Shown one piece after another: positions 1 to 64,000 of a stretch of 64,000 bases of DNA. Below the pieces are notes generated by a model. That model was not told the DNA's origin. It saw nothing but the letters and a program-made list of their open reading frames with translations, and searched no databases. Source of the stretch: Clostridia bacterium (GTDB lineage: Bacteria > Bacillota > Clostridia > Oscillospirales > Acutalibacteraceae); assembly GCA_017517135.1 (NCBI GenBank), contig JAFXAK010000028.1, positions 1 to 64,000 on the forward strand. Direction: 5' to 3'. The translations under genes were made by a program, and so were the position numbers. Numbering within the stretch: the stretch's first letter is position 1; every line of letters begins with the position of its first letter.

Positions 1-2
1 AG

Positions 3-275
3 AAACAGGTGGAAACATTTCTTTCCCTGTCTGCAAATGAAGTTGAAGTAAAAGCAATAAATTTTGCAATAACAAAGGATGAAAACGGTGAGCCTCAGCT
101 TGAAGTAAGAACTGCCGATGTATGCGAAGCACTTCACTATGAGCATATAGACTTTGAACTGAAAACCTCCCTGAAAATGGTACGGGTAAAGGCAAAATTC
201 AAAAAAGCTATAAATGAAAAAAGATTCAAGGTTTATATTTTTGAAATCGAGGATTATAATCAATACTTTATTTAA
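3..275 (+). CDS. 3' end of an unrecognised protein (partial)
   Basis: The frame is open to the left edge of the window, so this is the C-terminal part of a longer gene. A GTG at position 9 would give 88 residues, but no ribosome binding site is visible in the few bases before it. The visible part is soluble, charged and Lys/Glu-rich, with no signal peptide, membrane segment or family motif that I recognise. It ends just before a strong bidirectional terminator, so it is the last gene of its unit. Confidence 0.5.
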   Translation, partial: KQVETFLSLSANEVEVKAINFAITKDENGEPQLEVRTADVCEALHYEHIDFELKTSLKMVRVKAKFKKAINEKRFKVYIFEIEDYNQYFI

Positions 276-280
276 CACTA

Positions 281-323
281 AAAGCAGTCTGCATTTTCTT
301 AAGATGCAGACTGCTTTCTCTTT
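281..323. terminator. Bidirectional rho-independent terminator
   Basis: A 14-bp perfect stem (AAAGCAGTCTGCAT, 281-294, with its complement at 304-317) with a 9-base loop. It sits between two convergent genes and can stop both. Confidence 0.85.
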
Positions 324-1197
324 ATGTATTATTGATTTTACGATTCTTTATTTTTTCTTCAAGAACAGGTAAAACACCGTATGCCGTAACACCTGATATA
401 ACAACCACAAATCCGACTATCGCAAGCTTTCCCGGCATTTCACCACAGACTATTGCAACGGGTATCGGATTAAATATAGGCTCTATTGTGAGCAAGAGCG
501 AGGATTCTATTTTGTCTATCTTCTGACATCCCTTTGCATAGAAGATGTTTGCAAGACCGTACTGGAATACACCGAGAATCAATACCCAGAATATGGTTTT
601 TGCCGAAAAATCCATTCCCTTATCAAAGAACATAAACGGAAAACAGACCACAAAGCTTAACACATTGCTCAGATACATTCCGCCCGAGGAATCCATTTCC
701 TTGTCGTTGAACATAATTATCTGTGCGGCAAAGGAAATTCCCGAAGCGACACCTAAAATATTCCCTGCGATGTGCGTTACATCAAGCTGATCGGCAAAGG
801 ACAGAAAACAGCCGCCGAAAACAACGAGTACTATTATGATCTGACTGATTTTAGGCTTAAGCTTCTGAAAAACAACACTGTACAGAAAAACAAAAATCGG
901 GGCAACATACTGCAGAACAATGGCTGTTGCAGCAGTTGTCATTTTAATGGACATCATATACAAAAGTCCCGTAAGGCTCATAAAGGCGGCACCGATAAAG
1001 GTTTTTTTATTGAATTTCAGAGAGAAGCTTCTGTTATACAAGCCGAGCATTATGATACCGATAAAGCATCTTGCAGCCATAATAGATATGGAGTTCCACG
1101 GGATTGATTTGACACATACCCCCGCAAGTCCCCACAGCAATGCCGTTGCTATCATCATTACTCTGCCGTAATTTTTATCTGATTTTATCCTTAACAT
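322..1197 (-). CDS. EamA/DMT-family permease
   Basis: A 291-residue polytopic membrane protein with about ten hydrophobic helices and the internal duplication typical of EamA drug/metabolite transporters. The first half opens with a helix containing ATALLWGLAGVCVKSIPWN and the second repeat carries the EPIFNPIPVAIV segment, which matches the 'EP' signature of the family. It probably exports or imports a small metabolite; the substrate cannot be told. The start is supported by GGAAGG upstream, and a consensus promoter lies at 1230-1258. It is a single-gene unit. Confidence 0.85.
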   Translation of the reverse strand: MLRIKSDKNYGRVMMIATALLWGLAGVCVKSIPWNSISIMAARCFIGIIMLGLYNRSFSLKFNKKTFIGAAFMSLTGLLYMMSIKMTTAATAIVLQYVAPIFVFLYSVVFQKLKPKISQIIIVLVVFGGCFLSFADQLDVTHIAGNILGVASGISFAAQIIMFNDKEMDSSGGMYLSNVLSFVVCFPFMFFDKGMDFSAKTIFWVLILGVFQYGLANIFYAKGCQKIDKIESSLLLTIEPIFNPIPVAIVCGEMPGKLAIVGFVVVISGVTAYGVLPVLEEKIKNRKINNT

Positions 1198-1229
1198 TTT
1201 TGCCTTCCGAATAATATATTTGCCACATC

Positions 1230-1258
1230 ATTTTATATGTACGGCAAAGCATTGTCAA
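1230..1258 (-). promoter_or_regulatory. Promoter of the EamA permease
   Basis: On the minus strand, -35 TTGACA (1253-1258), a 17-bp spacer and -10 TAAAAT (1230-1235), about 30 bases before the start codon. Confidence 0.7.
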
Positions 1259-1270
1259 GAATAAAAAATA

Positions 1271-1309
1271 AAAGCACCTCAGTTTGTGTAACACATTCTG
1301 AGATGCTTT
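1271..1309 (-). terminator. Terminator of the ABC exporter operon
   Basis: Stem AAAGCACCTCAG (1271-1282) against CTGAGATGCTTT (1298-1309), one mismatch, with a T-rich stretch following on the minus strand. Confidence 0.75.
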
Positions 1310-1315
1310 GCTTTT

Positions 1316-3316
1316 TTATTCAAGCTCAAATGCACCGGTATAAAGGCTGTAGTATGTGCCCTTTTGTGCTATAAGGTCTTCGTGATTTCCGCGTTCGATA
1401 ATTCTGCCGTGGTCAAGAACCATAATGGCATCGGAATTGCGGACAGTTGAAAGGCGGTGAGCGATAACAAAAACTGTTCTGCCCTCCATAAGAGCATCCA
1501 TACCTCTCTGAACAAGAAGCTCTGTTCTGGTATCGATTGAGGAGGTTGCCTCGTCCATTATCATTACGGGAGGATCGGCAACAGCGGCTCTTGCTATTGA
1601 GAGAAGCTGACGCTGTCCCTGGGAGAGATTTGCACCGTTCGAGGTAAGAGGTGTGTTATAGCCCTCGGGAAGTCTTGTGATAAAGTCGTGAGCATTTGCA
1701 AGCTTTGCCGCCTTTATACACTCCTCATCCGTTGCATCAAGCTTACCGTAGCGGATGTTTTCCATAACCGTACCCGTAAACAGGTTTGTATCCTGTAATA
1801 TAACACCGAGACTCTTTCTGAGATCCGCTTTCTTTATCTTGTTTATATTGATACCGTCATAACGGATTTTTCCGTCTGCAATATCATAGAAGCGGTTTAT
1901 AAGATTGGTAATTGTTGTTTTACCCGCACCCGTAGCACCTACGAAAGCCACCTTCTGACCGGGCTTTGCATAAAGCGAAACATTGTGAAGCACGGGCTTG
2001 CCCTCTTCGTATGCAAAGTCAACATCGTCAAGAACGATATCACCCTTAATCTGTGTATAGGTAACCGTGCCGTCTGCCGAGTGGGGATGCTTCCAAGCCC
2101 ACATTCCCGTGCGTTCTTCACATTCAACAATCTCACCGTTTTCCATACGGCAGTTGACAATGGAAACATAACCGTTGTCTGTTTCGGGGATCCGGTCGAG
2201 GATTTCAAATATTCTTCCCGCACCTGCCATTGCCATTGCAATGGAGTTTATCTGCTGTGAAGCCTGATTTACAGAGCCTGTGAACTGCTTTGTCATACCA
2301 ACAAAGGATGCAACAACAGCTATGCTCAAGGGCGCGACTATTGAGCCTGCAGTAAAAATGTTTTCAAGTGAAACATTGAGAAGCTTTCCGTCTGATGTGA
2401 TAAGCAATCCGCCAACAAAGGCTGTGAGAACATAAAGAATATTACCGATATTATTCATAATCGGTCCGAAAATATTAGCAAAACGGTTTGCACTTTCGGC
2501 ATCCTTAAACAGCTGTTCATTTACTTCGTCAAATTCCTTTTTGACCTCATCCTCGTGACAGAAAACCTGAATAACCTTCTGTCCGTTCATCATTTCCTCA
2601 ACGAAGCCCTCTGTTTTTGCCATAGACTTCTGCTGTCGCATAAAGAATTTTGCAGAGTTTCCGCCGACCTTTTTTGTGACATTCATCATAGCGAAAACAC
2701 CGATAAAAACAACAACCATAAGAGATACGCTGTAATAAATCATTACCGCTAGCAGTACCACAATGGTAATTGCCGCCGAAAAGATACTCGGTATTCCCTG
2801 AGAAATGAGCTGACGCAGAGTGTCTGTATCGTTTGTGTAATAGCTCATTATATCGCCGTGGTTGTTGGTATCGAAATACTTGACGGGAAGAGTCTGCATA
2901 TTATTGAACATTCTCTTTCGCATATTGTCAAGAAAGCCCTGTGTCACAATCGCCATAAGACGGGCCTGAAGATATGCAAGAGAGATACCGACTGCGAACA
3001 GACACAGCATTATGAGAACTGACGACAGCACATCCGACTTTACAGCATCCCAGCCGTTTTCAAGACCTACGAGTATATATGATGTTATTGTTTCAATATA
3101 TACAGCAGGTGTAACACCGATTATTGCATTTATAATAATGCAGGCAAAAATAACGCAGATTTTTCCCGGATAATCCTTGAACAGCAACGAGATAAGTCTT
3201 TTCAGCACCTTGAAATTCATTGGCGGAGGTCCCTTGGGAGGCATTGCACCGCCTTTTCCTGCAGGCGGAACAGAACCGCTTTTTCCCATAGGCGGCATAG
3301 GCCTGTTTTTATTCAT
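1316..3316 (-). CDS. ABC exporter half-transporter, canonical catalytic site subunit
   Basis: A 666-residue type IV ABC exporter subunit: a Pro/Met/Gly-rich N-terminal tail, a six-helix transmembrane domain (about residues 45-350) and a nucleotide-binding domain with Walker A GATGAGKTT, signature LSQGQRQ and Walker B MIMDEATSSID, so the catalytic Glu is present. The ATG at 3316 is preferred over a longer frame to 3427 because it has AGGTG seven bases upstream and the longer version would lie inside the preceding gene. It overlaps the preceding ABC gene by 8 bases, which indicates coupled translation. With that partner it should form a heterodimeric multidrug or lipid exporter. An insert of about 40 residues (around residues 400-440) lies between the two domains. 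Confidence 0.9.
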   Translation of the reverse strand: MNKNRPMPPMGKSGSVPPAGKGGAMPPKGPPPMNFKVLKRLISLLFKDYPGKICVIFACIIINAIIGVTPAVYIETITSYILVGLENGWDAVKSDVLSSVLIMLCLFAVGISLAYLQARLMAIVTQGFLDNMRKRMFNNMQTLPVKYFDTNNHGDIMSYYTNDTDTLRQLISQGIPSIFSAAITIVVLLAVMIYYSVSLMVVVFIGVFAMMNVTKKVGGNSAKFFMRQQKSMAKTEGFVEEMMNGQKVIQVFCHEDEVKKEFDEVNEQLFKDAESANRFANIFGPIMNNIGNILYVLTAFVGGLLITSDGKLLNVSLENIFTAGSIVAPLSIAVVASFVGMTKQFTGSVNQASQQINSIAMAMAGAGRIFEILDRIPETDNGYVSIVNCRMENGEIVECEERTGMWAWKHPHSADGTVTYTQIKGDIVLDDVDFAYEEGKPVLHNVSLYAKPGQKVAFVGATGAGKTTITNLINRFYDIADGKIRYDGININKIKKADLRKSLGVILQDTNLFTGTVMENIRYGKLDATDEECIKAAKLANAHDFITRLPEGYNTPLTSNGANLSQGQRQLLSIARAAVADPPVMIMDEATSSIDTRTELLVQRGMDALMEGRTVFVIAHRLSTVRNSDAIMVLDHGRIIERGNHEDLIAQKGTYYSLYTGAFELE

Positions 3317-5051
3317 TGCTGTCACCTGCCTTGTTCTGAGAATAATATACTTCCTTGTATATTTCGCTTCTTGTGAGAAGCTCATCATGTGTGCCGACAT
3401 CGGAAATGCAGCCGTTATCAAGTACAACTATCATATCCGCATCCTGAACAGATGCAATTCTCTGTGCTATGATAATTTTTGTTGTGTCGGGGATTTCCTC
3501 TCTGAATGCCTTTCTTATGAGTGCATCTGTCTTGGTATCAACTGCAGAGGTTGAGTCGTCAAGAATGAGAATCTTCGGTTTTTTAAGCAAGGCTCTTGCT
3601 ATACAAAGTCGCTGCTTCTGACCGCCCGAAACATTCGCACCGCCCTGCTCAATATATGTTTCATACTTATCGGGGAAGCGTTCAATGAATTCTGAAGCCT
3701 GCGAAAGCTCACATATACGCTTGATTTCGTCTTCATCTGCCTCAGCGTCACCCCAACGAAGATTCTCGTTTATAGTGCCTGAGAAAAGAACATTTTTCTG
3801 CAGAACAACGGAAACCTGATTTCTTAAAGCTGTGATGTCATAATCCCTGACATCCACACCGCCGACCTTAACGCTTCCCTGACTTACATCATAAAGACGG
3901 GATATAAGCTGTATAAGGCTTGTTTTACTCGAGCCCGTACCGCCGATGATACCAACAGTCTGTCCCGATGCGATTTTCAGATTAATGTCTGACAAAGCAT
4001 ACTTTTCTGCATTCGCGGAATATTTGAAGCTTACATCGGAAAATTCAATACTGCCGTCCTTAACATCACAGACTGCGTTTTCTTTATTTGTGATATCGCT
4101 TGTTTCGTCAAGCACCTCAACAATTCTCTTTGCAGATGCCATTGCCATTGTAAGCATTACAAAAATCATTGAAACCATCATAAGTGACATAAGAATCTGC
4201 ATTGAATAGGTAAGCATACTTGAAAGTGCACCTACATTGAGATATGTACCGCCCGAGGAAACAATAAGCTTTGCGGCAAAATAAGAAATAAGAAGCATAC
4301 CCGAATACATCGAGGTCTGCATTGCGGGGCCGTTGAAGGCAAGAATTTTTTCCGCTTTTGTAAAATCGTTTCTTACAGCCTCTGAAACAACACCGAATTT
4401 TTTGATTTCGTGCTCTTCCCTTACAAAGCTCTTAACAACACGTATACCCTTTATATTCTCCTGAATGGAGTTATTGAGTCCGTCATATTTTTTGAAAGCA
4501 CCTTTAAATACGGGCATTGCCTTGTATATAACAAGTCCCAGTGCCGTTGCAAGGAAAGGAATGATTGCAACAAACACAAATGCAAGCTTTTTACCCACAA
4601 AGACTGCCATTACAGAGGAAAATACAAGCATTAAGGGCGCACGCACAGTTATTCTGATTATCATCATAAACGCCATCTGCACATTGTTTACATCCGTTGT
4701 AAGACGGGTAACAAGAGACGATGTACTGAAGCGGTCTATGTTTGAGAAAGAAAAGGTCTGCACTTTGTAGAAAAGATCGTGGCGCAGATTTTTCGCAAAG
4801 CCTGCCGAAGCCGTAGCTGCAGTCATTCCCGCAAGTGCACCGAAAGACAGCGAAACAAGTGCCATAACAAAAAGCAGCAAGCCGTATTTTACAATCATAT
4901 TCATTTCACAGCCTGCTTCAATTGAGTTGATAAGCTTTGCAGTTATCATAGGAATAATACATTCGCAAGTAACCTCACCTATCATAAACACAGGTGTGAG
5001 AATTGCGGGCTTTTTATACTCCCTGACACTGCGTGCAAGTTTTTTTAACAT
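3309..5051 (-). CDS. ABC exporter half-transporter, degenerate site subunit
   Basis: A 580-residue transmembrane-NBD exporter subunit. The NBD has Walker A GGTGSSKT, signature VSGGQKQ and Walker B ILILDDSTSAVD, where Asp replaces the usual catalytic Glu. That change, paired with an intact Glu and a non-standard LSQGQ signature in the next gene, is the hallmark of heterodimeric exporters of the TM287/288 and BmrCD kind, with one inactive ATP site. It overlaps the MarR gene upstream by 7 bases and the other ABC gene downstream by 8, so the three form a tightly coupled operon. The substrate is unknown; drugs are the usual guess for MarR-linked exporters. Confidence 0.9.
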   Translation of the reverse strand: MLKKLARSVREYKKPAILTPVFMIGEVTCECIIPMITAKLINSIEAGCEMNMIVKYGLLLFVMALVSLSFGALAGMTAATASAGFAKNLRHDLFYKVQTFSFSNIDRFSTSSLVTRLTTDVNNVQMAFMMIIRITVRAPLMLVFSSVMAVFVGKKLAFVFVAIIPFLATALGLVIYKAMPVFKGAFKKYDGLNNSIQENIKGIRVVKSFVREEHEIKKFGVVSEAVRNDFTKAEKILAFNGPAMQTSMYSGMLLISYFAAKLIVSSGGTYLNVGALSSMLTYSMQILMSLMMVSMIFVMLTMAMASAKRIVEVLDETSDITNKENAVCDVKDGSIEFSDVSFKYSANAEKYALSDINLKIASGQTVGIIGGTGSSKTSLIQLISRLYDVSQGSVKVGGVDVRDYDITALRNQVSVVLQKNVLFSGTINENLRWGDAEADEDEIKRICELSQASEFIERFPDKYETYIEQGGANVSGGQKQRLCIARALLKKPKILILDDSTSAVDTKTDALIRKAFREEIPDTTKIIIAQRIASVQDADMIVVLDNGCISDVGTHDELLTRSEIYKEVYYSQNKAGDSNE

Positions 5052-5506
5052 TTTTCATCCTCCCGTTTTTCCGGCGTATGAACACCGATATTATCAAGCA
5101 TTCTTAATATATAAATAAACAACATTTCTTTTTCCTTTTCGGAAAAATTTTTAAGCAAAAGCTCTTCTGTTTCCTTTATTTGTTCAGCCACCGTGCTGTC
5201 ACATTTTTTGGCTTTTCCGGTTGCCCTTATAAGCTTTTTTCTGCGGTCATCCTCGGCTGACACGCTTTCAAGAAAGCCCTTTGCTTCCAATCTGCTTATA
5301 ATTCCCGAAACTGTTGCATGCGACAGACCGAAAAAGGCTTCTATATCCTTCTGACAGATATCCTTTTTTTCGTTTTTACACAAAAAATGCAGCGTAAATA
5401 TCTGTGCAGAGGTAAGCTCCATCTGCGACACATCATTATTCATTTTTTGTTCTATTGCATTTTCCAACATTCTGATAAGAGGGCCTATGTGCTTTTTTTC
5501 AGTCAT
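5045..5506 (-). CDS. MarR-family transcriptional regulator
   Basis: A 153-residue winged-helix regulator. The recognition helix region reads FFGLSHATVSGIISRLEAKGFL and the wing has the expected DDRRKKLIRAT segment. As first gene of an operon with two ABC exporter subunits it very likely represses its own promoter until a ligand, probably an exporter substrate, binds. An imperfect palindrome right behind the -10 box (5528-5545) is the expected operator. The ribosome binding site is GGTGG. Confidence 0.92.
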   Translation of the reverse strand: MTEKKHIGPLIRMLENAIEQKMNNDVSQMELTSAQIFTLHFLCKNEKKDICQKDIEAFFGLSHATVSGIISRLEAKGFLESVSAEDDRRKKLIRATGKAKKCDSTVAEQIKETEELLLKNFSEKEKEMLFIYILRMLDNIGVHTPEKREDEKC

Positions 5507-5527
5507 TCTGCCACCACCCTGAAAAAA

Positions 5528-5571
5528 TATGTTGCGTGCTACATAATATCACACAAATAAATTTTATTCAA
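5528..5571 (-). promoter_or_regulatory. MarR-ABC operon promoter with overlapping operator
   Basis: On the minus strand, -35 TTGAAT (5566-5571), a 17-bp spacer and -10 TATTAT (5543-5548). An 18-bp imperfect palindrome, TATGTaGCacGCaACATA (5528-5545, 14 of 18 positions symmetric), overlaps the -10 box and the expected start site, the usual place for a MarR autorepressor site. Confidence 0.65.
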
Positions 5572-5592
5572 TAGCAAAGTTTATATATTAAC

Positions 5593-5630
5593 AAAAAAAA
5601 CGGTGATGCAGAAGCTTGCGCATCACCGTT
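5593..5630 (-). terminator. Terminator of the LCAT-like hydrolase gene
   Basis: Perfect 11-bp stem AACGGTGATGC (5599-5609) with its complement at 5620-5630, and eight T on the minus strand after it. Confidence 0.85.
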
Positions 5631-5642
5631 TCAATTCAATTA

Positions 5643-7130
5643 TCAGCAACCGGCATCAAAGATACTTCCCTTTTCTTCTGCTCTTAATGCAAAAAGATTG
5701 AGAGCATCGTCTGTCTGCATAAAGCGGGGATATTTTTCGTTCATATTAACATCGGGCTGTGTTTCCGATTCAAGAAGCCAGAAGGTAAACTCGCTGTACT
5801 GCGTGCCGTAGTCTGCAGCAACATGAGGAGCATCCTTTACAAACCAGGTATAGTCCTTATAAAGTGCGGTTGAAGCATCAATAATCTTATCTGCGGAAAC
5901 ATATGTGCTGTCTGCCGTAGCGAGATATTCCTCGTCAAGTACATAACCGAGCTTTGCAACGGTTGCAAAGTTTGAGGTAAGCTCTGTTTCGAGCACCATA
6001 TCGCCGTTGCCGTCTGCCTTTTCATATACGGGTACAAGACCTGTGTTATAATGTGAAGCAAAGGAAATCTTCACACCGTTATCGTATGCCGCCTGAATGG
6101 TTTCTTCTGTTGAGAAAACAAATTCCTTTGTTTCGGCAAGAGTTTCAAGAAGAACGGAATATTCCTCCTTGCAGTCACCGAAAATTGTTTCTATTGCAGA
6201 ATCATAGTCCTCATCGGGACAAAGTGCCCAGAAGCCTGCAAGAGTGCCGAAGCAGTCGCGAAGTACTGCATCGTTTGCCTTATCAAAGCTTTCTGCAACA
6301 ATATTGTTTATAATGCCTGTTGTGAAATCAATAACGCCGAGAGCATCGAAAACCGTGAGAATAACCGAAAGGAAGAGGTTATTATCAGTAACACTCTTAA
6401 CAAGATTGAGCAATGTGTCCGTCTTAAAAACAACTCTGCCGTTAAGACAGTCGCCTACAACATATGTACCGTTATGTGCACCTGAGAGATATACCGCAGA
6501 ATTTACACAATTACTGCCGTAATAATGCATATATGCTGTTGTTACCATACAGCCCATTGATGCACAGATAATATTTACCTTATCCTTACCGCTGTTTGCC
6601 TTTGCTGTTTCAACCATAGCATTAAGCTCGGAAGCGAGGGTTTTTGCATCCTTACGCCAGTCATAGGAGAAGAAATATGTGTTATCAGCACCGTATCTCT
6701 CTACTGCTGTTTTTACGATACCGGGCTCTGCACCGTCAGTAAGATTTGCAACAAATTCGGGATAATTTGAAAGTGCATCGGGATACTGCACCATTGATAC
6801 GGGATAAACGGATTTACCCTCATTATCACAGGCAAGAGGAGAAAGGATATCGTATGCAATATCAAAAATACCGTCCATAAGCTTATCCTTGTTGAAGCTG
6901 AACACCATAGCACCGAAAGCCTTGAAAAGCCCTGTGAAAATAGCACCGATGTCAACATTGAGTGCAAGAGAGCCGTCTTCATATGTAAGACCGCCGAAAT
7001 CAATACCGCGTACAACAATTACGGAATATCCGTCATAATCTGCCGCTTCACTTTCCTCGGCAGCAAAAACGGGTACAGCCATACCGAAAAGCATAACGCA
7101 GGCAAGAAGCAAAGAAATTACCTTTTTCAT
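5643..7130 (-). CDS. Secreted LCAT-like alpha/beta-hydrolase
   Basis: A 495-residue exported protein. Residues 1-23 form a signal peptide ending VFA-AEE. The body resembles the lecithin:cholesterol acyltransferase-like lipase group: a YDWRKDA segment (residues 156-162) is followed by a nucleophile elbow NIICASMGC with Ser191. The elbow is CxSxG rather than GxSxG. A likely catalytic His is in the C-terminal APHVAADYG segment. It may cleave or transfer acyl chains of lipids outside the cell; the substrate is inferred only from the fold. A paralogue whose C-terminal part aligns with this one, but which ends in a dockerin, lies at the far end of the window. It is monocistronic, with GGAGG before the start. 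Confidence 0.7.
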   Translation of the reverse strand: MKKVISLLLACVMLFGMAVPVFAAEESEAADYDGYSVIVVRGIDFGGLTYEDGSLALNVDIGAIFTGLFKAFGAMVFSFNKDKLMDGIFDIAYDILSPLACDNEGKSVYPVSMVQYPDALSNYPEFVANLTDGAEPGIVKTAVERYGADNTYFFSYDWRKDAKTLASELNAMVETAKANSGKDKVNIICASMGCMVTTAYMHYYGSNCVNSAVYLSGAHNGTYVVGDCLNGRVVFKTDTLLNLVKSVTDNNLFLSVILTVFDALGVIDFTTGIINNIVAESFDKANDAVLRDCFGTLAGFWALCPDEDYDSAIETIFGDCKEEYSVLLETLAETKEFVFSTEETIQAAYDNGVKISFASHYNTGLVPVYEKADGNGDMVLETELTSNFATVAKLGYVLDEEYLATADSTYVSADKIIDASTALYKDYTWFVKDAPHVAADYGTQYSEFTFWLLESETQPDVNMNEKYPRFMQTDDALNLFALRAEEKGSIFDAGC

Positions 7131-7168
7131 TATATTCCCTCCGAAGTAAATATTTACATATATCTATT

Positions 7169-7197
7169 ATTAAACATCAATTTTTCACTTATGTCAA
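7169..7197 (-). promoter_or_regulatory. Promoter of the LCAT-like gene
   Basis: On the minus strand, -35 TTGACA (7192-7197), a 17-bp spacer, and -10 TTTAAT (7169-7174). Confidence 0.5.
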
Positions 7198-7214
7198 CAA
7201 AATTAGAAAATTTT

Positions 7215-7250
7215 AACCGTCATACCTTCAAAAATAAAAGTCTGACGGTT
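7215..7250 (-). terminator. Terminator of the DUF5685-DnaJ operon
   Basis: Stem AACCGTCA (7215-7222) against TGACGGTT (7243-7250) with a 20-base loop, followed on the minus strand by an A/T-rich run. Confidence 0.55.
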
Positions 7251-7257
7251 ATTTTCA

Positions 7258-7722
7258 TCAATAATTATAGGGATTGTTGTATTTCGGCTTGAATTCTATC
7301 CATACACGCACATTGAATTTTGTTCCGCATCTCGGACATTTTGTGGTATGCTTTCCCTTTACCCTTGCAAGTCTGAGCTTTGCCTTGCAGTTAGGACAGT
7401 TTTTATAGATATGCTCCCTGTCCTTGAGCTTTTCCGTTTTTTTTGAGAGAAAGGGTAATACCCTTGCTTTTATCTGCAGATATTTCTCATTTTCAAGAGT
7501 TCTTTTGTAGGTATTTTTTGAAAGTATACGGTAAAAAGCCACTATATAAAGGGCTGTGTTGATTCCCGAAAACATTGCATATAAAAACTGCCAGGGTAAA
7601 AATCTCACAAAAAAGCAAAGTATCCAGAACACAAACGCCAGACCGAAAAGAAATCTGCCAAGCTGATCAAAGCCGTATCTGCCGTACATAAATCTCATTA
7701 ATTTTTCACGAAAACCGTTCAT
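7258..7722 (-). CDS. Small membrane protein with C-terminal zinc ribbon
   Basis: A 154-residue protein. Two hydrophobic segments fill about residues 20-65, then a basic linker, then a zinc ribbon with CPNCKAKL and CPRCGTKF cysteine pairs about 20 residues apart. It is the third gene of an operon with a J-domain protein and a DUF5685 protein. The zinc ribbon could bind a protein or nucleic acid partner at the membrane, but no specific function is known. The ribosome binding site is GGGGGA, 12 bases after the preceding stop. Confidence 0.8.
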   Translation of the reverse strand: MNGFREKLMRFMYGRYGFDQLGRFLFGLAFVFWILCFFVRFLPWQFLYAMFSGINTALYIVAFYRILSKNTYKRTLENEKYLQIKARVLPFLSKKTEKLKDREHIYKNCPNCKAKLRLARVKGKHTTKCPRCGTKFNVRVWIEFKPKYNNPYNY

Positions 7723-7734
7723 TTATTGTCCCCC

Positions 7735-8439
7735 TTAACAACCGTAACCGTTGTAATAATATCCGTCATCACAGCAAAAGCTTCTTCCGAGACAGCTGAA
7801 AACCGAATCAAGAATACAGCACCAGAAGCAAAGCTTATTGAGCTTTATACGAGGTCTTCCGTAATTATAGCTTCTTTGTGCATATTCCCCCGAAGCGCGT
7901 GACAGACGGGAATAGTATTCCGCATAAATAATATTTTCAGGCTCCCTCTCAAAAGCAATTTTGGCATGCTCAAGTGCACTTATACGGTTTCCTACACCAA
8001 AATATGCAACCGCACTCAGATAATACCATTGTGCATTACGGTTTTTTATTGCCGAGAGAACATTGAGAGCCTGAGTATACTGACGGTTATTCAAAAATAT
8101 TTTTGCACTGTTAAGCCGCGATTCATCAGACGAATCGGAAGATGTGTTATATGAAGAATATCCCCCAAAAGGATTGTAGCCGCCGCCGAAGGGATTGTAA
8201 CCGCTGCCGAAGGGATTTGAGCCTGTTGAATAAGAGCCTGTATACCCCGTGCTCTGATTTGCAGTACCGTCCTTAATCCGGTCATATGCGGCATTTATTT
8301 CGCTCATTTTTTTTGCAGCTTCAGGATCATCCGGATTAAGGTCGGGATGATATTTCTTTGCAAGTTTTCTGTATGCCTTTGTTATTTCCTCCTCACTTGC
8401 CGTGGGAGAAACACCTAAAATTTTATAAGGGTCCTTCAT
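7735..8439 (-). CDS. J-domain (DnaJ-like) protein with TPR-like region
   Basis: A 234-residue protein. Residues 1-60 are a J-domain starting KDPYKILGV, with the HPD motif in [11 protein letters not shown] that stimulates Hsp70 ATPase. A Gly/Asn/Pro/Phe-rich linker with repeated GYNPFGG units follows, then a helical stretch like tetratricopeptide repeats, and an unusual Cys/Tyr-rich tail ([15 protein letters not shown], then [13 protein letters not shown]). It lacks the DnaJ zinc domain and is not the housekeeping DnaJ. Start and preceding stop overlap (TAATG), so translation is coupled to the DUF5685 gene. It probably recruits DnaK to an operon-specific client. Confidence 0.85.
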
Positions 8440-9251
8440 TATTTCTTTTTCCTCCGTCTCAAAGCGGCTTCATACTGAGTCCACACACCCGAGAATAAAA
8501 TATTTTCAATTATTTCGCTGTCCTGTGTTATTTCAAGCTCATTATATTTTTCAACACAATCCGCCATAAGCATATCAAGAATTTCTCCGTACATTTCAGA
8601 CGGTGTTCTTATAAGAGGGTTATAGCGTTGCTTTTTTATGTCTTCCCTGACATCGAGTACGGCATCAAGAATATATATGTATTTACCAAGAGCCTTACCG
8701 AAGTTAAAAAGCCGTTCACCCTTTTCATCGGACGATACGGAAAATATTTTTCCCATAAGCTCTCCGAAAATATCCGCAGGGATATCGGGATTGAGCACAT
8801 TTGCCTTTTCTGCCTCGGAAAGTCTGTCAAGACACAGCCTGATTGCCTCGCATTGAACGGGATATTTTTCTGCTATACGCTCGGTTTCCTTCTTAAAAAT
8901 CTGCATATTCACAAATGCGGAATATGATTTATCGTCCTTCCAATCGTCAAGGAATTTATAATACGCAAGTGCGATATTCATATCTGCTGCAAACTCGGTT
9001 TTACTGTTTACAAGAAAAATCTTTTTCTCTAAAGGATGAAGCATACATTTGCCCTCAACTGCCGCGTATTCCTCATTTTCAACAGAACTGAGAACAAGAA
9101 TAAGCAGTACAAGGTCGTATGTTAAGGTCATTTTATTTATTTTAGCTCTGTTTTCACCGAGCTTTTTACACAGACCGCAGTAAAGCCCTTTGTATCGGGC
9201 GCGTTGTTCACTATTCAGCTTTTCGGGATTTGCAACAATGTAACCGAACAA
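8439..9251 (-). CDS. DUF5685-family protein
   Basis: A 270-residue protein whose N-terminus ([11 protein letters not shown] then [14 protein letters not shown]) fits the DUF5685 family, found mainly in Clostridia and Actinobacteria and of unknown function. The CGLC pair may bind metal or a cofactor. The rest is helical with no membrane segment. It starts at TTG (9249-9251) with GGTGG upstream; no ATG fits. First gene of a three-gene operon with the J-domain and zinc-ribbon proteins. Confidence 0.75.
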
Positions 9252-9356
9252 ATTTTACCACCTGTAACAATATATAAATTACCGCTTAAATCATACTTAA
9301 TTTTAACATATTTTAATATTATGTGCAACAGAAAGAAAAAAACAATGCATAAAGTG

Positions 9357-9384
9357 TTGATTTTTTTTCAAATTAAAGTATAAT
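9357..9384 (+). promoter_or_regulatory. Promoter of the aldolase operon
   Basis: -35 TTGATT (9357-9362), 16-bp spacer, -10 TATAAT (9379-9384), about 35 bases before the start codon. Confidence 0.7.
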
Positions 9385-9417
9385 AAAAGCCGTATAAAAA
9401 TTTGGAGGTCAAAAAAA

Positions 9418-10281
9418 ATGTTAGTATCAGCTTCTGAAATGCTCACAAAAGCAAAAGCCGGCAAATATGCAGTCGGTCAGTTCAACATCAACAACCTTGA
9501 ATGGACAAAGGCCATTCTTCTCACAGCACAGGAATTAAACTCCCCCGTTATCCTCGGTGTATCTGAAGGCGCAGCAAAGTATATGTGCGGCTTCAATACC
9601 ATCGTCGGTATGGTTAACGGTATGCTTGAAACTCTCAACATCACAGTTCCCGTTGCTCTTCATCTCGACCACGGCTCATATGACGGTGCTTATGCTGCTA
9701 TGAACGCAGGCTTCTCATCAGTTATGTTCGACGGCTCACACTACGCTATCGACGAAAACATTGCTAAAACAACACAGATCATCAAGGACGCTTCCGCTAA
9801 GGGCATTTCCGTTGAAGCAGAGGTTGGTGCTATCGGCGGCGAAGAAGACGGTGTTGTTGGCAGCGGTGAAGTTGCAGATCCCAAGGAATGCAAGCAGATT
9901 GCAGACCTCGGTGTTACAATGCTTGCAGCAGGTATCGGTAACATCCACGGCAAGTATCCCGCAAACTGGGCAGGACTTAACTTTGAGGTTCTTGCAAAGA
10001 TTCAGGAAGAAACAGGCACAATGCCTCTCGTTCTTCACGGCGGTACAGGCATCCCCGCTGAAATGATTCAGAAGGCTATTTCTCTCGGTGTTTCAAAGAT
10101 CAATGTTAACACAGAATGTCAGTTAAGCTTCGCTGAAGCAACAAGAAAGTACATTGAAGACGGCAAGGATCTTCAGGGCAAGGGCTTCGATCCCAGAAAG
10201 CTTCTCGCTCCCGGTGTTGAAGCAATCAAGGCAACAGTTAAGGAAAAGATGGAGCTCTTCGGCTCAGTAGGCAAGGCGTAA
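9418..10281 (+). CDS. fba: Class II fructose-1,6-bisphosphate aldolase
   Basis: A 287-residue zinc-dependent aldolase that splits fructose 1,6-bisphosphate into glyceraldehyde 3-phosphate and dihydroxyacetone phosphate in glycolysis. Visible motifs are LHLDHGS (catalytic Asp84 and zinc ligand His85), the AEVGAIGGEEDG loop, GNIHGKYP and LHGGTGIP with the further zinc histidines, and INVNTE for phosphate binding. Length and order fit the Firmicutes FbaA type. GGAGG lies before the ATG and codon use is strongly biased, as for a highly expressed gene. A tagatose-bisphosphate aldolase of the same family cannot be fully excluded. Confidence 0.93.
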   Translation: MLVSASEMLTKAKAGKYAVGQFNINNLEWTKAILLTAQELNSPVILGVSEGAAKYMCGFNTIVGMVNGMLETLNITVPVALHLDHGSYDGAYAAMNAGFSSVMFDGSHYAIDENIAKTTQIIKDASAKGISVEAEVGAIGGEEDGVVGSGEVADPKECKQIADLGVTMLAAGIGNIHGKYPANWAGLNFEVLAKIQEETGTMPLVLHGGTGIPAEMIQKAISLGVSKINVNTECQLSFAEATRKYIEDGKDLQGKGFDPRKLLAPGVEAIKATVKEKMELFGSVGKA

Positions 10282-10282
10282 G

Positions 10283-10738
10283 ATGACCTTTCACGAAGAA
10301 AAAGCAGAAAAATTCTTTCTTGACGGCTACAACTGCGCACAGGCTGTTTTTATGGCTTATTCCGACTTAACAGGCATAAGCGAAGAAACAAGTGCAAAAA
10401 TCTCCTCCTCTATGGGAGGGGGGCTGGCAAGACTCAGAGAGGTTTGCGGCGCAGTAAGCGGAATGGCTCTTGCTGCAGGTGCGATTTACGGATATGATAA
10501 CCCGGATGATGCTCAGGCAAAAAAAGAGCATTACGAATTTGTTTCTTCCCTTTGCTTCAAGTTCAAAGAAGAAATGGGCTCATACATCTGTAAAGAGCTT
10601 TTGTCTTTGCCTGAAAACACTCCCTATTGCGCAAAAGCAGAAGAAAGAACTCAGGCATTTTACAAAAAACGCCCCTGCGTTGAATGTGTAAAATATGCTG
10701 CAAGACTTCTTGATGAAGCCATTGCTGAAAAGAAATAA
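10283..10738 (+). CDS. C_GCAxxG_C_C family (putative redox) protein
   Basis: A 151-residue protein of the C_GCAxxG_C_C family, named for its conserved cysteines. Here they are in YNCAQAV (near the N-terminus), VCGAVSGMALAAG (the GCAxxG region, read CGAVSG) and the C-terminal CVECVKYAA. The family often sits beside redox or metal genes and is thought to be redox-active, but no reaction is established. The start codon lies one base after the aldolase stop, so the two are co-transcribed and probably translationally coupled. Confidence 0.85.
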   Translation: MTFHEEKAEKFFLDGYNCAQAVFMAYSDLTGISEETSAKISSSMGGGLARLREVCGAVSGMALAAGAIYGYDNPDDAQAKKEHYEFVSSLCFKFKEEMGSYICKELLSLPENTPYCAKAEERTQAFYKKRPCVECVKYAARLLDEAIAEKK

Positions 10739-10754
10739 TACACAAAAAAATGAT

Positions 10755-10797
10755 AAAGGCTTTGACACTTGTTTTTCAGTGTCAAAGCCTTTTTATT
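10755..10797. terminator. Bidirectional terminator between aldolase and arginine operons
   Basis: Perfect 15-bp stem AAAGGCTTTGACACT (10755-10769) with its complement at 10778-10792, and T-runs on both sides. It closes both convergent operons. Confidence 0.92.
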
Positions 10798-11785
10798 ATT
10801 TTGTTAAAGTTGCAGCCATAACTGCCTTTATTGTGTGCATACGGTTTTCTGCTTCCTTGAAAACAACCGAAGCCTCGCTCTCGAATACCTCGTCTGTAAC
10901 CTCAAGAGCATCAAGACCGAACTTTTCACCGATTTCCTTGCCGATAACCGTTTTGTGGTCGTGGTAGGAGGGCAAGCAATGCATAAATATTGTAGCCTTG
11001 CCTGTTTTGTCCATTGTTGCCTTATTTACCTGATAAGGAAGAAGCTCGTTTATTCTCTGCTCCCAAACCTGGGCAGGCTCACCCATTGAAACCCATATAT
11101 CAGTATAGATAACATCTGCACCCTTGACTGCTTCGTCAACATTCTCGGTGAATGTGAGTGTTGCACCGCTCACACTTGCAAATTCTCTGCACTTTTCAAT
11201 AAGTGCCTCATCGGGGAAATATTTTGCGGGAGCACAGGCTGTGAAATTAAGTCCCATCTTAGCACAGCCTATCATAAGGGAGTTACCCATATTGTATCTT
11301 GCATCGCCCATATATACGAAATTAAGTCCCCGGAGCTTTCCGAAATGCTCCTTTATTGTAAGGAAGTCTGCAAGAATCTGTGTGGGATGGTATTCGTTTG
11401 TAAGTCCGTTCCATACGGGGACTGATGAATACTTTGCAAGCTCTTCAACAATTTCCTGACCGAAGCCTCTGTATTCAATACCGTCAAACATACCCGAAAG
11501 AACTCTTGCTGTATCTGCAATACTCTCCTTCTTGCCTATCTGAGAAGCCGAAGGATCAAGATATGTTGAGCACATTCCGAGGTCATTTGCCGCAACCTCA
11601 AAGCTGCAACGGGTTCTTGTGCTTGTCTTTTCAAAGATAAGCGCAATATTTTTACCTCTCAATGTATCGTGTGCAATACCTGCTTTTTTCTTTGCTTTAA
11701 GTTCAGCCGCCAAATCAATAAGATAAGCAATTTCTTCGGGAGTATAATCTAAAAGTGTTAAAAAATCTCTGCCGTAAAAATTCAT
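10796..11785 (-). CDS. argF: Ornithine carbamoyltransferase
   Basis: A 329-residue enzyme that makes citrulline from ornithine and carbamoyl phosphate. The carbamoyl phosphate loop STRTR is at residues 55-59 and the catalytic-cysteine motif reads HCLPSYHD. Last gene of the arginine operon, three bases after argD. The catabolic arcB type is possible in principle, but its place at the end of a biosynthetic operon favours argF. Confidence 0.95.
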
Positions 11786-11788
11786 AAT

Positions 11789-12955
11789 TTACACCTCGCA
11801 AGCTTTTTTCAGCACATTGATTGCTGTTTTAAGTTCATCATCGGGGATATTGAGTGCGGGAAGAAGACGAACCTTGTTTTTTGCCTTGATTACAAGCACA
11901 CCGTTGTCCATACATTCCTTGATAACCGCAGAAGCTTCCTTTTCGGTTTCAATACCGAGCATAAGTCCCATTCCGCATACGGACTTAACACCGTTAACAC
12001 AGCTTAATTCATCGATAATATACTGTGACTTTCTTCTGACATCCTCGAGCAATTCACCGTCAATTCTTGAAATTACATTGACAGCCGCCGCACAGCTTAT
12101 GGGATTTCCGCCGAAGGTTGAGCCGTGGTCGGACGCTCCGAGAGTTTTTTCTGTTTTCTCGCCCATAAGTGTTGCACCTATCGGCAAGCCGCCTGCAAGT
12201 CCCTTTGCGGTTGATACGATATCGGGAGTGATTCCGTAATTCATATAAGCATACAGACTGCCGCTTCTGCCGTTACCTGTCTGCACCTCATCGCAGATTA
12301 CAAGCAGATCGTTTTCTTCTGCAATTTTTACAATAGCTTCAACAAATTCCTTTGTCAGAGGAAGAACACCGCCCTCACCCTGTACACACTCGAACATAAT
12401 AGCCGCACATTTATTTTCCTTTACCTTTGCATTAAGGTCGTCAATGTCGTTTGCATTTGCATACACAAAGCCCTCTGTCAAAGGCAGAAAATCCTTATGG
12501 AAAACATCCTGTCCCGTTGCGGCAAGAGTTGTTATTGTTCTGCCGTGAAAGCTGTTGACAAGTGTTACAATGGTGTTGTATTCACTGCCCTTTTTATCTG
12601 CCGCATATTTTCTTGCAGTCTTTATTGCACATTCGTTTGCTTCTGCACCCGAGTTTGAAAAGAATACCTTTTTCATTCCCGTTTTTTCGCAGAGAAGCTG
12701 TGCTAATTTTGTGCAAGGCTCGGAATAATAAAGATTGGATGTATGCTGAAGCTTCCCGAGCTGTTCAATTACTGCATTTTTCCATTCATCATCCGAAAAG
12801 CCGAAGGTATTTACAGCAATACCCGTACTTAAATCTATATATTCCTTACCGTTACTGTCTTTCACCCTTGAGCCTTTTCCCTCAACAAGACACAGAGGGA
12901 ATCGTGCATAGGTATTTGCAATATATTCTTTATCCGAATTAAAAATATCAATCAT
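11789..12955 (-). CDS. argD: Acetylornithine aminotransferase
   Basis: A 388-residue class III PLP aminotransferase converting N-acetylglutamate semialdehyde to N-acetylornithine with glutamate as amino donor. SNSGAEANE marks the cofactor phosphate site, CDEVQTGNGR the PLP-binding Asp, and STAKGLAGG holds the PLP lysine (Lys251). It lies between argB and argF with 3-base gaps on both sides, so translation is likely coupled. Confidence 0.95.
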   Translation of the reverse strand: MIDIFNSDKEYIANTYARFPLCLVEGKGSRVKDSNGKEYIDLSTGIAVNTFGFSDDEWKNAVIEQLGKLQHTSNLYYSEPCTKLAQLLCEKTGMKKVFFSNSGAEANECAIKTARKYAADKKGSEYNTIVTLVNSFHGRTITTLAATGQDVFHKDFLPLTEGFVYANANDIDDLNAKVKENKCAAIMFECVQGEGGVLPLTKEFVEAIVKIAEENDLLVICDEVQTGNGRSGSLYAYMNYGITPDIVSTAKGLAGGLPIGATLMGEKTEKTLGASDHGSTFGGNPISCAAAVNVISRIDGELLEDVRRKSQYIIDELSCVNGVKSVCGMGLMLGIETEKEASAVIKECMDNGVLVIKAKNKVRLLPALNIPDDELKTAINVLKKACEV

Positions 12956-12958
12956 TTT

Positions 12959-13816
12959 TTATTCTCCCGTAAACATTGTTCCTATACCCTCATCGGTAAG
13001 GGTTTCAATCAATATGGAATGAGGAACTCTGCCGTCAATAATAAATACCTTCTTAACGCCCCATTTTATAGCATTTGTACAGCACTCAACCTTGGGAATC
13101 ATACCGCCGTTTATAATGCCGTCCTCAATAAGCTTGGGGGCTTCACTTATTTTGATTTCGGAAATAAGAGTTGAGGGATCGTCCTTATCTCTCAGAATAC
13201 CGCTGATATCGGTCATTGAAATAAGACTTTCCGCATTGAGTGCGCCTGCAATTTTAGCGGCGGCAGTATCTGCATTTATGTTATACACATTGCCGTCATC
13301 GTCACACGCTACGGTTGAAATTACGGGGATATAGCCCTTTTCGAGAACATCTAAAACCGTTGTTACATCAATGTCTGTAATCTCACCCACGAAGCCTAAT
13401 GCCTCGTCCTTGACCTTTGCCTTTATCATATGTCCGTCAAGTCCCGAAAGACCTATAGCTTTACCGCCCTTTCTTTCGAGAAGCCCCACAAGACCTTTGT
13501 TGATTTTACCGGCAAGCACCATCTGTACGACCTCTGCAGTTTCCTTATCGGTAACTCTCAGTCCGTTTACAAACTTGCTTTCCTTGCCCATTTTATTAAG
13601 CATTTCCGTAATTTCGGGGCCGCCGCCGTGAACAAGCACAACCTTAACACCGATAAGGCTTAAAAGCACTATATCACGCATAACGGAATCCTTTAGCTTA
13701 TCGTTAATCATAGCGTTACCGCCGTATTTAACAACAAGTATTTTACCTGTGTACTCTTTTATATACGGCAGTGCACTTACTATAACATGTGCGCGCTCTG
13801 CATTTGAAATATCCAT
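12959..13816 (-). CDS. argB: Acetylglutamate kinase
   Basis: A 285-residue amino-acid kinase that phosphorylates N-acetylglutamate. KYGGNAM and VHGGGPEI form the nucleotide and substrate loops and the C-terminal GGMIPKVE segment is typical. The N-terminal helix before the kinase core fits the hexameric, arginine-inhibited form, so feedback control is likely but not shown. It follows argJ by 18 bases. Confidence 0.95.
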   Translation of the reverse strand: MDISNAERAHVIVSALPYIKEYTGKILVVKYGGNAMINDKLKDSVMRDIVLLSLIGVKVVLVHGGGPEITEMLNKMGKESKFVNGLRVTDKETAEVVQMVLAGKINKGLVGLLERKGGKAIGLSGLDGHMIKAKVKDEALGFVGEITDIDVTTVLDVLEKGYIPVISTVACDDDGNVYNINADTAAAKIAGALNAESLISMTDISGILRDKDDPSTLISEIKISEAPKLIEDGIINGGMIPKVECCTNAIKWGVKKVFIIDGRVPHSILIETLTDEGIGTMFTGE

Positions 13817-13834
13817 AATAATTTTCCCCTTTTA

Positions 13835-15046
13835 TCAGGTACGGTAATCTCCGTTTATCTTGACATAATCATATGTAAGGTCACAGCCCCACGCTACGGT
13901 ATTATATTCACCGTTGTTGAGATTTACCACAATATCGATTTCTTCTTCGAGCAGAATTTCCTTTGCCTGTTCTTCAGAAAACGGTATTCCTGCACCGTCC
14001 TTGCAGACTGCTATTTCACCTTTTGCGGAAACAAAAGATACATCTACCTTTGAAACATCGGTATCGGCACCGGAATAGCCTATTGCACACAGCACTCTGC
14101 CCCAGTTGGCATCCGCACCGAACATTGCAGCCTTAACGAGTGAAGAACAGATGATACTCTTTGCTATCAGCTTTGCATCCTTGTCTGTCTTAGCAGAGTT
14201 TACCTTACATTCAATAAGCTTTGTTGCTCCCTCACCGTCACCTGCAATTTTCTTGCAAAGATAAACAGTTACACTATTAAGAGCCTGCATAAAGGCCGTG
14301 AAATCCTCACCCTCGCAGGTGATTTCTTCATTTCCCGCCATACCGTTTGCAAGTACGGTTACCATATCGTTTGTTGATGTATCACCGTCAACGCTTACCA
14401 TATTAAATGTGTTTGCAATATCGCTTGAAAGAGCCTTCCGGAGCATTTCGCTGCTTATTGCACAGTCGGTTGTGATAAACACAAGCATTGTTGCCATATT
14501 GGGATGAATCATTCCCGAGCCCTTTGCAATACCGCCTATCTTACATTCCTTACCGCCTACGGTAAACTTTACGGCAATTTCCTTAAGACGGGTATCGGTT
14601 GTCATAATACCCTCGGCAGCAAGCTGAGAATTATCACCGAGCCCGCTGACCAATTCCCTCATACCGTTTCTTATGGGAGTGTTGTCAAAGGGCATACCGA
14701 TAACACCCGTTGAAGCAACAACTATATCCTTTTCGTCGATTCCCAGCTCCCGGGCTGTGATACGGCACATCTCCTGTGCCTTTTCTATTCCGTCTGCATT
14801 ACAGGTATTTGCATTTCCCGAATTGCAGATAACAGCCTGTGCTTTACCGTCTGAAATATTGTTTTTTGTTACTGTCAGAGGTGCCCCCTTTACAAGATTG
14901 GTTGTGTAAACAGCAGCAGCATTCGCTCTGACCTCACTTTTTATAAGCGCAATATCACGCTTTGTTCTGTTTTTACGGATACCGCAATGTATACCGTTAG
15001 CGGTGAATCCCTTTGCGGCACAAACGCCGCCGTTTATTATATCCAT
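13835..15046 (-). CDS. argJ: Glutamate N-acetyltransferase (ArgJ)
   Basis: A 403-residue Ntn-type enzyme that moves the acetyl group from N-acetylornithine back to glutamate, making the pathway cyclic. The self-cleavage site is the HPNMATML motif, with Thr186 as the new N-terminal nucleophile. The window holds no argA or argE, which fits the recycling route; whether it also uses acetyl-CoA (bifunctional form) cannot be told. Confidence 0.95.
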   Translation of the reverse strand: MDIINGGVCAAKGFTANGIHCGIRKNRTKRDIALIKSEVRANAAAVYTTNLVKGAPLTVTKNNISDGKAQAVICNSGNANTCNADGIEKAQEMCRITARELGIDEKDIVVASTGVIGMPFDNTPIRNGMRELVSGLGDNSQLAAEGIMTTDTRLKEIAVKFTVGGKECKIGGIAKGSGMIHPNMATMLVFITTDCAISSEMLRKALSSDIANTFNMVSVDGDTSTNDMVTVLANGMAGNEEITCEGEDFTAFMQALNSVTVYLCKKIAGDGEGATKLIECKVNSAKTDKDAKLIAKSIICSSLVKAAMFGADANWGRVLCAIGYSGADTDVSKVDVSFVSAKGEIAVCKDGAGIPFSEEQAKEILLEEEIDIVVNLNNGEYNTVAWGCDLTYDYVKINGDYRT

Positions 15047-15075
15047 AAAATTTTCTCCTGATTATTTTCCCTTGC

Positions 15076-16008
15076 TTATAAACTAAGCCCCGAGGTTCTG
15101 TCAGCCCCGATTGCGATATTCATACATTCTATTGCCGCACCCGAAGCACCCTTGCCGAGATTATCATATCTTGCAACAAGCAGAATTCTCTCGTCATTTC
15201 CGTGAACACTTATCTGCATATTATCCTTGAAAGACAAAGCATTTGATGAGATAAAACCGCTCTCATCCGTATTTTCTTCATATTTCACAAAAGAATCGGC
15301 ATATTTTTCTTTATACAGATTTTCTATATCTGCCTTTGTTTTGCCGTTTATCAGCTGTGATGAGAAAAGAGGTACCGTGACCTCCATTCCGCTGTAAAAG
15401 TCGGAAACGACGGGGCAGAAAACGGGAGCTGAATTTATCCCCGTTACACCAACCATCTCTTTAAGATGCTTGTGCTGCTGAGTAAGAGCGTACTGACGCG
15501 GAGCATCCAGAAGCTTTTCTCTGTTTTCACTTTCGTATGCGGCTATCATATTTTTTCCGCCGCCCGAATATCCCGTAACCGAAAAGCAGGTAAGCAAGGT
15601 ATCCTTTGAAATAAAGCCTGCCTCAACAAGAGGATAAACCAAAGCAATAAAACCGCTTGCGTGACAGCCCGGAACTGCAATTCTCTTTGAGGACAAAAGC
15701 TTTTCCTCGTGTGCTTTGGAAAGCTCGGGAAAGCCGTATGCCCAGTCGGGATTTGTGCGGTGTGCGGTTGAAGTGTCAATAATCACCGTTTCGGGATTTT
15801 CAACAAAGGACACAGATTCTCTTGCCGCATCATCGGGAAGACAAAGGAAAGCAACATCGGCAGAATTTATTGCCTTTTTTCTGCATTCGGGATTTTTTCT
15901 GTCTTCTTCACTCAACACAATAAGCTCAATATCATCCCTCGCAGACAGTCTGTCAAAAATACGAAGACCTGTTGTGCCTGCTTTTCCGTCAATGAACACC
16001 TTTTTCAT
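15076..16008 (-). CDS. argC: N-acetyl-gamma-glutamyl-phosphate reductase, short type
   Basis: A 310-residue NADPH-dependent reductase. The N-terminus KVFIDGKAGTTGLRI is the nucleotide loop of the short 'type 2' ArgC group, and PGCHASGF holds the catalytic Cys115. Its start lies inside the argH coding end (20-base overlap), so it is translationally coupled to argH. Confidence 0.93.
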   Translation of the reverse strand: MKKVFIDGKAGTTGLRIFDRLSARDDIELIVLSEEDRKNPECRKKAINSADVAFLCLPDDAARESVSFVENPETVIIDTSTAHRTNPDWAYGFPELSKAHEEKLLSSKRIAVPGCHASGFIALVYPLVEAGFISKDTLLTCFSVTGYSGGGKNMIAAYESENREKLLDAPRQYALTQQHKHLKEMVGVTGINSAPVFCPVVSDFYSGMEVTVPLFSSQLINGKTKADIENLYKEKYADSFVKYEENTDESGFISSNALSFKDNMQISVHGNDERILLVARYDNLGKGASGAAIECMNIAIGADRTSGLSL

Positions 16009-17386
16009 TTGCCAAAAACTCCGTTATATAATCTATCTGCTTTTCAACAGAAACCTTGCTTGTACCGCCCAGAGAAATACGCTTTTCAACGCATGTTTCA
16101 AGGCTTATTGCCTCATAAAGGTCGTTTTCAAAATTTGAATCAAAATTCTTGTATTCTTGGAGTGACATTGCTTCAAGAACCTTTTTATTCTCAATACAGT
16201 ATGCCACAATCTGCCCTACCGTTTTATAAGCACTTCTGAAAGGAAGTCCCTGCTTTACAAGATAATCGGCAAGGTCGGTAGCATTAATAAAGCCGTTCTG
16301 TGCAGCTTTATACATATTTTCTTCAATAGCCTTCATTGTTGCTATCATGGGAGTGAATACTCTCAGACACTTCTTGACTGTTTCAACACTGTCAAAAATT
16401 GCTTCCTTATCCTCCTGCATATCCTTGTTATATGCAAGCGGAATACCCTTAAGTGTTGTGAGAAGTGCCATCAGGTCACCGTACACTCTGCCCGTTTTAC
16501 CTCTGACAAGCTCTGCCATATCGGGATTTTTTTTCTGCGGCATAATGCTGGAGCCTGTTGTGTAGGAATCATCCAGCTCAATAAATTTGAATTCCCAGCT
16601 TGACCAGAGTATGATTTCTTCCGAAAAACGGGAAAGATGCATCATAATAAGCGAAAAAGCAGACATAAGCTCAACACAGAAATCTCTGTCAGACACACCG
16701 TCAATGGAGTTGAGCATAACTCCGTCAAAGCCTAAAGCCTTTGCTGTCATTTCACGGTCTGTGTTATAAGTAGTTCCCGCAAGAGCACAGCAGCCTAAGG
16801 GGGAATAGTTCATTCTTGCCTTAGCATCTTTAAGCCTGCCCACATCTCTTGTGAACATCATAGCATATGCCAATAAATGATGTCCGAAGGTAACAGGCTG
16901 TGCTCTTTGCAGATGAGTGTAGCCGGGCATTATTGTGCCCGCATACTTTTTAGCCTGTTCGTTTATAACCTCGATAAGCTCAAGCACAAGCTTTATTACC
17001 TCATCAGCTTCATCTCTGAGATAAAGTCTTATATCAACGGCAACCTGGTCGTTACGGCTTCTTGCGGTATGAAGCTTTTTACCCACATCGCCTATTCTTT
17101 TTGTCAGCTGTGCCTCAACAAACATATGGATGTCTTCCGCATCCGTGTCTATTGCAAGCTTGCCGCTGTCTATATCATCAAGAATAGTCTGCAAACCGTC
17201 AATGATTTGCAGACTTTCATCCTGAGAAATTATATTACAAGCGGAAAGCATGGCGGCGTGCTCCATAGAGCCGGTTATATCCTGTTTATACATCTTGCAG
17301 TCAAAGTGTATCGACGAATTGAAATCGTCTGCCTCTTTATCAAGAGCCTTTGAAAATCTGCCTGCCCACATTTTTTCCATAGCCAT
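15989..17386 (-). CDS. argH: Argininosuccinate lyase
   Basis: A 465-residue fumarase-superfamily enzyme that splits argininosuccinate into arginine and fumarate. The superfamily signature SSIMPQKKNPD is present, with HTARSRNDQ near the front. Two in-frame ATGs (17386 and 17380) follow a GGAG; the spacing suits the second slightly better, so the protein could be two residues shorter. It follows argG by 22 bases. Confidence 0.95.
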   Translation of the reverse strand: MAMEKMWAGRFSKALDKEADDFNSSIHFDCKMYKQDITGSMEHAAMLSACNIISQDESLQIIDGLQTILDDIDSGKLAIDTDAEDIHMFVEAQLTKRIGDVGKKLHTARSRNDQVAVDIRLYLRDEADEVIKLVLELIEVINEQAKKYAGTIMPGYTHLQRAQPVTFGHHLLAYAMMFTRDVGRLKDAKARMNYSPLGCCALAGTTYNTDREMTAKALGFDGVMLNSIDGVSDRDFCVELMSAFSLIMMHLSRFSEEIILWSSWEFKFIELDDSYTTGSSIMPQKKNPDMAELVRGKTGRVYGDLMALLTTLKGIPLAYNKDMQEDKEAIFDSVETVKKCLRVFTPMIATMKAIEENMYKAAQNGFINATDLADYLVKQGLPFRSAYKTVGQIVAYCIENKKVLEAMSLQEYKNFDSNFENDLYEAISLETCVEKRISLGGTSKVSVEKQIDYITEFLANEKGVH

Positions 17387-17408
17387 ATTCTCCGTTATGA
17401 TACCTTTT

Positions 17409-18638
17409 TTATTTGAGATTGTTCTTAGCCTTCATCTTTGCATAAACCTTGGTGGGAAGACCGTAAAGATTAATGAAGCCTGCTGAATCAGCCTGATTGT
17501 AAACCTCGTCTTCATCAAAGGTTGCAATTTCGGGATCATAAAGTGAATAGGGAGATGTTACACCTGCATTTATCATATTGCCCTTGTAGAGCTTGAGTGT
17601 TACATCACCTGTAACTGTTTCCTGAGTTGACTTTACAAAAGCAAGAATTGCCTGTGTAAGAGGAGTGAACCACAAAGCGTTGTATACATTCTCTGCAAGC
17701 TTCTGTGCAACAAGTGCCTTGTAGTGAGAGGTTTCCTTGTCAAGACAAATGGTTTCAAGCACCTGATGAGCCTTGTAAAGGATTGTTCCGCCGGGAGTTT
17801 CATACACACCGCGGCATTTCATACCCACAAGACGGTTTTCAACAATGTCAAGAAGACCGATACCGTTAGCACCGCCGAGCTCATTGAGCTTTGCAACAAG
17901 TGAAACGCTGTCCATTTCAACACCGTCAATTGCGGTGGGAATACCCTTTTCAAAGTGAATCTTTACATATGTGGGCTTATCGGGAGCCATTTCGGGAGAT
18001 ACTCCCATTTCAAGGAAGCCTTCCTTGTTGTAAAGAGGCTCGTTTGCGGGATCCTCAAGGTCAAGACCTTCGTGTGAAAGGTGCCAGAGGTTCTTATCCT
18101 TTGAATAGTTTGTTTCTCTTGTTATCTTAAGAGGAATGTTGTGAGCCTCAGCATATTCGATTTCTTCCTCACGGCTCTTTATATCCCATTCTCTCCAGGG
18201 AGCAATAATGGGCATATCGGGTGCGAAAGCCTTTATTGCAAGCTCAAAACGAACCTGGTCATTACCCTTACCTGTACAGCCGTGGTAGATAGCATCTGCA
18301 CCCTCTGCAATAGCTATTTCAGCGATACGCTTTGCAATGGGGGGACGGGCAAATGCTGTGCCGAGAGGATAATCCTCATAGAGAGCACCTGCCTGAACAC
18401 AGGGGAAAACATAATCCTCAATGAATTCCTTTGTAAGGTCTTCAATATATATCTTAGAAGCACCTGTTTTGATTGCCTTTTCTTCAAGTCCTTCAAGCTC
18501 GCTTGCCTGACCAACATTACCTGAAACTGCAATTACTTCACAATTATTATAGTTCTCCTTAAGCCAGGGGATGATGATTGATGTATCAAGACCGCCTGAG
18601 TATGCAAGAACAACCTTTTTGATTTTTGACTTATCCAT
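17409..18638 (-). CDS. argG: Argininosuccinate synthase
   Basis: A 409-residue ATP-dependent ligase joining citrulline and aspartate. The PP-loop is AYSGGLDTS close to the N-terminus. The ATG at 18638 is chosen because GGAGG ends seven bases before it; a longer frame from a TTG at 18653 would include that ribosome binding site as codons. First gene of the seven-gene arginine operon, directly behind the ARG-box promoter. Confidence 0.95.
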
Positions 18639-18655
18639 TTGTTTTTCCTCCAAGT

Positions 18656-18711
18656 TGAATTAATATTCATTCGTTGTGCATAACTATACACCCATTGATT
18701 ATGTTTGTCAA
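18656..18711 (-). promoter_or_regulatory. Arginine operon promoter with two ARG-like boxes
   Basis: On the minus strand, -35 TTGACA (18706-18711), a 17-bp spacer and -10 TATAGT (18683-18688). Two 14-bp ARG-box-like sites follow: TGTATAGTTATGCA (18677-18690), covering the -10, and the perfect palindrome TGAATATTAATTCA (18656-18669). Their centres are 21 bp apart, the spacing of tandem sites bound by an ArgR/AhrC hexamer. This predicts arginine-dependent repression. The regulator gene itself is not in the window. Confidence 0.75.
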
Positions 18712-19062
18712 GCATATTCAAAAATTATTTTGCATTTCTGTATTTTTGAACAGAATAACACAAAACAAGCATTTAATTTTAGCACAATTGCACACAAATA
18801 CCCATTAATAATTATAATAATATATTTTATTATCCCTCATCAATACTCTTTCAGCACTCTGATTATACAATTTCGGATGATTTTTTATGCATATTTTCAC
18901 TGTATAATTGCATAAAAATTAATTTTTCGCTGAGACAATGTCACAAGAAAACAAAAATGTTCAAATTTTCTTCATTTTTTGTTAAAATATATATGGATTT
19001 TAGTTAAAAACTGTGCTAAAATACTCGATTATAAGTTATTTTGCGAAAAGAGGCGACCTTTT
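18712..19062. other. AT-rich divergent intergenic region before the NuoE-like gene
   Basis: About 350 bases without a gene, very AT-rich. Apart from the arginine promoter on its left edge, I see a weak plus-strand promoter for the flavoprotein operon: TTCAAA (18960-18965), 17-bp spacer, TAAAAT (18983-18988), leaving a leader of about 70 bases. No riboswitch or conserved RNA was recognised. Confidence 0.4.
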
Positions 19063-19551
19063 ATGTGTGAAAACTGCAGCAAAAGTGATCTGACATTGCT
19101 CAATGATGTTCTTAAAGAATTTGCATCGGTCAGAGGCTCACTTATCACAATTTTGCAGAAAGCACAGGAAATTTACGGTTATTTACCTGTTGATGTAATT
19201 TATTATTTAGCTGAAAAAACGGGCAACACCCCCGCAAAGGTTATGGGCGTTGCAACCTTTTACACTCAGTTCCGTTTAACCCCCGTAGGCAAAAATCTTA
19301 TTATGCTCTGCAAGGGTACGGCCTGCCATGTAAACGGTGCGGATGCTGTTGAAAAGGCTATATGCGACTATCTTGAAATCAAAGACGGCGAAACAAGTGC
19401 AGACGGTCTTTTCTCGCTCAAAACCGTTGCGTGCCTGGGCTGCTGCTCACTCTCTCCCGTTATGATGATAAACGAGGATACCTACGGCAGTCTGACTCCT
19501 CAGAAAGCAGTTGAAATATTAACGGAAATAAAGGCAAGGGAGGAAGCATAA
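19063..19551 (+). CDS. NuoE-like 2Fe-2S subunit of a flavoprotein complex
   Basis: A 162-residue thioredoxin-fold [2Fe-2S] protein of the NuoE/HydC/HndA family. The four ligands are Cys83 and Cys88 (CKGTAC) and Cys124 and Cys128 (CLGCC). The ATG at 19063 follows AGAGGCGA; a longer frame back to 18979 has no good ribosome binding site and adds an unrelated hydrophobic leader. It hands electrons to or from the FMN subunit encoded next, with which it overlaps by one base (TAATG). Confidence 0.9.
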   Translation: MCENCSKSDLTLLNDVLKEFASVRGSLITILQKAQEIYGYLPVDVIYYLAEKTGNTPAKVMGVATFYTQFRLTPVGKNLIMLCKGTACHVNGADAVEKAICDYLEIKDGETSADGLFSLKTVACLGCCSLSPVMMINEDTYGSLTPQKAVEILTEIKAREEA

Positions 19552-21296
19552 TGAGAATAGTTATCGGTGAAGGCTCCTGCGGTATTGCGGCAGGCGCTCT
19601 TAAAGTACATTCGGCAATAGATGCTTTCGCAAATTCGGATATACAAATCGGTATCACGGGCTGTATCGGTATGTGCTTCCTTGAACCTATAGTTGATATA
19701 TACGAAGAAAATGAGCTTAAAGCAAGGCTTGTTAAGGTTAAAGAAAGCGATGCCCAAAATATCGTAAATGCCGTAAAAGAAAACAATCTTTCTTTGGTAG
19801 ACTACCTCAAAATTTCGGACGAAGACAATTCCTTCTTAACACAGCAGACAAGAATTGCGCTGAGAAACTGCGGTATAGCAGATCCCGAAAATATTGAATC
19901 ATATAAAGAAAAAGGCGGCTATGAAGCTCTTAAAAAGGTGCTCACCTCAATGACACCCGAGGAGGTTATAGAGGAAATAAAGACCTCGGGGCTTGCAGGC
20001 AGAGGCGGTGCGGGCTTCCCTACCTGGTTTAAGTGGAATGCGGCAAGACAAAGCGATGGCGACGAAAAATATCTTATCTGCAATGCAGACGAGGGCGATC
20101 CCGGTGCATTTATGGACAGAGCGGTTATAGAAAGCGATCCGCACAATCTTATTGAGGGTATGCTCATTGCGGCATATGCTATCGGTGCAAAATATGCCTA
20201 TGTATATGTAAGAGCGGAATATCCTCTTGCAATAGTAAGACTCGGCAAGGCAATAGAGGATGCAACAAAAGAAAATCTTTTAGGCGAAAATATACTCGGC
20301 ACATCTTTCAGCTGTACACTCAGAATCAAGGCGGGAGCAGGTGCATTTGTCTGCGGTGAGGAAACCGCACTTATTGAATCGTTGGAGGGCAAAAGAGGTA
20401 TGCCGAGGCTCAAGCCTCCCTTCCCCGCACAGAAGGGCTATGAAAACAAGCCCTCGAACATAAACAATGTTGAGACCTTTGCGAATGTACCGTGGATAAT
20501 TCTCAATTCGGGCAAAGCCTTTGCTTCAATGGGTACTGAGACCAGCAAGGGCACAAAGGTATTTGCACTCACGGGTAAAATCAGACGCGGCGGTCTTGTT
20601 GAAATTCCTATGGGACTTACTCTCAGAGATGTTATTTTCAACATAGGCGGCGGAATCAGAAACAATAAAAAGTTCAAGGCAGTTCAGTTGGGCGGCCCCT
20701 CCGGCGGATGTATTCCCGAAGCACTCCTTGATACGGTTATCGACTATAAGGCATTGTCTGCAACGGGTGCTATAATGGGCTCGGGCGGTATGGTTGTTAT
20801 GGACGAGGACACCTGTATGGTAAATATGGCTCGCTTCTTCCTTGACTTTACTACCAAGGAATCCTGCGGTAAATGTGTGCATTGCAGAATAGGCACAAAG
20901 AGACTGTTTGAAATTCTCACCCGTATAACGGACGGCAAGGGTAAAGAGGGCGACATTGAGCTTTTAGAGGAGCTTTGCGACTCGGTTAAAAGCGGTGCTC
21001 TGTGCGGTCTCGGACAGACTGCTCCAAACCCCGTGCTTACAACAATAAAATATTTCAGAAACGAATATGAAGCACATATCAATGAGGGCAGATGTCCCGC
21101 GGGCGAATGTGCGGCTTTAAGAAAATATGTAATAGACGAAACAAAGTGCAGGGGATGTACACTCTGTGCTAAAAAGTGTCCCGTAAACGCTATAAGCGGC
21201 TCAGTAAAACAGGCACACAAGATAGATACAAACAAATGTATAAAATGCGGTCTGTGTAAATCAAACTGCAAGTTCGATGCAATAGAAGTAAAATAA
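19551..21296 (+). CDS. NuoF-like NADH-binding FMN/Fe-S subunit
   Basis: A 581-residue subunit related to NuoF, HydB and HndC. An N-terminal thioredoxin-like extension (about 1-115) is followed by the NADH/FMN core with GRGGAGFPT and NADEGDPGAFMDRA, then the N3 [4Fe-4S] ligands SCGKCVHCRIG plus a later Cys in LCGLGQ, then a C-terminal 2x[4Fe-4S] ferredoxin domain with CRGCTLCAKKCP and CIKCGLCKSNC. The extensions are typical of soluble bifurcating complexes, not of respiratory complex I. It takes NADH to or from a chain of iron-sulfur clusters. Confidence 0.92.
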   Translation: MRIVIGEGSCGIAAGALKVHSAIDAFANSDIQIGITGCIGMCFLEPIVDIYEENELKARLVKVKESDAQNIVNAVKENNLSLVDYLKISDEDNSFLTQQTRIALRNCGIADPENIESYKEKGGYEALKKVLTSMTPEEVIEEIKTSGLAGRGGAGFPTWFKWNAARQSDGDEKYLICNADEGDPGAFMDRAVIESDPHNLIEGMLIAAYAIGAKYAYVYVRAEYPLAIVRLGKAIEDATKENLLGENILGTSFSCTLRIKAGAGAFVCGEETALIESLEGKRGMPRLKPPFPAQKGYENKPSNINNVETFANVPWIILNSGKAFASMGTETSKGTKVFALTGKIRRGGLVEIPMGLTLRDVIFNIGGGIRNNKKFKAVQLGGPSGGCIPEALLDTVIDYKALSATGAIMGSGGMVVMDEDTCMVNMARFFLDFTTKESCGKCVHCRIGTKRLFEILTRITDGKGKEGDIELLEELCDSVKSGALCGLGQTAPNPVLTTIKYFRNEYEAHINEGRCPAGECAALRKYVIDETKCRGCTLCAKKCPVNAISGSVKQAHKIDTNKCIKCGLCKSNCKFDAIEVK

Positions 21297-21310
21297 GGAG
21301 GCGGTAAAAA

Positions 21311-23347
21311 ATGAACGAAAAAATCAATATAACAATAAACGGAAAAGCAATTACCGCCGACAAGGGCGAAACAATACTCAATATTGCGAGCGCAAACGGT
21401 ATTGAAATTCCCAATCTCTGCTATCTCAAGCACTTATCCCCCTACGGTGCGTGCGGAATGTGTGTTGTTGAAGCAAAGGGCAGTCCTAAGCTTCTTCGTG
21501 CCTGCTCTGCTGTGGCTGCAGACGGCATGGAAATTGAAACGAATTCCGAAAGAGCTGTTAAAACAAGAAAAGCGGCTCTCGAGCTTCTTATGTCTGACCA
21601 CGACGGTGACTGTAAGGGACCTTGCACACTTAACTGTCCTGCCCACACAGACTGTCAGGGATATCTTGCAAAAATTGCCGAAAACGATATGGAGGGTGCC
21701 GTAAAAATCATAAAAGAAAAAGTACCTCTCCCTGCGGCAATAGGCAGAGTTTGTCCTCATCCGTGTGAAACAGCATGCAGAAGAACACATGTCGAAGAAG
21801 CTCTTTCTATAGCAGCTCTCAAGGCTTTTGCTGCTGATGAGGTAAGAAAATCGGGCAAATCCGTTTTACCCGAAATCAAAAAAAACAGCGGTAAAAGTGT
21901 TGGCATCATCGGCGGCGGTCCTGCAGGACTTAGTGCCGCATATTATCTTGCAGAAAACGGACACAAGGTAACTGTCTACGATAAAATGCCGAAGATGGGC
22001 GGTATGCTTCGTTACGGTATTCCCGAATACAGACTTCCCAAGGCAATACTTGATTGCGAAATCGAGGAAATAAAATCCCTCGGTGTTGACTTCAGAAACA
22101 ATGTGATGATAGGAAAAGACATCACACTCGAAGAAATCAGAAACAGCCACGATGCAGTTTTAATCGCAAACGGTGCGTGGAAAAGCACCGCCATCCGCTG
22201 TAAGGGTGAAGACTTAGAGGGTGTTTTCGGCGGTATAGATTTCCTCAGAGAGGTAGCGTTGGGCAACAAGCCCGAAATCGGTGAAAAAACCGCCATAGTC
22301 GGCGGCGGTAATACCGCAATGGATGCCTGCAGAACTGCAAAAAGACTCGGTGCAAATGAGGTCAGCGTTATATACAGAAGAACAAGAAACGAAATGCCTG
22401 CCGAGGATATAGAAATCGAGGAAGCAACGGAAGAGGGCGTAATTTTCCGCTTCCTTACAAATCCCGATGAAATTATCGGTGAAAACGGCAAGGTAAAGGC
22501 TGTAAGACTTCAGGTTATGGAATTGGGCGAGCCCGACGAAAAAGGCAGAAGAAGCCCCGTACCCGTTGACGGTGAATTTATAACCCTTGAGCTTGATTCA
22601 ATAATCATTGCCGCAGGTCAGCGTAACGACAGCTTCGGCTTTGAGGAAATGCCCGTAACCAAAAAAGGAACGATTATTGCAGACGAAAAATCCTTTGCAA
22701 CCTCTCTTGACGGTGTTTTTGCCGCAGGTGACTGTGTAAATAACGGTGCATCAATCGCTATTGAAGCAATAGCAAAGGCAAACAATGCCGCAAAAGCAAT
22801 AAATGCATATCTTAACGGTGTTGAGGTTTCCTTCAGAGAGCCTGTCCTGTCCGAAAGAGAAGTAACAAAAGAAATGTTCGAGGGCAAGGAAAAGCAAAGC
22901 AGAGTAAAAATGCCCACCCGTCCGGCAGACGAGAGAAGCAAGGACTTCGGAGAGGTAAATTTAGGATTAACAAGAGAAGAAGCTATAAACGAAGCAAAGC
23001 GTTGTCTCAGCTGCGGATGCCACGATTACGGCAACTGCAAGCTTATAAAATATGCCGACGATTACTGTGTTGACTGCAAAAAATACGCAGGAGAAAATCA
23101 TCCCGCATTTACAGAAACAAAGCTTCAGGTAATCGAAAGAAATCAGAATAAATGTATTCTCTGCTCACTTTGTGTCAGAGAGTGTGAAGACACCGCAAAG
23201 AAAGGCATCTTAGGACTTGTAGGCAGAGGCTTTGATACCGTAATCAAGCCCGAATTCAGAGATTCCGAGGTTATAAAAGACTGTGTAAGCTGCCGTAAAT
23301 GTGTTGATGCCTGCCCCACGGGAAGTCTGAGATTTATTCAGAAATAA
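21311..23347 (+). CDS. Chimeric 2Fe-2S / GltD-like FAD oxidoreductase / NuoG-type ferredoxin subunit
   Basis: A 678-residue three-part protein. Residues 1-95 are a plant-type [2Fe-2S] domain (CYLKHLSPYGACGMC, then a further Cys) as in NuoG/HydA. Residues 100-530 are a GltD/NfnB-like flavoprotein: Cys-rich entry (CKGPCTLNC, CPHPCETACRR), FAD loop GGGPAGLSAAYYLAENG, NAD(P) loop GGGNTAMDACRTAKRLG and the closing FAAGDCVN. The last 130 residues are a NuoG-type double [4Fe-4S] domain (NKCILCSLCVREC, CVSCRKCVDACPTG). No H-cluster domain is present. It fits a subunit of a bifurcating NADH/NADPH/ferredoxin transhydrogenase. GGAGG is 14 bases after the previous stop. Confidence 0.88.
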   Translation: MNEKINITINGKAITADKGETILNIASANGIEIPNLCYLKHLSPYGACGMCVVEAKGSPKLLRACSAVAADGMEIETNSERAVKTRKAALELLMSDHDGDCKGPCTLNCPAHTDCQGYLAKIAENDMEGAVKIIKEKVPLPAAIGRVCPHPCETACRRTHVEEALSIAALKAFAADEVRKSGKSVLPEIKKNSGKSVGIIGGGPAGLSAAYYLAENGHKVTVYDKMPKMGGMLRYGIPEYRLPKAILDCEIEEIKSLGVDFRNNVMIGKDITLEEIRNSHDAVLIANGAWKSTAIRCKGEDLEGVFGGIDFLREVALGNKPEIGEKTAIVGGGNTAMDACRTAKRLGANEVSVIYRRTRNEMPAEDIEIEEATEEGVIFRFLTNPDEIIGENGKVKAVRLQVMELGEPDEKGRRSPVPVDGEFITLELDSIIIAAGQRNDSFGFEEMPVTKKGTIIADEKSFATSLDGVFAAGDCVNNGASIAIEAIAKANNAAKAINAYLNGVEVSFREPVLSEREVTKEMFEGKEKQSRVKMPTRPADERSKDFGEVNLGLTREEAINEAKRCLSCGCHDYGNCKLIKYADDYCVDCKKYAGENHPAFTETKLQVIERNQNKCILCSLCVRECEDTAKKGILGLVGRGFDTVIKPEFRDSEVIKDCVSCRKCVDACPTGSLRFIQK

Positions 23348-23687
23348 TACAGATAAAGCAAAACGGTGCCTATAGAACACTAATTCTGAAAAAATTATTG
23401 TTTCACGGCATCTGTCTGTCAGAAACGGAAAACAGTATAATGCATCACATTGACAAAAACGCTTAATTTGCGGTATAATAATGCTTAACTGATGCAAGAA
23501 GAAGACTGCTGAATGAGTTTATTGCAATGCTATAAAACTTTTCCGGCAGAAAGTTTTTTACACAGCAGAATTTTGCGGTGAATATGGGATAGACTACGAA
23601 ATTACAGAAAAAGAGTGGTTGATAATTTGATTTTAAGCAACAGCAAACTGATCAGAAGCCATATTTATCCACGGAGAGAAAAACAGT
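23348..23687 (+). promoter_or_regulatory. Promoter and long leader of the Trk potassium operon
   Basis: A 340-base stretch without a gene. It holds a strong promoter, -35 TTGACA (23450-23455), 18-bp spacer, -10 TATAAT (23474-23479), and then about 200 bases of untranslated leader. Around 23532-23560 the leader can form a small hairpin AAAACTTT/AAAGTTTT followed by T, a possible attenuator. I looked for the ydaO-type c-di-AMP riboswitch, common before potassium transporters, and did not recognise its consensus. Confidence 0.45.
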
Positions 23688-25040
23688 ATGAAAAAGATTA
23701 AATTTACAACAACTCAGATTATCCTGTTGAGTTTTCTTATAGTGATTTTAATCGGAAGTATTCTTCTGGCACTGCCGATAAGCACAGCTGACGGTACTTC
23801 CGTACCGTATATAGACGCTCTGTTCACGGCAACAACATCAACCTGTGTTACCGGACTGGTAACACTCCCGACCTTTTCAACATGGAGCGTTTTCGGACAG
23901 ATTGTTATACTGGTGCTGATACAGGTTGGCGGTCTCGGAGTTATCACAATTATGACAGGCATTATGCTGCTGCTGAACAGAAAGCTGGGGCTTGGTGACA
24001 GATTGCTGATTCAGGACGCTTTCAATCTCAATACCATGTCAGGGCTTGCCAAATTTGTGAAGAATGTGCTGTTCGGTACGCTGATCATTGAGGGAATCGG
24101 AGCTGTTCTGTATATGCTCGTGTTCGTCCCCGAGTTCGGAGCAGAAGGCATCTGGATATCCGTATTCAATTCGGTGTCTGCCTTTTGTAACGCAGGTATT
24201 GACATTATTGCGGAAAACAGCCTTTGTAATTACGCTACCAATCCATTAATCAACATCGTAACCTCTGCACTCGTAATTCTCGGAGGTCTCGGATATATCG
24301 TATGGTGGGATGTTCTCCGTGTACTCAGGAGCCGTTCAGCAAAAAACAGAAAAATATTCAGACATCTGACCTTGCACAGCAAGATAGCCATTGCCGTGAC
24401 AGCCGGTCTCCTTCTTACCGGAACAATTCTCATATTTGTTCTTGAATATGATAATCCTTTGACTATCGGAAAGATGGATTTTTTCGATAAGCTTCAGGTC
24501 TCCTTCTTTCAATCGGTCACAACAAGAACCGCAGGCTTTGCCTCGCTTGCACAAGAAAATCTGACAGATGCAGCTGCTGCCGTATCTGTTATTCTGATGT
24601 TAATCGGCGGTTCGCCGGTAGGAACGGCAGGCGGTATGAAAACCGTAACAGTCGCTGTACTTATCTGTTCGGCATTTGCTACTGTCAGAAACAAGAACAG
24701 CACCGCTGTGTTCGGCCGCCGCATTTCCGATGAGTCTGTGAAAAAGGCTGTTGCTGTGGTTGTACTGTTTCTTACTATCTGTGTCAGCTCAGCGGTGCTT
24801 TTACTGGCAACGAACAATGCTTCTGTCATTGATGCAGTTTATGAAACGGTCAGTGCAACGGCAACCGTCGGTCTTTCGAGAAATTTCACGGCAACACTCA
24901 ATACATTTGGCAAACTCATTATAATTGTAACTATGTATTTTGGCAGAATCGGTCCAATATCGCTTGCAGTAGCTTTGGGCAGAAAAAATGAAAGTCAGAA
25001 TGTTATTTCCGAGCCTACGGAAGATATCAGTATCGGATAA
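23688..25040 (+). CDS. TrkH/KtrB-type potassium channel subunit
   Basis: A 450-residue membrane protein of the TrkH/KtrB superfamily with four pore repeats. The four filter loops are visible: TTSTCVTGL, SAFCNAGID, TTRTAGF and SATATVGLS, each with the central Gly that lines the potassium filter. At this size it is closer to KtrB than to the longer E. coli TrkH. It works with the RCK protein encoded 11 bases downstream. Codon use is richer in CTG and CCG than in neighbouring genes, a possible sign of separate origin. Confidence 0.92.
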   Translation: MKKIKFTTTQIILLSFLIVILIGSILLALPISTADGTSVPYIDALFTATTSTCVTGLVTLPTFSTWSVFGQIVILVLIQVGGLGVITIMTGIMLLLNRKLGLGDRLLIQDAFNLNTMSGLAKFVKNVLFGTLIIEGIGAVLYMLVFVPEFGAEGIWISVFNSVSAFCNAGIDIIAENSLCNYATNPLINIVTSALVILGGLGYIVWWDVLRVLRSRSAKNRKIFRHLTLHSKIAIAVTAGLLLTGTILIFVLEYDNPLTIGKMDFFDKLQVSFFQSVTTRTAGFASLAQENLTDAAAAVSVILMLIGGSPVGTAGGMKTVTVAVLICSAFATVRNKNSTAVFGRRISDESVKKAVAVVVLFLTICVSSAVLLLATNNASVIDAVYETVSATATVGLSRNFTATLNTFGKLIIIVTMYFGRIGPISLAVALGRKNESQNVISEPTEDISIG

Positions 25041-25051
25041 AGGAGAATCCT

Positions 25052-25702
25052 ATGAAAACAAAGAAAACATACGCAGTCTTCGGACTGGGAAGATACGGCA
25101 TAGCAGTAGCAAGAGAGCTTACAGAGAACGGAATGGAGGTTATTGCAGTAGATTCCGAGCAAAAAATCGTGAATGATGCAGCGGCATTTTTGCCTGTTTG
25201 CAAGTGTGCGGATGTAACCGATCCGGAAGTCATATCCCGCCTTGATATTGGTAACATTGATACCGTAGTCGTTTGTATGGCAAGCAACCTTGAAGCGAGT
25301 GTAATGACTGTCACCCTCTGCAAGGAGGCGGGTGTAAAAAATGTTATAGCAAAATGTGCAAACGAAATGCACCAGAAGATATTGCTTCGTGTGGGTGCAG
25401 ACAAAGTTGTATTTCCCGAGAACGAGTCCGGCATCCGTCTTGCAAAGAACATACTCAGCTCCGGCTTTATTGATATGATCTCGCTGTCGAAGGATGTGTC
25501 AATGATTGAGATCAATGTAAAAAACGAGTGGCAGGGCAAAAATTTAATTGAATTAAATCTCAGAAAGAAATACGGTTTCAATATTGTCGCTATCAAAAAA
25601 GGTGAAACGGTAAATGTAAATATCAATCCCGAACAACCTCTTGAAGCGGAAACCACGCTGATAGTTATTGCCGACATAGCTAAGTTAAGCAAAATAAAAT
25701 AA
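25052..25702 (+). CDS. TrkA/KtrA-type RCK regulatory subunit
   Basis: A 216-residue cytoplasmic gating protein. The N-terminal Rossmann (RCK_N) domain opens with the FGLGRYG nucleotide loop and the acidic end of beta-2 (VIAVDSEQ). The RCK_C domain fills about residues 135-216. It should form an octameric ring under the TrkH/KtrB pore and respond to ATP/ADP or NAD(H); RCK_C domains of this kind can also bind c-di-AMP. AAAGGAGA precedes the ATG. Confidence 0.92.
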   Translation: MKTKKTYAVFGLGRYGIAVARELTENGMEVIAVDSEQKIVNDAAAFLPVCKCADVTDPEVISRLDIGNIDTVVVCMASNLEASVMTVTLCKEAGVKNVIAKCANEMHQKILLRVGADKVVFPENESGIRLAKNILSSGFIDMISLSKDVSMIEINVKNEWQGKNLIELNLRKKYGFNIVAIKKGETVNVNINPEQPLEAETTLIVIADIAKLSKIK

Positions 25703-25781
25703 GTCTCACAAAGTCAGCAAGGCTGATTTTGCAAAAAAATACACAGAAAATAATTACAACAAAATTAATACCTATACATCA

Positions 25782-25815
25782 AAAGCGGTTGCTTCCGAAA
25801 GGAAACAACCGCTTT
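25782..25815. terminator. Hairpin between TrkA and BspA-like genes
   Basis: Stem AAAGCGGTTG (25782-25791) with its perfect complement at 25806-25815; the inner bases can pair further (CTTCC/GGAA around a GAAA tetraloop). T-runs are short, so termination strength is uncertain. It lies between convergent genes. Confidence 0.6.
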
Positions 25816-25843
25816 GCTGCGTTTATACGCTGAATATTAAATT

Positions 25844-28800
25844 TTAATAGTGAACCGCACCGCATTCACATACGGGATTCATTTTGAACAGCTTCCAGAA
25901 GAAACGAACTATTTTCCAGATAAAGCCCATAAAGCCTGATTTGTGGCACATATGGTCGCAATCAGCAGAAGAATCTGACGGAACACCAGGTTCATTGGTA
26001 ATTGAACTGCTTTCATCAACAAGAATATATACACTGAAAGAATTAGCAAGAAAGCATATATATCCGTCTTCAATAGTTACAGGCAGTACTCTTTCGCGTT
26101 TTCCTGTTTCTGAATTGATATGATATACAGCAATTGTTGATGTATTGTAACTTGCAGGCAAGGGAATTCTTACAAGGACAGGTGCATCGGGTTGAACTTC
26201 TGTATCACCAATATATGTTTTTATATTCCATGACATAATATTGGTATATTGCTGAGTAAGATACTGCGAACCGTTATATACTTCTTCAATCTTGATAACC
26301 ACATCTTCATCATATGCATCTGAGGTATATTCAACAGACACACCGGACTGCTCGTCTTCTGTCTTTTTACCCTCTAATCTGGGAATAATTCTTGTTTCGG
26401 TATGATCACAACGGGTACACTTACTCTTTTCCTGTCCTTCTTCAAGAAGTGTTGCCGCCTTAAGCACTTCCCATGCACACATATCGTGACCGAGCTTTTC
26501 AATCACTTCGCCGTTTACAAGCCTTTCATTGCAATCACTACAGAATGTGTCGCCTGTGTAACCGTCTTCTGTGCAGGAAACAGTCTTCACATTGTCAACA
26601 TATGTTTCTCCCTGATGGTTTTCAGGATTTACCTCACCGGTTTCTGTATTGGTATGAGAAGCATCATTCTTACAGGTGTAAAGCTTTTCTTCCTTTACTA
26701 TACATGTAGCTTCTGTGATAACAACACCGTCGTCCCAATCGTGTCCGAGCTTATCAAGAATTTCAAAATCAAGCTCTTCATAACAACGACTACAGGTCGT
26801 TATTGTGTAGCCTGTTACTTCACAGGTCGCAGATTGGGTATATGATACAGGATCATGACCGAATGCATCCTCGACGGAATCTGTATAAGAATACCCACAA
26901 TCCTTACAGGTGTATGTGGTGTAACCGTCTTCTGTACAGGTAGGCTCAGTTACAACACTGTCAAAATTATGCTCGTGTGCTTCATCACCTATCAATTCAA
27001 ATTCACGCTCATACTTTTCAGCATAAGCCTGTGCGGTTGAATCAGCATAACCGATTATTTTTGTACCGGAATAAATAGTATAGCTGCTGTCATAAATTTC
27101 ACATTCGGGGTTGAGAATAGTTATGCTTTCAAGGTTTGAACAATACGTGAATGCATTCGGACCGATACTTGTAATCGAATTTGGAATGATTATACTTTCA
27201 AGGTTGGTACAATAACGGAATGTCATGTTCCTAATAATTGTTAGAGAATCCGGAATTGTTATACTTATAAGGCTGCTACAATCAGTAAACGCAGCATACC
27301 CGATACTTATTACGGAATCTGGCATTGTTATGCTTTCAAGGTTAGCACAATACTCAAACGCATAATCATCAATAGTTATTACGGAATCGGGAACGAAATA
27401 TTCTGTTCTTGCATTTCCGGCAGGATATCGTATCAATATGGTTTTATTCTTGTCAAATAATACACCATAAGCATCCGAACTATAATAAGCATTATTAACA
27501 TCCACCATTATACTTTCAAGGCTGAGACAACCACGGAACGCTTCATCACCTACACCAGTTACTGTGCCCCCGATACTTGTTACAGACTTGCCTATTGATA
27601 TTTTTTTAAGATTTTTGCAAAAATCGAACGCAGAATCACCTATGGTTGTTATAGAATCCGGAATTGTTATGCTTTCAAGACTGGAGCAAACATAGAACGC
27701 ATAATCTCCGATGCTTGTGACTGAGTCGGGGATTGTTATGTTCGTAAGGCTGTAGCAATAAGAGAATGCACCAACTCCGATGCTTGTGACTGAGTCGGGG
27801 ATTGTTATACTCGTAAGACTGTCGCAATCAGAGAACGCATAATCTCCGATGCTTGTGACATCATTTTTAATAATTACTGTGATGATATAATCACGGTAAG
27901 CATACCAAGGTGTATTATTATAATCATAATCATACATATCACCTTCGCCACTTATCACAAGAGTATCACTGTAAACAGTCCATGTAAGATTTTCACCGCA
28001 TGTACCGCTTGCAATTATTGAAGATTCACCACAGTTATCACAAATACCGTCAAAATCTGCATCCGAATGAGTACAAATGTATTCAAGCGTTACATCAAAT
28101 GAACCGCTTTCATATGAGTATAATCTTGCACCCCAGTAATAAGTTTTTCCTGCTTCAAGCTCATAAGTAATAGAAAAATTGAGGTCCTCTCCAGCATCAT
28201 CATTGGATGCCAGCTGATTCTTATCAGCATCAAACAAATAGCCATATGTATTACTATCTGCTGATGAATAAAAGGTATATTTACCGCTTCTTTCGGGAAT
28301 AAATCTGAGATATGTTATCTCATTTGCAACTATATCAATAAGTTTTGTTTCACCAACAAGAATATCTGATACATTGTTGCCGCAGACTTCACAGGTATTA
28401 TCATTATTTTCGTCTGTGTGCCCTGTGGCATCAACATAAGTATCTTTATAAGAATAACCGCAATCTGTGCAGGTGTAAGTTGTGTAACCGTCTTCTGTGC
28501 AAGTAGGTTCAGTTACAACACTGTCAAAATTATGCTCGTGTGCTTCATCATCTATCAATTCAAATTCACGGTCATATTTTTCGGCATATTCCTGAGCCGT
28601 TGAGTCTAAATAACCAACTATTGTTGCACCAGAGTAAATAGTTTCACCTTTATCAGCAATTTCACATTCGGGATTAAGAATAGTTATAGTTTCAAGACTG
28701 TCACAATAACGGAACGCATCATATCCGATGCTTGTGACTGAGTCTGGAATTGTTATGTTCGTAAGACTATCGCAATTAGAGAACGCACCATATCCGATGC

Positions 28801-29788
28801 TTGTGACTGAGTCTCCGATTGTTATGCTCGTAAGGCTGTAGCAATCAGAGAACGCATAATCTCCGATGCTTGTGACTGAGTCTCCGATTGTTATGCTCGT
28901 AAGGCTGTAGCAATCAGAGAACGCATAATCTCCGATGCTTGTGACTGAGTCAGCGATTGTTATGCTCGTAAGGCTGTAGCAATCAGAGAACGCACCAACT
29001 CCGATGCTTGTGACTGAGTCTGGGATTGTTATACTCGTAAGACTGTCGCAAATATAGAACGCACAATCTCTGATGTTTGTGACTGAGTCGGGGATTGAAT
29101 ATGATGTTGTTTCGTTATCACATGGATATCGTATCAATTCTGTTTTATTTTTATTAAACAGAACACCATAAGAATCTGAAGAGTACTGAGTATTATTTTC
29201 ATCTACTGTTATGCTCGTAAGGCTGTAGCAATCAGAGAACGCATAATCTCCGATGCTTGTGACTGAGTCAGCGATTGTTATGCTCGTAAGACTGTAGCAA
29301 TAAGCGAACGCATAATCTCCGATGCTTGTGACTGAGTCGGGGATTGTTATACTCGTAAGACTGTCGCAAATATAGAACGCATAATCTCCGATGCTTGTGA
29401 CTGAGTCTGGAATTGTTATGTTCGTAAGACTATCGCAATTAGAGAATGCACTTTCTCCGATGCTTGTGACATCATTTTTAATAATTACTGTGATGATATA
29501 ATCACGGTAAGCATACCAAGGTGTATTATCATAATCATCATCCATCTCCCCCTCACCGCTTATAACAAGAGTACCGTTCTCATACAGCACCCAAGTAAGA
29601 TTTTCTCCGCAGGTGCCTGAGGTTGTTACGGTTTCATCTGTAATTTCCGTTTCCTGAGCTTTAGCAAAAAGACCAAGCGAAATTTCAGGTAAGTTTTCTG
29701 CGGCAAAACCTGCAAGCTCAGCAAGCGGAACACTACACAAAAGCATAATACTTGCTAAAACTACTGCCAAATTTTTTTTGAACTTCAT
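25844..29788 (-). CDS. BspA-like secreted leucine-rich-repeat protein
   Basis: A 1314-residue exported protein. Residues 1-29 are a signal peptide. Two large modules follow (from about 57 and about 592), each with an entry segment ([10 protein letters not shown], then [20 protein letters not shown]), a run of about ten LRR_5 repeats of 23 residues (consensus [19 protein letters not shown]), a GY-DSTAQ-YAEKY closing segment, and Cys-rich repeats of the form [16 protein letters not shown] Ser/Asn-poor region of unknown fold covers about 385-590. The last 38 residues hold CHK-GF-GFIWKI, a basic aromatic helix and CECGAVHY, without LPxTG. BspA-like proteins bind host matrix or other cells; that role is inferred. 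The RBS is GGGAG. Confidence 0.9.
28680..29480. repeat. 69-bp tandem repeats coding for leucine-rich repeats
   Basis: Units of 69 bp (23 codons) repeat head to tail within the BspA-like gene. Copies beginning at 28811, 28880 and 28949 are almost identical base for base, and further copies lie to either side up to about 29480, plus a second block at about 27690-27860. Identity at silent positions suggests recent duplication or gene conversion, and copy number may vary between strains. Confidence 0.85.
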
Positions 29789-29838
29789 AAAAATTTACTC
29801 CCTTTCATTTGAATTATTTTTCTTTTTGATAAAATATT

Positions 29839-29902
29839 AACTATATAAGCATAAATTAGCCTATGCAGTTTATTTTACTGTATCACATTTGCTTATATAA
29901 TT
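29839..29902. promoter_or_regulatory. Inverted repeat pair and XRE promoter in the divergent region
   Basis: AACTATATAAGCA (29839-29851) is repeated in inverse orientation as TGCTTATATAATT (29890-29902), 12 of 13 bases matching, centres 51 bp apart. The second copy contains the plus-strand -10 TATAAT (29896-29901) whose -35 is TTTACT (29874-29879, 16-bp spacer). These are plausible operators for the XRE protein, controlling both divergent genes. Confidence 0.45.
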
Positions 29903-29905
29903 CAA
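29877..29905 (-). promoter_or_regulatory. Promoter of the BspA-like gene
   Basis: On the minus strand, -35 TTGAAT (29900-29905), 17-bp spacer, -10 TACAGT (29877-29882). It overlaps the divergent promoter of the XRE gene. Confidence 0.45.
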
Positions 29906-29935
29906 GTAGTATTGACATAAAAAGGCGGTATTTTT

Positions 29936-30268
29936 TTGAATTATTTTGAAATAGGACAGCGAATAAGGAAATTCAGAAAAGCTAATAACCTCTCCCAAGA
30001 GGAATTAGCGGAAAAAATCGGGATTTCAACTACTCATATGAGCCATATTGAAACAGGCAACACAAAATTAAGCTTACCTGTTTTAGTTGAGTTGGCAAAA
30101 GTGCTTGAAGTCCGAACCGATGATTTGATTTTTGATGCAAACAAAACAAGCAGAAGTGCAATAATTGAAGAGGTGGCAAACAATCTTGAAAGCTGCACTG
30201 TTCAACAGCTTAACTTAATAAACGATATAATAATTACCGTAAAAACATCATTGAGTAAATATATGTAA
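29936..30268 (+). CDS. XRE-family helix-turn-helix regulator
   Basis: A 110-residue DNA-binding protein. The HTH fills residues 7-62 (IRKFRKANNLSQEELAEKIGIS, then THMSHIETGNTKLSLPVLVELAKVL). The helical tail may dimerise. It starts at TTG (29936-29938) with AAGGCGG seven bases before. Divergent from the BspA-like surface protein, with shared inverted repeats between them, it probably controls that gene and itself. Confidence 0.88.
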   Translation: MNYFEIGQRIRKFRKANNLSQEELAEKIGISTTHMSHIETGNTKLSLPVLVELAKVLEVRTDDLIFDANKTSRSAIIEEVANNLESCTVQQLNLINDIIITVKTSLSKYM

Positions 30269-30309
30269 AATGCCGTGAAATTATAATAAATTTTGCGGCA
30301 TTTCTTTTT
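30268..30309 (+). terminator. Terminator of the XRE gene
   Basis: Stem AAATGCCG (30268-30275) with CGGCATTT (30296-30303), extended by inner A/T pairing, followed by CTTTTT. The stop codon's last A is part of the stem. Confidence 0.75.
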
Positions 30310-30407
30310 CAAAAAAAGTTTTTAGAAATTTTTACCGTTTGTTTAAGCTTTCCCTATTGAAAATTTATCTCTTTTGTCTTATAATTCATCTGTCAGGTGG
30401 TGAAAAT

Positions 30408-31223
30408 ATGGCATTTTCTATTGAAACAGTAAAAGAATACACAGGCTCGGGAATTAAATGTGCGCTGTTTGATTTTGACGGGACTATAAGTCTTATCCGT
30501 GAGGGCTGGCAGGGTATTATGATTCCTTACTTCTGTGAGGTTATCAAAGAGCTCGGAACTGACGAAAGCGACGAGGCAATTTATGAGGAAGTAAGGGAGT
30601 TTGTTGACCGTCTGACGGGTAAGCAGACTATTTTCCAATGCATTGCACTCGACGAAGCGGTTGTCAGACGAGGCGGTGAGCACAGAGAGCCTTTGGAGTA
30701 TAAAAACGAATATCTCAGAAGACTTGAAATCAGAATTTCCGACCGCAAGAAGGGGCTTAAAGACGGCACGGTTTCCGTTGAAAGCTGTACCGTAAAGGGG
30801 GCATTCGAGCTTATTTCCAAGTTAAAGGAAAACGGCATCAAGTGCTATCTTGCAAGCGGCACGGACGAAAAGGATGTTATATATGAAGCATCCCTCATAG
30901 GTCTTGCAGATGCCTTTGACGGCGGTATTCACGGTGCAAGAGACGGTATGCTTGACTGCTCCAAGGAAGCTGTTATAAAAAATATGATTTCAAATGAGGG
31001 TATTTTACCCGAGGAGCTCATTTCCTTCGGAGACGGCTTTGTTGAAATTGAGCTTGTGGCAACTTTAGGCGGCTATGCCGTGGGTGTTGCAACAAACGAA
31101 AAAACAGGCGAAGGCATAGACGAATGGAAAAGAGAGCGCTTGCTTTCAGCAGGTGCCAACTGCATAATCCCCAATTTTGAGGATGTTGATACCATTCTCA
31201 GAAAAGTAAATATCGTTAAATAA
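30408..31223 (+). CDS. HAD-superfamily hydrolase
   Basis: A 271-residue phosphatase of the haloacid dehalogenase superfamily. Motif I is FDFDGT (nucleophile Asp22, acid Asp24), motif II SGT in CYLASGTDEKD, and motif IV SFGDGFVEIE, where Glu takes a usual Asp place. The large insert between motifs I and II is a C1-type helical cap. The ATG at 30408 is preferred to a longer frame from 30339 because of AGGTGG seven bases before it. It probably dephosphorylates a sugar phosphate or nucleotide; the substrate is unknown. Confidence 0.85.
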   Translation: MAFSIETVKEYTGSGIKCALFDFDGTISLIREGWQGIMIPYFCEVIKELGTDESDEAIYEEVREFVDRLTGKQTIFQCIALDEAVVRRGGEHREPLEYKNEYLRRLEIRISDRKKGLKDGTVSVESCTVKGAFELISKLKENGIKCYLASGTDEKDVIYEASLIGLADAFDGGIHGARDGMLDCSKEAVIKNMISNEGILPEELISFGDGFVEIELVATLGGYAVGVATNEKTGEGIDEWKRERLLSAGANCIIPNFEDVDTILRKVNIVK

Positions 31224-31275
31224 ATCTCCTCTGAGATTATTTATACAAAAAAACTAACAGGAAGAGGTAATCACA

Positions 31276-32397
31276 ATGTTCACAACAAAAAAGATTTTTG
31301 CTGTTGTATTAAGTGTTGTTATGGCTCTCTCTTGCCTTGCACTTATAGCTTCAGCAAGCGACACAAATGCCAATCTTAAGTTCAATGAAGACGGTAAATT
31401 CACTATTCTCCAGATGAGCGATATTCAGGACGGATATCCCATAAAGACCATTACAAAGAGATACATCACCGATACTCTCAACAAGGTAAATCCCGACCTC
31501 GTTGTTCTCACAGGTGACAACATTTCAGGCGGTGCGTGCTGGACAAAGGGCCTTGCAAAGGCTGCTATCAACGAATATATGTCTATCTTTGAAAAAGCAG
31601 GCGTTCCCGTTGCAGCAGTTTTCGGCAACCACGATGAAGAAGGCGCAGCAACAAAGGAAGAAATGATGAGCTACTATGAAGCATATGACTGCTTCGTTGG
31701 TTGTGCAGGCGAAGATATGACAGGTGTTGGTAACTACAATCTTCCCATTCTTTCCTCTGACGGCTCAAAGGTTGCTTTCAATGTATGGTGTGTTGACTCA
31801 GGCTCATACCACGATGACGGTTATGACTGTATACACGAGGATCAGATTGATTGGTACAAGGAAACAGCAGCTGAACTCAAAGCAGCTAACGGCGGTGAGG
31901 TTGTTCCCTCAATGATGTTCCAGCACATTATCGTTAAGGAAATCTATGAGGCTCTTGACAAGAACGAAGACGGCAAATGGGTGCTCCCCGAAGGTGCTGT
32001 TGGTGAAATGGACGAGGATCCCTGTCCTGCAGGCTACACAAACGGTCAGTTTGATGCTATGCTTGAAATGGGCGATGTTCTTGCAGTTTACTCAGGTCAT
32101 GACCACACAAACACATTTGTTGTTAACTACAAGGGTATTGACATCATCAACACTCCCGGTATCGGCTTCAACTCCTATGATAATGACAATGTAGGCTCAA
32201 GAGTTATTGTTCTCGATGAAAACGACATCGAAAACTACGAAACATACTGCCTTGAATACTTTGACATCTATTCAGAGGATGACGAGGTTGCAAAGAACCT
32301 CTATCTCGCATACTCCGACACAACAGACGATATGACAAAGTTTGTATCCTGGTTCAAATTCATTTTTGCTTCAATCAAGGCTCTGTTTACATTCTAA
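31276..32397 (+). CDS. Secreted calcineurin-type metallophosphoesterase
   Basis: A 373-residue exported phosphoesterase. The signal peptide ends at about residue 27 (IASAS-DTN). Metal motifs appear in order: SDIQDG (Gln in place of the usual His), LTGDNISGG, FGNHDEE, MFQHI and YSGHDHTN. The arrangement resembles purple acid phosphatase-like proteins of the PF00149 family. It would release phosphate from esters outside the cell, similar in purpose to the alkaline phosphatase further along. The RBS is AGGAAGAGG. Confidence 0.88.
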   Translation: MFTTKKIFAVVLSVVMALSCLALIASASDTNANLKFNEDGKFTILQMSDIQDGYPIKTITKRYITDTLNKVNPDLVVLTGDNISGGACWTKGLAKAAINEYMSIFEKAGVPVAAVFGNHDEEGAATKEEMMSYYEAYDCFVGCAGEDMTGVGNYNLPILSSDGSKVAFNVWCVDSGSYHDDGYDCIHEDQIDWYKETAAELKAANGGEVVPSMMFQHIIVKEIYEALDKNEDGKWVLPEGAVGEMDEDPCPAGYTNGQFDAMLEMGDVLAVYSGHDHTNTFVVNYKGIDIINTPGIGFNSYDNDNVGSRVIVLDENDIENYETYCLEYFDIYSEDDEVAKNLYLAYSDTTDDMTKFVSWFKFIFASIKALFTF

Positions 32398-32409
32398 AAC
32401 AAAAATTGA

Positions 32410-32435
32410 GAGGCTGTTTCTCACAGCCTCTTTTT
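32410..32435 (+). terminator. Terminator of the metallophosphoesterase gene
   Basis: Stem GAGGCTGT (32410-32417) and ACAGCCTC (32423-32430), then TTTTT. Confidence 0.85.
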
Positions 32436-32451
32436 CATAAGTAAAAACCAG

Positions 32452-32483
32452 CGGCACAAGGAAATTCACCTTGTGCCGTTTTT
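32452..32483. terminator. Second terminator between phosphoesterase and galT
   Basis: Perfect 10-bp stem CGGCACAAGG (32452-32461) and CCTTGTGCCG (32469-32478) with TTTTTG on the plus side; it lies beyond the galT stop on the minus strand and may serve that gene. Confidence 0.7.
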
Positions 32484-32494
32484 GTTGTCTGTTA

Positions 32495-33985
32495 TTATTC
32501 GTTTACTTTATCAATAAACTTAAGGAACGCTGTCTTGCCGTCATCTGTTCTCTTATAAACACCTGCGTGCTCAAGCACGGTTGAGAAAACCTTTCCGACC
32601 TCTGCCTGAATTATATCCGTAACATTGTTTTCGTTTATATCGTCATAATTCTTTATGAATTCATAAGCCCAGTCAGCGTGCTTTGCTGTCAGCTCGTCTG
32701 CATACAAATCCGCACCGCTGAGTATCAGCTCGGCAAGTCTTTCAAATTCGCCTTTAAGTCTGGGCGGAAGAACTGCAAGTCCCATAACCTCGATAAGGCC
32801 GATATTTTCTTTCTTTATGTGGTGAAGCTCGGCATGGGGATGATAAACACCGAGAGGATGTTCTTCGGTTGTAATATTGTTACGAAGCACTAAATCGAGC
32901 TCGAATTTGCCGTCTCTCATTCTTGCAATGGGAGTTATTGTGTTATGGGGCTGAGAATCGGTTTCGGCAAAAATGAAAGCATCTTCATCAGTATATCCTC
33001 TCCAGCAGGTAAGTATTTTATCTGCAAGCCGGGCAATATCTTCCTTTGAATCTGAAAGCAGTCTTATTGTAGACATAGGCCATTTAACAAGTCCTGCCTT
33101 GACATTCTCAAAGCCCTTGAAGGTAATTTCAGTTTCAATGGGTGCTCTTTCCATTGCAAATTCATATCTGCCGCCCTGAAAATGCTCATGGCTTAAAATC
33201 GAGCCGCCAACGATTGGCAAATCTGCATTTGAGCCTACGAAATAATGGGGAAAAAGTGTTACAAAATCAAGAAGCTTTGAAAATGCAAGCTTGTCTATTT
33301 TCATAGGTGTGTGCAAAGCATTGAAAACAATGCAATGCTCATTATAGTAAACATAGGGGGAATACTGCATAAACCAATCGCTGTTATTTACTGTGATAGG
33401 AATTATACGGTGATTCTGTCTTGCAGGGAAATCAATTCTGCCGGCATATCCCTCGCACTCCTTGCAGAGCATACATTTCGGGAAGCCTACCTGAGGCGCA
33501 TTTTTTGCAGCGGCAATAGCCTTGGGATCCTTTTCGGGCTTTGAAAGGTTTACGGTAATATCAATAGTACCGTATGTACCCGTGTACTGCCACTTCATAA
33601 TTTTAGCAATTCTGTCTGTTCTTATGTAATTTGTGTTACAGCTGAGAGCATAATACCAATCGGTTGCTTTTTCGGGATTTTCTTTATAAAACTCTCTGAA
33701 TTTTCCTATAACCTCACTCGGTCTCGGGGTAAGCGCACCCATAACGGCTGTGTCAAACAAATCTCTGAAATCAACACCGTCTTCAATAAGTCCCTTTTCT
33801 ACCGCATAGTCACATATCTTATCAAGCAGTTCATTGAGAGGAAGCCCGGCAGGCTCAACGGTATCATCATAATCATTCTTTTTGATAAGAGCTAAAACAG
33901 CATTTGCAGAGTATACTCTGTCATACTTGCTGATAAGTCCTTTTTCCTCGGCATAATTTATTAACGCTTTGATTACACTATCCAT
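32495..33985 (-). CDS. galT: UDP-glucose-hexose-1-phosphate uridylyltransferase, type 2
   Basis: A 496-residue GalT of the long Firmicutes class, exchanging UMP between UDP-glucose and galactose 1-phosphate in the Leloir pathway. Recognisable parts are GFPKCMLCKECEGYAGR, PARQNHRIIP, EHCIVFNALHTPM and SHEHFQGGRYEFAMERAP, the last bearing the class 2 active-site histidines. The ATG at 33985 is taken because AGGTG lies just before it and an alternative GTG overlaps that site. No galK or galE is in the window. Confidence 0.93.
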   Translation of the reverse strand: MDSVIKALINYAEEKGLISKYDRVYSANAVLALIKKNDYDDTVEPAGLPLNELLDKICDYAVEKGLIEDGVDFRDLFDTAVMGALTPRPSEVIGKFREFYKENPEKATDWYYALSCNTNYIRTDRIAKIMKWQYTGTYGTIDITVNLSKPEKDPKAIAAAKNAPQVGFPKCMLCKECEGYAGRIDFPARQNHRIIPITVNNSDWFMQYSPYVYYNEHCIVFNALHTPMKIDKLAFSKLLDFVTLFPHYFVGSNADLPIVGGSILSHEHFQGGRYEFAMERAPIETEITFKGFENVKAGLVKWPMSTIRLLSDSKEDIARLADKILTCWRGYTDEDAFIFAETDSQPHNTITPIARMRDGKFELDLVLRNNITTEEHPLGVYHPHAELHHIKKENIGLIEVMGLAVLPPRLKGEFERLAELILSGADLYADELTAKHADWAYEFIKNYDDINENNVTDIIQAEVGKVFSTVLEHAGVYKRTDDGKTAFLKFIDKVNE

Positions 33986-34013
33986 AATTATCACCTCATT
34001 TTTTTCTTCCTAT

Positions 34014-34042
34014 ATTATATACTCATTAAGCTTTACACGCAA
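34014..34042 (-). promoter_or_regulatory. galT promoter
   Basis: On the minus strand, -35 TTGCGT (34037-34042), 17-bp spacer, -10 TATAAT (34014-34019). Confidence 0.6.
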
Positions 34043-34057
34043 GTATTAAAAAAATTA

Positions 34058-34086
34058 TTTACATATTTCCTTTTTTAGGGTACAAT
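34058..34086 (+). promoter_or_regulatory. Promoter of the GH29 fucosidase gene
   Basis: -35 TTTACA (34058-34063), 17-bp spacer, -10 TACAAT (34081-34086). It lies back to back with the galT promoter. Confidence 0.6.
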
Positions 34087-34126
34087 AGGGTGACAGTAAT
34101 AAATTTTTCAGGAGAACTAGATTAAT

Positions 34127-35419
34127 ATGAAATACGAAAACAACTGGGCTTCCCTCAATTCCCGTCCCGTACCCGAATGGTTTGCAGATGCAAAATTCGG
34201 TATCTTTATCCATTGGGGACTTTATTCCGTTCCTGCATACACAAAAAAGGGCGAATATGCCGAATGGTACGGTATGCAGATAAAGGACGAAAATCACGAA
34301 GCATACAAATTCCAGAAAGAAGTATACGGCGAAAAAGCACAGTATGAAGACTTTGTAAGCGGCTTCAAGGCTGAGCTTTTTGATGCCGATAAATGGGCAG
34401 AGCTTTTCAAAAAGAGCGGTGCAAAATACATAAACCTTGTTTCAAAGCATCACGACGGCTACTGTCTTTTCAAGAGTGACTATGCATGGAACTGGAACAC
34501 GGTTGACACAGGCCCTCACAGAGATTTCTGTCAGGAGCTAAAAGATGCATTAAAGGACACGGGAGTTAAATTCGGTGTGTATCATTCCGTTTACGAGTGG
34601 TGGAATCCCGTTTACCTCAGAAATCCCGAAGAATATGCCGTAAAGCATCTTATCCCTATGCTTAAAGAGCTCATAACAAAATATGAGCCCTATACCCTTT
34701 TCACAGACGGCGAATGGGAGCACACAAGTGATGTATGGCACTCAACCGACTTCTTAACCTGGCTTTATAACGAATCCCCCGTTAAGGATTATATTGTACC
34801 CAATGACCGTTGGGGTAAGGAAACAAGAGGACACTTGGGCGGAAACTTCACAACGGAATATGACTTTATTGAAGCAGGTGTGAGAATAGAGGATATCGAG
34901 CTTGACCGTCCCTATGAGGAATGCAGAGGGATAGGCCGTTCCTTCGGTCTTAACAGAATTGAGGGCGTTGACGATTATATGTCTGCAAAAGAGCTTCTCG
35001 AAACTCTTTGCTCTCTCGTTTCAAAAGGCGGCAACTTCCTTCTGAATGTAGGCCCTGCAGCAGACGGCACAATCCCCGTAATTATGGAAGAAAGACTTTT
35101 GCAAATGGGTAAGTGGCTCGAAGTAAACGGCGAGGCTATCTACGGCACCCGTCTTTATTCAAAGAAGCTTCAGGACGGTGTTTACTACACCAAGAAAAAC
35201 GACAAGGTTTATGCAATAATCAACCGCTTCCCCTTCGGCAGCGTAACCTTAGACCTTGTTGACTATAATGAAGACATCAAAGCACGGCTTCTCTCACACG
35301 AAGCCGAAATCGAGGTTACCAACGACAACGGCAAAACAAAGCTCAGCTTTCCTGCAATCAATCCCGATGAGGTTAAGTGCGAATATATGTATGCTATTGA
35401 GCTTACAAATGTGAAATAA
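34127..35419 (+). CDS. GH29 alpha-L-fucosidase
   Basis: A 430-residue glycoside hydrolase family 29 enzyme that removes alpha-linked L-fucose. The family start WFADAKFGIFIHWGLYS is present, HHDGYCLF lies in the active site, and the nucleophile is Asp194 in LFTDGEWEH. A short beta-sandwich follows at the C-terminus. There is no signal peptide, so it acts inside the cell on imported fucosylated oligosaccharides. Together with the GH38 mannosidase and GalT it points to use of host glycans. Confidence 0.93.
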   Translation: MKYENNWASLNSRPVPEWFADAKFGIFIHWGLYSVPAYTKKGEYAEWYGMQIKDENHEAYKFQKEVYGEKAQYEDFVSGFKAELFDADKWAELFKKSGAKYINLVSKHHDGYCLFKSDYAWNWNTVDTGPHRDFCQELKDALKDTGVKFGVYHSVYEWWNPVYLRNPEEYAVKHLIPMLKELITKYEPYTLFTDGEWEHTSDVWHSTDFLTWLYNESPVKDYIVPNDRWGKETRGHLGGNFTTEYDFIEAGVRIEDIELDRPYEECRGIGRSFGLNRIEGVDDYMSAKELLETLCSLVSKGGNFLLNVGPAADGTIPVIMEERLLQMGKWLEVNGEAIYGTRLYSKKLQDGVYYTKKNDKVYAIINRFPFGSVTLDLVDYNEDIKARLLSHEAEIEVTNDNGKTKLSFPAINPDEVKCEYMYAIELTNVK

Positions 35420-35425
35420 TCCATA

Positions 35426-35462
35426 ACCGAGTGCGGACTTTATTGCGCACTCGGTCTTTTTT
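35426..35462 (+). terminator. Terminator of the fucosidase gene
   Basis: Stem ACCGAGTGCG (35426-35435) and CGCACTCGGT (35446-35455), then CTTTTTT. Confidence 0.9.
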
Positions 35463-35609
35463 GTTTCATCTTCATATATTTTTGCAAAAGTCATTGACAG
35501 TCACAAAAAAATACATTACGCTTAATTTATAGATAACTGCAAATTTTTATTAAAAATTTGTTTTGAAAATCTGAAAAAATATTTTAATTTTTTATAGGAG
35601 GATGAAATA

Positions 35610-36248
35610 ATGAAAACAAAATTGTATTCAATAAAAGATTTTGTTGATATGTACACGGGCAGTTTTTTATTTTTAACTATCTTAATAATTGCAGTTATCC
35701 TGTTACTTATTTCTTTAACAGTTTTAGACTATTATATTTCTCCTGATTATGCCGAAAATCGGGCTGCCGATTATGTCTGTTTCTCGGATAAAACAGAAAA
35801 TAGTTTTGTTTACAACGGCAAGCAATACACCCGAACAGAGCTTGAAGAGGGTTGGTCTTTAAGAGAACCGCAAAAATTTATTCTGACAGGACACTCCTCT
35901 ACCGGCATAAAATTTAATGCAAACAGAATGTTTTATTATGAAGAAGAATCAACGCCTACCGTTTTTAGTTTAACAACCGATTCGTTTTCCGTTTATTATT
36001 CGAGTGCAGAAGATTTAGCATATCCCTCTGTTAATACTGAACTGCCCGATGAAATTTTCATTAACTGTCCGGAACACTCCGTTGCAATCACACTCAGCAA
36101 CAAAACCACAATCGAAGAAATCGTAAGCAACATTTCTCCGACATTAAAATTATCTGAAATCATATCAGACCGGGCAATTTGCGATTGTTCTTATATGTCC
36201 GTGCTTGTTCATTGGAATGACTTTCCGTTAGAATACAGATTAAAATAA
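35610..36248 (+). CDS. Unrecognised single-span membrane protein
   Basis: A 212-residue protein I cannot assign. One strong membrane segment lies at about residues 18-40 (FLFLTILIIAVILLLISLTV), leaving a short cytoplasmic N-terminus and an extracellular domain of about 165 residues that looks beta-rich. AT content is higher than in flanking genes. It has a strong RBS (AGGAGG) and is the first of four unrecognised genes in the same direction with small gaps. Confidence 0.75.
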   Translation: MKTKLYSIKDFVDMYTGSFLFLTILIIAVILLLISLTVLDYYISPDYAENRAADYVCFSDKTENSFVYNGKQYTRTELEEGWSLREPQKFILTGHSSTGIKFNANRMFYYEEESTPTVFSLTTDSFSVYYSSAEDLAYPSVNTELPDEIFINCPEHSVAITLSNKTTIEEIVSNISPTLKLSEIISDRAICDCSYMSVLVHWNDFPLEYRLK

Positions 36249-36273
36249 AAACAGCATAAGGAGGAACAATGAA

Positions 36274-36810
36274 ATGAAAAAATCATATGCAATTATATCT
36301 GCCGTTGTTCTTGTTTGTGTCAGTATTTTATGTGTACTTGCAATTAAAACTCCGCTGTTTAATCATCAGACAGGAGATATATTAAATAGCTTCAATGACG
36401 ACTCACAAATAATATCTTGCGGCGGTGATGAATATGAGCATATATTGTTTGATTCTGTAGCCATACGCTGGTATAATTCTTATACTATGCGGACAATTTT
36501 TACGGGAATTAACACAGAACAAAACAACTGCTACATCGATCAATATGCATTTGATCCCAACGGTTTTGTTGCTGTGTGCGAATTTATTTTCACAGAGAAT
36601 GAAAATGAAAAAACAGAAACGCTGCAAATAAACGGGACTGAAAAATATATTTCCGAAAAAATTTATTATATTTTCGATTGTACCAAACAAAATAAAACTT
36701 TTTTTGATAATACTGATGCCTTACTATTATTCTGCACGCAAAATAATATTGAATTAAGTGATTGGTATGTATGCAGTCCATTCGGAAGTGAGCCGAAAAG
36801 TGCCGATTAG
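36274..36810 (+). CDS. Unrecognised exported or membrane-anchored protein
   Basis: A 178-residue protein with an N-terminal hydrophobic segment (residues 6-24) that is either a signal peptide or an anchor, then a soluble domain with several Cys and aromatic residues. No family recognised. GGAGG precedes it; an earlier ATG at 36268 is out of frame and stops at once. Second of the four-gene AT-rich group, 25 bases after the first. Confidence 0.7.
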   Translation: MKKSYAIISAVVLVCVSILCVLAIKTPLFNHQTGDILNSFNDDSQIISCGGDEYEHILFDSVAIRWYNSYTMRTIFTGINTEQNNCYIDQYAFDPNGFVAVCEFIFTENENEKTETLQINGTEKYISEKIYYIFDCTKQNKTFFDNTDALLLFCTQNNIELSDWYVCSPFGSEPKSAD

Positions 36811-36834
36811 TACACTACAAAAGGATGTATAAAA

Positions 36835-37449
36835 ATGACCGCTTTAATTGAATTAATAAAAAAAATAGAAAAATGTCCGCCGTTATATCTTATAGAACCC
36901 TCTTTAACTAATCTCTCCCATTTAGTTGAAGGATATTTTTGGGGGTTCAATGATGCATACACCGACAAAAGAACACCCTCAAATCCCTTTGCCGGCTTTA
37001 ATGAATATATCAGCGATATTTATGATACTACCCTGTCGCTGAATTATTGCGGCATCATTCTTCTTTTCAGCGAAAACGAAGAAGATGCATTAAAAAAATT
37101 TTTCAAACACTTTGATGACTACATAAGAATTCCCGATTATAAGAAAAATCCCTTGTATTTAAAATTCAAAAGCTATGCCGAAAAAGAAAATCTTAAACTT
37201 GAAGATCTGAAAACAGCACTTGATACGTATCTTACCGATTATCCTCAACGCTTCAGCAACAACAAGTCTGATATTGAGGTTTACACATTTTTCAAAAAAT
37301 ATTTAAGCGATAAGCAAGGCTTAAAAGATGCAGATAATTGGGATACGGAATATCTTGCTGCTTATAAGGATGAAAGAATAGTATTAAAGCAAATATTCTG
37401 TGATTTTACGGAATTTATAAAAGATTTTGTGGGTGAACAGCATTATTAA
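36835..37449 (+). CDS. Unrecognised soluble protein
   Basis: A 204-residue, helix-rich cytoplasmic protein with no signal peptide. The opening (LIELIKKIEKCPPLYLIEP) and the short acidic, aromatic style recall immunity proteins of contact-dependent toxin systems, but I cannot name a family and no toxin gene is adjacent. AAGGATG serves as RBS. Third of the AT-rich group. Confidence 0.7.
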   Translation: MTALIELIKKIEKCPPLYLIEPSLTNLSHLVEGYFWGFNDAYTDKRTPSNPFAGFNEYISDIYDTTLSLNYCGIILLFSENEEDALKKFFKHFDDYIRIPDYKKNPLYLKFKSYAEKENLKLEDLKTALDTYLTDYPQRFSNNKSDIEVYTFFKKYLSDKQGLKDADNWDTEYLAAYKDERIVLKQIFCDFTEFIKDFVGEQHY

Positions 37450-37471
37450 TTTTCATATAAGGTGAACAACT

Positions 37472-38308
37472 ATGGCTGACTGGCTCGATATGCTAAAAAA
37501 TGTACTTGACAACATAGAAAAAAAGTACAGTGAACAAACAGTAAGCGAAAACAGAATTGCGGCTCAGAATCATCCAAAAACAAACGAGCTTATGCAGTTT
37601 GCAGAAAAAGCAAAAGAAGAAGCTTTACAATTTGCCGAAGAAAACAGTGAAAAAATAAAAGAAGCTTTTGAACACTTCCCTGACTGTGACAAAAAACTTT
37701 ATAACAGAGCGGTCGGGCTGCACAGAGGTTTTTTGTGCCCGTGCCCTGTACACGATTTGGTTGTGGGTAATGTAAGCAGAAAGCATCTTATGAAAAGAAT
37801 CAAAAAAACAGATCATTATTATGAATATAACTTTGACGAGAAGGGCAATTTGTCTTGTGTATCTGAGTCAGGCAATACACTTGAATTTATTGTCCGTGAA
37901 GACAATAAAGAGAAAGGTTTTACTTTTTTGCATACAGGTAAGCCTTATGCTTTCTGTGAAAGTAAATATGAAAACGGATATATTTCTTCATTTACTTTTA
38001 TTGAATTTTCTGACTTATCCGATGACATAGCATTTACTCTTAATAAATATGAATACTCTTTCACAGACGGTTTCCTGCAACAATATCTTCATACAAATCT
38101 GTTCAAGCGCCTTATGTTTGATTTTTCAGAGGAAATTATAGAATTTTCATATAATGATGATAATACATATAAAGAGTATACGGTCGAGAGATTATCCCCT
38201 ACCCGTTCAAAAAGTAAAACAACTTTTCCTGTAACAAAAAAACGATTAAATACAGATTTCTGCAAGCCGTTCAATTATTTTGAATATATGAACTCAGAAC
38301 AGAAATAA
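37472..38308 (+). CDS. Unrecognised soluble protein
   Basis: A 278-residue protein. The first 70 residues are a charged helix, likely coiled coil; the rest is beta-rich with YD/RHS-like strand pairs (YYEYNFDEKGNLSCVSE, FTFIEFSD). A CPCPVHD motif at about residue 90 could bind metal. No family recognised. Last of the four-gene group; a terminator follows. Confidence 0.7.
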   Translation: MADWLDMLKNVLDNIEKKYSEQTVSENRIAAQNHPKTNELMQFAEKAKEEALQFAEENSEKIKEAFEHFPDCDKKLYNRAVGLHRGFLCPCPVHDLVVGNVSRKHLMKRIKKTDHYYEYNFDEKGNLSCVSESGNTLEFIVREDNKEKGFTFLHTGKPYAFCESKYENGYISSFTFIEFSDLSDDIAFTLNKYEYSFTDGFLQQYLHTNLFKRLMFDFSEEIIEFSYNDDNTYKEYTVERLSPTRSKSKTTFPVTKKRLNTDFCKPFNYFEYMNSEQK

Positions 38309-38350
38309 TTGTCTGCAATAATTCTCTGAAAATATCAACCACAAAGAACT

Positions 38351-38397
38351 GACAGCCAACCGCATCGGTTAAACCCGAGGATTGACTGTCTTTTTTT
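38351..38397 (+). terminator. Terminator of the four-gene unknown cluster
   Basis: Interrupted stem GACAGcCAA (38351-38359) and TTGaCTGTC (38382-38390) followed by seven T. Confidence 0.65.
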
Positions 38398-41335
38398 AAT
38401 CTATACCTATTGTAATAATCGCAAAGGGGGCATACTCAATTTCTTTGGCTGTAGCTTCAATATCCTCGAGCATATTGAGTATTTTGACCTCTTTGTCAAA
38501 TACTATCTTTCCTCTTGCGCCGTTTTGTTCACTGAGTCTGTACACCGTCATATCGCTCTTTTCGGCTTTTTTCACGCTCTGCAAGTATAGTTCCCCGAAA
38601 TCAGGCATTGTGATTTTTTCGATGTCCGTTTTAATCAAGGGGGCATTATAAATGTGCGCCTTGCGGTTTATGTCTGCTTCAACGAATGAACCGCCGTGAG
38701 GCAGTATCTTATAGCAGAAGTTATGCTCACCCTCGTCGGATGTGGGATCGGGACGCATTGTGGCTCTCAGCAGAGAAAGAGAAACACCCTTGTCTGTTAT
38801 ACCGATACCGTATTTACCCTCGTTGATAACAGAAACACCGCCGTTAGTTTCGGACAAATCAAACCACTTGTGATGACAGCATTCAAATCTTGCCGCCTGC
38901 CAGGAGGTGTTGCGGTGCATTTCTCTTGAAACAAAGCCTGCCGAAGTGTCACACACAACATTTCTTGTGAGAATATTGCAGTTAAAATCAACCTTCATAA
39001 GCTTATGCTTTTCGTTCCAACCGACAATATTTTCAACCTCAATACCGCTGTCTTGTCTGAACACACGGATAATTCTCTGCCATACGCTCTTGTCTGTTTT
39101 ATGAGTAACAGAAAGCTCCGCACACTCACCGTCAACAGACAGCAATGTCAGCTCCTTTTCAAGGGGCAGTTCAAGCTCTTTGTCAAGGTAATCGGGCAGA
39201 ATATCCCACGCATCATAAACTCCGGGACGGTCATCGTACATTTTAAGCTTGTTGAAATCTCCCTTTACCCATTCACGGCAAAGCTTTTTATCATACAAGG
39301 AAACAATTGAGCCGTCTTTTGCAAAGCTTATGTCATATAAAGGAGTGGAGCATTTTTCATTGTCAAAACCGAACCAGCTTGTGTCTGTGGCAGCAGCCTC
39401 AACCTTTCCTACAGACAAAGGTGCAAACTCTACCTTTCTGAAATTACCTTTTTTTCCTGAACGGGTAATTTTTCCGTTTTCGTCGGGGATAAATTCAACA
39501 CCGTTTCTGGGGAAATTGAGAGTGTTGAAAAGCTTATCTCCCGTTCCTATAATTTCATCAAGCCCATTGTCAATTTCTATGTAATCCTTTATAGCATCAC
39601 GGTAAACGGGGGTTATGTGACTTCCCGGGAGAATGTCGTGGAACTGATTTACAAGCATCTTCTTATAAAGCTCTCTTAATTTTCTGTCGGGATAATCTTC
39701 ACCTTTTTTATGTCTGTAAACACTTAAAAGCTCAGCCGTTCTGAATTTATTTTCAAGACTTCTGTTATATTTTTTGAGATTTGATTTGGTTGTGAATGTA
39801 CCTCTGTGCATTTCAAGGTACAATTCTCCGTCCCACACATCAAACTCGTGGTCAGAATTAAAATTACTGTGCAGAAATTCCTTTGCGGTTATATGTCTTG
39901 TTTCGGGCATAACGGAAAGCTTCTTAAAGCGGCTCATCAATTCGAGCATTTCCTCGGTAGCACCGCTGCCCCCGTCTCCGTAGCCGAACATCTGCAGAGT
40001 CTCAGTAGAAGTATGCTTATCCTGAAAAGCCTCCCAGTTTTCTTTTACCTGTGACGGCTCGTTCCACGAAATAAAATGAGTGGGAGGTACACAGGCATAG
40101 ATATCTGTACCGTCAATTCCGCGCCAGATAAAATTATTGTGCGGGAAACGGTTTGTATCGTTCCAAGTGGACATCTTATTTGAAACGAAGAAATCTACCT
40201 TACTCTTTCTGAGTATCTGCGGCAAAATCCAGCTGTTGCCGAAAACATCGGGCAGCCAGCAGCTGTCAACCGTGATACCGAACTTATCCCTGAAATAGAG
40301 CTGACCGTAAAGGCATTGTCTTATAAGGCTTTCGGCATTCGGCACATTGCAGTCAGGCTCAACATACATAGCACCGACCGGCTCAAATCTGCCCTCTTTT
40401 ATACGCTCTTTCAATTCGGCGAACACCTCGGGATAATATTTTTCGAGTGTTTCGTATGTATTAGCCTGAGTGTGGGCATATGTAAATTCGGGGTATTTAT
40501 CCATTAATCTTAACTGAATAAGAACAGTTCGCAGATTCTTCTGAACGGTATGAATTCTTCTCCAGTAATACGCTAAATCAAGATGTGAATGAGAAATAAG
40601 TGCTACCCTACCGTTACCCTTGAAGGTTTTGTCTGCATATATTTTTTCGTCTATATATTTTATTGCCTTTGCGACCGCTTCATTTTTTATATCCTCAAAA
40701 TCAATTAAATTCAATGCACAGTTCAATTCTCTTATAACAAATTCTCTGTATTCCTCATTGAAGGCTTCGCTGTCAATTATATCCCACAAAAGCTCGCAGT
40801 CATAGCAGAGCTTCTGCACATCCTCATTTACAGTTGCAAGGAAAAGCCCCTCAAAGGTCTGTCGGCAGCCTCTTACGGCAAGTGTTTCGGGATTTCTCTC
40901 ATCATCGGGCTTTGAACGGTTATAGCCTAAAATTTCTATTTCACATCTGCCGTTTTCTGTATAGGGAGATATAAGTATTCTCTGACGGTTGGGATCAAAA
41001 CCGCCTGCATATTTTGAGTTCACCTTTACGGTCATTTCAGACGAGGTCTTTGTGTACAGGTACACTTCCCTGTCTTTAAGCTCCTCGGGAATTGTTACAC
41101 AGCACTTGATAAATGCACTGCCGTCGGGGGTATAGTAAAGCTCTCCGATATTAAGCTCTCTGTATTCCTCATCATAAAATTCATACTGCATTTCAGCGGT
41201 CTGACGGGCTTCGCGGATATATACGGGAGAGATTTCTCTCATTTCATCATAAATATATCTTTTAAGCTTTATATATCTTAATTCAATATATTCCTCGGGA
41301 CGCATACTGCGTCTTACTACCTTTATATGTGCCAT
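38396..41335 (-). CDS. GH38 alpha-mannosidase
   Basis: A 979-residue glycoside hydrolase family 38 enzyme. Zinc ligands lie in ISHSHLDLAYYW (His251, Asp253) and the nucleophile is Asp363 in WLPDVFGNS. Helical middle and large beta-sandwich C-terminal domains fill the rest. No signal peptide, so it trims imported mannosides in the cytoplasm. The GAGGTG ribosome binding site overlaps the stop of the upstream NifU-like gene, so the two are translationally coupled. Confidence 0.93.
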   Translation of the reverse strand: MAHIKVVRRSMRPEEYIELRYIKLKRYIYDEMREISPVYIREARQTAEMQYEFYDEEYRELNIGELYYTPDGSAFIKCCVTIPEELKDREVYLYTKTSSEMTVKVNSKYAGGFDPNRQRILISPYTENGRCEIEILGYNRSKPDDERNPETLAVRGCRQTFEGLFLATVNEDVQKLCYDCELLWDIIDSEAFNEEYREFVIRELNCALNLIDFEDIKNEAVAKAIKYIDEKIYADKTFKGNGRVALISHSHLDLAYYWRRIHTVQKNLRTVLIQLRLMDKYPEFTYAHTQANTYETLEKYYPEVFAELKERIKEGRFEPVGAMYVEPDCNVPNAESLIRQCLYGQLYFRDKFGITVDSCWLPDVFGNSWILPQILRKSKVDFFVSNKMSTWNDTNRFPHNNFIWRGIDGTDIYACVPPTHFISWNEPSQVKENWEAFQDKHTSTETLQMFGYGDGGSGATEEMLELMSRFKKLSVMPETRHITAKEFLHSNFNSDHEFDVWDGELYLEMHRGTFTTKSNLKKYNRSLENKFRTAELLSVYRHKKGEDYPDRKLRELYKKMLVNQFHDILPGSHITPVYRDAIKDYIEIDNGLDEIIGTGDKLFNTLNFPRNGVEFIPDENGKITRSGKKGNFRKVEFAPLSVGKVEAAATDTSWFGFDNEKCSTPLYDISFAKDGSIVSLYDKKLCREWVKGDFNKLKMYDDRPGVYDAWDILPDYLDKELELPLEKELTLLSVDGECAELSVTHKTDKSVWQRIIRVFRQDSGIEVENIVGWNEKHKLMKVDFNCNILTRNVVCDTSAGFVSREMHRNTSWQAARFECCHHKWFDLSETNGGVSVINEGKYGIGITDKGVSLSLLRATMRPDPTSDEGEHNFCYKILPHGGSFVEADINRKAHIYNAPLIKTDIEKITMPDFGELYLQSVKKAEKSDMTVYRLSEQNGARGKIVFDKEVKILNMLEDIEATAKEIEYAPFAIITIGID

Positions 41336-41343
41336 ACTTCACC

Positions 41344-41577
41344 TCATCTGTCCCAGAAAAAGGGCTTCTTTCTTACAGGAATCAATGTCACCTTTTCTCC
41401 GAGGTCCTTTTGAATTTGCCCCTCGCACCAGGACATACATTTTGCAAGCATACCGCATTTCGAGCATTCGCCCTGCATAACAACCGTTACCTTATCGTCT
41501 TCTCTTTTCAGAAAAGTCATTTCACCGCCGTCGCCCTGAACAAGAGGACGAAGCTTCTCATTTATATATTTTTCCAT
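41344..41577 (-). CDS. Small NifU C-terminal-domain-like protein
   Basis: A 77-residue protein resembling the NifU/Nfu scaffold domain, which carries iron-sulfur clusters on a Cys pair. The opening INEKLRPLVQGDGGEM fits well. The usual CxxC region here reads ECSKCGMLAKC, so two cysteines spaced by two are kept with an extra Cys. A role in Fe-S assembly is inferred from the family. Its pairing with a mannosidase is odd. Confidence 0.75.
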   Translation of the reverse strand: MEKYINEKLRPLVQGDGGEMTFLKREDDKVTVVMQGECSKCGMLAKCMSWCEGQIQKDLGEKVTLIPVRKKPFFWDR

Positions 41578-41595
41578 AACAAAGCTCCTTTGCCG

Positions 41596-41634
41596 TTATG
41601 ATAAAATATTATCATAAAAAAGTATACAAATCAA
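41596..41634 (-). promoter_or_regulatory. Promoter with perfect palindrome before nifU-like/GH38 operon
   Basis: On the minus strand, -35 TTGATT (41629-41634), 17-bp spacer, -10 TAATAT (41606-41611). A perfect inverted repeat, TTATGATAA (41596-41604), 4-base centre, TTATCATAA (41609-41617), covers the -10 box. This is the expected position for a repressor operator; the regulator is unknown. Confidence 0.6.
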
Positions 41635-41667
41635 CAAAAAAGCCGTGAAACAATAAGCTTCACGGCT
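41635..41667 (-). terminator. Terminator of the ispH-rpsA operon
   Basis: Stem AGCCGTGAA (41641-41649) and TTCACGGCT (41659-41667), with six T following on the minus strand. Confidence 0.85.
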
Positions 41668-41680
41668 CAAAATAAAATTA

Positions 41681-43768
41681 TTATTCTTCTGTTGCTTCTA
41701 CTGCTGCTTCAGCTTCGTTAGCCTTTGCTATAAGCTCGTCAATAGAAAGAGTTACGGGTTCTTCGTTAACAACTTCTTCAACAACTTCTTCAACGGGCTT
41801 TTCAGCTTCGGGAAGAAGTGCCTTCATTGAAAGAGAAATTCTCTTCTTGTCAAAGTCAATGTCAAGAACCTTAACCTGAACTTCATCACCGATGGAGATT
41901 ACATCCTGAGGCTTTTCAATTCTTTCGTTAGCAATCTGTGAAATGTGGATAAGACCTTCCATTCTGGGGAAGATTTCAGCAAATGCACCGAAGGTTGTCA
42001 TTCTTACAATCTTAACAGTAATAACTGAACCTGCGGGATAATCTCTCTTGAGGATTTCCCAGGGATTGTCTTCAATCTTCTTGTAGCCGAGAGAAATCTT
42101 CTTGTTTTCTCTGTCGAGAGCCTTTATGTAAACTTCAACTACATCGCCTACATTTACAACATCTGAAGGATGCTTGATTCTCTTCCAGGAAAGCTCTGTT
42201 CTGTGGATCATACCGTCAACACCGCCGATGTCAACGAATGCGCCGTAATCTGTAAGAGACTTAACAGTACCTGTACACTTCTGACCTTCTTCTACTGATT
42301 CCCAGAACTTAGCCTGAGCTTCCTTGCGTGCAAGTCTGCTTGCTTCCTTGATGGAGCCTACAGCTCTGCGGCGGCGTCTGTCTATATCAACAACGGTGAA
42401 GCTGACAGTTTTGTTAAGCATATCTTCGAGTCTGCCGTCTCTGGGAACTGTTGAAAGAGAAGCGGGAACGAAAATTCTTACACCGTTTGAAAAAACAATG
42501 AGTCCCTTGCCGATTACCTCAACAACAACACCTTCGAGAACTGTTCCTTCCTTGTTAGCTTCAACAATATTATCCCAATACTTCATAGCATCATAACGAC
42601 GCTTTGAGAGCATTATTGTGCCTTCCATATCATTTGTTTTCATAATGATAAGGTTAAGCTCATCGCCGACCTTGAGTTCTTTTGCAGGATCTGCTGCAGG
42701 GTCTGCGCTATACTCATCAATCGGGATATAACCGGTCTGCTTTCTGCCAATGTCTACCTGAATTTCATTGGGAGCAATGTGCATAACGGTGCCTACGACC
42801 TTCTGGTCGTTGTTCATGCTGTTGAGGGACTCCTCAAGAGCCTGTTCGAAGGACATTTCTTCGGATTCTGCAATAGCGTTAACCTGTCCCTGGTCTTCTG
42901 CTACTGACTGGATGTTTTCGTTGATTTCGGACATTGTTTTTATTACCTCCTTAATTATACCGTCTGGAGTGGACGCTCCGGCGGTAACTCCGACCGAAGA
43001 AATGCCGTTAAAATTTATTCCGGATACTTCCGTGGCATCTTCGATAAGATATGTCTGACAGTATTCACGGCATATATTATACAGCTTTTTTGTATTAGAA
43101 CTGTTTCTGCCGCCGACAACTATCATTATATCATTCTCTTTGGCAAGATTTGCTGCCTCTTCCTGCCTCAGAGCGGTAGCATTACATATTGTATCAAATA
43201 TTTTTACATTTGTATAGAGTAAATTTGCAATTTTCTTACATTTTTTGAACTCTTTTGCATCAAAAGTGGTCTGAGAAACAATAGAAAATAAAGTATCTTC
43301 ACCGAAAGAGTGATTTTTTCTGATGTCCTCAAGCTCTTTTTCACATGAGAAAACAAAGGACGGTGTCTCACAGTAGCTTCTTATACCGATAACCTCGGGA
43401 TGCTCCCTGTCGCCTGCAATAAGTATCACTCTGCCCTCTTTTGATTCACTTGCAACAATTTTATGTATCTTTGAAACAAAAGGACAGGTTGCATCAAAAT
43501 ATTTAAGTCCTTTAAGCTTTATACTTTCGGATATATCCTTGGTTATTCCGTGGGTTCTGATAACGAGAGTATAATTTTCAGGTGTATCCTCTGCTTTTTC
43601 AACAACTGCAACACCCCTTTTTTTCAGGGACTCTATAAATATAGGATTATGTATAAGAGGCCCTAATGTGCATACCCGTTCACCGCTTACAATAAAATCC
43701 TCAACAGCCTTTACTGCCCTGTCAACACCGAAGCAGAAGCCCGCGGTTTTTGCAATGTTTATCTGCAT
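41681..43768 (-). CDS. ispH: IspH (HMBPP reductase) fused to ribosomal protein S1-like domains
   Basis: A 695-residue fusion. Residues 1-280 are 4-hydroxy-3-methylbut-2-enyl diphosphate reductase, the last step of the MEP isoprenoid pathway, with [4Fe-4S] ligands in [18 protein letters not shown] and CNAT. Residues 300-660 hold four S1 RNA-binding domains, followed by an acidic tail. The fusion is known from Clostridia. An AAGGAGG with a following ATG inside the frame (42932-42952) could start the S1 part alone. It sits 8 bases after cmk, a common gene order. Confidence 0.93.
42932..42952 (-). promoter_or_regulatory. Internal Shine-Dalgarno and start within ispH-rpsA
   Basis: On the minus strand AAGGAGG (42946-42952) is followed after 11 bases by an in-frame ATG (42934) exactly at the junction between the IspH and S1 parts. 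It could allow separate production of a 418-residue S1 protein. Confidence 0.5.
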
Positions 43769-43776
43769 ATTTTACC

Positions 43777-44439
43777 TCACTTAATCTCACGGACAAGCTT
43801 TTCGAGTGTTTCGCAGACCTCGTCTATTGTCATATCCGAGCTGTCAACAAGCACGGCATCGTCAGCCTTCTTCAAGGGGGCTATCGCTCTTGTTGAATCG
43901 TTGTGGTCACGAAGCTTGATTTCCTCAAGCAATTCGTTAAACTCAACAGGTGTTCCCTTTACAACAAGCTCGTCATATCTTCTCTTTGCTCTGACCTCGG
44001 CTGATGCGGTAAGAAAAACCTTGAGCTGTGCATCGGGCAGAACAACAGTACCGATGTCTCTGCCGTCCATTATACAATTACTGTTTGCCGCAATGCTTTT
44101 CTGCAAATCAAAAAGAAATGCTCTCACGGCAGGTATTGCCGAAACATTCGATGCAGCCATGGAAGCCTCGGGCAGACGGATATCGGTTGAAACATCCTCT
44201 CCGTTGAGAAAAACATGCTGAACACCGTCAACAAATTTCAGTTCAATTTTTATTTCGTTGAGCACCTGTGCCACAGCCTTTGCATCGGTTGTATCAAGCC
44301 CCCGTCTTAAAACGCTCACACCGACTGCTCTGTATAATGCACCCGTATCAACATATATGTAACCGAGATTTGCGGCGGTTCTTCTTGCTATAGTGCTTTT
44401 GCCTGCTCCCGCAGGACCGTCTATTGCTATATTTATCAT
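43777..44439 (-). CDS. cmk: Cytidylate kinase
   Basis: A 220-residue (d)CMP kinase. The P-loop is DGPAGAGKST near the N-terminus; MDGRDIGTVV and RAKRRYDE are the nucleotide-binding and lid segments. It makes CDP and dCDP from CMP and dCMP. It is followed by ispH-rpsA, a conserved order in Firmicutes. Confidence 0.95.
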   Translation of the reverse strand: MINIAIDGPAGAGKSTIARRTAANLGYIYVDTGALYRAVGVSVLRRGLDTTDAKAVAQVLNEIKIELKFVDGVQHVFLNGEDVSTDIRLPEASMAASNVSAIPAVRAFLFDLQKSIAANSNCIMDGRDIGTVVLPDAQLKVFLTASAEVRAKRRYDELVVKGTPVEFNELLEEIKLRDHNDSTRAIAPLKKADDAVLVDSSDMTIDEVCETLEKLVREIK

Positions 44440-44443
44440 TATA

Positions 44444-45688
44444 TTACTCTCCTAACATTGATTTTCCCGCTAAAACGCCTGTTGAAAATGCAATCTGCAG
44501 ATTAAATCCGCCCGTATAGGCATCAACATCAATAAGCTCTCCTGCAAAATACAGTCCCTTGCAGATTTTTGATTCCATTGTTTTCGGATTTATCTCATTG
44601 ACTGCAACTCCGCCTGAGGTTATTATTGCTTCTTCAATAGGTCTTGTGCCCTTTATTGTGCAGGTAAGATTTTTCAGAAGATATCCGAGGTCGTGGCGCA
44701 TATCGCGTGTTATTTTATTTGCTCTGAGATCCGGCTCAATTCCCGACAATGAAACAATTACGGGGATAAGCTTTCTCGGCAAAAGCTCCTGAAGAGCATT
44801 TCCCAGAGCCTTATTCGAGTATTTTGCAAAGTCTCTGATAAGTCTTTCATCGAGCTTTTCTTCACTCAATGCGGGCTTTAAGTCAATGCTCAGCTCATAC
44901 TTATCGGGAGTTATTTCTCCGAGATGCGAGGAAGCGCTGAGAATTATAGGACCCGACACACCGAAATGAGTAAACAGCATTTCACCGAAATCGGAATATA
45001 CCTGCTTATATCTTTCCTTATCGGTAATTGTTATTGCAACATTTTTAAGCGATAAGCCCTGTGCACGCTTGCACCAGCTGTCCTCGGTTTCAAGAGGCAC
45101 CAAGGACGGCTTAGGAGTTACAATAGTATGCCCCGCACTTTTTGCGAATTTATATCCGTCACCGCTCGAGCCTGTCAGAGGATAAGAGCAGCCGCCCGTT
45201 GCAAGCAATACCGCATCGGCAAGATACCTTTTACCGTCCTCGGTAACTGCTCCCCTGACTTCCCCGTCTTCAATAATAAGATTTCTCACTCGCTGCGAGG
45301 TTTCTATTTTAGCACCGCTTTTTTTACAGAAGCGGACAAGTGCATCAACTATTTCAACAGCCTTGTCGCTTTCGGGGAAAACTCTGTTTCCTCTTTCAAT
45401 TTTAAGCTTAACACCCATTTCCTCAAAAAAGTCCATAGTGTCATAGGGCATAAAGCGTGAAAAAGCGCTGTAAAGAAAACGGCTGTTTACGGGAACAGCA
45501 TCCGTAAGCTCGTTTATAAGCGTGCAGGCATTTGTTACATTGCATCTGCCCTTGCCCGTAATCATAACCTTTCTTGCAGGTCTTTCGTTTCTTTCGAGAA
45601 CCGTTACATTAAGTCCTCTCTTTGCAGCCGTACCCGCAGCCATAAGACCTGCCGCACCGCCGCCTATTATCAACACACTTTTACTCAT
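44444..45688 (-). CDS. BaiN/YhiN-family FAD-dependent oxidoreductase
   Basis: A 414-residue flavoprotein of the HI0933/YhiN family. The FAD loop is IIGGGAAGLMAAGTAAKRG, the family motif GKGRCNVTNA follows at about residue 46, and the end reads GGFNLQIAFSTGVLAG. Relatives include BaiN, which reduces bile-acid intermediates, but most members have no proven substrate, so the bile-acid role should not be assumed. It is 4 bases before cmk. Confidence 0.88.
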   Translation of the reverse strand: MSKSVLIIGGGAAGLMAAGTAAKRGLNVTVLERNERPARKVMITGKGRCNVTNACTLINELTDAVPVNSRFLYSAFSRFMPYDTMDFFEEMGVKLKIERGNRVFPESDKAVEIVDALVRFCKKSGAKIETSQRVRNLIIEDGEVRGAVTEDGKRYLADAVLLATGGCSYPLTGSSGDGYKFAKSAGHTIVTPKPSLVPLETEDSWCKRAQGLSLKNVAITITDKERYKQVYSDFGEMLFTHFGVSGPIILSASSHLGEITPDKYELSIDLKPALSEEKLDERLIRDFAKYSNKALGNALQELLPRKLIPVIVSLSGIEPDLRANKITRDMRHDLGYLLKNLTCTIKGTRPIEEAIITSGGVAVNEINPKTMESKICKGLYFAGELIDVDAYTGGFNLQIAFSTGVLAGKSMLGE

Positions 45689-45746
45689 AAGGTGCCTCCG
45701 TAATATATATCTTTATTATCTTATCATATAAAAAAAAGTTTAGCAA

Positions 45747-45772
45747 GAAAAAAAGACGGAATACTCCGCCTT
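45747..45772 (-). terminator. Terminator of the mazF gene
   Basis: Short stem AGACGGA/TCCGCCT (45754-45772, one mismatch) followed by a T-run on the minus strand. Confidence 0.55.
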
Positions 45773-45792
45773 TTGTATTACATATTTATAAA

Positions 45793-46134
45793 TTACAGAC
45801 CAAAGCTTACCGATAATGCCTGATTTATTCTGTTCATTTCCGCACTGTCAAGAGTTCCCATATGCTCACGCAGTCTCTTTTTATCTATTGTGCGCACCTG
45901 CTCTAAAAGGACTATGGAATCCTTTGCTAATCCGCAGCCGTCTGCATTTACCTGAATATGAGTGGGCAAGGGATTTTTATATTTCTGACTTGTTATTGCC
46001 GCCGCTATAACGGTGGGGCTGTATTTGTTTCCCACATCATTCTGAACAATAAGTACAGGTCTTATTCCGCCTTGCTCCGAGCCTATAACGGGGCTCAGAT
46101 CGGCATAATATATATCTCCCCTTCTGATAATCAT
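45793..46134 (-). CDS. MazF/PemK-family endoribonuclease toxin (NdoA-like), solitary
   Basis: A 113-residue type II toxin with the MazF fold: RRGDIYYADLSPVIGSEQGG, RPVLIVQND and TIDKKRL are the family blocks that form the RNA cleavage site. It would cut mRNA at short motifs. Its antitoxin would normally be encoded directly upstream, yet the 200 bases between it and the divergent rubrerythrin hold no such gene. The RBS is AGGAG. It could be neutralised by an antitoxin elsewhere. Confidence 0.9.
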   Translation of the reverse strand: MIIRRGDIYYADLSPVIGSEQGGIRPVLIVQNDVGNKYSPTVIAAAITSQKYKNPLPTHIQVNADGCGLAKDSIVLLEQVRTIDKKRLREHMGTLDSAEMNRINQALSVSFGL

Positions 46135-46237
46135 TTGTTCTCGCTCCTTTTTTTGTGTTCTACACCCTTATTTTTGCCTGTAAAACACAAGGTAAACACA
46201 GCAGAAAAAATTTTTTGAAAAATTTTTTAAAAACCTC

Positions 46238-46280
46238 TTTACAAACCAAAAAACTTATGCTAAAATTAGAACAGTTCTAA
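46238..46280 (+). promoter_or_regulatory. Rubrerythrin promoter with perfect 7-1-7 operator
   Basis: -35 TTTACA (46238-46243), 17-bp spacer, -10 TAAAAT (46261-46266). Immediately after it lies the perfect palindrome TTAGAACAGTTCTAA (46266-46280). The 7-1-7 layout and the gene controlled fit a PerR/Fur-family operator for peroxide response. Confidence 0.65.
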
Positions 46281-46330
46281 AACAGAACCGATAAAAAAAC
46301 AAAATTTACACATAAAAGGAGACAATTGAT

Positions 46331-46873
46331 ATGAAAAAATGGGTTTGCAGCGTATGCGGATATGTACACGAAGGTAATGAGGCTCCCGAAAGATGCCCTC
46401 AGTGCAAGGTTCCCTCAGAAAAGTTTGTTGAGCAGAAGGCAGAAAGAACTTGGGCAGCAGAACATGTTGTTGGCGTAGCACAGGGTGTTCGTGAAGATAT
46501 AATAAAAGATTTAAGAGCAAATTTTGAAGGCGAATGCTCAGAGGTTGGTATGTATCTTGCAATGGCAAGAGTTGCTCACAGAGAAGGCTATCCCGAAATC
46601 GGCCTTTACTGGGAAAAGGCTGCATGGGAAGAAGCAGAACACGCAGCAAAGTTTGCAGAGCTTCTCGGTGAGGTTGTAACAGACAGCACAAAGAAAAACC
46701 TCGAAATGAGAGTTGACGCTGAAAACGGTGCAACAATGGGCAAGTTCGACCTTGCAAAGCGTGCAAAGGAGCTTAATCTTGATGCTATTCACGACACAGT
46801 TCACGAAATGGCAAGAGACGAAGCAAGACACGGTAAGGCATTTGAGGGACTTCTCAAGAGATATTTCGGCTGA
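46331..46873 (+). CDS. rbr: Reverse rubrerythrin
   Basis: A 180-residue peroxide-scavenging protein. The rubredoxin-like iron site comes first (Cys6, Cys9, Cys22, Cys25: VCSVCGY and RCPQC) and the ferritin-like di-iron domain second, with [31 protein letters not shown] and [10 protein letters not shown] supplying the Glu/His ligands. This order is the 'reverse' form known in Clostridia. It reduces hydrogen peroxide with electrons from NAD(P)H through rubredoxin partners. A near-identical copy of its last 18 codons lies at 48718-48774. Confidence 0.93.
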
Positions 46874-46925
46874 TAATTATTTGTCAATAGCATAAAAACA
46901 GGTCACAGATCAGATAAATCATCAA

Positions 46926-46958
46926 AAGGTTATGGATTTTTGTTCATAACCTTTTTTC
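46926..46958 (+). terminator. Rubrerythrin terminator
   Basis: Stem AAGGTTATG (46926-46934) and CATAACCTT (46945-46953), then T-run. Confidence 0.85.
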
Positions 46959-46979
46959 TTTTTGTGTTATTTTTGTGCT
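46952..46979. repeat. Direct repeat left of the AlbA_2 gene
   Basis: A T/G-rich stretch of about 28 bases ending TTTTTGTGCT. A closely similar stretch lies right of the AlbA_2 gene at 48652-48677. The pair brackets the gene. Confidence 0.5.
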
Positions 46980-47056
46980 GAATAATTTTTCATATAAATT
47001 ATTTTGTGCTGCTTCGTAATGGGATAATGATAGAATTGCAAAAAAATAAAAAAGCA

Positions 47057-47085
47057 TTGCAGTGTTTTAATTTCTGTGATAAAAT
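47057..47085 (+). promoter_or_regulatory. Promoter of the AlbA_2 gene
   Basis: -35 TTGCAG (47057-47062), 17-bp spacer, -10 TAAAAT (47080-47085), leaving a leader of about 90 bases before the GTG start. Confidence 0.55.
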
Positions 47086-47183
47086 TGAATATATTAATAA
47101 GTCGCCGATCTGATATTGTGTTATGTCGGGGTAGCTGCTTGATGATTGATTATTTGAATTGCAATAAATCAGAGGTGATATCT

Positions 47184-48608
47184 GTGGCGGAAAATCAGAA
47201 TATTGAATATAAAGAAGCTTGGCGTGATGAATATCTTAAATGGATATGCGGATTTGCAAATGCACAGGGCGGAACCATATACATCGGAATAGATGATGCA
47301 GGTAACATTTGCGGTGTAAATGACAGCAAAAAGCTGTTGGAGGATATTCCGAATAAGGTTAAGAACAAGCTCGGTATTATCGTAGATGTCAATCTTCATA
47401 CCACAGATAAGGGCGATTATATTGAAATAATTGTTGAGCCGCAGCCGTATCCCATTTCTTATTACGGAGAATATCACTACAGAGCAGGAAGCACAAAGCA
47501 GCAGCTTACAGGACAGCAGTTAAATCAGTTCTTATTAAAGAAAACCGGAATTACATGGGACAGCATTCCTGTGCCAAATATTTCTGTTGATAAAATACGA
47601 AATGATGCCTTTGATATCTTCAAGGAGCAGGCAGTTAAGAACGGAAGAATGCTTCGTGAAGATGTTGATTCGGACAATTTTGAATTGCTTGATAATCTTA
47701 ACCTTATTGATGAGAACGGCTATATAAAGAAAGCGGGAATTCTTCTGTTTCACCATAATCCCGAGAAGTGGGTTCCCGGTGCCTTTATAAAGATTGCATA
47801 TTTTGCTACTGATGCCGAATTAGAATTTCAGGATGAAATCCACGGACCGTTAATTGCTCAGCCTGATAAGATTATGGATCTGTTATATACCAAATATCTC
47901 AAGGCAAAAATTTCTTATGAAGGAATTACCCGTATTGAGAGTTATCCCTATCCGAAATCTGCAGTAAGAGAAGCAATTCTCAATGCTATTGCACATAAGA
48001 ATTATGCAACACTCGTTCCTATTCAGATTCGTGTATATAAAGACCGATTGATTATTTCAAACGACTGTGTTTTTCCTGAGGACTGGACTGTGGAAGATTT
48101 GTTGAAGCAGCATAAATCAAGACCCTATAATCCTTTGATTGCCAATGCATTTTATCGTGCAGGTTTTATTGAATCATGGGGACGCGGTATTCAGAAAATC
48201 AAGGACAGCTGTATTGCTTCTGGCTGTAACGAGCCTGAATATCAGGTGAAAAGAGAAGACTTTGCAATTGTATTCAAAACAAGCGAAAGTAACGAAAGTT
48301 ACACAAAATGTAATGAATCACAAGCAAAAAGTATCGAATCCAAGACAAAAAGTATCGAATCCGTGGCAAAATGTATCGAATCTATAAATAATTCTGAAAC
48401 AGGGCTTTCAAAAAAGGCAAAAGAAAGATTACTGATTATTGTTGAAAGTTTTGCAGATAAAAAAGAATTTGACAGCGGGGAAGCGGCTGAAGTTTTAGGT
48501 GTTTCAGAGCAGGTCGCTCGGAAGCTGTTAAGGAAAGCTGACGAACTTGAAATTGTTAGGAGTAAGGGAAAAACTAAGGATAAGAAGTACTTTTTTGAGC
48601 ATAGTTGA
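47184..48608 (+). CDS. AlbA_2/Schlafen-type ATP-binding protein (RecG-like annotation)
   Basis: A 474-residue protein. The N-terminal AlbA_2 domain (NIEYKEAWRDEYLKWICGFA, then GGTIYIGIDDAG) is followed by an HATPase_c_4-like region (AVREAILNAIAHKNY, then GRGIQKI), a Ser/Lys/Glu linker with short repeats of KSIES type, and a C-terminal winged helix (about 405-474). Such proteins are regulators and are often mislabelled RecG helicases. The GTG at 47184 has GAGGTGA before it; a longer frame from 47076 lacks an RBS. The linker is coded by 24-bp direct repeats. It appears inserted between a rubrerythrin gene and a rubrerythrin remnant. Confidence 0.85.
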   Translation: MAENQNIEYKEAWRDEYLKWICGFANAQGGTIYIGIDDAGNICGVNDSKKLLEDIPNKVKNKLGIIVDVNLHTTDKGDYIEIIVEPQPYPISYYGEYHYRAGSTKQQLTGQQLNQFLLKKTGITWDSIPVPNISVDKIRNDAFDIFKEQAVKNGRMLREDVDSDNFELLDNLNLIDENGYIKKAGILLFHHNPEKWVPGAFIKIAYFATDAELEFQDEIHGPLIAQPDKIMDLLYTKYLKAKISYEGITRIESYPYPKSAVREAILNAIAHKNYATLVPIQIRVYKDRLIISNDCVFPEDWTVEDLLKQHKSRPYNPLIANAFYRAGFIESWGRGIQKIKDSCIASGCNEPEYQVKREDFAIVFKTSESNESYTKCNESQAKSIESKTKSIESVAKCIESINNSETGLSKKAKERLLIIVESFADKKEFDSGEAAEVLGVSEQVARKLLRKADELEIVRSKGKTKDKKYFFEHS

Positions 48609-48651
48609 GTTTAAATAAGTTCTAAAAATCGGAATAATTTTCCACATAAAG

Positions 48652-48677
48652 TTTTTTCTTTGTGTTTATTTTGTGCT
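48652..48677. repeat. Direct repeat right of the AlbA_2 gene
   Basis: A 26-base stretch ending TTATTTTGTGCT, nearly the same as 46952-46979. It lies between the AlbA_2 stop and the rubrerythrin remnant. Confidence 0.5.
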
Positions 48678-48717
48678 CTATATTTCGATAAACCTTGATA
48701 AATAAAGGTTTTACTGT

Positions 48718-48774
48718 GACGAAGCAAGACACGGCAAGGCTTTTGAGGGACTTCTCAAGAGATATTTCGGTTAA
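48718..48774 (+). pseudogene. Rubrerythrin 3' remnant
   Basis: Eighteen codons plus stop spelling [18 protein letters not shown], the exact C-terminus of the rubrerythrin 1.9 kb upstream, with only two or three silent base changes over 53 bases. No start codon or upstream coding part remains. Its terminator (48824-48854) is still present. This is the tail of a former second rubrerythrin copy. Confidence 0.85.
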
Positions 48775-48823
48775 TTCAAAATATTCTCAGACGACTTGTG
48801 CCGTCTGAAACACAAACACTTGA

Positions 48824-48854
48824 ACGGGCGGAGATAAAACTCCGTCCGTTTTTT
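48824..48854 (+). terminator. Terminator after the rubrerythrin remnant
   Basis: Ten-pair stem ACGGGCGGAG (48824-48833) and CTCCGTCCGT (48840-48849) with one G-T pair, then T-run. Confidence 0.85.
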
Positions 48855-48881
48855 AATAAGGAGCAAAGGGAGTGAGTATAA

Positions 48882-49446
48882 ATGAACAAAATATTACTCG
48901 TTCTATCAATCATAACAGTAATATTACTTACATTGACATCTTGTGTATCTGATATTTCATCAGATAAGCTGTCGGGAAATAATACAGTAACAAATGAAGA
49001 TGCAAATATTCCCCAGGAAAGCTTGTCCGAAACAAATGAACAGAACACAGAAACAACAACCGAAAATCAGGAGCAGGAAACAGAATCAGCTGCACAGGAA
49101 GAAACAACAGTTGATAATCAGAATGAAACGGTTGCTTCCACAGAAGAAACAACCGAAAAAAAACAAAATGAAACAATAAAACAGGAAAACACAACTACAG
49201 CTCCCGAAACCACAACTGCTCCCCCCCTCCGAGAACCTTATAACGAAGCAGAAAGCAAAGGAAATCGCTCTCAGCCACGCAGGGGTAAAAGAAGCTGATA
49301 TCCGTGACTACGAAATCGAGATTGACAGAGAAGCCGGCAAAACTGTATATGAAATCAGTTTTGATTCAGGTAATTTTGAGTATGAATATGAGCTCAATGC
49401 TATAAGCGGAAAAATACTGCAATCCGAAAGAGAGCGTATTGACTGA
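48882..49446 (+). pseudogene. Lipoprotein with PepSY domain, frame broken at a C7 tract
   Basis: The first frame (48882-49298) codes a lipoprotein: signal peptide with lipobox LTSC, then a long Glu/Thr/Gln/Asn-rich linker, ending early at 138 residues. Directly after a run of seven C (49221-49227) the next frame (from 49231) continues as a PepSY domain: KAKEIALSHAGV, DYEIEIDREAGK, YEISFDSGNFEYEYELNA, stopping at 49446. Removing one C would fuse them into one protein of about 187 residues. PepSY lipoproteins often inhibit proteases or sense metal or peptides. It may be a phase-variable gene, a true pseudogene or a sequencing error. Confidence 0.75.
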
Positions 49447-49471
49447 TTTATTCTTCTGTGAATAAAAATTT

Positions 49472-49515
49472 CCCCTCTTGTGATAGTGTTTCATCACTAA
49501 CACGAGAGGGGTTTT
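49472..49515. terminator. Bidirectional terminator between PepSY and dockerin genes
   Basis: Long interrupted stem from CCCCTCTTGTG (49472-49482) to CACGAGAGGGG (49501-49511), with TTTT after it on the plus strand and an A-run before it that gives T on the minus strand. Confidence 0.85.
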
Positions 49516-49541
49516 CTGATTTTCACAAACAAAGCTCCGAA

Positions 49542-51353
49542 TCAGAAATCCGATGCTTCAAAAGATACATCGATAATATTTTCAGCATCGGCAACAAGCT
49601 CAATTTCCTGAGTATAAATTCTGTAATAGCTGCATAATGTCTTGAAGCAGCTTATTTCAGCTTCAGAAAAATAGTCACCAAGCAAGACATCTATTCCGCA
49701 ACTCCAGCCATACTCGTCCGTATACCGTAAGAGTGAATTGCTGTTTGCAGAAACCGCTACCAACAGATATTTCCCCACGGGAACTGATGAAGAAAAATTA
49801 TAGATCCCCGAGCTGTCACACACTCTGACTCTTATGCCGCTTTCATAATCACCCGGAACAAAGGAAGCTGCAAGCATATTACTATAATTTTTCGCAGTGC
49901 TGTTCATCGGAATGAGCAACAGCTTTGCACCGTTGTCATTAACGGCAGTCCCTGCTTTTTCAAAAGAAATTCGTCCCTTTATATTTGCATATTCAACAGG
50001 GGCAGTATAATCAGGATTCACAGCATCACAGACTGAACATTTTTCGCCGTCAAAGCTGTGTCCGACAGCGGAAATATTTTCACTGTAAGAATAACCGCAT
50101 AAGCACGAATAAATTATGTTGCCGTCCTGCGTACAGGTCGCAGATATCCGTGTGATTTTATAAGAATGACCTTTTGCGGGTGTATAATCACTTGCAAATG
50201 AATCTGCGCATATTAAACAACTGTAGGTTGTGTAACCCTTATCGGTACAGGTGGGTGCTGTTACAAGCTCAGCATACGAATGTCCTTTTTTATTCACATA
50301 ATCAGCCGTATATTTGTTTTCACAGGCCGAGCAGCTGTAAACCGTGTAACCGTCATCAGTACAGGTTGGTGCAATAACAGTACTGTTGTAGCTGTGCCCC
50401 TTTGCCTTAACATAATTTCCTGTGAACTCACTATCGCACTCTGTGCAACTGTAGGTTGTATAACCGCTCCTTGTGCAGGTCGGTGCTGTAACAATAATGT
50501 TGTATGAATGTCCCTTTGCTGCAACATAATCACCCACAAGCTCACTCCCGCACTCTGTACAACTGTAGGTTGTATAACCGTTCATTGTACAGGTGGGAGA
50601 AATCACGGTACTGCTGTAGCTATGCTCCTTTGCTGCGACATAGTCATTTTTATATGCCTCTTCACAATACACGCAGCTGTAAACTGTGTAGCCTCTTTCG
50701 GTACAAGTGGGCTGTGTAACGGCGGCAGTATATGAATGACCTTTTGCATCGGTATAATCGCAAACCGTTTCTTCTGAACAATATATACATATCTTTGTCG
50801 TATACCCTTTTGCAGTACAAGTAGGCTGTGTTACGGTGCTTTTATACAGATGGCCTTTTGCGGCTATGTAATTTCCGGTAAACTCATAATTACAAGCCGA
50901 ACAGGTATATACCGTGCAGCCCTGTTGTGTGCAAGTGGGAGCTATGACAGCACTGCGATATTTATGTCCTGTGGCAGGAATTACCTCTTCCTTATATTCA
51001 GAGCACACACATATACAGCGTTTTTCTCCGTTTGCAACACAAGTTGCTTCTTTTATCACAGCTTCGGTATTGTATGTATGAATGTGCAATTTTTCAAGTC
51101 CTACTGCCGCACGGAGAATAAGACGGGCATCAGCTGAATTTATGATACCGTTATTGTCAACATCCGCAACCTTAATCATATCTTCATCGAGTGCTTCAAG
51201 CCCGACAGCGGCTCTTAAAACAATTCTCGCATCTGCCGCTCTTACAAAGCCGTCCGAATCAACATCTCCCGCCATATTCTGTGCACCGGCAAAAATACAG
51301 CCACATACAAGCATAAGTGCAGCCGTAAACAGCACCAAAAAAATTTTCTTCAT
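49542..51353 (-). CDS. Secreted dockerin protein with Cys-rich repeats
   Basis: A 603-residue exported protein. After a signal peptide (1-25) comes a type I dockerin (about 28-91) with two calcium loops, DVDSDGFVRAAD and DVDNNGIINSAD, each followed by LRAAVGLE. Then about ten Cys-rich repeats of roughly 40 residues (APTCTRSGYTTYSC-EC and a closing GHSY), the same kind as in the BspA-like protein. The last 150 residues form a beta-rich domain that opens IKGRISFEKAG, like carboxypeptidase regulatory modules. A dockerin at the N-terminus is unusual. A cohesin partner is not in the window. Confidence 0.85.
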   Translation of the reverse strand: MKKIFLVLFTAALMLVCGCIFAGAQNMAGDVDSDGFVRAADARIVLRAAVGLEALDEDMIKVADVDNNGIINSADARLILRAAVGLEKLHIHTYNTEAVIKEATCVANGEKRCICVCSEYKEEVIPATGHKYRSAVIAPTCTQQGCTVYTCSACNYEFTGNYIAAKGHLYKSTVTQPTCTAKGYTTKICIYCSEETVCDYTDAKGHSYTAAVTQPTCTERGYTVYSCVYCEEAYKNDYVAAKEHSYSSTVISPTCTMNGYTTYSCTECGSELVGDYVAAKGHSYNIIVTAPTCTRSGYTTYSCTECDSEFTGNYVKAKGHSYNSTVIAPTCTDDGYTVYSCSACENKYTADYVNKKGHSYAELVTAPTCTDKGYTTYSCLICADSFASDYTPAKGHSYKITRISATCTQDGNIIYSCLCGYSYSENISAVGHSFDGEKCSVCDAVNPDYTAPVEYANIKGRISFEKAGTAVNDNGAKLLLIPMNSTAKNYSNMLAASFVPGDYESGIRVRVCDSSGIYNFSSSVPVGKYLLVAVSANSNSLLRYTDEYGWSCGIDVLLGDYFSEAEISCFKTLCSYYRIYTQEIELVADAENIIDVSFEASDF

Positions 51354-51457
51354 AAGTCCACCTGCAAAAAAATAAATCTATCATATAATATCAAAAATGT
51401 AAAACATATGTCAACAAATGCAGAAAAAGAAATATTTGCCGGTAAGTATAAAAAATA

Positions 51458-51486
51458 TTGAACATTGCATTTTTTTGTGCTACAAT
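51458..51486 (+). promoter_or_regulatory. Promoter of the 161-residue conserved gene
   Basis: -35 TTGAAC (51458-51463), 17-bp spacer, -10 TACAAT (51481-51486). Confidence 0.6.
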
Positions 51487-51514
51487 GTTTCCATAATTTT
51501 TGCGGAGGTAAATT

Positions 51515-52000
51515 ATGAGTTATTTTTACACAAAAGACGGGGCACCCTTCATTCCCGAGAAAATCAACCCCGAGCTTGCAAAGCTTGCTATGGCAATAGT
51601 TAAAACCTGCCACCTTTCCTTTAAGTGTCAGATGAAAACAACATCTCTTACAAATGCAATCAAGAGCGGCAAAAAAGAGGTTATGTCTGATATTATGCAG
51701 AAATGTATGGAAAAAAACCGCAGCCTGTATAATTCCGATATGTCTTTGACAGGCGTTGAAATCAAAGAAATTGATGACAGCTTCTTTGCAGACAAGGACG
51801 AAGAATTCTACAAGAATCAGCTTTCAATCCTCGTTGATTTCGCATACATTAACACGGTTGTTGAGGCAAGAATGATGCCTTTGATGTCTGCGGCTTGCGA
51901 AAAAACTCTCAACAAAAAAATAAACCAGCTTCTTTTCTTCACCAATCAGACAGAAATTCTTAACGATACTTCCGACGAGGAAGAGGAAACAGAAGAATAA
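51515..52000 (+). CDS. Unrecognised soluble protein
   Basis: A 161-residue cytoplasmic, helical protein with a strongly acidic tail (SDEEEETEE). No motif recognised. The gene has its own promoter, a strong RBS (GGAGG) and terminator, and codon use matches highly expressed neighbours, so it is real. Confidence 0.8.
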   Translation: MSYFYTKDGAPFIPEKINPELAKLAMAIVKTCHLSFKCQMKTTSLTNAIKSGKKEVMSDIMQKCMEKNRSLYNSDMSLTGVEIKEIDDSFFADKDEEFYKNQLSILVDFAYINTVVEARMMPLMSAACEKTLNKKINQLLFFTNQTEILNDTSDEEEETEE

Positions 52001-52005
52001 TACTT

Positions 52006-52047
52006 ACGGACATTCGTACTGCCTTCGGATGTCCGTCTATATTTTTC
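52006..52047 (+). terminator. Terminator of the 161-residue gene
   Basis: Stem ACGGACAT (52006-52013) and ATGTCCGT (52029-52036), T-rich after. Confidence 0.75.
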
Positions 52048-52058
52048 ATGAAAGATAA

Positions 52059-52087
52059 TTGACATGTATTTTTCTTTTTGTTAAAAT
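52059..52087 (+). promoter_or_regulatory. Promoter of the alkaline phosphatase gene
   Basis: -35 TTGACA (52059-52064), 17-bp spacer, -10 TAAAAT (52082-52087). No Pho-box direct repeats were recognised. Confidence 0.7.
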
Positions 52088-52119
52088 ATCCCCGTAAAAT
52101 ATATTAAGGAGTTGTTTTT

Positions 52120-53235
52120 ATGCTTATAAAATTAATGGTAACCCTTATGACTCTTATGGTAACATTCTTTGCCACTCTGGGAAACAACTTTGTTGCGCCC
52201 CCCGAGGAAACAGCAGAAATAAAAAATGTGGTAATTATGATAGGTGACGGTATGGGCTTCAATCACCTTTACTCCACACAGGATACATACGGCATTGAGC
52301 TTGAAATGCTCACAAGAACTCAGTATCAGGGCGAATCAAAAACCCGTTCAGCAAGTGCTCTTGTAACAGACTCCGCAGCAGGCGGTACTGCTCTCTCAAT
52401 AGGACTTAAAACAATGAACGGCTATGTTGGTGTTTATCCCACCGATCCTCTCGCCTTCAGCCTGACACCCGCTTCAATCACAGAGGTTGCAATAAAATAC
52501 GGCAAGAGCACAGGTATTGTTACAAGTGACAGTATTATGGGGGCTACACCCGCATCATTTTCCGCACATGTAAGAGATCGCGACCTTGCAGAAGATATTT
52601 TTGCACAGCAGGTTGTGTCTGAAATCGACCTTATCTGGGGTGCAATCACCGAAACCGTAACAGTAAGTGAGGTTGAAGCAAACGGCAAGGAGTATGTAGA
52701 TTCCTTAGCAGATGTTCAGGCACTTGAGCCCGGTCAGAAATCCATCGGTCAGTTTGAGTGCAATGCATTATGGCAGGGCATAGTCAACGGTGACCAGCCC
52801 ACTCTTTCCGAGCTTACGATTGAAGCTCTGGAGCTTTTAAGTGCAGATGAAGACGGCTTCTTCCTTATGGTTGAGGGTGCACATATTGACAAGCGTTCAC
52901 ACTCTCAGGACGGTGACGGCGCAAGAACAGCAGTTCTTGAATTTGACAAGGCAGTAAGTGCAGTTCTTGACTTTGCCCAAGAAAACGGCAATACACTTGT
53001 TATTGTAACAGCAGACCACGAAACAGGCTCTGTAACAAAGCAGGATGACGGCTCATATGCATGGACAACAGGCTCACATTCATCTGCTAATGTTCCCTTG
53101 CTTGTATACGGAAGTGACAGCTTCATTGAAAACGGCGAGGCTGTTGAAAACAAGGAAATTCCCTACAGAGCAGTTATGCTTATGACAGACAACGAACAGA
53201 AATTCCCCTGCTCACTTTACTGTCTTAATAAATAA
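52120..53235 (+). CDS. Secreted alkaline phosphatase (PhoA family)
   Basis: A 371-residue exported enzyme releasing phosphate from esters. An N-terminal hydrophobic signal is followed by MIGDGMG (metal-binding Asp43), the nucleophile Ser85 in VTDSAAGGT, the metal-binding EGAHIDKRSHSQD block and TADHETG. The order fits the PF00245 family; at 371 residues it is shorter than E. coli PhoA. It lies among other secreted phosphate- and polymer-degrading proteins. Confidence 0.92.
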   Translation: MLIKLMVTLMTLMVTFFATLGNNFVAPPEETAEIKNVVIMIGDGMGFNHLYSTQDTYGIELEMLTRTQYQGESKTRSASALVTDSAAGGTALSIGLKTMNGYVGVYPTDPLAFSLTPASITEVAIKYGKSTGIVTSDSIMGATPASFSAHVRDRDLAEDIFAQQVVSEIDLIWGAITETVTVSEVEANGKEYVDSLADVQALEPGQKSIGQFECNALWQGIVNGDQPTLSELTIEALELLSADEDGFFLMVEGAHIDKRSHSQDGDGARTAVLEFDKAVSAVLDFAQENGNTLVIVTADHETGSVTKQDDGSYAWTTGSHSSANVPLLVYGSDSFIENGEAVENKEIPYRAVMLMTDNEQKFPCSLYCLNK

Positions 53236-53248
53236 CTAACATAATTTA

Positions 53249-53281
53249 AAGACCTTTGCCGACGGCAAAGGTCTTTTTTTT
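53249..53281. terminator. Bidirectional terminator between phosphatase and amidase
   Basis: Perfect 12-bp stem AAGACCTTTGCC (53249-53260) with complement at 53264-53275 and eight T on the plus strand. Confidence 0.92.
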
Positions 53282-53287
53282 ATCATA

Positions 53288-53770
53288 TTACCAAATCCGT
53301 ACACCGTCTATATGAACAAAACGGGCAACATCGTAATCATATGAACTCAGCGGTCGGTTAAGAGCATCATTTGAGTGTGCACAGATAAGAATCTGCGGCT
53401 TTACCGCCACAATAAAAGGCGTGTGGTAAAAATCTCCCGCATAAGTTCCGAGCTGTACTATATCTCCGGGCATTGCTTCACTTTTATCAACCTCATGTCC
53501 GTAAGGCCCCACGGATTTATTACTGACAAGAAAGTTATACAGATACTCAACCCCCGTCCATGCGGGTGCTCTGTTCTGTAAAGATATGTAATACCAACCG
53601 AAGGTTTTGGTATAGTTCATCACTCCGCTTCCCGCAAAAATGCATTGCGAAGCAAAATTGGTGCAATCTCCGCCTAATTTATCAAAATTATAATAGGCTT
53701 TATTTCTCGACAATGCCCATCTTCTTGCATATGCCACGGCAGCTGCCGGATTATATCGTTTTTCACGCAT
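53288..53770 (-). CDS. Amidase_6-type putative amidase
   Basis: A 160-residue protein of the putative amidase domain family (PF12671). The entry YNPAAAVAYARRWAL and the block GGDCTNFASQ with a likely catalytic Cys36 are typical; YHTPFIV holds the partner His. In spore-formers related proteins act on cell wall or spore components, but this one has no signal peptide. ATG at 53770 is chosen because GGGGAG lies eight bases before it; a GTG nine bases earlier overlaps that site. Confidence 0.82.
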   Translation of the reverse strand: MREKRYNPAAAVAYARRWALSRNKAYYNFDKLGGDCTNFASQCIFAGSGVMNYTKTFGWYYISLQNRAPAWTGVEYLYNFLVSNKSVGPYGHEVDKSEAMPGDIVQLGTYAGDFYHTPFIVAVKPQILICAHSNDALNRPLSSYDYDVARFVHIDGVRIW

Positions 53771-53825
53771 ATATATCACTCCCCTTTTATGATATGAAAA
53801 AACAGTATAAGTGTTAAAATAAAAC

Positions 53826-53854
53826 TTGATAAAAACGGGATTAAATGATAAAAT
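53826..53854 (+). promoter_or_regulatory. Promoter of the PanE-like gene
   Basis: -35 TTGATA (53826-53831), 17-bp spacer, -10 TAAAAT (53849-53854). Confidence 0.6.
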
Positions 53855-53890
53855 ATACAGGAAAAAACTTATACAAACGGAGGAAGCAAT

Positions 53891-54907
53891 ATGTCAAGAT
53901 ATGCAATTTACGGCGCAGGCTCTCTCGGCACTGTTTTAGGTGCATTCATAACCAAAAACGGGGGCGAAATTGACCTCATAAACAGAAACCGTCAGCATGT
54001 GGCACTTCTTAACGAAAAGGGGGCTACAATTACAGGTACTGTTAATATGACAGTTCCCGTGAAGGCTATAACTCCCGATGAAATGACAGAAAAATATGAT
54101 GTAATCGTTCTTTTAACAAAACAGCTTCACAACAAAGAGGTTGTCACAATGCTCAAAGATTTCCTTTCCGAAAATGGTGTAATCGTTACATTACAGAACG
54201 GTATCCCCGAGCCCGGTATTGCCGAAATCATAGGCGAAGACCACACTATGGGCTGTGCCGTTGAATGGGGTGCAGCCCTCATTGAGCCGGGTGTATGCGA
54301 GCTTACAAGCGAGCCTGACAGCCTTTCTTTTCATATGGGCAAAATGAACGGCATCACAGACGAGCAGTTCAATGAAGTAAAAGCTTTACTTGAGCTTATG
54401 TGTCCTGTTCACGAAGAACCCAACCTTATGGGCGCACGCTGGTCAAAGCTCCTTATAAATGCAACATTCTCAGGCCTGGGTACGGTTGTAGGCGGTGTTT
54501 TCGGTGATGTATCCGAAGATAAATTCGGCAAGCAGGTTGCTATCCGTTGTATGAAGGAATGTATAGATGTAGGTCACGCCGCAGGCGTTACCTTTGCACC
54601 CGTGCAGGGCAAAAACATAGTAGGTCTTTTCTACTACAAGGGTGCACTCAAAAGAATGTTCGGCACTCTCCTTCTCCCCGTTGCAATGAAAAAGCACAGA
54701 CTCATAGAGCCCTCTATGCTTCAGGACTTAAAGAAAGGCAAGCCCTGCGAGGTTGATGCAATCAACGGCGTTGTCTGCGAATTCGGAAGAAAATACGGAG
54801 TAAAAACTCCTATTAATGACCGTATTGTGGAGATTATCAAGAAGATACAGGCAGGCGAACTCGAGGCAGGCAAGGGTAATCTTAAGTATTTTAAGGAATT
54901 TATGTGA
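53891..54907 (+). CDS. Ketopantoate reductase family (PanE/ApbA) enzyme
   Basis: A 338-residue NAD(P)-dependent dehydrogenase. The Rossmann loop is YGAGSLGTVLGA, followed by INRN at the cofactor-specificity turn. The C-terminal helical domain keeps the ARWSKLLINATFS block with the catalytic Lys. In coenzyme A synthesis it would reduce 2-dehydropantoate, but panB, panC and panD are absent here and the family also holds other 2-ketoacid reductases, so panE is not assigned. Confidence 0.85.
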   Translation: MSRYAIYGAGSLGTVLGAFITKNGGEIDLINRNRQHVALLNEKGATITGTVNMTVPVKAITPDEMTEKYDVIVLLTKQLHNKEVVTMLKDFLSENGVIVTLQNGIPEPGIAEIIGEDHTMGCAVEWGAALIEPGVCELTSEPDSLSFHMGKMNGITDEQFNEVKALLELMCPVHEEPNLMGARWSKLLINATFSGLGTVVGGVFGDVSEDKFGKQVAIRCMKECIDVGHAAGVTFAPVQGKNIVGLFYYKGALKRMFGTLLLPVAMKKHRLIEPSMLQDLKKGKPCEVDAINGVVCEFGRKYGVKTPINDRIVEIIKKIQAGELEAGKGNLKYFKEFM

Positions 54908-54914
54908 TAAAAGA

Positions 54915-54944
54915 AAAAAGCACTTCGGATGAGGTGCTTTTTTC
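54915..54944. terminator. Terminator after the PanE-like gene
   Basis: Stem AAAAAGCAC (54915-54923) and GTGCTTTTT (54934-54942), T-run after. Confidence 0.8.
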
Positions 54945-54978
54945 TTTCAGTAGCGAGAGAAAGTTACGAAAGAAATCG

Positions 54979-55389
54979 TTATTCTTTGCATATTTTACAA
55001 ATACCGTTTATTTTATAATTATCACCATAATCAAAATGAAGATTGATTGTGTTTGTGCCGTCTGACAGTTCATATTCTGATTGCTGCATAAGTTTTTTGC
55101 CGTGGAAAACCGCAAATCTGATTTTTCTGTCGTCTTCCCACGGTAAATTATTGACAAGCTCAAACACAGGTTCGGTTTGTATTTTCATTCCGAATAACTC
55201 ATCTATTGAAATATCAAACACTTTTGCAATCTCGGGCAGAAGCATTATATCGGGGGAAGTAAGCAACTGCTCCCATTTAGAAACCGCCTGTGCTGAAACA
55301 TTCAACAAATTGCCAAGCTCCTCTTGTGTCATAGCATTTAATCTTCTGTAATAAGCAATTTTATTGCCGAGTGAAAATTTTTCGGTCAT
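54979..55389 (-). CDS. XRE-family regulator with C-terminal domain
   Basis: A 136-residue regulator. The HTH occupies residues 8-63 (IAYYRRLNAMTQEELGNLLNVS, AVSKWE, DELFGM). The last 60 residues are beta-rich and end in CKICKE, a possible metal or redox site. The DNA target is unknown. GGAGA precedes the ATG. It is a lone gene. Confidence 0.85.
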   Translation of the reverse strand: MTEKFSLGNKIAYYRRLNAMTQEELGNLLNVSAQAVSKWEQLLTSPDIMLLPEIAKVFDISIDELFGMKIQTEPVFELVNNLPWEDDRKIRFAVFHGKKLMQQSEYELSDGTNTINLHFDYGDNYKINGICKICKE

Positions 55390-55509
55390 ATCTGTTTGTC
55401 TCCTTTCTTTATTGTGATTATATAATATCGCAATTTTTATTAAATTGACAGATAACAGATTGATTTTTATTGATAATGCTGGTTTAGGATATTGCTATAG
55501 GGTTCAAAA

Positions 55510-55532
55510 AAGTCAGCCGATTGCATTAAAAT
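55510..55532 (-). terminator. Hairpin after the four-helix-bundle gene
   Basis: Stem AGTCAGcCGAT and ATCGaCTGACT (about 55510-55542) with one mismatch and T after it on the minus strand. Confidence 0.6.
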
Positions 55533-55573
55533 CGACTGACTTCTTGTTTGTAAAATTTAATTTAGGTTCAAGT

Positions 55574-55930
55574 TTATTTTTGATTTGACTTAGCAGTATT
55601 AATGGATGATATCAATATTCGTTTTAGCTCTAAACAGTCTTCTAATAATGAGTTGTGCATTTTCTCGTCTATATATTCTGCCATATAAAGCAGTTTTATC
55701 CAATACTCTGTTTCAGCAGTTTCTTTCAGTGCAATATGCATTTTGGCAATAAAGTCAGCAGGACTTTGTCCGTAATTTGCTTCATTGATATTCGCACCGA
55801 TGCTTGTTCCGCTGCGAATTATCTGCTTTGCTATTGGCAAACCTTTTTTATTCTTAATTAAAAAATCGTGTAATTTTACAATTCTTGAAGCAAACACGAT
55901 GGATTTATCAATCAGAATATTTTCTTTCAT
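55574..55930 (-). CDS. Four-helix-bundle protein (23S rRNA IVS-type)
   Basis: A 118-residue helical protein matching the TIGR02436 four-helix-bundle family first seen in 23S rRNA intervening sequences. The core GLPIAKQIIRSGTSIGANINEA and the later ALKETAETEYWIKLL block are typical. Function is unknown; a link with reverse transcriptases or RNA is proposed for some members. No rRNA gene is near. Confidence 0.88.
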   Translation of the reverse strand: MKENILIDKSIVFASRIVKLHDFLIKNKKGLPIAKQIIRSGTSIGANINEANYGQSPADFIAKMHIALKETAETEYWIKLLYMAEYIDEKMHNSLLEDCLELKRILISSINTAKSNQK

Positions 55931-55979
55931 ACATTCACACCCTTTTTACTATTATAGCACATCCGAAATAAAATTACAA

Positions 55980-56105
55980 TCGGGTGCGGGTGTCCCGCCC
56001 GACATTATTCATTATTAATTATTCATTAGCGAAGCGACTTCATTATTCATTCGAAAATCCGTTCTGTTTAAATGAATAATGAATAATGAATATTGAAAAA
56101 TGAAT
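55980..56105. repeat. Interspersed inverted-repeat element (MITE/REP-like)
   Basis: A palindrome-rich stretch: a GC-rich hairpin (about 55981-56002), then TCATTATTCATT (56040-56051) with its perfect inverse AATGAATAATGA (56071-56082) and further ATTATTCATT/AATGAATAAT units on both sides. Translations of such elements give the familiar YSLFIIH strings of spurious ORFs. It lies between an IVS-type gene and tRNA-Gln. Confidence 0.55.
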
Positions 56106-56111
56106 AATACA

Positions 56112-56148
56112 AACGAAAATCCGCCCACTTCGTGAACGGATTTTCGTT
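56112..56148 (-). terminator. Terminator of the tRNA unit
   Basis: Perfect stem AACGAAAATCCG (from 56112) with CGGATTTTCGTT (to 56148), directly behind the tRNA-Gln CCA end on the minus strand. Confidence 0.8.
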
Positions 56149-56223
56149 TGGCTGGGGAGGCGGGATTCGAACCCACGAATGCAGCAGTCAAAGTGCTGTG
56201 TCTTACCGCTTGACGACTCCCCA
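56149..56223 (-). tRNA. tRNA-Gln (anticodon TTG)
   Basis: A full cloverleaf of 75 bases on the minus strand, with acceptor stem TGGGGAG/CTCCCCA, anticodon arm CAGCA-CTTTGAC-TGCTG (anticodon TTG), T-arm GTGGGTTCGAATCCCGC and an encoded CCA end. Reads CAA (and CAG by wobble). Confidence 0.95.
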
Positions 56224-56234
56224 ATATTTTGTTA

Positions 56235-56269
56235 TGAAAAAACCGCAAAATCTTATGACTTTGCGGTTT
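56235..56269 (-). terminator. Hairpin between tRNA-His and tRNA-Gln
   Basis: Stem AAACCGCAAA (56240-56249) and TTTGCGGTTT (56260-56269) with T-run after it on the minus strand. It could end part of the transcripts after tRNA-His or act as a processing signal. Confidence 0.6.
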
Positions 56270-56272
56270 AAG

Positions 56273-56350
56273 TGGGGTGGATAATCGGGCTTGAACCGAT
56301 GACCTCTAGGGCCACAACCTAGCACTCTAGCCAACTGAGCTATACCCACC
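56273..56350 (-). tRNA. tRNA-His (anticodon GTG)
   Basis: A cloverleaf on the minus strand with the extra 5' G (G-1) typical of tRNA-His, anticodon arm CTAGG-TTGTGGC-CCTAG (anticodon GTG), T-arm with GGTTCGAGCC and an encoded CCA end. Confidence 0.95.
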
Positions 56351-56396
56351 ATATTACCTGCACACATATTAACTTTTTATGCGTGACACTTGATGT

Positions 56397-56425
56397 ATTA
56401 TATAGTATCATTATGCTTTTGTCAA
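56397..56425 (-). promoter_or_regulatory. tRNA operon promoter
   Basis: On the minus strand, full consensus: -35 TTGACA (56420-56425), 17-bp spacer, -10 TATAAT (56397-56402). Confidence 0.85.
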
Positions 56426-56531
56426 GAAGAAAAACAAATTTTTTCAAAAAAACAGGCCCGTTTTTGTGCTATATCCGTCTGCGATAACAAATATTTGTGA
56501 TATTATTGCTGTTTTTTGTTATTTTTAGATA

Positions 56532-56560
56532 TTGCAAACACAATAAAAAAAACATATAAT
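56532..56560 (+). promoter_or_regulatory. Promoter of the aspartokinase-dut unit
   Basis: -35 TTGCAA (56532-56537), 17-bp spacer, -10 TATAAT (56555-56560), about 40 bases before the start. No lysine riboswitch fits in the remaining leader. Confidence 0.7.
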
Positions 56561-56603
56561 ATGGTGTAATATTTCTGAGATTATTTTTTTAAGGAGAATA
56601 TAT

Positions 56604-57920
56604 ATGGTTAAAGTTGTAAAATTCGGCGGCTCCTCTCTTGCCGATGCAAAGCAGTTCTGCAAGGTTCGTGATATCGTAACAAGTGACACAAACAGAAAAT
56701 ATGTGGTTGCCTCCGCTCCCGGTAAGCGTGATTCTCACGATACAAAGGTAACAGACCTTCTTCTTCTCTGCTTCCGTCTTGCTAAGGAAAAGAGAAGCAT
56801 TGACGAAACCTTTGCAAAAATTGAAAACCGTTACCGTGATATCATAAAGGATCTTGAGCTTGATTTTTCTCTTGATGAAGATCTTGCAGGTATTAAAATA
56901 GCTATTCTCAACCACGCAGGCAGTGATTACATTGCAAGCCGCGGTGAATATCTTAATGCAAAGGTTCTTGCAAACTTCTTAGGCTTCCCCTTTGTTGATG
57001 CGGAAGACGGTATTTTCTTTGATGAAAAGGGCGTTCTTGACCTTGAAAGAACAAACAGAAAGCTTGCAAAAATTCTTTCTCTTCACGAGTTTGCAGTTCT
57101 CCCCGGCTTCTACGGTGTATCTCCCGACGGTACCGTAAAAACATTCTCCCGCGGCGGTTCCGATATAACGGGTTCAATCGTTGCAGGGGCAGTAGGTGCA
57201 GATTTATACGAAAACTGGACTGATGTTTCAGGTATGCTTATGGCTGATCCCAGATGCATCAAGGATCCCAAGCCCATTCCTGAAATTACTTACAGAGAGC
57301 TCCGCGAGCTTTCATATATGGGTGCTACGGTTCTTCACGAGGATGCAATTTTCCCCGTAAGAAAGGCACAGATTCCGATAAACATCCGCAACACAAACGA
57401 GCCCGAGGCTCCCGGAACAATGATTGTTCACAAGGCTTCAAGCAATACTGTTGATACCGTTATCACAGGTATTGCAGGCAAAAAGGGAATCACGGCAATT
57501 CACATTGAAAAGGATATGATGAATTCAGAGCTGGGCTTCGGCAGACGCGTTCTTGAGGTGCTTGAGTCTCACGGTGTTTCCTTTGAGCATCTCCCCTCAG
57601 GTATTGATACTATGAGCGTGCTTGTCACATCAGATTCAATCAGCGAATGCAAGGGCTCAATCACCGCTGAAATCGTTAAAAAGGTTGATCCCGATTCAAT
57701 AACATTGGTTGAAAACCTTTCACTTATTGCTGTTGTCGGCAGAGGTATGAGCGGCACAGAGGGTATTGCGGCAAGAATTTTCACAGCTCTTGCAAATGCT
57801 CACATCAACATCCGTATGATTGACCAGGGCTCAAGCGAAATGAACATCATTGTTGCTGTTGAAGAAAAGGATCATCAGAAAACTCTTGAAACCATATACA
57901 ATGAATTTATAAAGGACTGA
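56604..57920 (+). CDS. Aspartate kinase
   Basis: A 438-residue aspartokinase, first step of lysine, threonine and methionine synthesis. KFGGSSLADA opens the kinase domain; SRGGSDITGS and the VSGMLMADPR block follow. The C-terminal 140 residues carry two ACT domains (GIAGKKGITAIHIE and LIAVVGRGMSGTEG) for feedback control. It lacks a homoserine dehydrogenase part. It is followed by dut after four bases. Confidence 0.93.
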   Translation: MVKVVKFGGSSLADAKQFCKVRDIVTSDTNRKYVVASAPGKRDSHDTKVTDLLLLCFRLAKEKRSIDETFAKIENRYRDIIKDLELDFSLDEDLAGIKIAILNHAGSDYIASRGEYLNAKVLANFLGFPFVDAEDGIFFDEKGVLDLERTNRKLAKILSLHEFAVLPGFYGVSPDGTVKTFSRGGSDITGSIVAGAVGADLYENWTDVSGMLMADPRCIKDPKPIPEITYRELRELSYMGATVLHEDAIFPVRKAQIPINIRNTNEPEAPGTMIVHKASSNTVDTVITGIAGKKGITAIHIEKDMMNSELGFGRRVLEVLESHGVSFEHLPSGIDTMSVLVTSDSISECKGSITAEIVKKVDPDSITLVENLSLIAVVGRGMSGTEGIAARIFTALANAHINIRMIDQGSSEMNIIVAVEEKDHQKTLETIYNEFIKD

Positions 57921-57924
57921 TATA

Positions 57925-58368
57925 ATGGCTGTCCCCGTAAAAGTAAAAAAACTGACTGACCTTGCTGTTCTCCCCACCTACGGCTCCGAGTTCAGCGCAG
58001 GTGCAGACTTATATGCGGCTGTTGAGAGCGATATTGAAATTGCCCCCGGTGAAACGGTTGCTGTTCCCACAGGTCTGTCACTTGAAATTCCCGAGGGCTT
58101 CGCAGGGCTTATATATGCAAGAAGCTCTCTCGGCACAAAAAGAGGCTTGGCTCCCGCCAACAAGGTAGGAGTTATTGATTCAGATTACCGCGGTGAAGTC
58201 AAGGTTATGCTTTTTAACCATTCAAAATCCGTGCAGACCGTAGAAGCAAAAGAAAGAATCGCACAGCTTATTATCACACCCTTCTTAAAAGCCGAATTCA
58301 ACGAAGCTGATACTCTTTCAGACACAGTAAGAGGAACAGGCGGCTTCGGCTCAACAGGCACAAAATAA
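57925..58368 (+). CDS. dut: dUTP diphosphatase
   Basis: A 147-residue trimeric dUTPase that removes dUTP and supplies dUMP. All five motifs are visible: AGADLYAA, RSSLG, GVIDSDYRGE, RIAQLII and RGTGGFGSTG. Spacing of four bases from the aspartokinase stop shows co-transcription; the pairing is probably not functional. Confidence 0.95.
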   Translation: MAVPVKVKKLTDLAVLPTYGSEFSAGADLYAAVESDIEIAPGETVAVPTGLSLEIPEGFAGLIYARSSLGTKRGLAPANKVGVIDSDYRGEVKVMLFNHSKSVQTVEAKERIAQLIITPFLKAEFNEADTLSDTVRGTGGFGSTGTK

Positions 58369-58376
58369 TAACTATC

Positions 58377-58406
58377 CGCCAGCATACTTATACTGTTGGC
58401 GGTTTT
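58377..58406 (+). terminator. Terminator of dut
   Basis: Stem CCGCCAGCA (58377-58385) and TGTTGGCGG (58394-58402) with G-T pairing, then TTTT. Confidence 0.8.
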
Positions 58407-58512
58407 GCTTTGCTAAAAGATTGCCGAGTATTTTAACGAAGAAGTGGCTCAAATCATCCGATAAACAACACGGTTCGGATTATTACCGTCACTCTAAATA
58501 AGGAGAAAAAAT

Positions 58513-59760
58513 ATGTCATCCACACTCACAAAAAAGGATTCGGGCATCAAGCTTTTAAGCTTTCTGTGTCCGTTAATATATTTTGCAAGCTATCTTACGA
58601 GAAAAAACTACTCGGTAGTGCTCTCAGAAATCATCATAAGCGAGGGTATATCAAATGCAGATGCTTCACTTGCCGTAACACTTTCTCTGATATCCTACGG
58701 TGCAGGACAGATTATAAGCGGTATTTTAGGCGACAAATTCAAGCCTCAGAACATAATCCTCTGCGGTCTTACTCTCACAACTCTTATGAATCTTGCAATG
58801 CCTCTTTGCTCTGATTTTTATCTCAGAGGTGTAATATGGCTCATAAACGGCTTTGCACAGTCAATGCTCTGGCCGCCCCTTGTCAGAATTATGGCGGCAA
58901 CTATGGACACAAAAACATATAACGATGTCTGCACAAATGTAAATATTGCAGGTATTTCTGCAACAATTTTCCTGTATCTTACGGCATCAACAATATGGAT
59001 AAAATATTTCTCCTGGAAATATGTTTTCTTCTTCTCTGCGGCAGCTTGTACGGTAATTATCTTCATATGGCTGTGGGGAATGAAAAAGATTACAAAGCAA
59101 TTCCCCTCCTTCAGCAAAAAGCAGTCCTCGGCTGACACATCCGCACAGCCGAAGCAAAAGCTTACGGTAAAAAAGCTGTTAGCTTCGGGCTTTATTTTCA
59201 TAGCTGTTGCAATAATTGCACAGGGTGCTTTGCGTGACGGTATTTCTGACTGGATTCCCACATTTATTATAAATACCTTTAATCTTGAAAGTTCGGGAGC
59301 AATTCTCAAATCCATTCTTATTCCCGTTTTCGGTGTATTAAGCCTCAAGGTAGTGGGAATTGTAAACGGTAAATTCGTAAAAAATGAAGTAAACGGTGCA
59401 AGCATAACCTTCCTTTCGGGACTTTTAGGCTGTGTGCTTCTCCTTTTGTGCTACACAAAAAACCAATATGTAACTCTCGTCGTTTCCGCCTTGATAACAG
59501 GTGTTATGCACGCAGTCAATTTCTTCCTTATCTGCATTGTACCCGCAAGATTTGAAAAATACGGTATCGTATCCACGATTTCGGGACTTATCAATTCCCT
59601 TACATATGTGGGCTCTGCGGCGGCTACCTACGGCTTCGGTGCAATAGCTGATAATTTCGGCTGGGATGCTTCAATTATTACCTGGTGTGCAGTAGCTCTT
59701 ATCGGAACTCTCTGCTGCTTTGTTGCAGTAAGACCGTGGAAAAAATTTGTAAGAGAATGA
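58513..59760 (+). CDS. MFS transporter, organophosphate-antiporter-like
   Basis: A 415-residue, 12-helix major facilitator. The first helix reads PLIYFASYLTRKNYSVVLSEI, in the style of the GlpT/UhpT/UhpC organophosphate group, and the A-motif region is GILGDKFKPQN. A central loop of about 40 residues separates the halves. As first gene of an operon with a ROK kinase and a sugar-phosphate isomerase, it likely takes up a sugar or sugar phosphate. AAGGAG precedes the ATG. Its stop overlaps the next start (ATGA). Confidence 0.85.
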   Translation: MSSTLTKKDSGIKLLSFLCPLIYFASYLTRKNYSVVLSEIIISEGISNADASLAVTLSLISYGAGQIISGILGDKFKPQNIILCGLTLTTLMNLAMPLCSDFYLRGVIWLINGFAQSMLWPPLVRIMAATMDTKTYNDVCTNVNIAGISATIFLYLTASTIWIKYFSWKYVFFFSAAACTVIIFIWLWGMKKITKQFPSFSKKQSSADTSAQPKQKLTVKKLLASGFIFIAVAIIAQGALRDGISDWIPTFIINTFNLESSGAILKSILIPVFGVLSLKVVGIVNGKFVKNEVNGASITFLSGLLGCVLLLLCYTKNQYVTLVVSALITGVMHAVNFFLICIVPARFEKYGIVSTISGLINSLTYVGSAAATYGFGAIADNFGWDASIITWCAVALIGTLCCFVAVRPWKKFVRE

Positions 59761-60500
59761 GAACTGAATTTATACAAAATCCAAACTTACCCGACAAAAA
59801 AATATCTCTGTGTGCCGTACAAAATGACGCTGAGATAATAAAAGCACTCAATAAGCTTGGTATAGCTGCCCTTTCTCCCGAAAAGGACAGCAGCTTATAT
59901 GAAGAAGTAAGCTGTCATGCCGATATGCTTTTGTGCCATACGGGTTACAACAAAATAATTCTTGCCCCGTCTCAGAAAAAGTTATATAATGAACTTAATA
60001 AAAGAGGTTTTGAAATAATTTTCTCTGAGGAATTAAAGGAAGCTTACCCTGCTGATATATTGCTGAATGTTGCGGTAAGCAAATCCTTTGCCTGTGCAAA
60101 TTTCAATTTCTCTTCAAAAATATTGCTTAAAAGCTTACAGGACAAAACTCTTATCAATGTAAAACAGGGCTACACAAAATGCTCGCTGTGCTTTGTTTCG
60201 GAAAACGCATATATAACAGAGGACACAGGTATTGCGGCAGTCCTCCGAAGCAAGGGCGCGGATGTGCTTTTAATTGAAAAGGGCGATATATTTTTAAGTG
60301 AAAAGCACTACGGCTTCTTCGGCGGTGCTGCGGGAAAAATTTCCGGAAATGAGCTCGCTGTATGCGGCAAGCTGTCAACTCACAGAAACAGTAAAGTAAT
60401 AGAAGAGTTCCTGTACAAGCACTGCGTTTCCCCCGTTGAGCTTTGTGACGGACAAATCAGGGATATAGGCGGTATATTACCGCTCACACAAGAAATATAG
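59757..60500 (+). CDS. Putative DUF6873-type (guanidino-modifying-enzyme fold) protein
   Basis: A 247-residue soluble protein. Blocks such as VKQGYTKCSLCFV, AYITEDTGIAAVLRSKGADVLL and HYGFFGGAAGKI resemble a Clostridial family (DUF6873) related to the arginine-deiminase/amidinotransferase fold. I recall this resemblance; I could not test it. Cys residues in KCSLC and a His near TH are candidate active-site residues. The ATG at 59757 is used because it overlaps the MFS stop (ATGA); a longer frame would lie inside the transporter gene. Role in the sugar operon unknown. Confidence 0.55.
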   Translation: MRTEFIQNPNLPDKKISLCAVQNDAEIIKALNKLGIAALSPEKDSSLYEEVSCHADMLLCHTGYNKIILAPSQKKLYNELNKRGFEIIFSEELKEAYPADILLNVAVSKSFACANFNFSSKILLKSLQDKTLINVKQGYTKCSLCFVSENAYITEDTGIAAVLRSKGADVLLIEKGDIFLSEKHYGFFGGAAGKISGNELAVCGKLSTHRNSKVIEEFLYKHCVSPVELCDGQIRDIGGILPLTQEI

Positions 60501-60509
60501 GGTGATCTT

Positions 60510-61469
60510 ATGTATTCATTAGGCATTGATATCGGCGGCACGAAATGTGCGGTAATCCTCGGAAAAGGTCAGCTTCCCGAAACAACAGACGGCTTCATTA
60601 TTGACAAAACAGCCTTCCCTACTAATGTTGAAAGAGGCTGTAAAGAGGTTCTGCAGAACATACTTGACGAAGCAGATAAGCTTCTCAATAAGCACTCTGT
60701 TTCAACGAATGAGCTTATCGGTATCGGGATCAGCTGCGGCGGTCCTCTTAACAGCAAAACGGGAACAATACATTGTCCGCCAAATCTCCCCGACTGGGAC
60801 AATGTTGAGATTGTAAAGCTTTTTGAAGAGCATTTCGGGGTAAAAACTCACCTGCAGAATGATGCAAATGCCTGTGCTGTTGCCGAATGGAAATTCGGTG
60901 CGGGAAAGGGCTATAACAATATTGTTTTTCTCACCTTCGGCACGGGAATGGGTGCAGGACTTATCCTCGACGGCAAGCTCTATTCGGGCACAAGCGATAT
61001 GGCGGGCGAGGTCGGACATATAAGACTTGCCCGGTCAGGTCCTATGGGCTACGGCAAAGCCGGCTCCTTTGAAGGCTTCTGCTCGGGCGGCGGTATTGCA
61101 AGATTAGGAGAAATGCTGAAAACTCAGGCAAAGGAAAAAGGCATTGCAACCGAGCTTGAGGCTATCGATGTGCTTACAGCAAAAAACATTTCCGATGCCG
61201 CAAAAAACGGAGACACAGTTGCAAAGGATGTATACAGAATATGTGCCGAAAAATTAGGTGCAGGACTTTCGATAATAATAGACATAGTAAATCCCGAAAT
61301 AATAATAATCGGCAGCATATATCAGAGAGACACCGAAATGTTTGAAGACATAATAAATGAAATAATAAATAAGGAAGCCTTAAGTCACAGCGCAAAAGTA
61401 TGCAAGGTTGTTCCCGCAGAGCTTGGTAACAGCATCGGTGACTTTGCCGCTCTGGGACTTGTTTTTTAA
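60510..61469 (+). CDS. ROK-family sugar kinase
   Basis: A 319-residue kinase of the ROK family. The ATP loop is DIGGTKCAV, LQNDANACAVAEW holds the catalytic Asp118, and EVGHIRL keeps the zinc-binding His. The usual CxCGxxGCxE zinc cluster is missing its first cysteines: the stretch reads GYGKAGSFEGFCSGG. A glucokinase, mannokinase or aminosugar kinase role is possible. It has the same direction and short spacing as the transporter and isomerase. Confidence 0.88.
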   Translation: MYSLGIDIGGTKCAVILGKGQLPETTDGFIIDKTAFPTNVERGCKEVLQNILDEADKLLNKHSVSTNELIGIGISCGGPLNSKTGTIHCPPNLPDWDNVEIVKLFEEHFGVKTHLQNDANACAVAEWKFGAGKGYNNIVFLTFGTGMGAGLILDGKLYSGTSDMAGEVGHIRLARSGPMGYGKAGSFEGFCSGGGIARLGEMLKTQAKEKGIATELEAIDVLTAKNISDAAKNGDTVAKDVYRICAEKLGAGLSIIIDIVNPEIIIIGSIYQRDTEMFEDIINEIINKEALSHSAKVCKVVPAELGNSIGDFAALGLVF

Positions 61470-61481
61470 GGAGTGTATATT

Positions 61482-62120
61482 ATGACATCAACAGAAATTT
61501 TCAACAGACTTTTTACAGACTACCCTGCCCTCAACGAATGTAAAACCGATATTATGACAGCATTTACTCTCCTTTCGGAATGTGCAAAGGCAGATGCAAA
61601 GGTGCTTGTCTGCGGAAACGGAGGCTCTGCTGCAGACAGCGAGCATATCGTAGGCGAACTGATGAAGGGCTTTCTCCTTAAAAGACCGCTTTCAGATGTG
61701 CAGAAAAAGCTCTTTGCCGATATTGACGGCGGCAAAGAAATTGCAAACAAGCTTCAATGCGGTATAAAGGCAATTTCCCTTGTAAGTCAGTCAGGCGTGA
61801 TTTCAGCCTTTGCAAACGATATTGACGCTTCTCTGGTGTTTGCACAGCAGGTATTTGCCTATGCAGACAAAAAAGAGGATGTACTTATAGCATTAAGCAC
61901 ATCCGGTAATTCCGACAATATTGTAAAGGCGGCTAAAACAGCTAAAGCGGCCCGAATAAAAACAGTCGCAATAACAGGTGCAAATACTTCAAAGCTTTCC
62001 GCCTTTGCAGACTGCACAATAAAGCTGCCCTCAACTCAGACCTATCAGATACAGGAATACACTCTTCCTGTATATCACGCTCTTTGCGCTATGCTTGAAG
62101 CTGATATGTTTACCGAATAA
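61482..62120 (+). CDS. GmhA-like SIS-domain sugar-phosphate isomerase
   Basis: A 212-residue SIS-domain protein near sedoheptulose 7-phosphate isomerase GmhA. VCGNGGSAADSEHIVGELMKGF and ALSTSGNSDNI are the binding loops; the C-terminal IQEYTLPVYH keeps the Gln and the His eight residues on that act in GmhA catalysis. ATG at 61482 follows GGAG by eight bases; a GTG at 61473 overlaps that site. It may isomerise a heptose or another ketose phosphate made by the ROK kinase. The other genes of ADP-heptose synthesis are absent here. Confidence 0.82.
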   Translation: MTSTEIFNRLFTDYPALNECKTDIMTAFTLLSECAKADAKVLVCGNGGSAADSEHIVGELMKGFLLKRPLSDVQKKLFADIDGGKEIANKLQCGIKAISLVSQSGVISAFANDIDASLVFAQQVFAYADKKEDVLIALSTSGNSDNIVKAAKTAKAARIKTVAITGANTSKLSAFADCTIKLPSTQTYQIQEYTLPVYHALCAMLEADMFTE

Positions 62121-62124
62121 CAAT

Positions 62125-62165
62125 AAACCGACCTGAAATTTTTTGATTTACAGGTCGGTTTTTAT
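62125..62165. terminator. Bidirectional terminator after the SIS gene
   Basis: Perfect 11-bp stem AAACCGACCTG (62125-62135) and CAGGTCGGTTT (62151-62161), T-run on the plus side. Confidence 0.88.
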
Positions 62166-62168
62166 ATA

Positions 62169-63023
62169 TCAAAGTAACTTTATTCCGTCATAACAGACGG
62201 TTGTTTTCACAGGAAAGTTAAGTTCATTTACTGCTTTTATCATATCACTGTGAGAAGTTCTGTGACTTATATGTGTAAGAAAAAGCTGTGAATTTTCATT
62301 CAGTGTTCCCTGCTTCAAAAGACATTCCGAAAGTTCTTTCACATCATCAAGACAAAGATGCTGTCCGCCGGGATGCTTGCCCGCAGTTCCCATTGTGGCT
62401 TCGGAAATGAATATATCTATCTTATGTTCTTTCAGCATTTCGAGTGTTTTATCAGGATATCTGCCGCTGTCAAGTCCGTAGAAAAGCTTTCTGCCGTCAG
62501 GAAGCTCCAACAGATACATTGCACTGTTTTCGCCTATATTCCCTTTATGATTTCCCTCAAACGGAATAACACCGATACCGTTTATTTCATAACGGCAATA
62601 GTACTCCAATCGGTGAAAAACAATAATCCCCTCTTTTACCCATCGGGCAACCTGTCCTTTTAGAATCCAGCTGTTATTACACCATTTATCTGTAATATCA
62701 TATGCTTTATCGGTAAAATAATAATGAAGCGGTTTGTCTCTGTCTCTGCCCCAGAATGCCTGCATCATCATATGGATATTCAGATGATCGTCATGTGTAT
62801 GCGTAACCAGAACATGCTCAAGCTCTGTAAAATCACCGTATTTCATAGCCTGTACAGGTGCATCTGCTCCGAAATCAATCAGCATTTTTTTATCAACACG
62901 AAAGGATGTACGCAAGCGCTGATTTTCGGGATGTCTTCGTGCATCCTCGCAAGCATAACAACGGCAAAACGGAGCAGGTACCCCCTCTGCCGCACTTGTT
63001 CCGAGAAACTGACCGATAAGCAT
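62169..63023 (-). CDS. Metallo-beta-lactamase-fold hydrolase (PhnP-like)
   Basis: A 284-residue MBL-fold hydrolase. THTHDDHLN is the di-metal motif; SEATMG and LTHISHRT supply further ligands. The N-terminal CRCYACEDARRHPENQRLR insert with three cysteines recalls PhnP, which binds an extra zinc there and opens cyclic phosphate esters. No phn genes are near. The RBS is AAGGAG. A terminator for the gene behind it lies at 63065. Confidence 0.85.
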   Translation of the reverse strand: MLIGQFLGTSAAEGVPAPFCRCYACEDARRHPENQRLRTSFRVDKKMLIDFGADAPVQAMKYGDFTELEHVLVTHTHDDHLNIHMMMQAFWGRDRDKPLHYYFTDKAYDITDKWCNNSWILKGQVARWVKEGIIVFHRLEYYCRYEINGIGVIPFEGNHKGNIGENSAMYLLELPDGRKLFYGLDSGRYPDKTLEMLKEHKIDIFISEATMGTAGKHPGGQHLCLDDVKELSECLLKQGTLNENSQLFLTHISHRTSHSDMIKAVNELNFPVKTTVCYDGIKLL

Positions 63024-63056
63024 ATAATTTGTTCTCCTTATTAAGAAATGTTATCA

Positions 63057-63093
63057 CACAATAAAAGTCACCGATAATGAACATCGGTGACTT
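63057..63093 (-). terminator. Terminator of the dockerin LCAT-like gene
   Basis: Perfect 11-bp stem AAGTCACCGAT (63065-63075) and ATCGGTGACTT (63083-63093), T-rich after it on the minus strand. Confidence 0.85.
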
Positions 63094-63120
63094 CTTATTT
63101 AATCATTAATACTTAAATAC

Positions 63121-64000
63121 TCAGATTTTTGTTTCAAGCCCTACTGCATAACGAAGAATGTGTCTTGCATCTGCAGAATTTACACCGTCATTACCGACGA
63201 CATCCGCAAGGAAAAGCACAACCTTTGTAACCTCACCCTCAAGTCCAACAGCATATCTCAATGCAAGACGGGCATCTGCGGAATTGATAACACCGTCTCT
63301 GTTTACATCACCCTTTGTCAGGTCTGCAAGATCTGCATTCTGAGTATTATCGGAATATGCAGAAATAGTCTCTGTTATGGGAGAATATTTAAGATACTGA
63401 GGATATGCATTGTTCTGCCATACATTGTACTGTTCCTCAGCGCTCACAAGCCATACAAGGAACTCAACCGCATTCTTACATGAATAGTCGAGATGGGGAA
63501 GATTCTGAATAAACCATGTGTTTTCGGGAAGAGCACAGGTGGATGCATCAATATCTCCGTCGGGAGATGTGTGATTATGAGATGAGAGCTGACAAACTGT
63601 TTCACAGTCCCAGAAATCGTTAAGGTCTGTTGTTGTGGCACCGACAGAAGCATACTTGACGGAAGCTATACCGTCTGAAAGCTCGTTGACGGTTGCAGTA
63701 AGGGGAAGAATCTGTATATTATAGCCTACAACCATATTGATTTTAATTCCTGCAGACTGTGCATTCACAAGCGTATCGTTGGTTGCGCTGCGGACCTCAC
63801 GGTAAGAAGCTAAGGTATCAAGGAATTCTTCATCAATTATTTCGTCGCCGTACATAAAGTCCATAGCATCCTCATAATCGTCTTCGGGAACAAGTGCCCA
63901 GATGCCGGGCATATTTCTTATGTACTTTTTAAGGCTTGTTTCATAAATTTCCTCTGAGGAGGATGCAAGGAATTTATTATACATCTCACCGAAGCTCTGA
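63121..64000 (-). CDS. LCAT-like secreted protein with C-terminal dockerin (partial)
   Basis: The C-terminal 292 residues of a larger gene; the frame stays open to the window edge, so the ATG at 63984 is internal. The first 215 residues align with the C-terminal half of the LCAT-like hydrolase at 5643-7130 (GIWALVPEDDYEDAMDFMYGD against GFWALCPDEDYDSAIETIFGD, and NLPHLDYSCKNAVEFLVWL near the likely catalytic His). Residues after that form a type I dockerin with loops DVNRDGVINSAD and a looser DVVGNDGVNSAD, each followed by LRYAVGLE. It would be held by a cohesin on the cell surface or in a complex. Confidence 0.85.
   Translation of the reverse strand, partial: QSFGEMYNKFLASSSEEIYETSLKKYIRNMPGIWALVPEDDYEDAMDFMYGDEIIDEEFLDTLASYREVRSATNDTLVNAQSAGIKINMVVGYNIQILPLTATVNELSDGIASVKYASVGATTTDLNDFWDCETVCQLSSHNHTSPDGDIDASTCALPENTWFIQNLPHLDYSCKNAVEFLVWLVSAEEQYNVWQNNAYPQYLKYSPITETISAYSDNTQNADLADLTKGDVNRDGVINSADARLALRYAVGLEGEVTKVVLFLADVVGNDGVNSADARHILRYAVGLETKI

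Follow-up and report, generated by a model that had tools for sequence, protein, structure and literature searches.

The closest described relative of the operon analyzed here is StnABC of Sporomusa ovata (Kremp 2020; Kumar 2023). According to Kumar 2023, NADPH reduces the FAD of StnC, a series of clusters carries the electrons to the FMN of StnB, and StnAB bifurcates by means of a moving StnA; the bifurcating site in Stn is the FMN module StnAB, and the NfnB-like FAD merely passes electrons. The same text describes K170 of StnC as strictly conserved and needed for activity, unlike C114, and residues 683–1172 of StnC as an inactive domain resembling formate dehydrogenase (FdhF-like), which helps to mediate the tetramer. 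No active complex was purified after deletion of this domain, and changes in the C1 or C2 cysteines gave no tetramer. Two Thermococcus homologues with partial C-terminal domains and archaeal homologues without the C2 cysteines are also mentioned there. In Kremp 2020, StnC lengths range from 891 to 1241 aa (Table 1), Stn and Nfn are reported to nearly exclude each other in 48 acetogens, and the Stn-related Nso of Thermococcus litoralis appears as an enzyme known as a sulfur oxidoreductase. Nfn-Bfu of Thermococcus sibiricus, in turn, is described as carrying out NADPH-dependent, NAD+-coupled ferredoxin reduction (Schut 2022).

The window, i.e., the whole stretch of DNA analyzed, comprises 64,000 nucleotides of contig JAFXAK010000028.1 (assembly GCA_017517135.1). 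It derives from a Clostridia bacterium of the Acutalibacteraceae, a gut-type anaerobic bacterium. Three open reading frames on the + strand at 19063–23347 encode proteins of 162, 581 and 678 aa, denoted StnA, StnB and StnC. A preliminary description of this DNA had seen here three overlapping or closely spaced genes of NuoE, NuoF and GltD-NuoG type, with which coordinates, frames and Pfam domains agree. The features of the locus are as follows:

18960..18988, + strand: possible promoter TTCAAA-17-TAAAAT with extended -10, a consensus match only (9/12)
19063..19551, + strand: stnA, NuoE/HydC-like [2Fe-2S] subunit, 162 aa
19551..21296, + strand: stnB, NuoF/HydB-like FMN subunit, 581 aa
21311..23347, + strand: stnC, compact StnC with the order Fer2, GltD/NfnB-like, NuoG dicluster, 678 aa
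21317..21547, + strand: [2Fe-2S] domain of StnC, residues 3–79, with C37, C48, C51 and C65 (Fer2_4, E 6e-21)
21611..21853, + strand: Cys-rich GltD N-terminal region of StnC, residues 101–181, with C148, C152, C156 and K171 (Fer4_20, E 9e-21)
21896..22777, + strand: FAD/NADP(H) two-Rossmann module of StnC, residues 196–489, with R241 (Pyr_redox_2, E 2e-37); use of NADP(H) predicted
23129..23329, + strand: NuoG-type [4Fe-4S] dicluster of StnC, residues 607–673, followed by the protein end (Fer4_Nqo3, Fer4_21)
23450..23479, + strand: sigma-70-type match (12/12), a boundary taken as the start of a separate trkH-trkA unit

The genes stnA and stnB overlap by 1 base, and 14 bases separate stnB from stnC. 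The start of stnA is placed at the ATG at 19063, with GAGG at 19050, and an alternative TTG lies upstream at 18979; the region contains 20 promoter-like sites versus 11.9 in shuffles. Since trkH and then a TrkA-like gene follow stnC behind their own 12/12 promoter match, and the genes on the 5' side (the arginine genes argG, argH, argC and argD) lie on the opposite strand, the operon looks like three genes only. The absence of a hydrogenase or formate dehydrogenase directly 3' of stnC, where trkH and the TrkA-like gene are found instead, had been recognized in the preliminary description.

The distinctive feature of the operon, overlooked in the preliminary description, is the end of StnC, which lies 6 residues past the core, giving 678 aa versus 1172 aa in S. 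ovata. The FdhF-like C-terminal domain, about 490 aa in Sporomusa StnC, is absent from StnC of this genome. The likeness to the Sporomusa Stn first drawn from the sequence holds for subunits and ligands; however, the operon is no plain copy, since StnC without the FdhF-like domain makes it a compact variant. Relatives were classed by the extension of StnC beyond the core, with author-set cut-offs of up to 35, 140 and 340 aa for compact, mini and mid forms, and 120 of 154 StnC were retained as tree rows (46 compact, 19 mini, 12 mid and 43 long). The rows dropped were 21 with a contig cut, a partial match or no recognised core end, including the compact-looking L241 (650 aa) and L245 (702 aa), and 13 near-copies, some of them compact. 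The extensions in 53 loci fetched from 300 genomes of the same family measure 0–20, about 65, about 100, 200–300 and about 470 aa. By-eye tallies of stop-to-stop frames, with G636 and G496 counted in both, gave for the phylum (398 genomes, 72 nearly full matches besides the own one) 61 frames of at least 1000 aa, 2 of about 810 aa and 9 below 720 aa, and for the class (391 genomes, 57 nearly full matches) 40 of at least 1000 aa, 13 of 757–976 aa and 4 below 720 aa. Among the 12 distinct short frames (L160–L171), 11 end at a true stop and L166 is cut by a contig end. Holders of compact StnC among the best 80 matches listed are Ruminococcus and other Oscillospiraceae metagenome genomes, together with a small number whose records are assigned to Verrucomicrobiota, Lentisphaerota, Chloroflexota, Acidobacteriota and Spirochaetota.

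Up to this early end, StnC is built like its S. ovata counterpart. Its top PDB matches, 9bov_A (E 4e-230) and 8oh5_C (StnC, 8e-222), both extend over residues ~4–673 only; those of StnA are 9bov_C (2e-59) and 8oh5_A (StnA, 5e-56), and that of StnB is 8oh5_B (StnB, 2e-255), with 8oh5/8oh9 taken as S. ovata StnABC by length and context. The homologue search suggested at the outset, thus, returns Stn-type chains (8oh5, 9bov) as the closest solved ones. No NCBIfam model among the best 25 listed for StnC reaches its cut-off (top PRK12814, 670.8 of 916 bits), and both dicluster matches lie below theirs (Fer4_Nqo3, E 1e-5, 25.8 of 27 bits; Fer4_21, E 2e-5, 25.4 of 35 bits). By numbering counted from the alignment with S. 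ovata, K171, R241 and C115 correspond to K170, R239 and C114; across the 120 rows, these positions hold K in 115, R in 120 and C in 79, respectively. In the compact rows, C37, C48, C51 and C65 are conserved in 46/46, and K171 and the eight dicluster cysteines in 45/46 each. Of the 24 cluster-ligand positions listed for StnC, among them K171, none varies in the compact rows except in L246 (C625A, C658R, C661A and K171H).

The other two subunits are similarly well preserved. StnA matches 2Fe-2S_thioredx (Pfam, E 1e-49), and its C83, C88 and C124 are invariant in 90 StnA rows, with C128 kept except in one mid row; in the 39 compact rows, C83, C88, C124, C127 and C128 are all invariant. StnB consists of an N-terminal thioredoxin-like part, a 51K FMN domain, an NADH 4Fe-4S domain and two C-terminal [4Fe-4S] sites, with Pfam matches to Complex1_51K, NADH_4Fe-4S and two C-terminal Fer4 stretches, and an SLBB_2 match under the Pfam cut-off (E 5e-5, 23.8 of 27 bits). 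Its E181 and D183, equivalent to S. ovata E184 and D186 as counted from the sequence alignment, are invariant in the 46 compact rows, as are the cysteines of the SCGKCxxC site, the linker and both ferredoxin motifs. With Stn-type chains as the closest PDB matches for every subunit and the ligands kept in compact relatives, the operon is best read as Stn-type.

Aligned with S. ovata, the full-length relative L173 displays an additional Cys motif and domain, both of which are missing from compact StnC here. No FdhF remnant was found 3' of the 46 compact stnC genes with 74 extensions as queries (E 0.01), 3 of these loci offering fewer than 600 bases to test; in the control, 74/74 non-compact rows were recovered by a query other than self. 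The absence of any downstream match in these loci led us to reject a separate FdhF-like gene split off next to the operon. A molybdopterin-family protein encoded at another site was similarly rejected, since no PF00384 match was found in the genome. PF00384 detected the domain in two full-length StnC and missed the C-terminal piece of the mid-length L065; hence, this model could overlook a degenerate remnant at some other place in the genome. The PDB chain 9n5u_A (NfnA, 963 aa), which we take to be the T. sibiricus Nfn-Bfu chain, has no cysteines at 658–664. In view of this and of the remark on archaeal homologues in Kumar 2023, the outer cluster of the dicluster would be C2 and the lost cluster C1; the presumed C2 ligands are retained in compact StnC here. 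In the portion of the literature covered by the search, StnC forms without the FdhF-like domain are not mentioned, and the short form may appear in supplementary trees. The new point is the compactness of StnC, the Stn-type kind itself being already known.

In phylogenetic trees, StnC of this genome groups with other compact forms only, in a clade that comprises 33 rows and has SH-aLRT 99 in the quick tree. In the careful tree, built from 63 author-chosen rows of the 120, this clade has UFBoot 94/SH-aLRT 86, below the level of starred branches, and a 27-row part of it that includes the own StnC reaches 100/99. The remaining 13 of the 46 compact rows lie elsewhere. The compact label changes 11 times on the quick 120-row tree, at least 8 of them forced by starred branches, and 3 times on the 63-row tree, at least 2 of them forced, gain and loss being indistinguishable in these counts. 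That all compact StnC go back to one origin was rejected (AU p 4e-47, quick LG+G4 tree, group set by length beforehand). Compact StnC has arisen or been retained several times. The C1 cysteine pattern is present in 12/19 mini, 11/12 mid and 40/43 long rows; five of the 7 mini rows without it (L061, L071, L073, L077 and L196) group together as a single clade, in which part of the extra domain is retained. Since relatives, thus, show intermediate and cysteine-less domains, a stepwise erosion of the FdhF-like domain is suggested, counts alone giving no direction.

The A-B-C gene order is kept in most relatives' loci, and the arrangement is no product of chance. Nearly full StnB is found in 107 of the 119 loci used for the tree (45/45 compact) and nearly full StnA in 89 (38/45 compact), some loci being cut at contig ends; exceptions, including L062, L082 and L169, show wider spacing or StnA was not found. 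No additional gene is conserved next to the operon, and a further subunit shared among the neighborhoods was rejected, since no flanking gene is common to more than 3 of the 46 compact loci, whose flanks differ in length.

In the own genome, which is 94% complete, a search over the FAD/NADP module gave no further NfnB/GltD-type match of NfnB strength, and TIGR01316 gave none; a separate NfnB was rejected on these grounds. The check for a separate nfnAB that the preliminary description had advised, carried out with NfnB, gave no homologue. The genome encodes RnfC and, on another contig, an A6-type [FeFe] hydrogenase HydA (912 bits versus a cut-off of 765) with HydB adjoining. A link of the stn operon to HydABC of this genome was rejected, since HydB (599 aa) and HydA (581 aa) are both encoded in that hydrogenase operon itself, on another contig.

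Among 300 genomes of the same family, StnC occurs in 61, an NfnB-type protein in 184, both in 1 (G148) and neither in 56 (Fisher p 3e-29, kinship ignored). The Stn-positive list was drawn up by eye at a StnC-pattern E of 1e-116 or better; it includes fragments and the divergent G013, and weaker fragments may escape it. That a TIGR01316 match stands for NfnAB was confirmed in two loci only, in which the partner gene is presumably NfnA. The 24 genomes in which a compact StnC was checked are all absent from the NfnB list. Moreover, eight genera (g2, g22, g25, g44, g51, g64, g75 and g80) contain both Stn-only and NfnB-only genomes, with Stn being compact in g44, g51, g64 and g80. The near-exclusion of Kremp 2020, thus, extends beyond its 48 acetogens to a further group, with the compact form included. 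Because of this near-exclusion and the eight genera with both kinds of genomes, compact Stn probably does the job of Nfn without the FdhF domain; near-exclusion with Nfn shows an equivalence of need, not of reaction. Since Stn and NfnB exchange within single genera, it is further suggested that two different machines have been swapped for the same redox job. The rarity of genomes with both, together with the PDB matches and the retention of K171 and R241, bears out the Stn-type assignment originally made from domain logic.

In the light of these data, the operon is likely to encode a compact Stn (Nfn-Bfu) electron-bifurcating transhydrogenase. Its parts, ligands, domain loss, clade and near-exclusion with NfnB are observed at the level of sequence, and from them we infer reaction, direction and oligomeric state. 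NADPH/NADP+ would react with the GltD-like part of StnC at its FAD, from which single electrons would pass through the StnC clusters to the SCGKCxxC [4Fe-4S] cluster of StnB and on to the StnB FMN. There, NAD+/NADH would be coupled by the StnAB module to ferredoxin at the ferredoxin-like C-terminus of StnB. The predicted net reaction, NADH + reduced ferredoxin + 2 NADP+ <-> NAD+ + oxidised ferredoxin + 2 NADPH, would be reversible and operate without the FdhF-like domain and cluster C1. In this bacterium, the enzyme is probably the main ferredoxin-linked NADPH source. Since the FdhF-like domain and cluster C1 are absent, it probably forms no StnC-mediated tetramer of the S. ovata kind; given the harmful effects of FdhF deletion and of C1 and C2 changes in S. 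ovata (Kumar 2023), the compact enzyme must solve assembly otherwise. With somewhat less assurance, we favor the broader view that the FdhF-like domain and C1 may have been shed repeatedly and independently, giving a smaller, probably non-tetrameric, minimal bifurcating StnABC that would fully replace NfnAB.

Other explanations have to be weighed against this one. It is unlikely that the enzyme is a non-bifurcating NADPH–NADH (or NADPH–ferredoxin) oxidoreductase, in which StnC–StnB transfer would be kept and tight coupling lost without the FdhF domain. The StnC FAD of S. ovata is itself non-bifurcating and uncoupled side activities are described there (PMC10482914), an enzyme whose assembly depends on the FdhF domain (Kumar 2023). 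However, the bifurcating module is intact in the compact rows, with the StnA [2Fe-2S] cysteines, the ferredoxin-like end of StnB, the linker and E181/D183 invariant, whereas the non-bifurcating homologues described in Schut 2022 are without clusters B2–B5.

More doubtful still is that another physiological partner, such as a sulfur compound or a different donor, docks at the StnC end exposed by the loss of the FdhF domain. This would make sense of the cluster pair at 615–668, kept in 45/46 compact rows even though its outer member, if it is C2, belongs to the branch that is non-functional in electron transfer in S. ovata (Kumar 2023), and the relative Nso is known as a sulfur oxidoreductase (Kremp 2020). 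Nevertheless, the 46 compact loci share no conserved neighbor gene, and the near-exclusion with NfnB-type proteins favors a transhydrogenase role. Very little speaks for compact StnC as a decaying or truncated gene, the product of assembly error or a pseudogene: while many of the sequences come from draft metagenome assemblies and 13/46 compact rows stand outside the main clade, several as single rows, the 33-row clade has invariant ligands, StnB accompanies StnC in 45/45 compact loci, the stop falls at a nearly identical place and no remnant was found downstream. Finally, the idea that StnABC serves as electron-input part for some hydrogenase or formate dehydrogenase with genes elsewhere in the genome is hardly credible despite the A6-type [FeFe] hydrogenase operon present there, as the hydrogenase operon comes with a HydB (599 aa) and a HydA (581 aa) of its own, no PF00384 protein was found in the genome and an FAD/NADP(H)-type module is already present on StnC.

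The compact bifurcating transhydrogenase proposed here bears on the role of the branch clusters and the FdhF-like domain, a question left open in Kumar 2023, where their removal destroyed the complex. The FdhF-like domain has been dispensed with in several lineages, and the ligands of the clusters in the NADPH-to-FMN wire are kept. A comparison of compact Stn with that of S. ovata makes the role of the branch clusters and the FdhF-like domain directly testable. Moreover, with compact Stn a smaller enzyme becomes available, whether to be studied or to provide anaerobes with NADPH.

For the comparison with the Nfn-Bfu family, certain Pfam entries were assumed to be the counterparts of the InterPro domains used in its published definition. 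On that footing, the operon has the components of a Type 1 Nfn-Bfu (Schut 2022), namely a BfuB with 51K, SLBB (below the Pfam cut-off), NADH 4Fe-4S and ferredoxin domains, a BfuC (NuoE-like) subunit, and a BfuA with [2Fe-2S] and [4Fe-4S] domains and an FAD module of predicted NADP(H)-reactive type; the T. sibiricus Nfn-Bfu, a Type 1 Bfu, likewise has an Nfn-like module in BfuA. The 963-aa chain of 9n5u has a longer C-terminus and no cysteines at the equivalents of 658–664, whereas StnC here keeps these cysteines and has no extension. HydC and HydB of the HydABC bifurcating [FeFe]-hydrogenase correspond to StnA and StnB, but the third subunit of HydABC carries the H-cluster. None is present in the stn operon, where Pfam finds no Fe_hyd_lg_C in StnC; the three matches in the genome are all on other contigs, which include a separate HydAB pair. 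With NfnAB, the operon shares the NfnB-like FAD/NADP(H) module and would be expected to share the net reaction; however, no NfnA-like ORF is found in it, the glutamate ligand of NfnB is the lysine K171 here, and bifurcation would be expected at the StnB FMN. Chain A of 9bov/9bp5, the PDB entries that best match StnC and StnA, has 1178 aa, is named a molybdopterin oxidoreductase and carries a long C-terminal domain that compact StnC lacks.

The closest likeness is to S. ovata StnABC (Kremp 2020; Kumar 2023), with which the three subunits and the domain order over StnC residues 3–671 ([2Fe-2S], GltD-like, NuoG-type dicluster) are shared, and whose lysine ligand, R239, C114 and StnB E184/D186 are all matched here, the first two by K171 and R241. 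One S. ovata trait is missing, the FdhF-like domain with cluster C1, a trait outside the Nfn-Bfu definition: S. ovata StnC has 1172 aa, with this domain at 683–1172, whereas StnC here ends at 678. On its sequence, the operon would, thus, represent a compact variant within Nfn-Bfu that functions in the manner of Stn and departs from S. ovata Stn in the trait just named.

Three loci (L185, L186, and L187) encode compact StnC proteins that share 63–64% identity with the compact StnC of the window (678 aa, lacking the FdhF-like domain). They come from metagenome genomes recorded under Verrucomicrobia or Lentisphaerae, an occurrence that reflects either misbinning or gene transfer. In StnB, two additional cysteines, C255 and C476, occur frequently in rows of the compact, mini, and mid length classes and are rare in long rows (3/38 and 4/38, respectively). 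At five other loci (L061, L071, L073, L077, and L196), StnC retains a remnant of the C-terminal domain from which the cluster cysteine pattern has been lost.

Frames of approximately 1010–1060 aa enclosing a GltD-like match occur in many genomes of the phylum and class sets; the match covers about residues 103–572 of the StnC query, mostly at 44–49% identity, and these frames represent an architecture other than StnC. A StnC relative of 970 aa (L088) carries E at the lysine position (K171 in the window), and neither StnA nor StnB was found around it within the sequence stretch examined; it is possibly a different kind of enzyme.

The window also contains the following gene:

25844–29788, minus strand, repeat protein of 1314 aa with numerous near-identical repeats, resembling a BspA-type leucine-rich repeat surface protein

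Elsewhere in the same genome (contig C17, locus L262), the hydrogenase genes are adjoined by HATPase and PHP domain proteins, a DRTGG domain protein (weak match), and a second [FeFe]-hydrogenase-like protein of 434 aa with an FeS domain. In two relatives (L260 and L261), the gene after nfnAB resembles that of the redox repressor Rex, an arrangement that would fit NADH-sensing control of Nfn.
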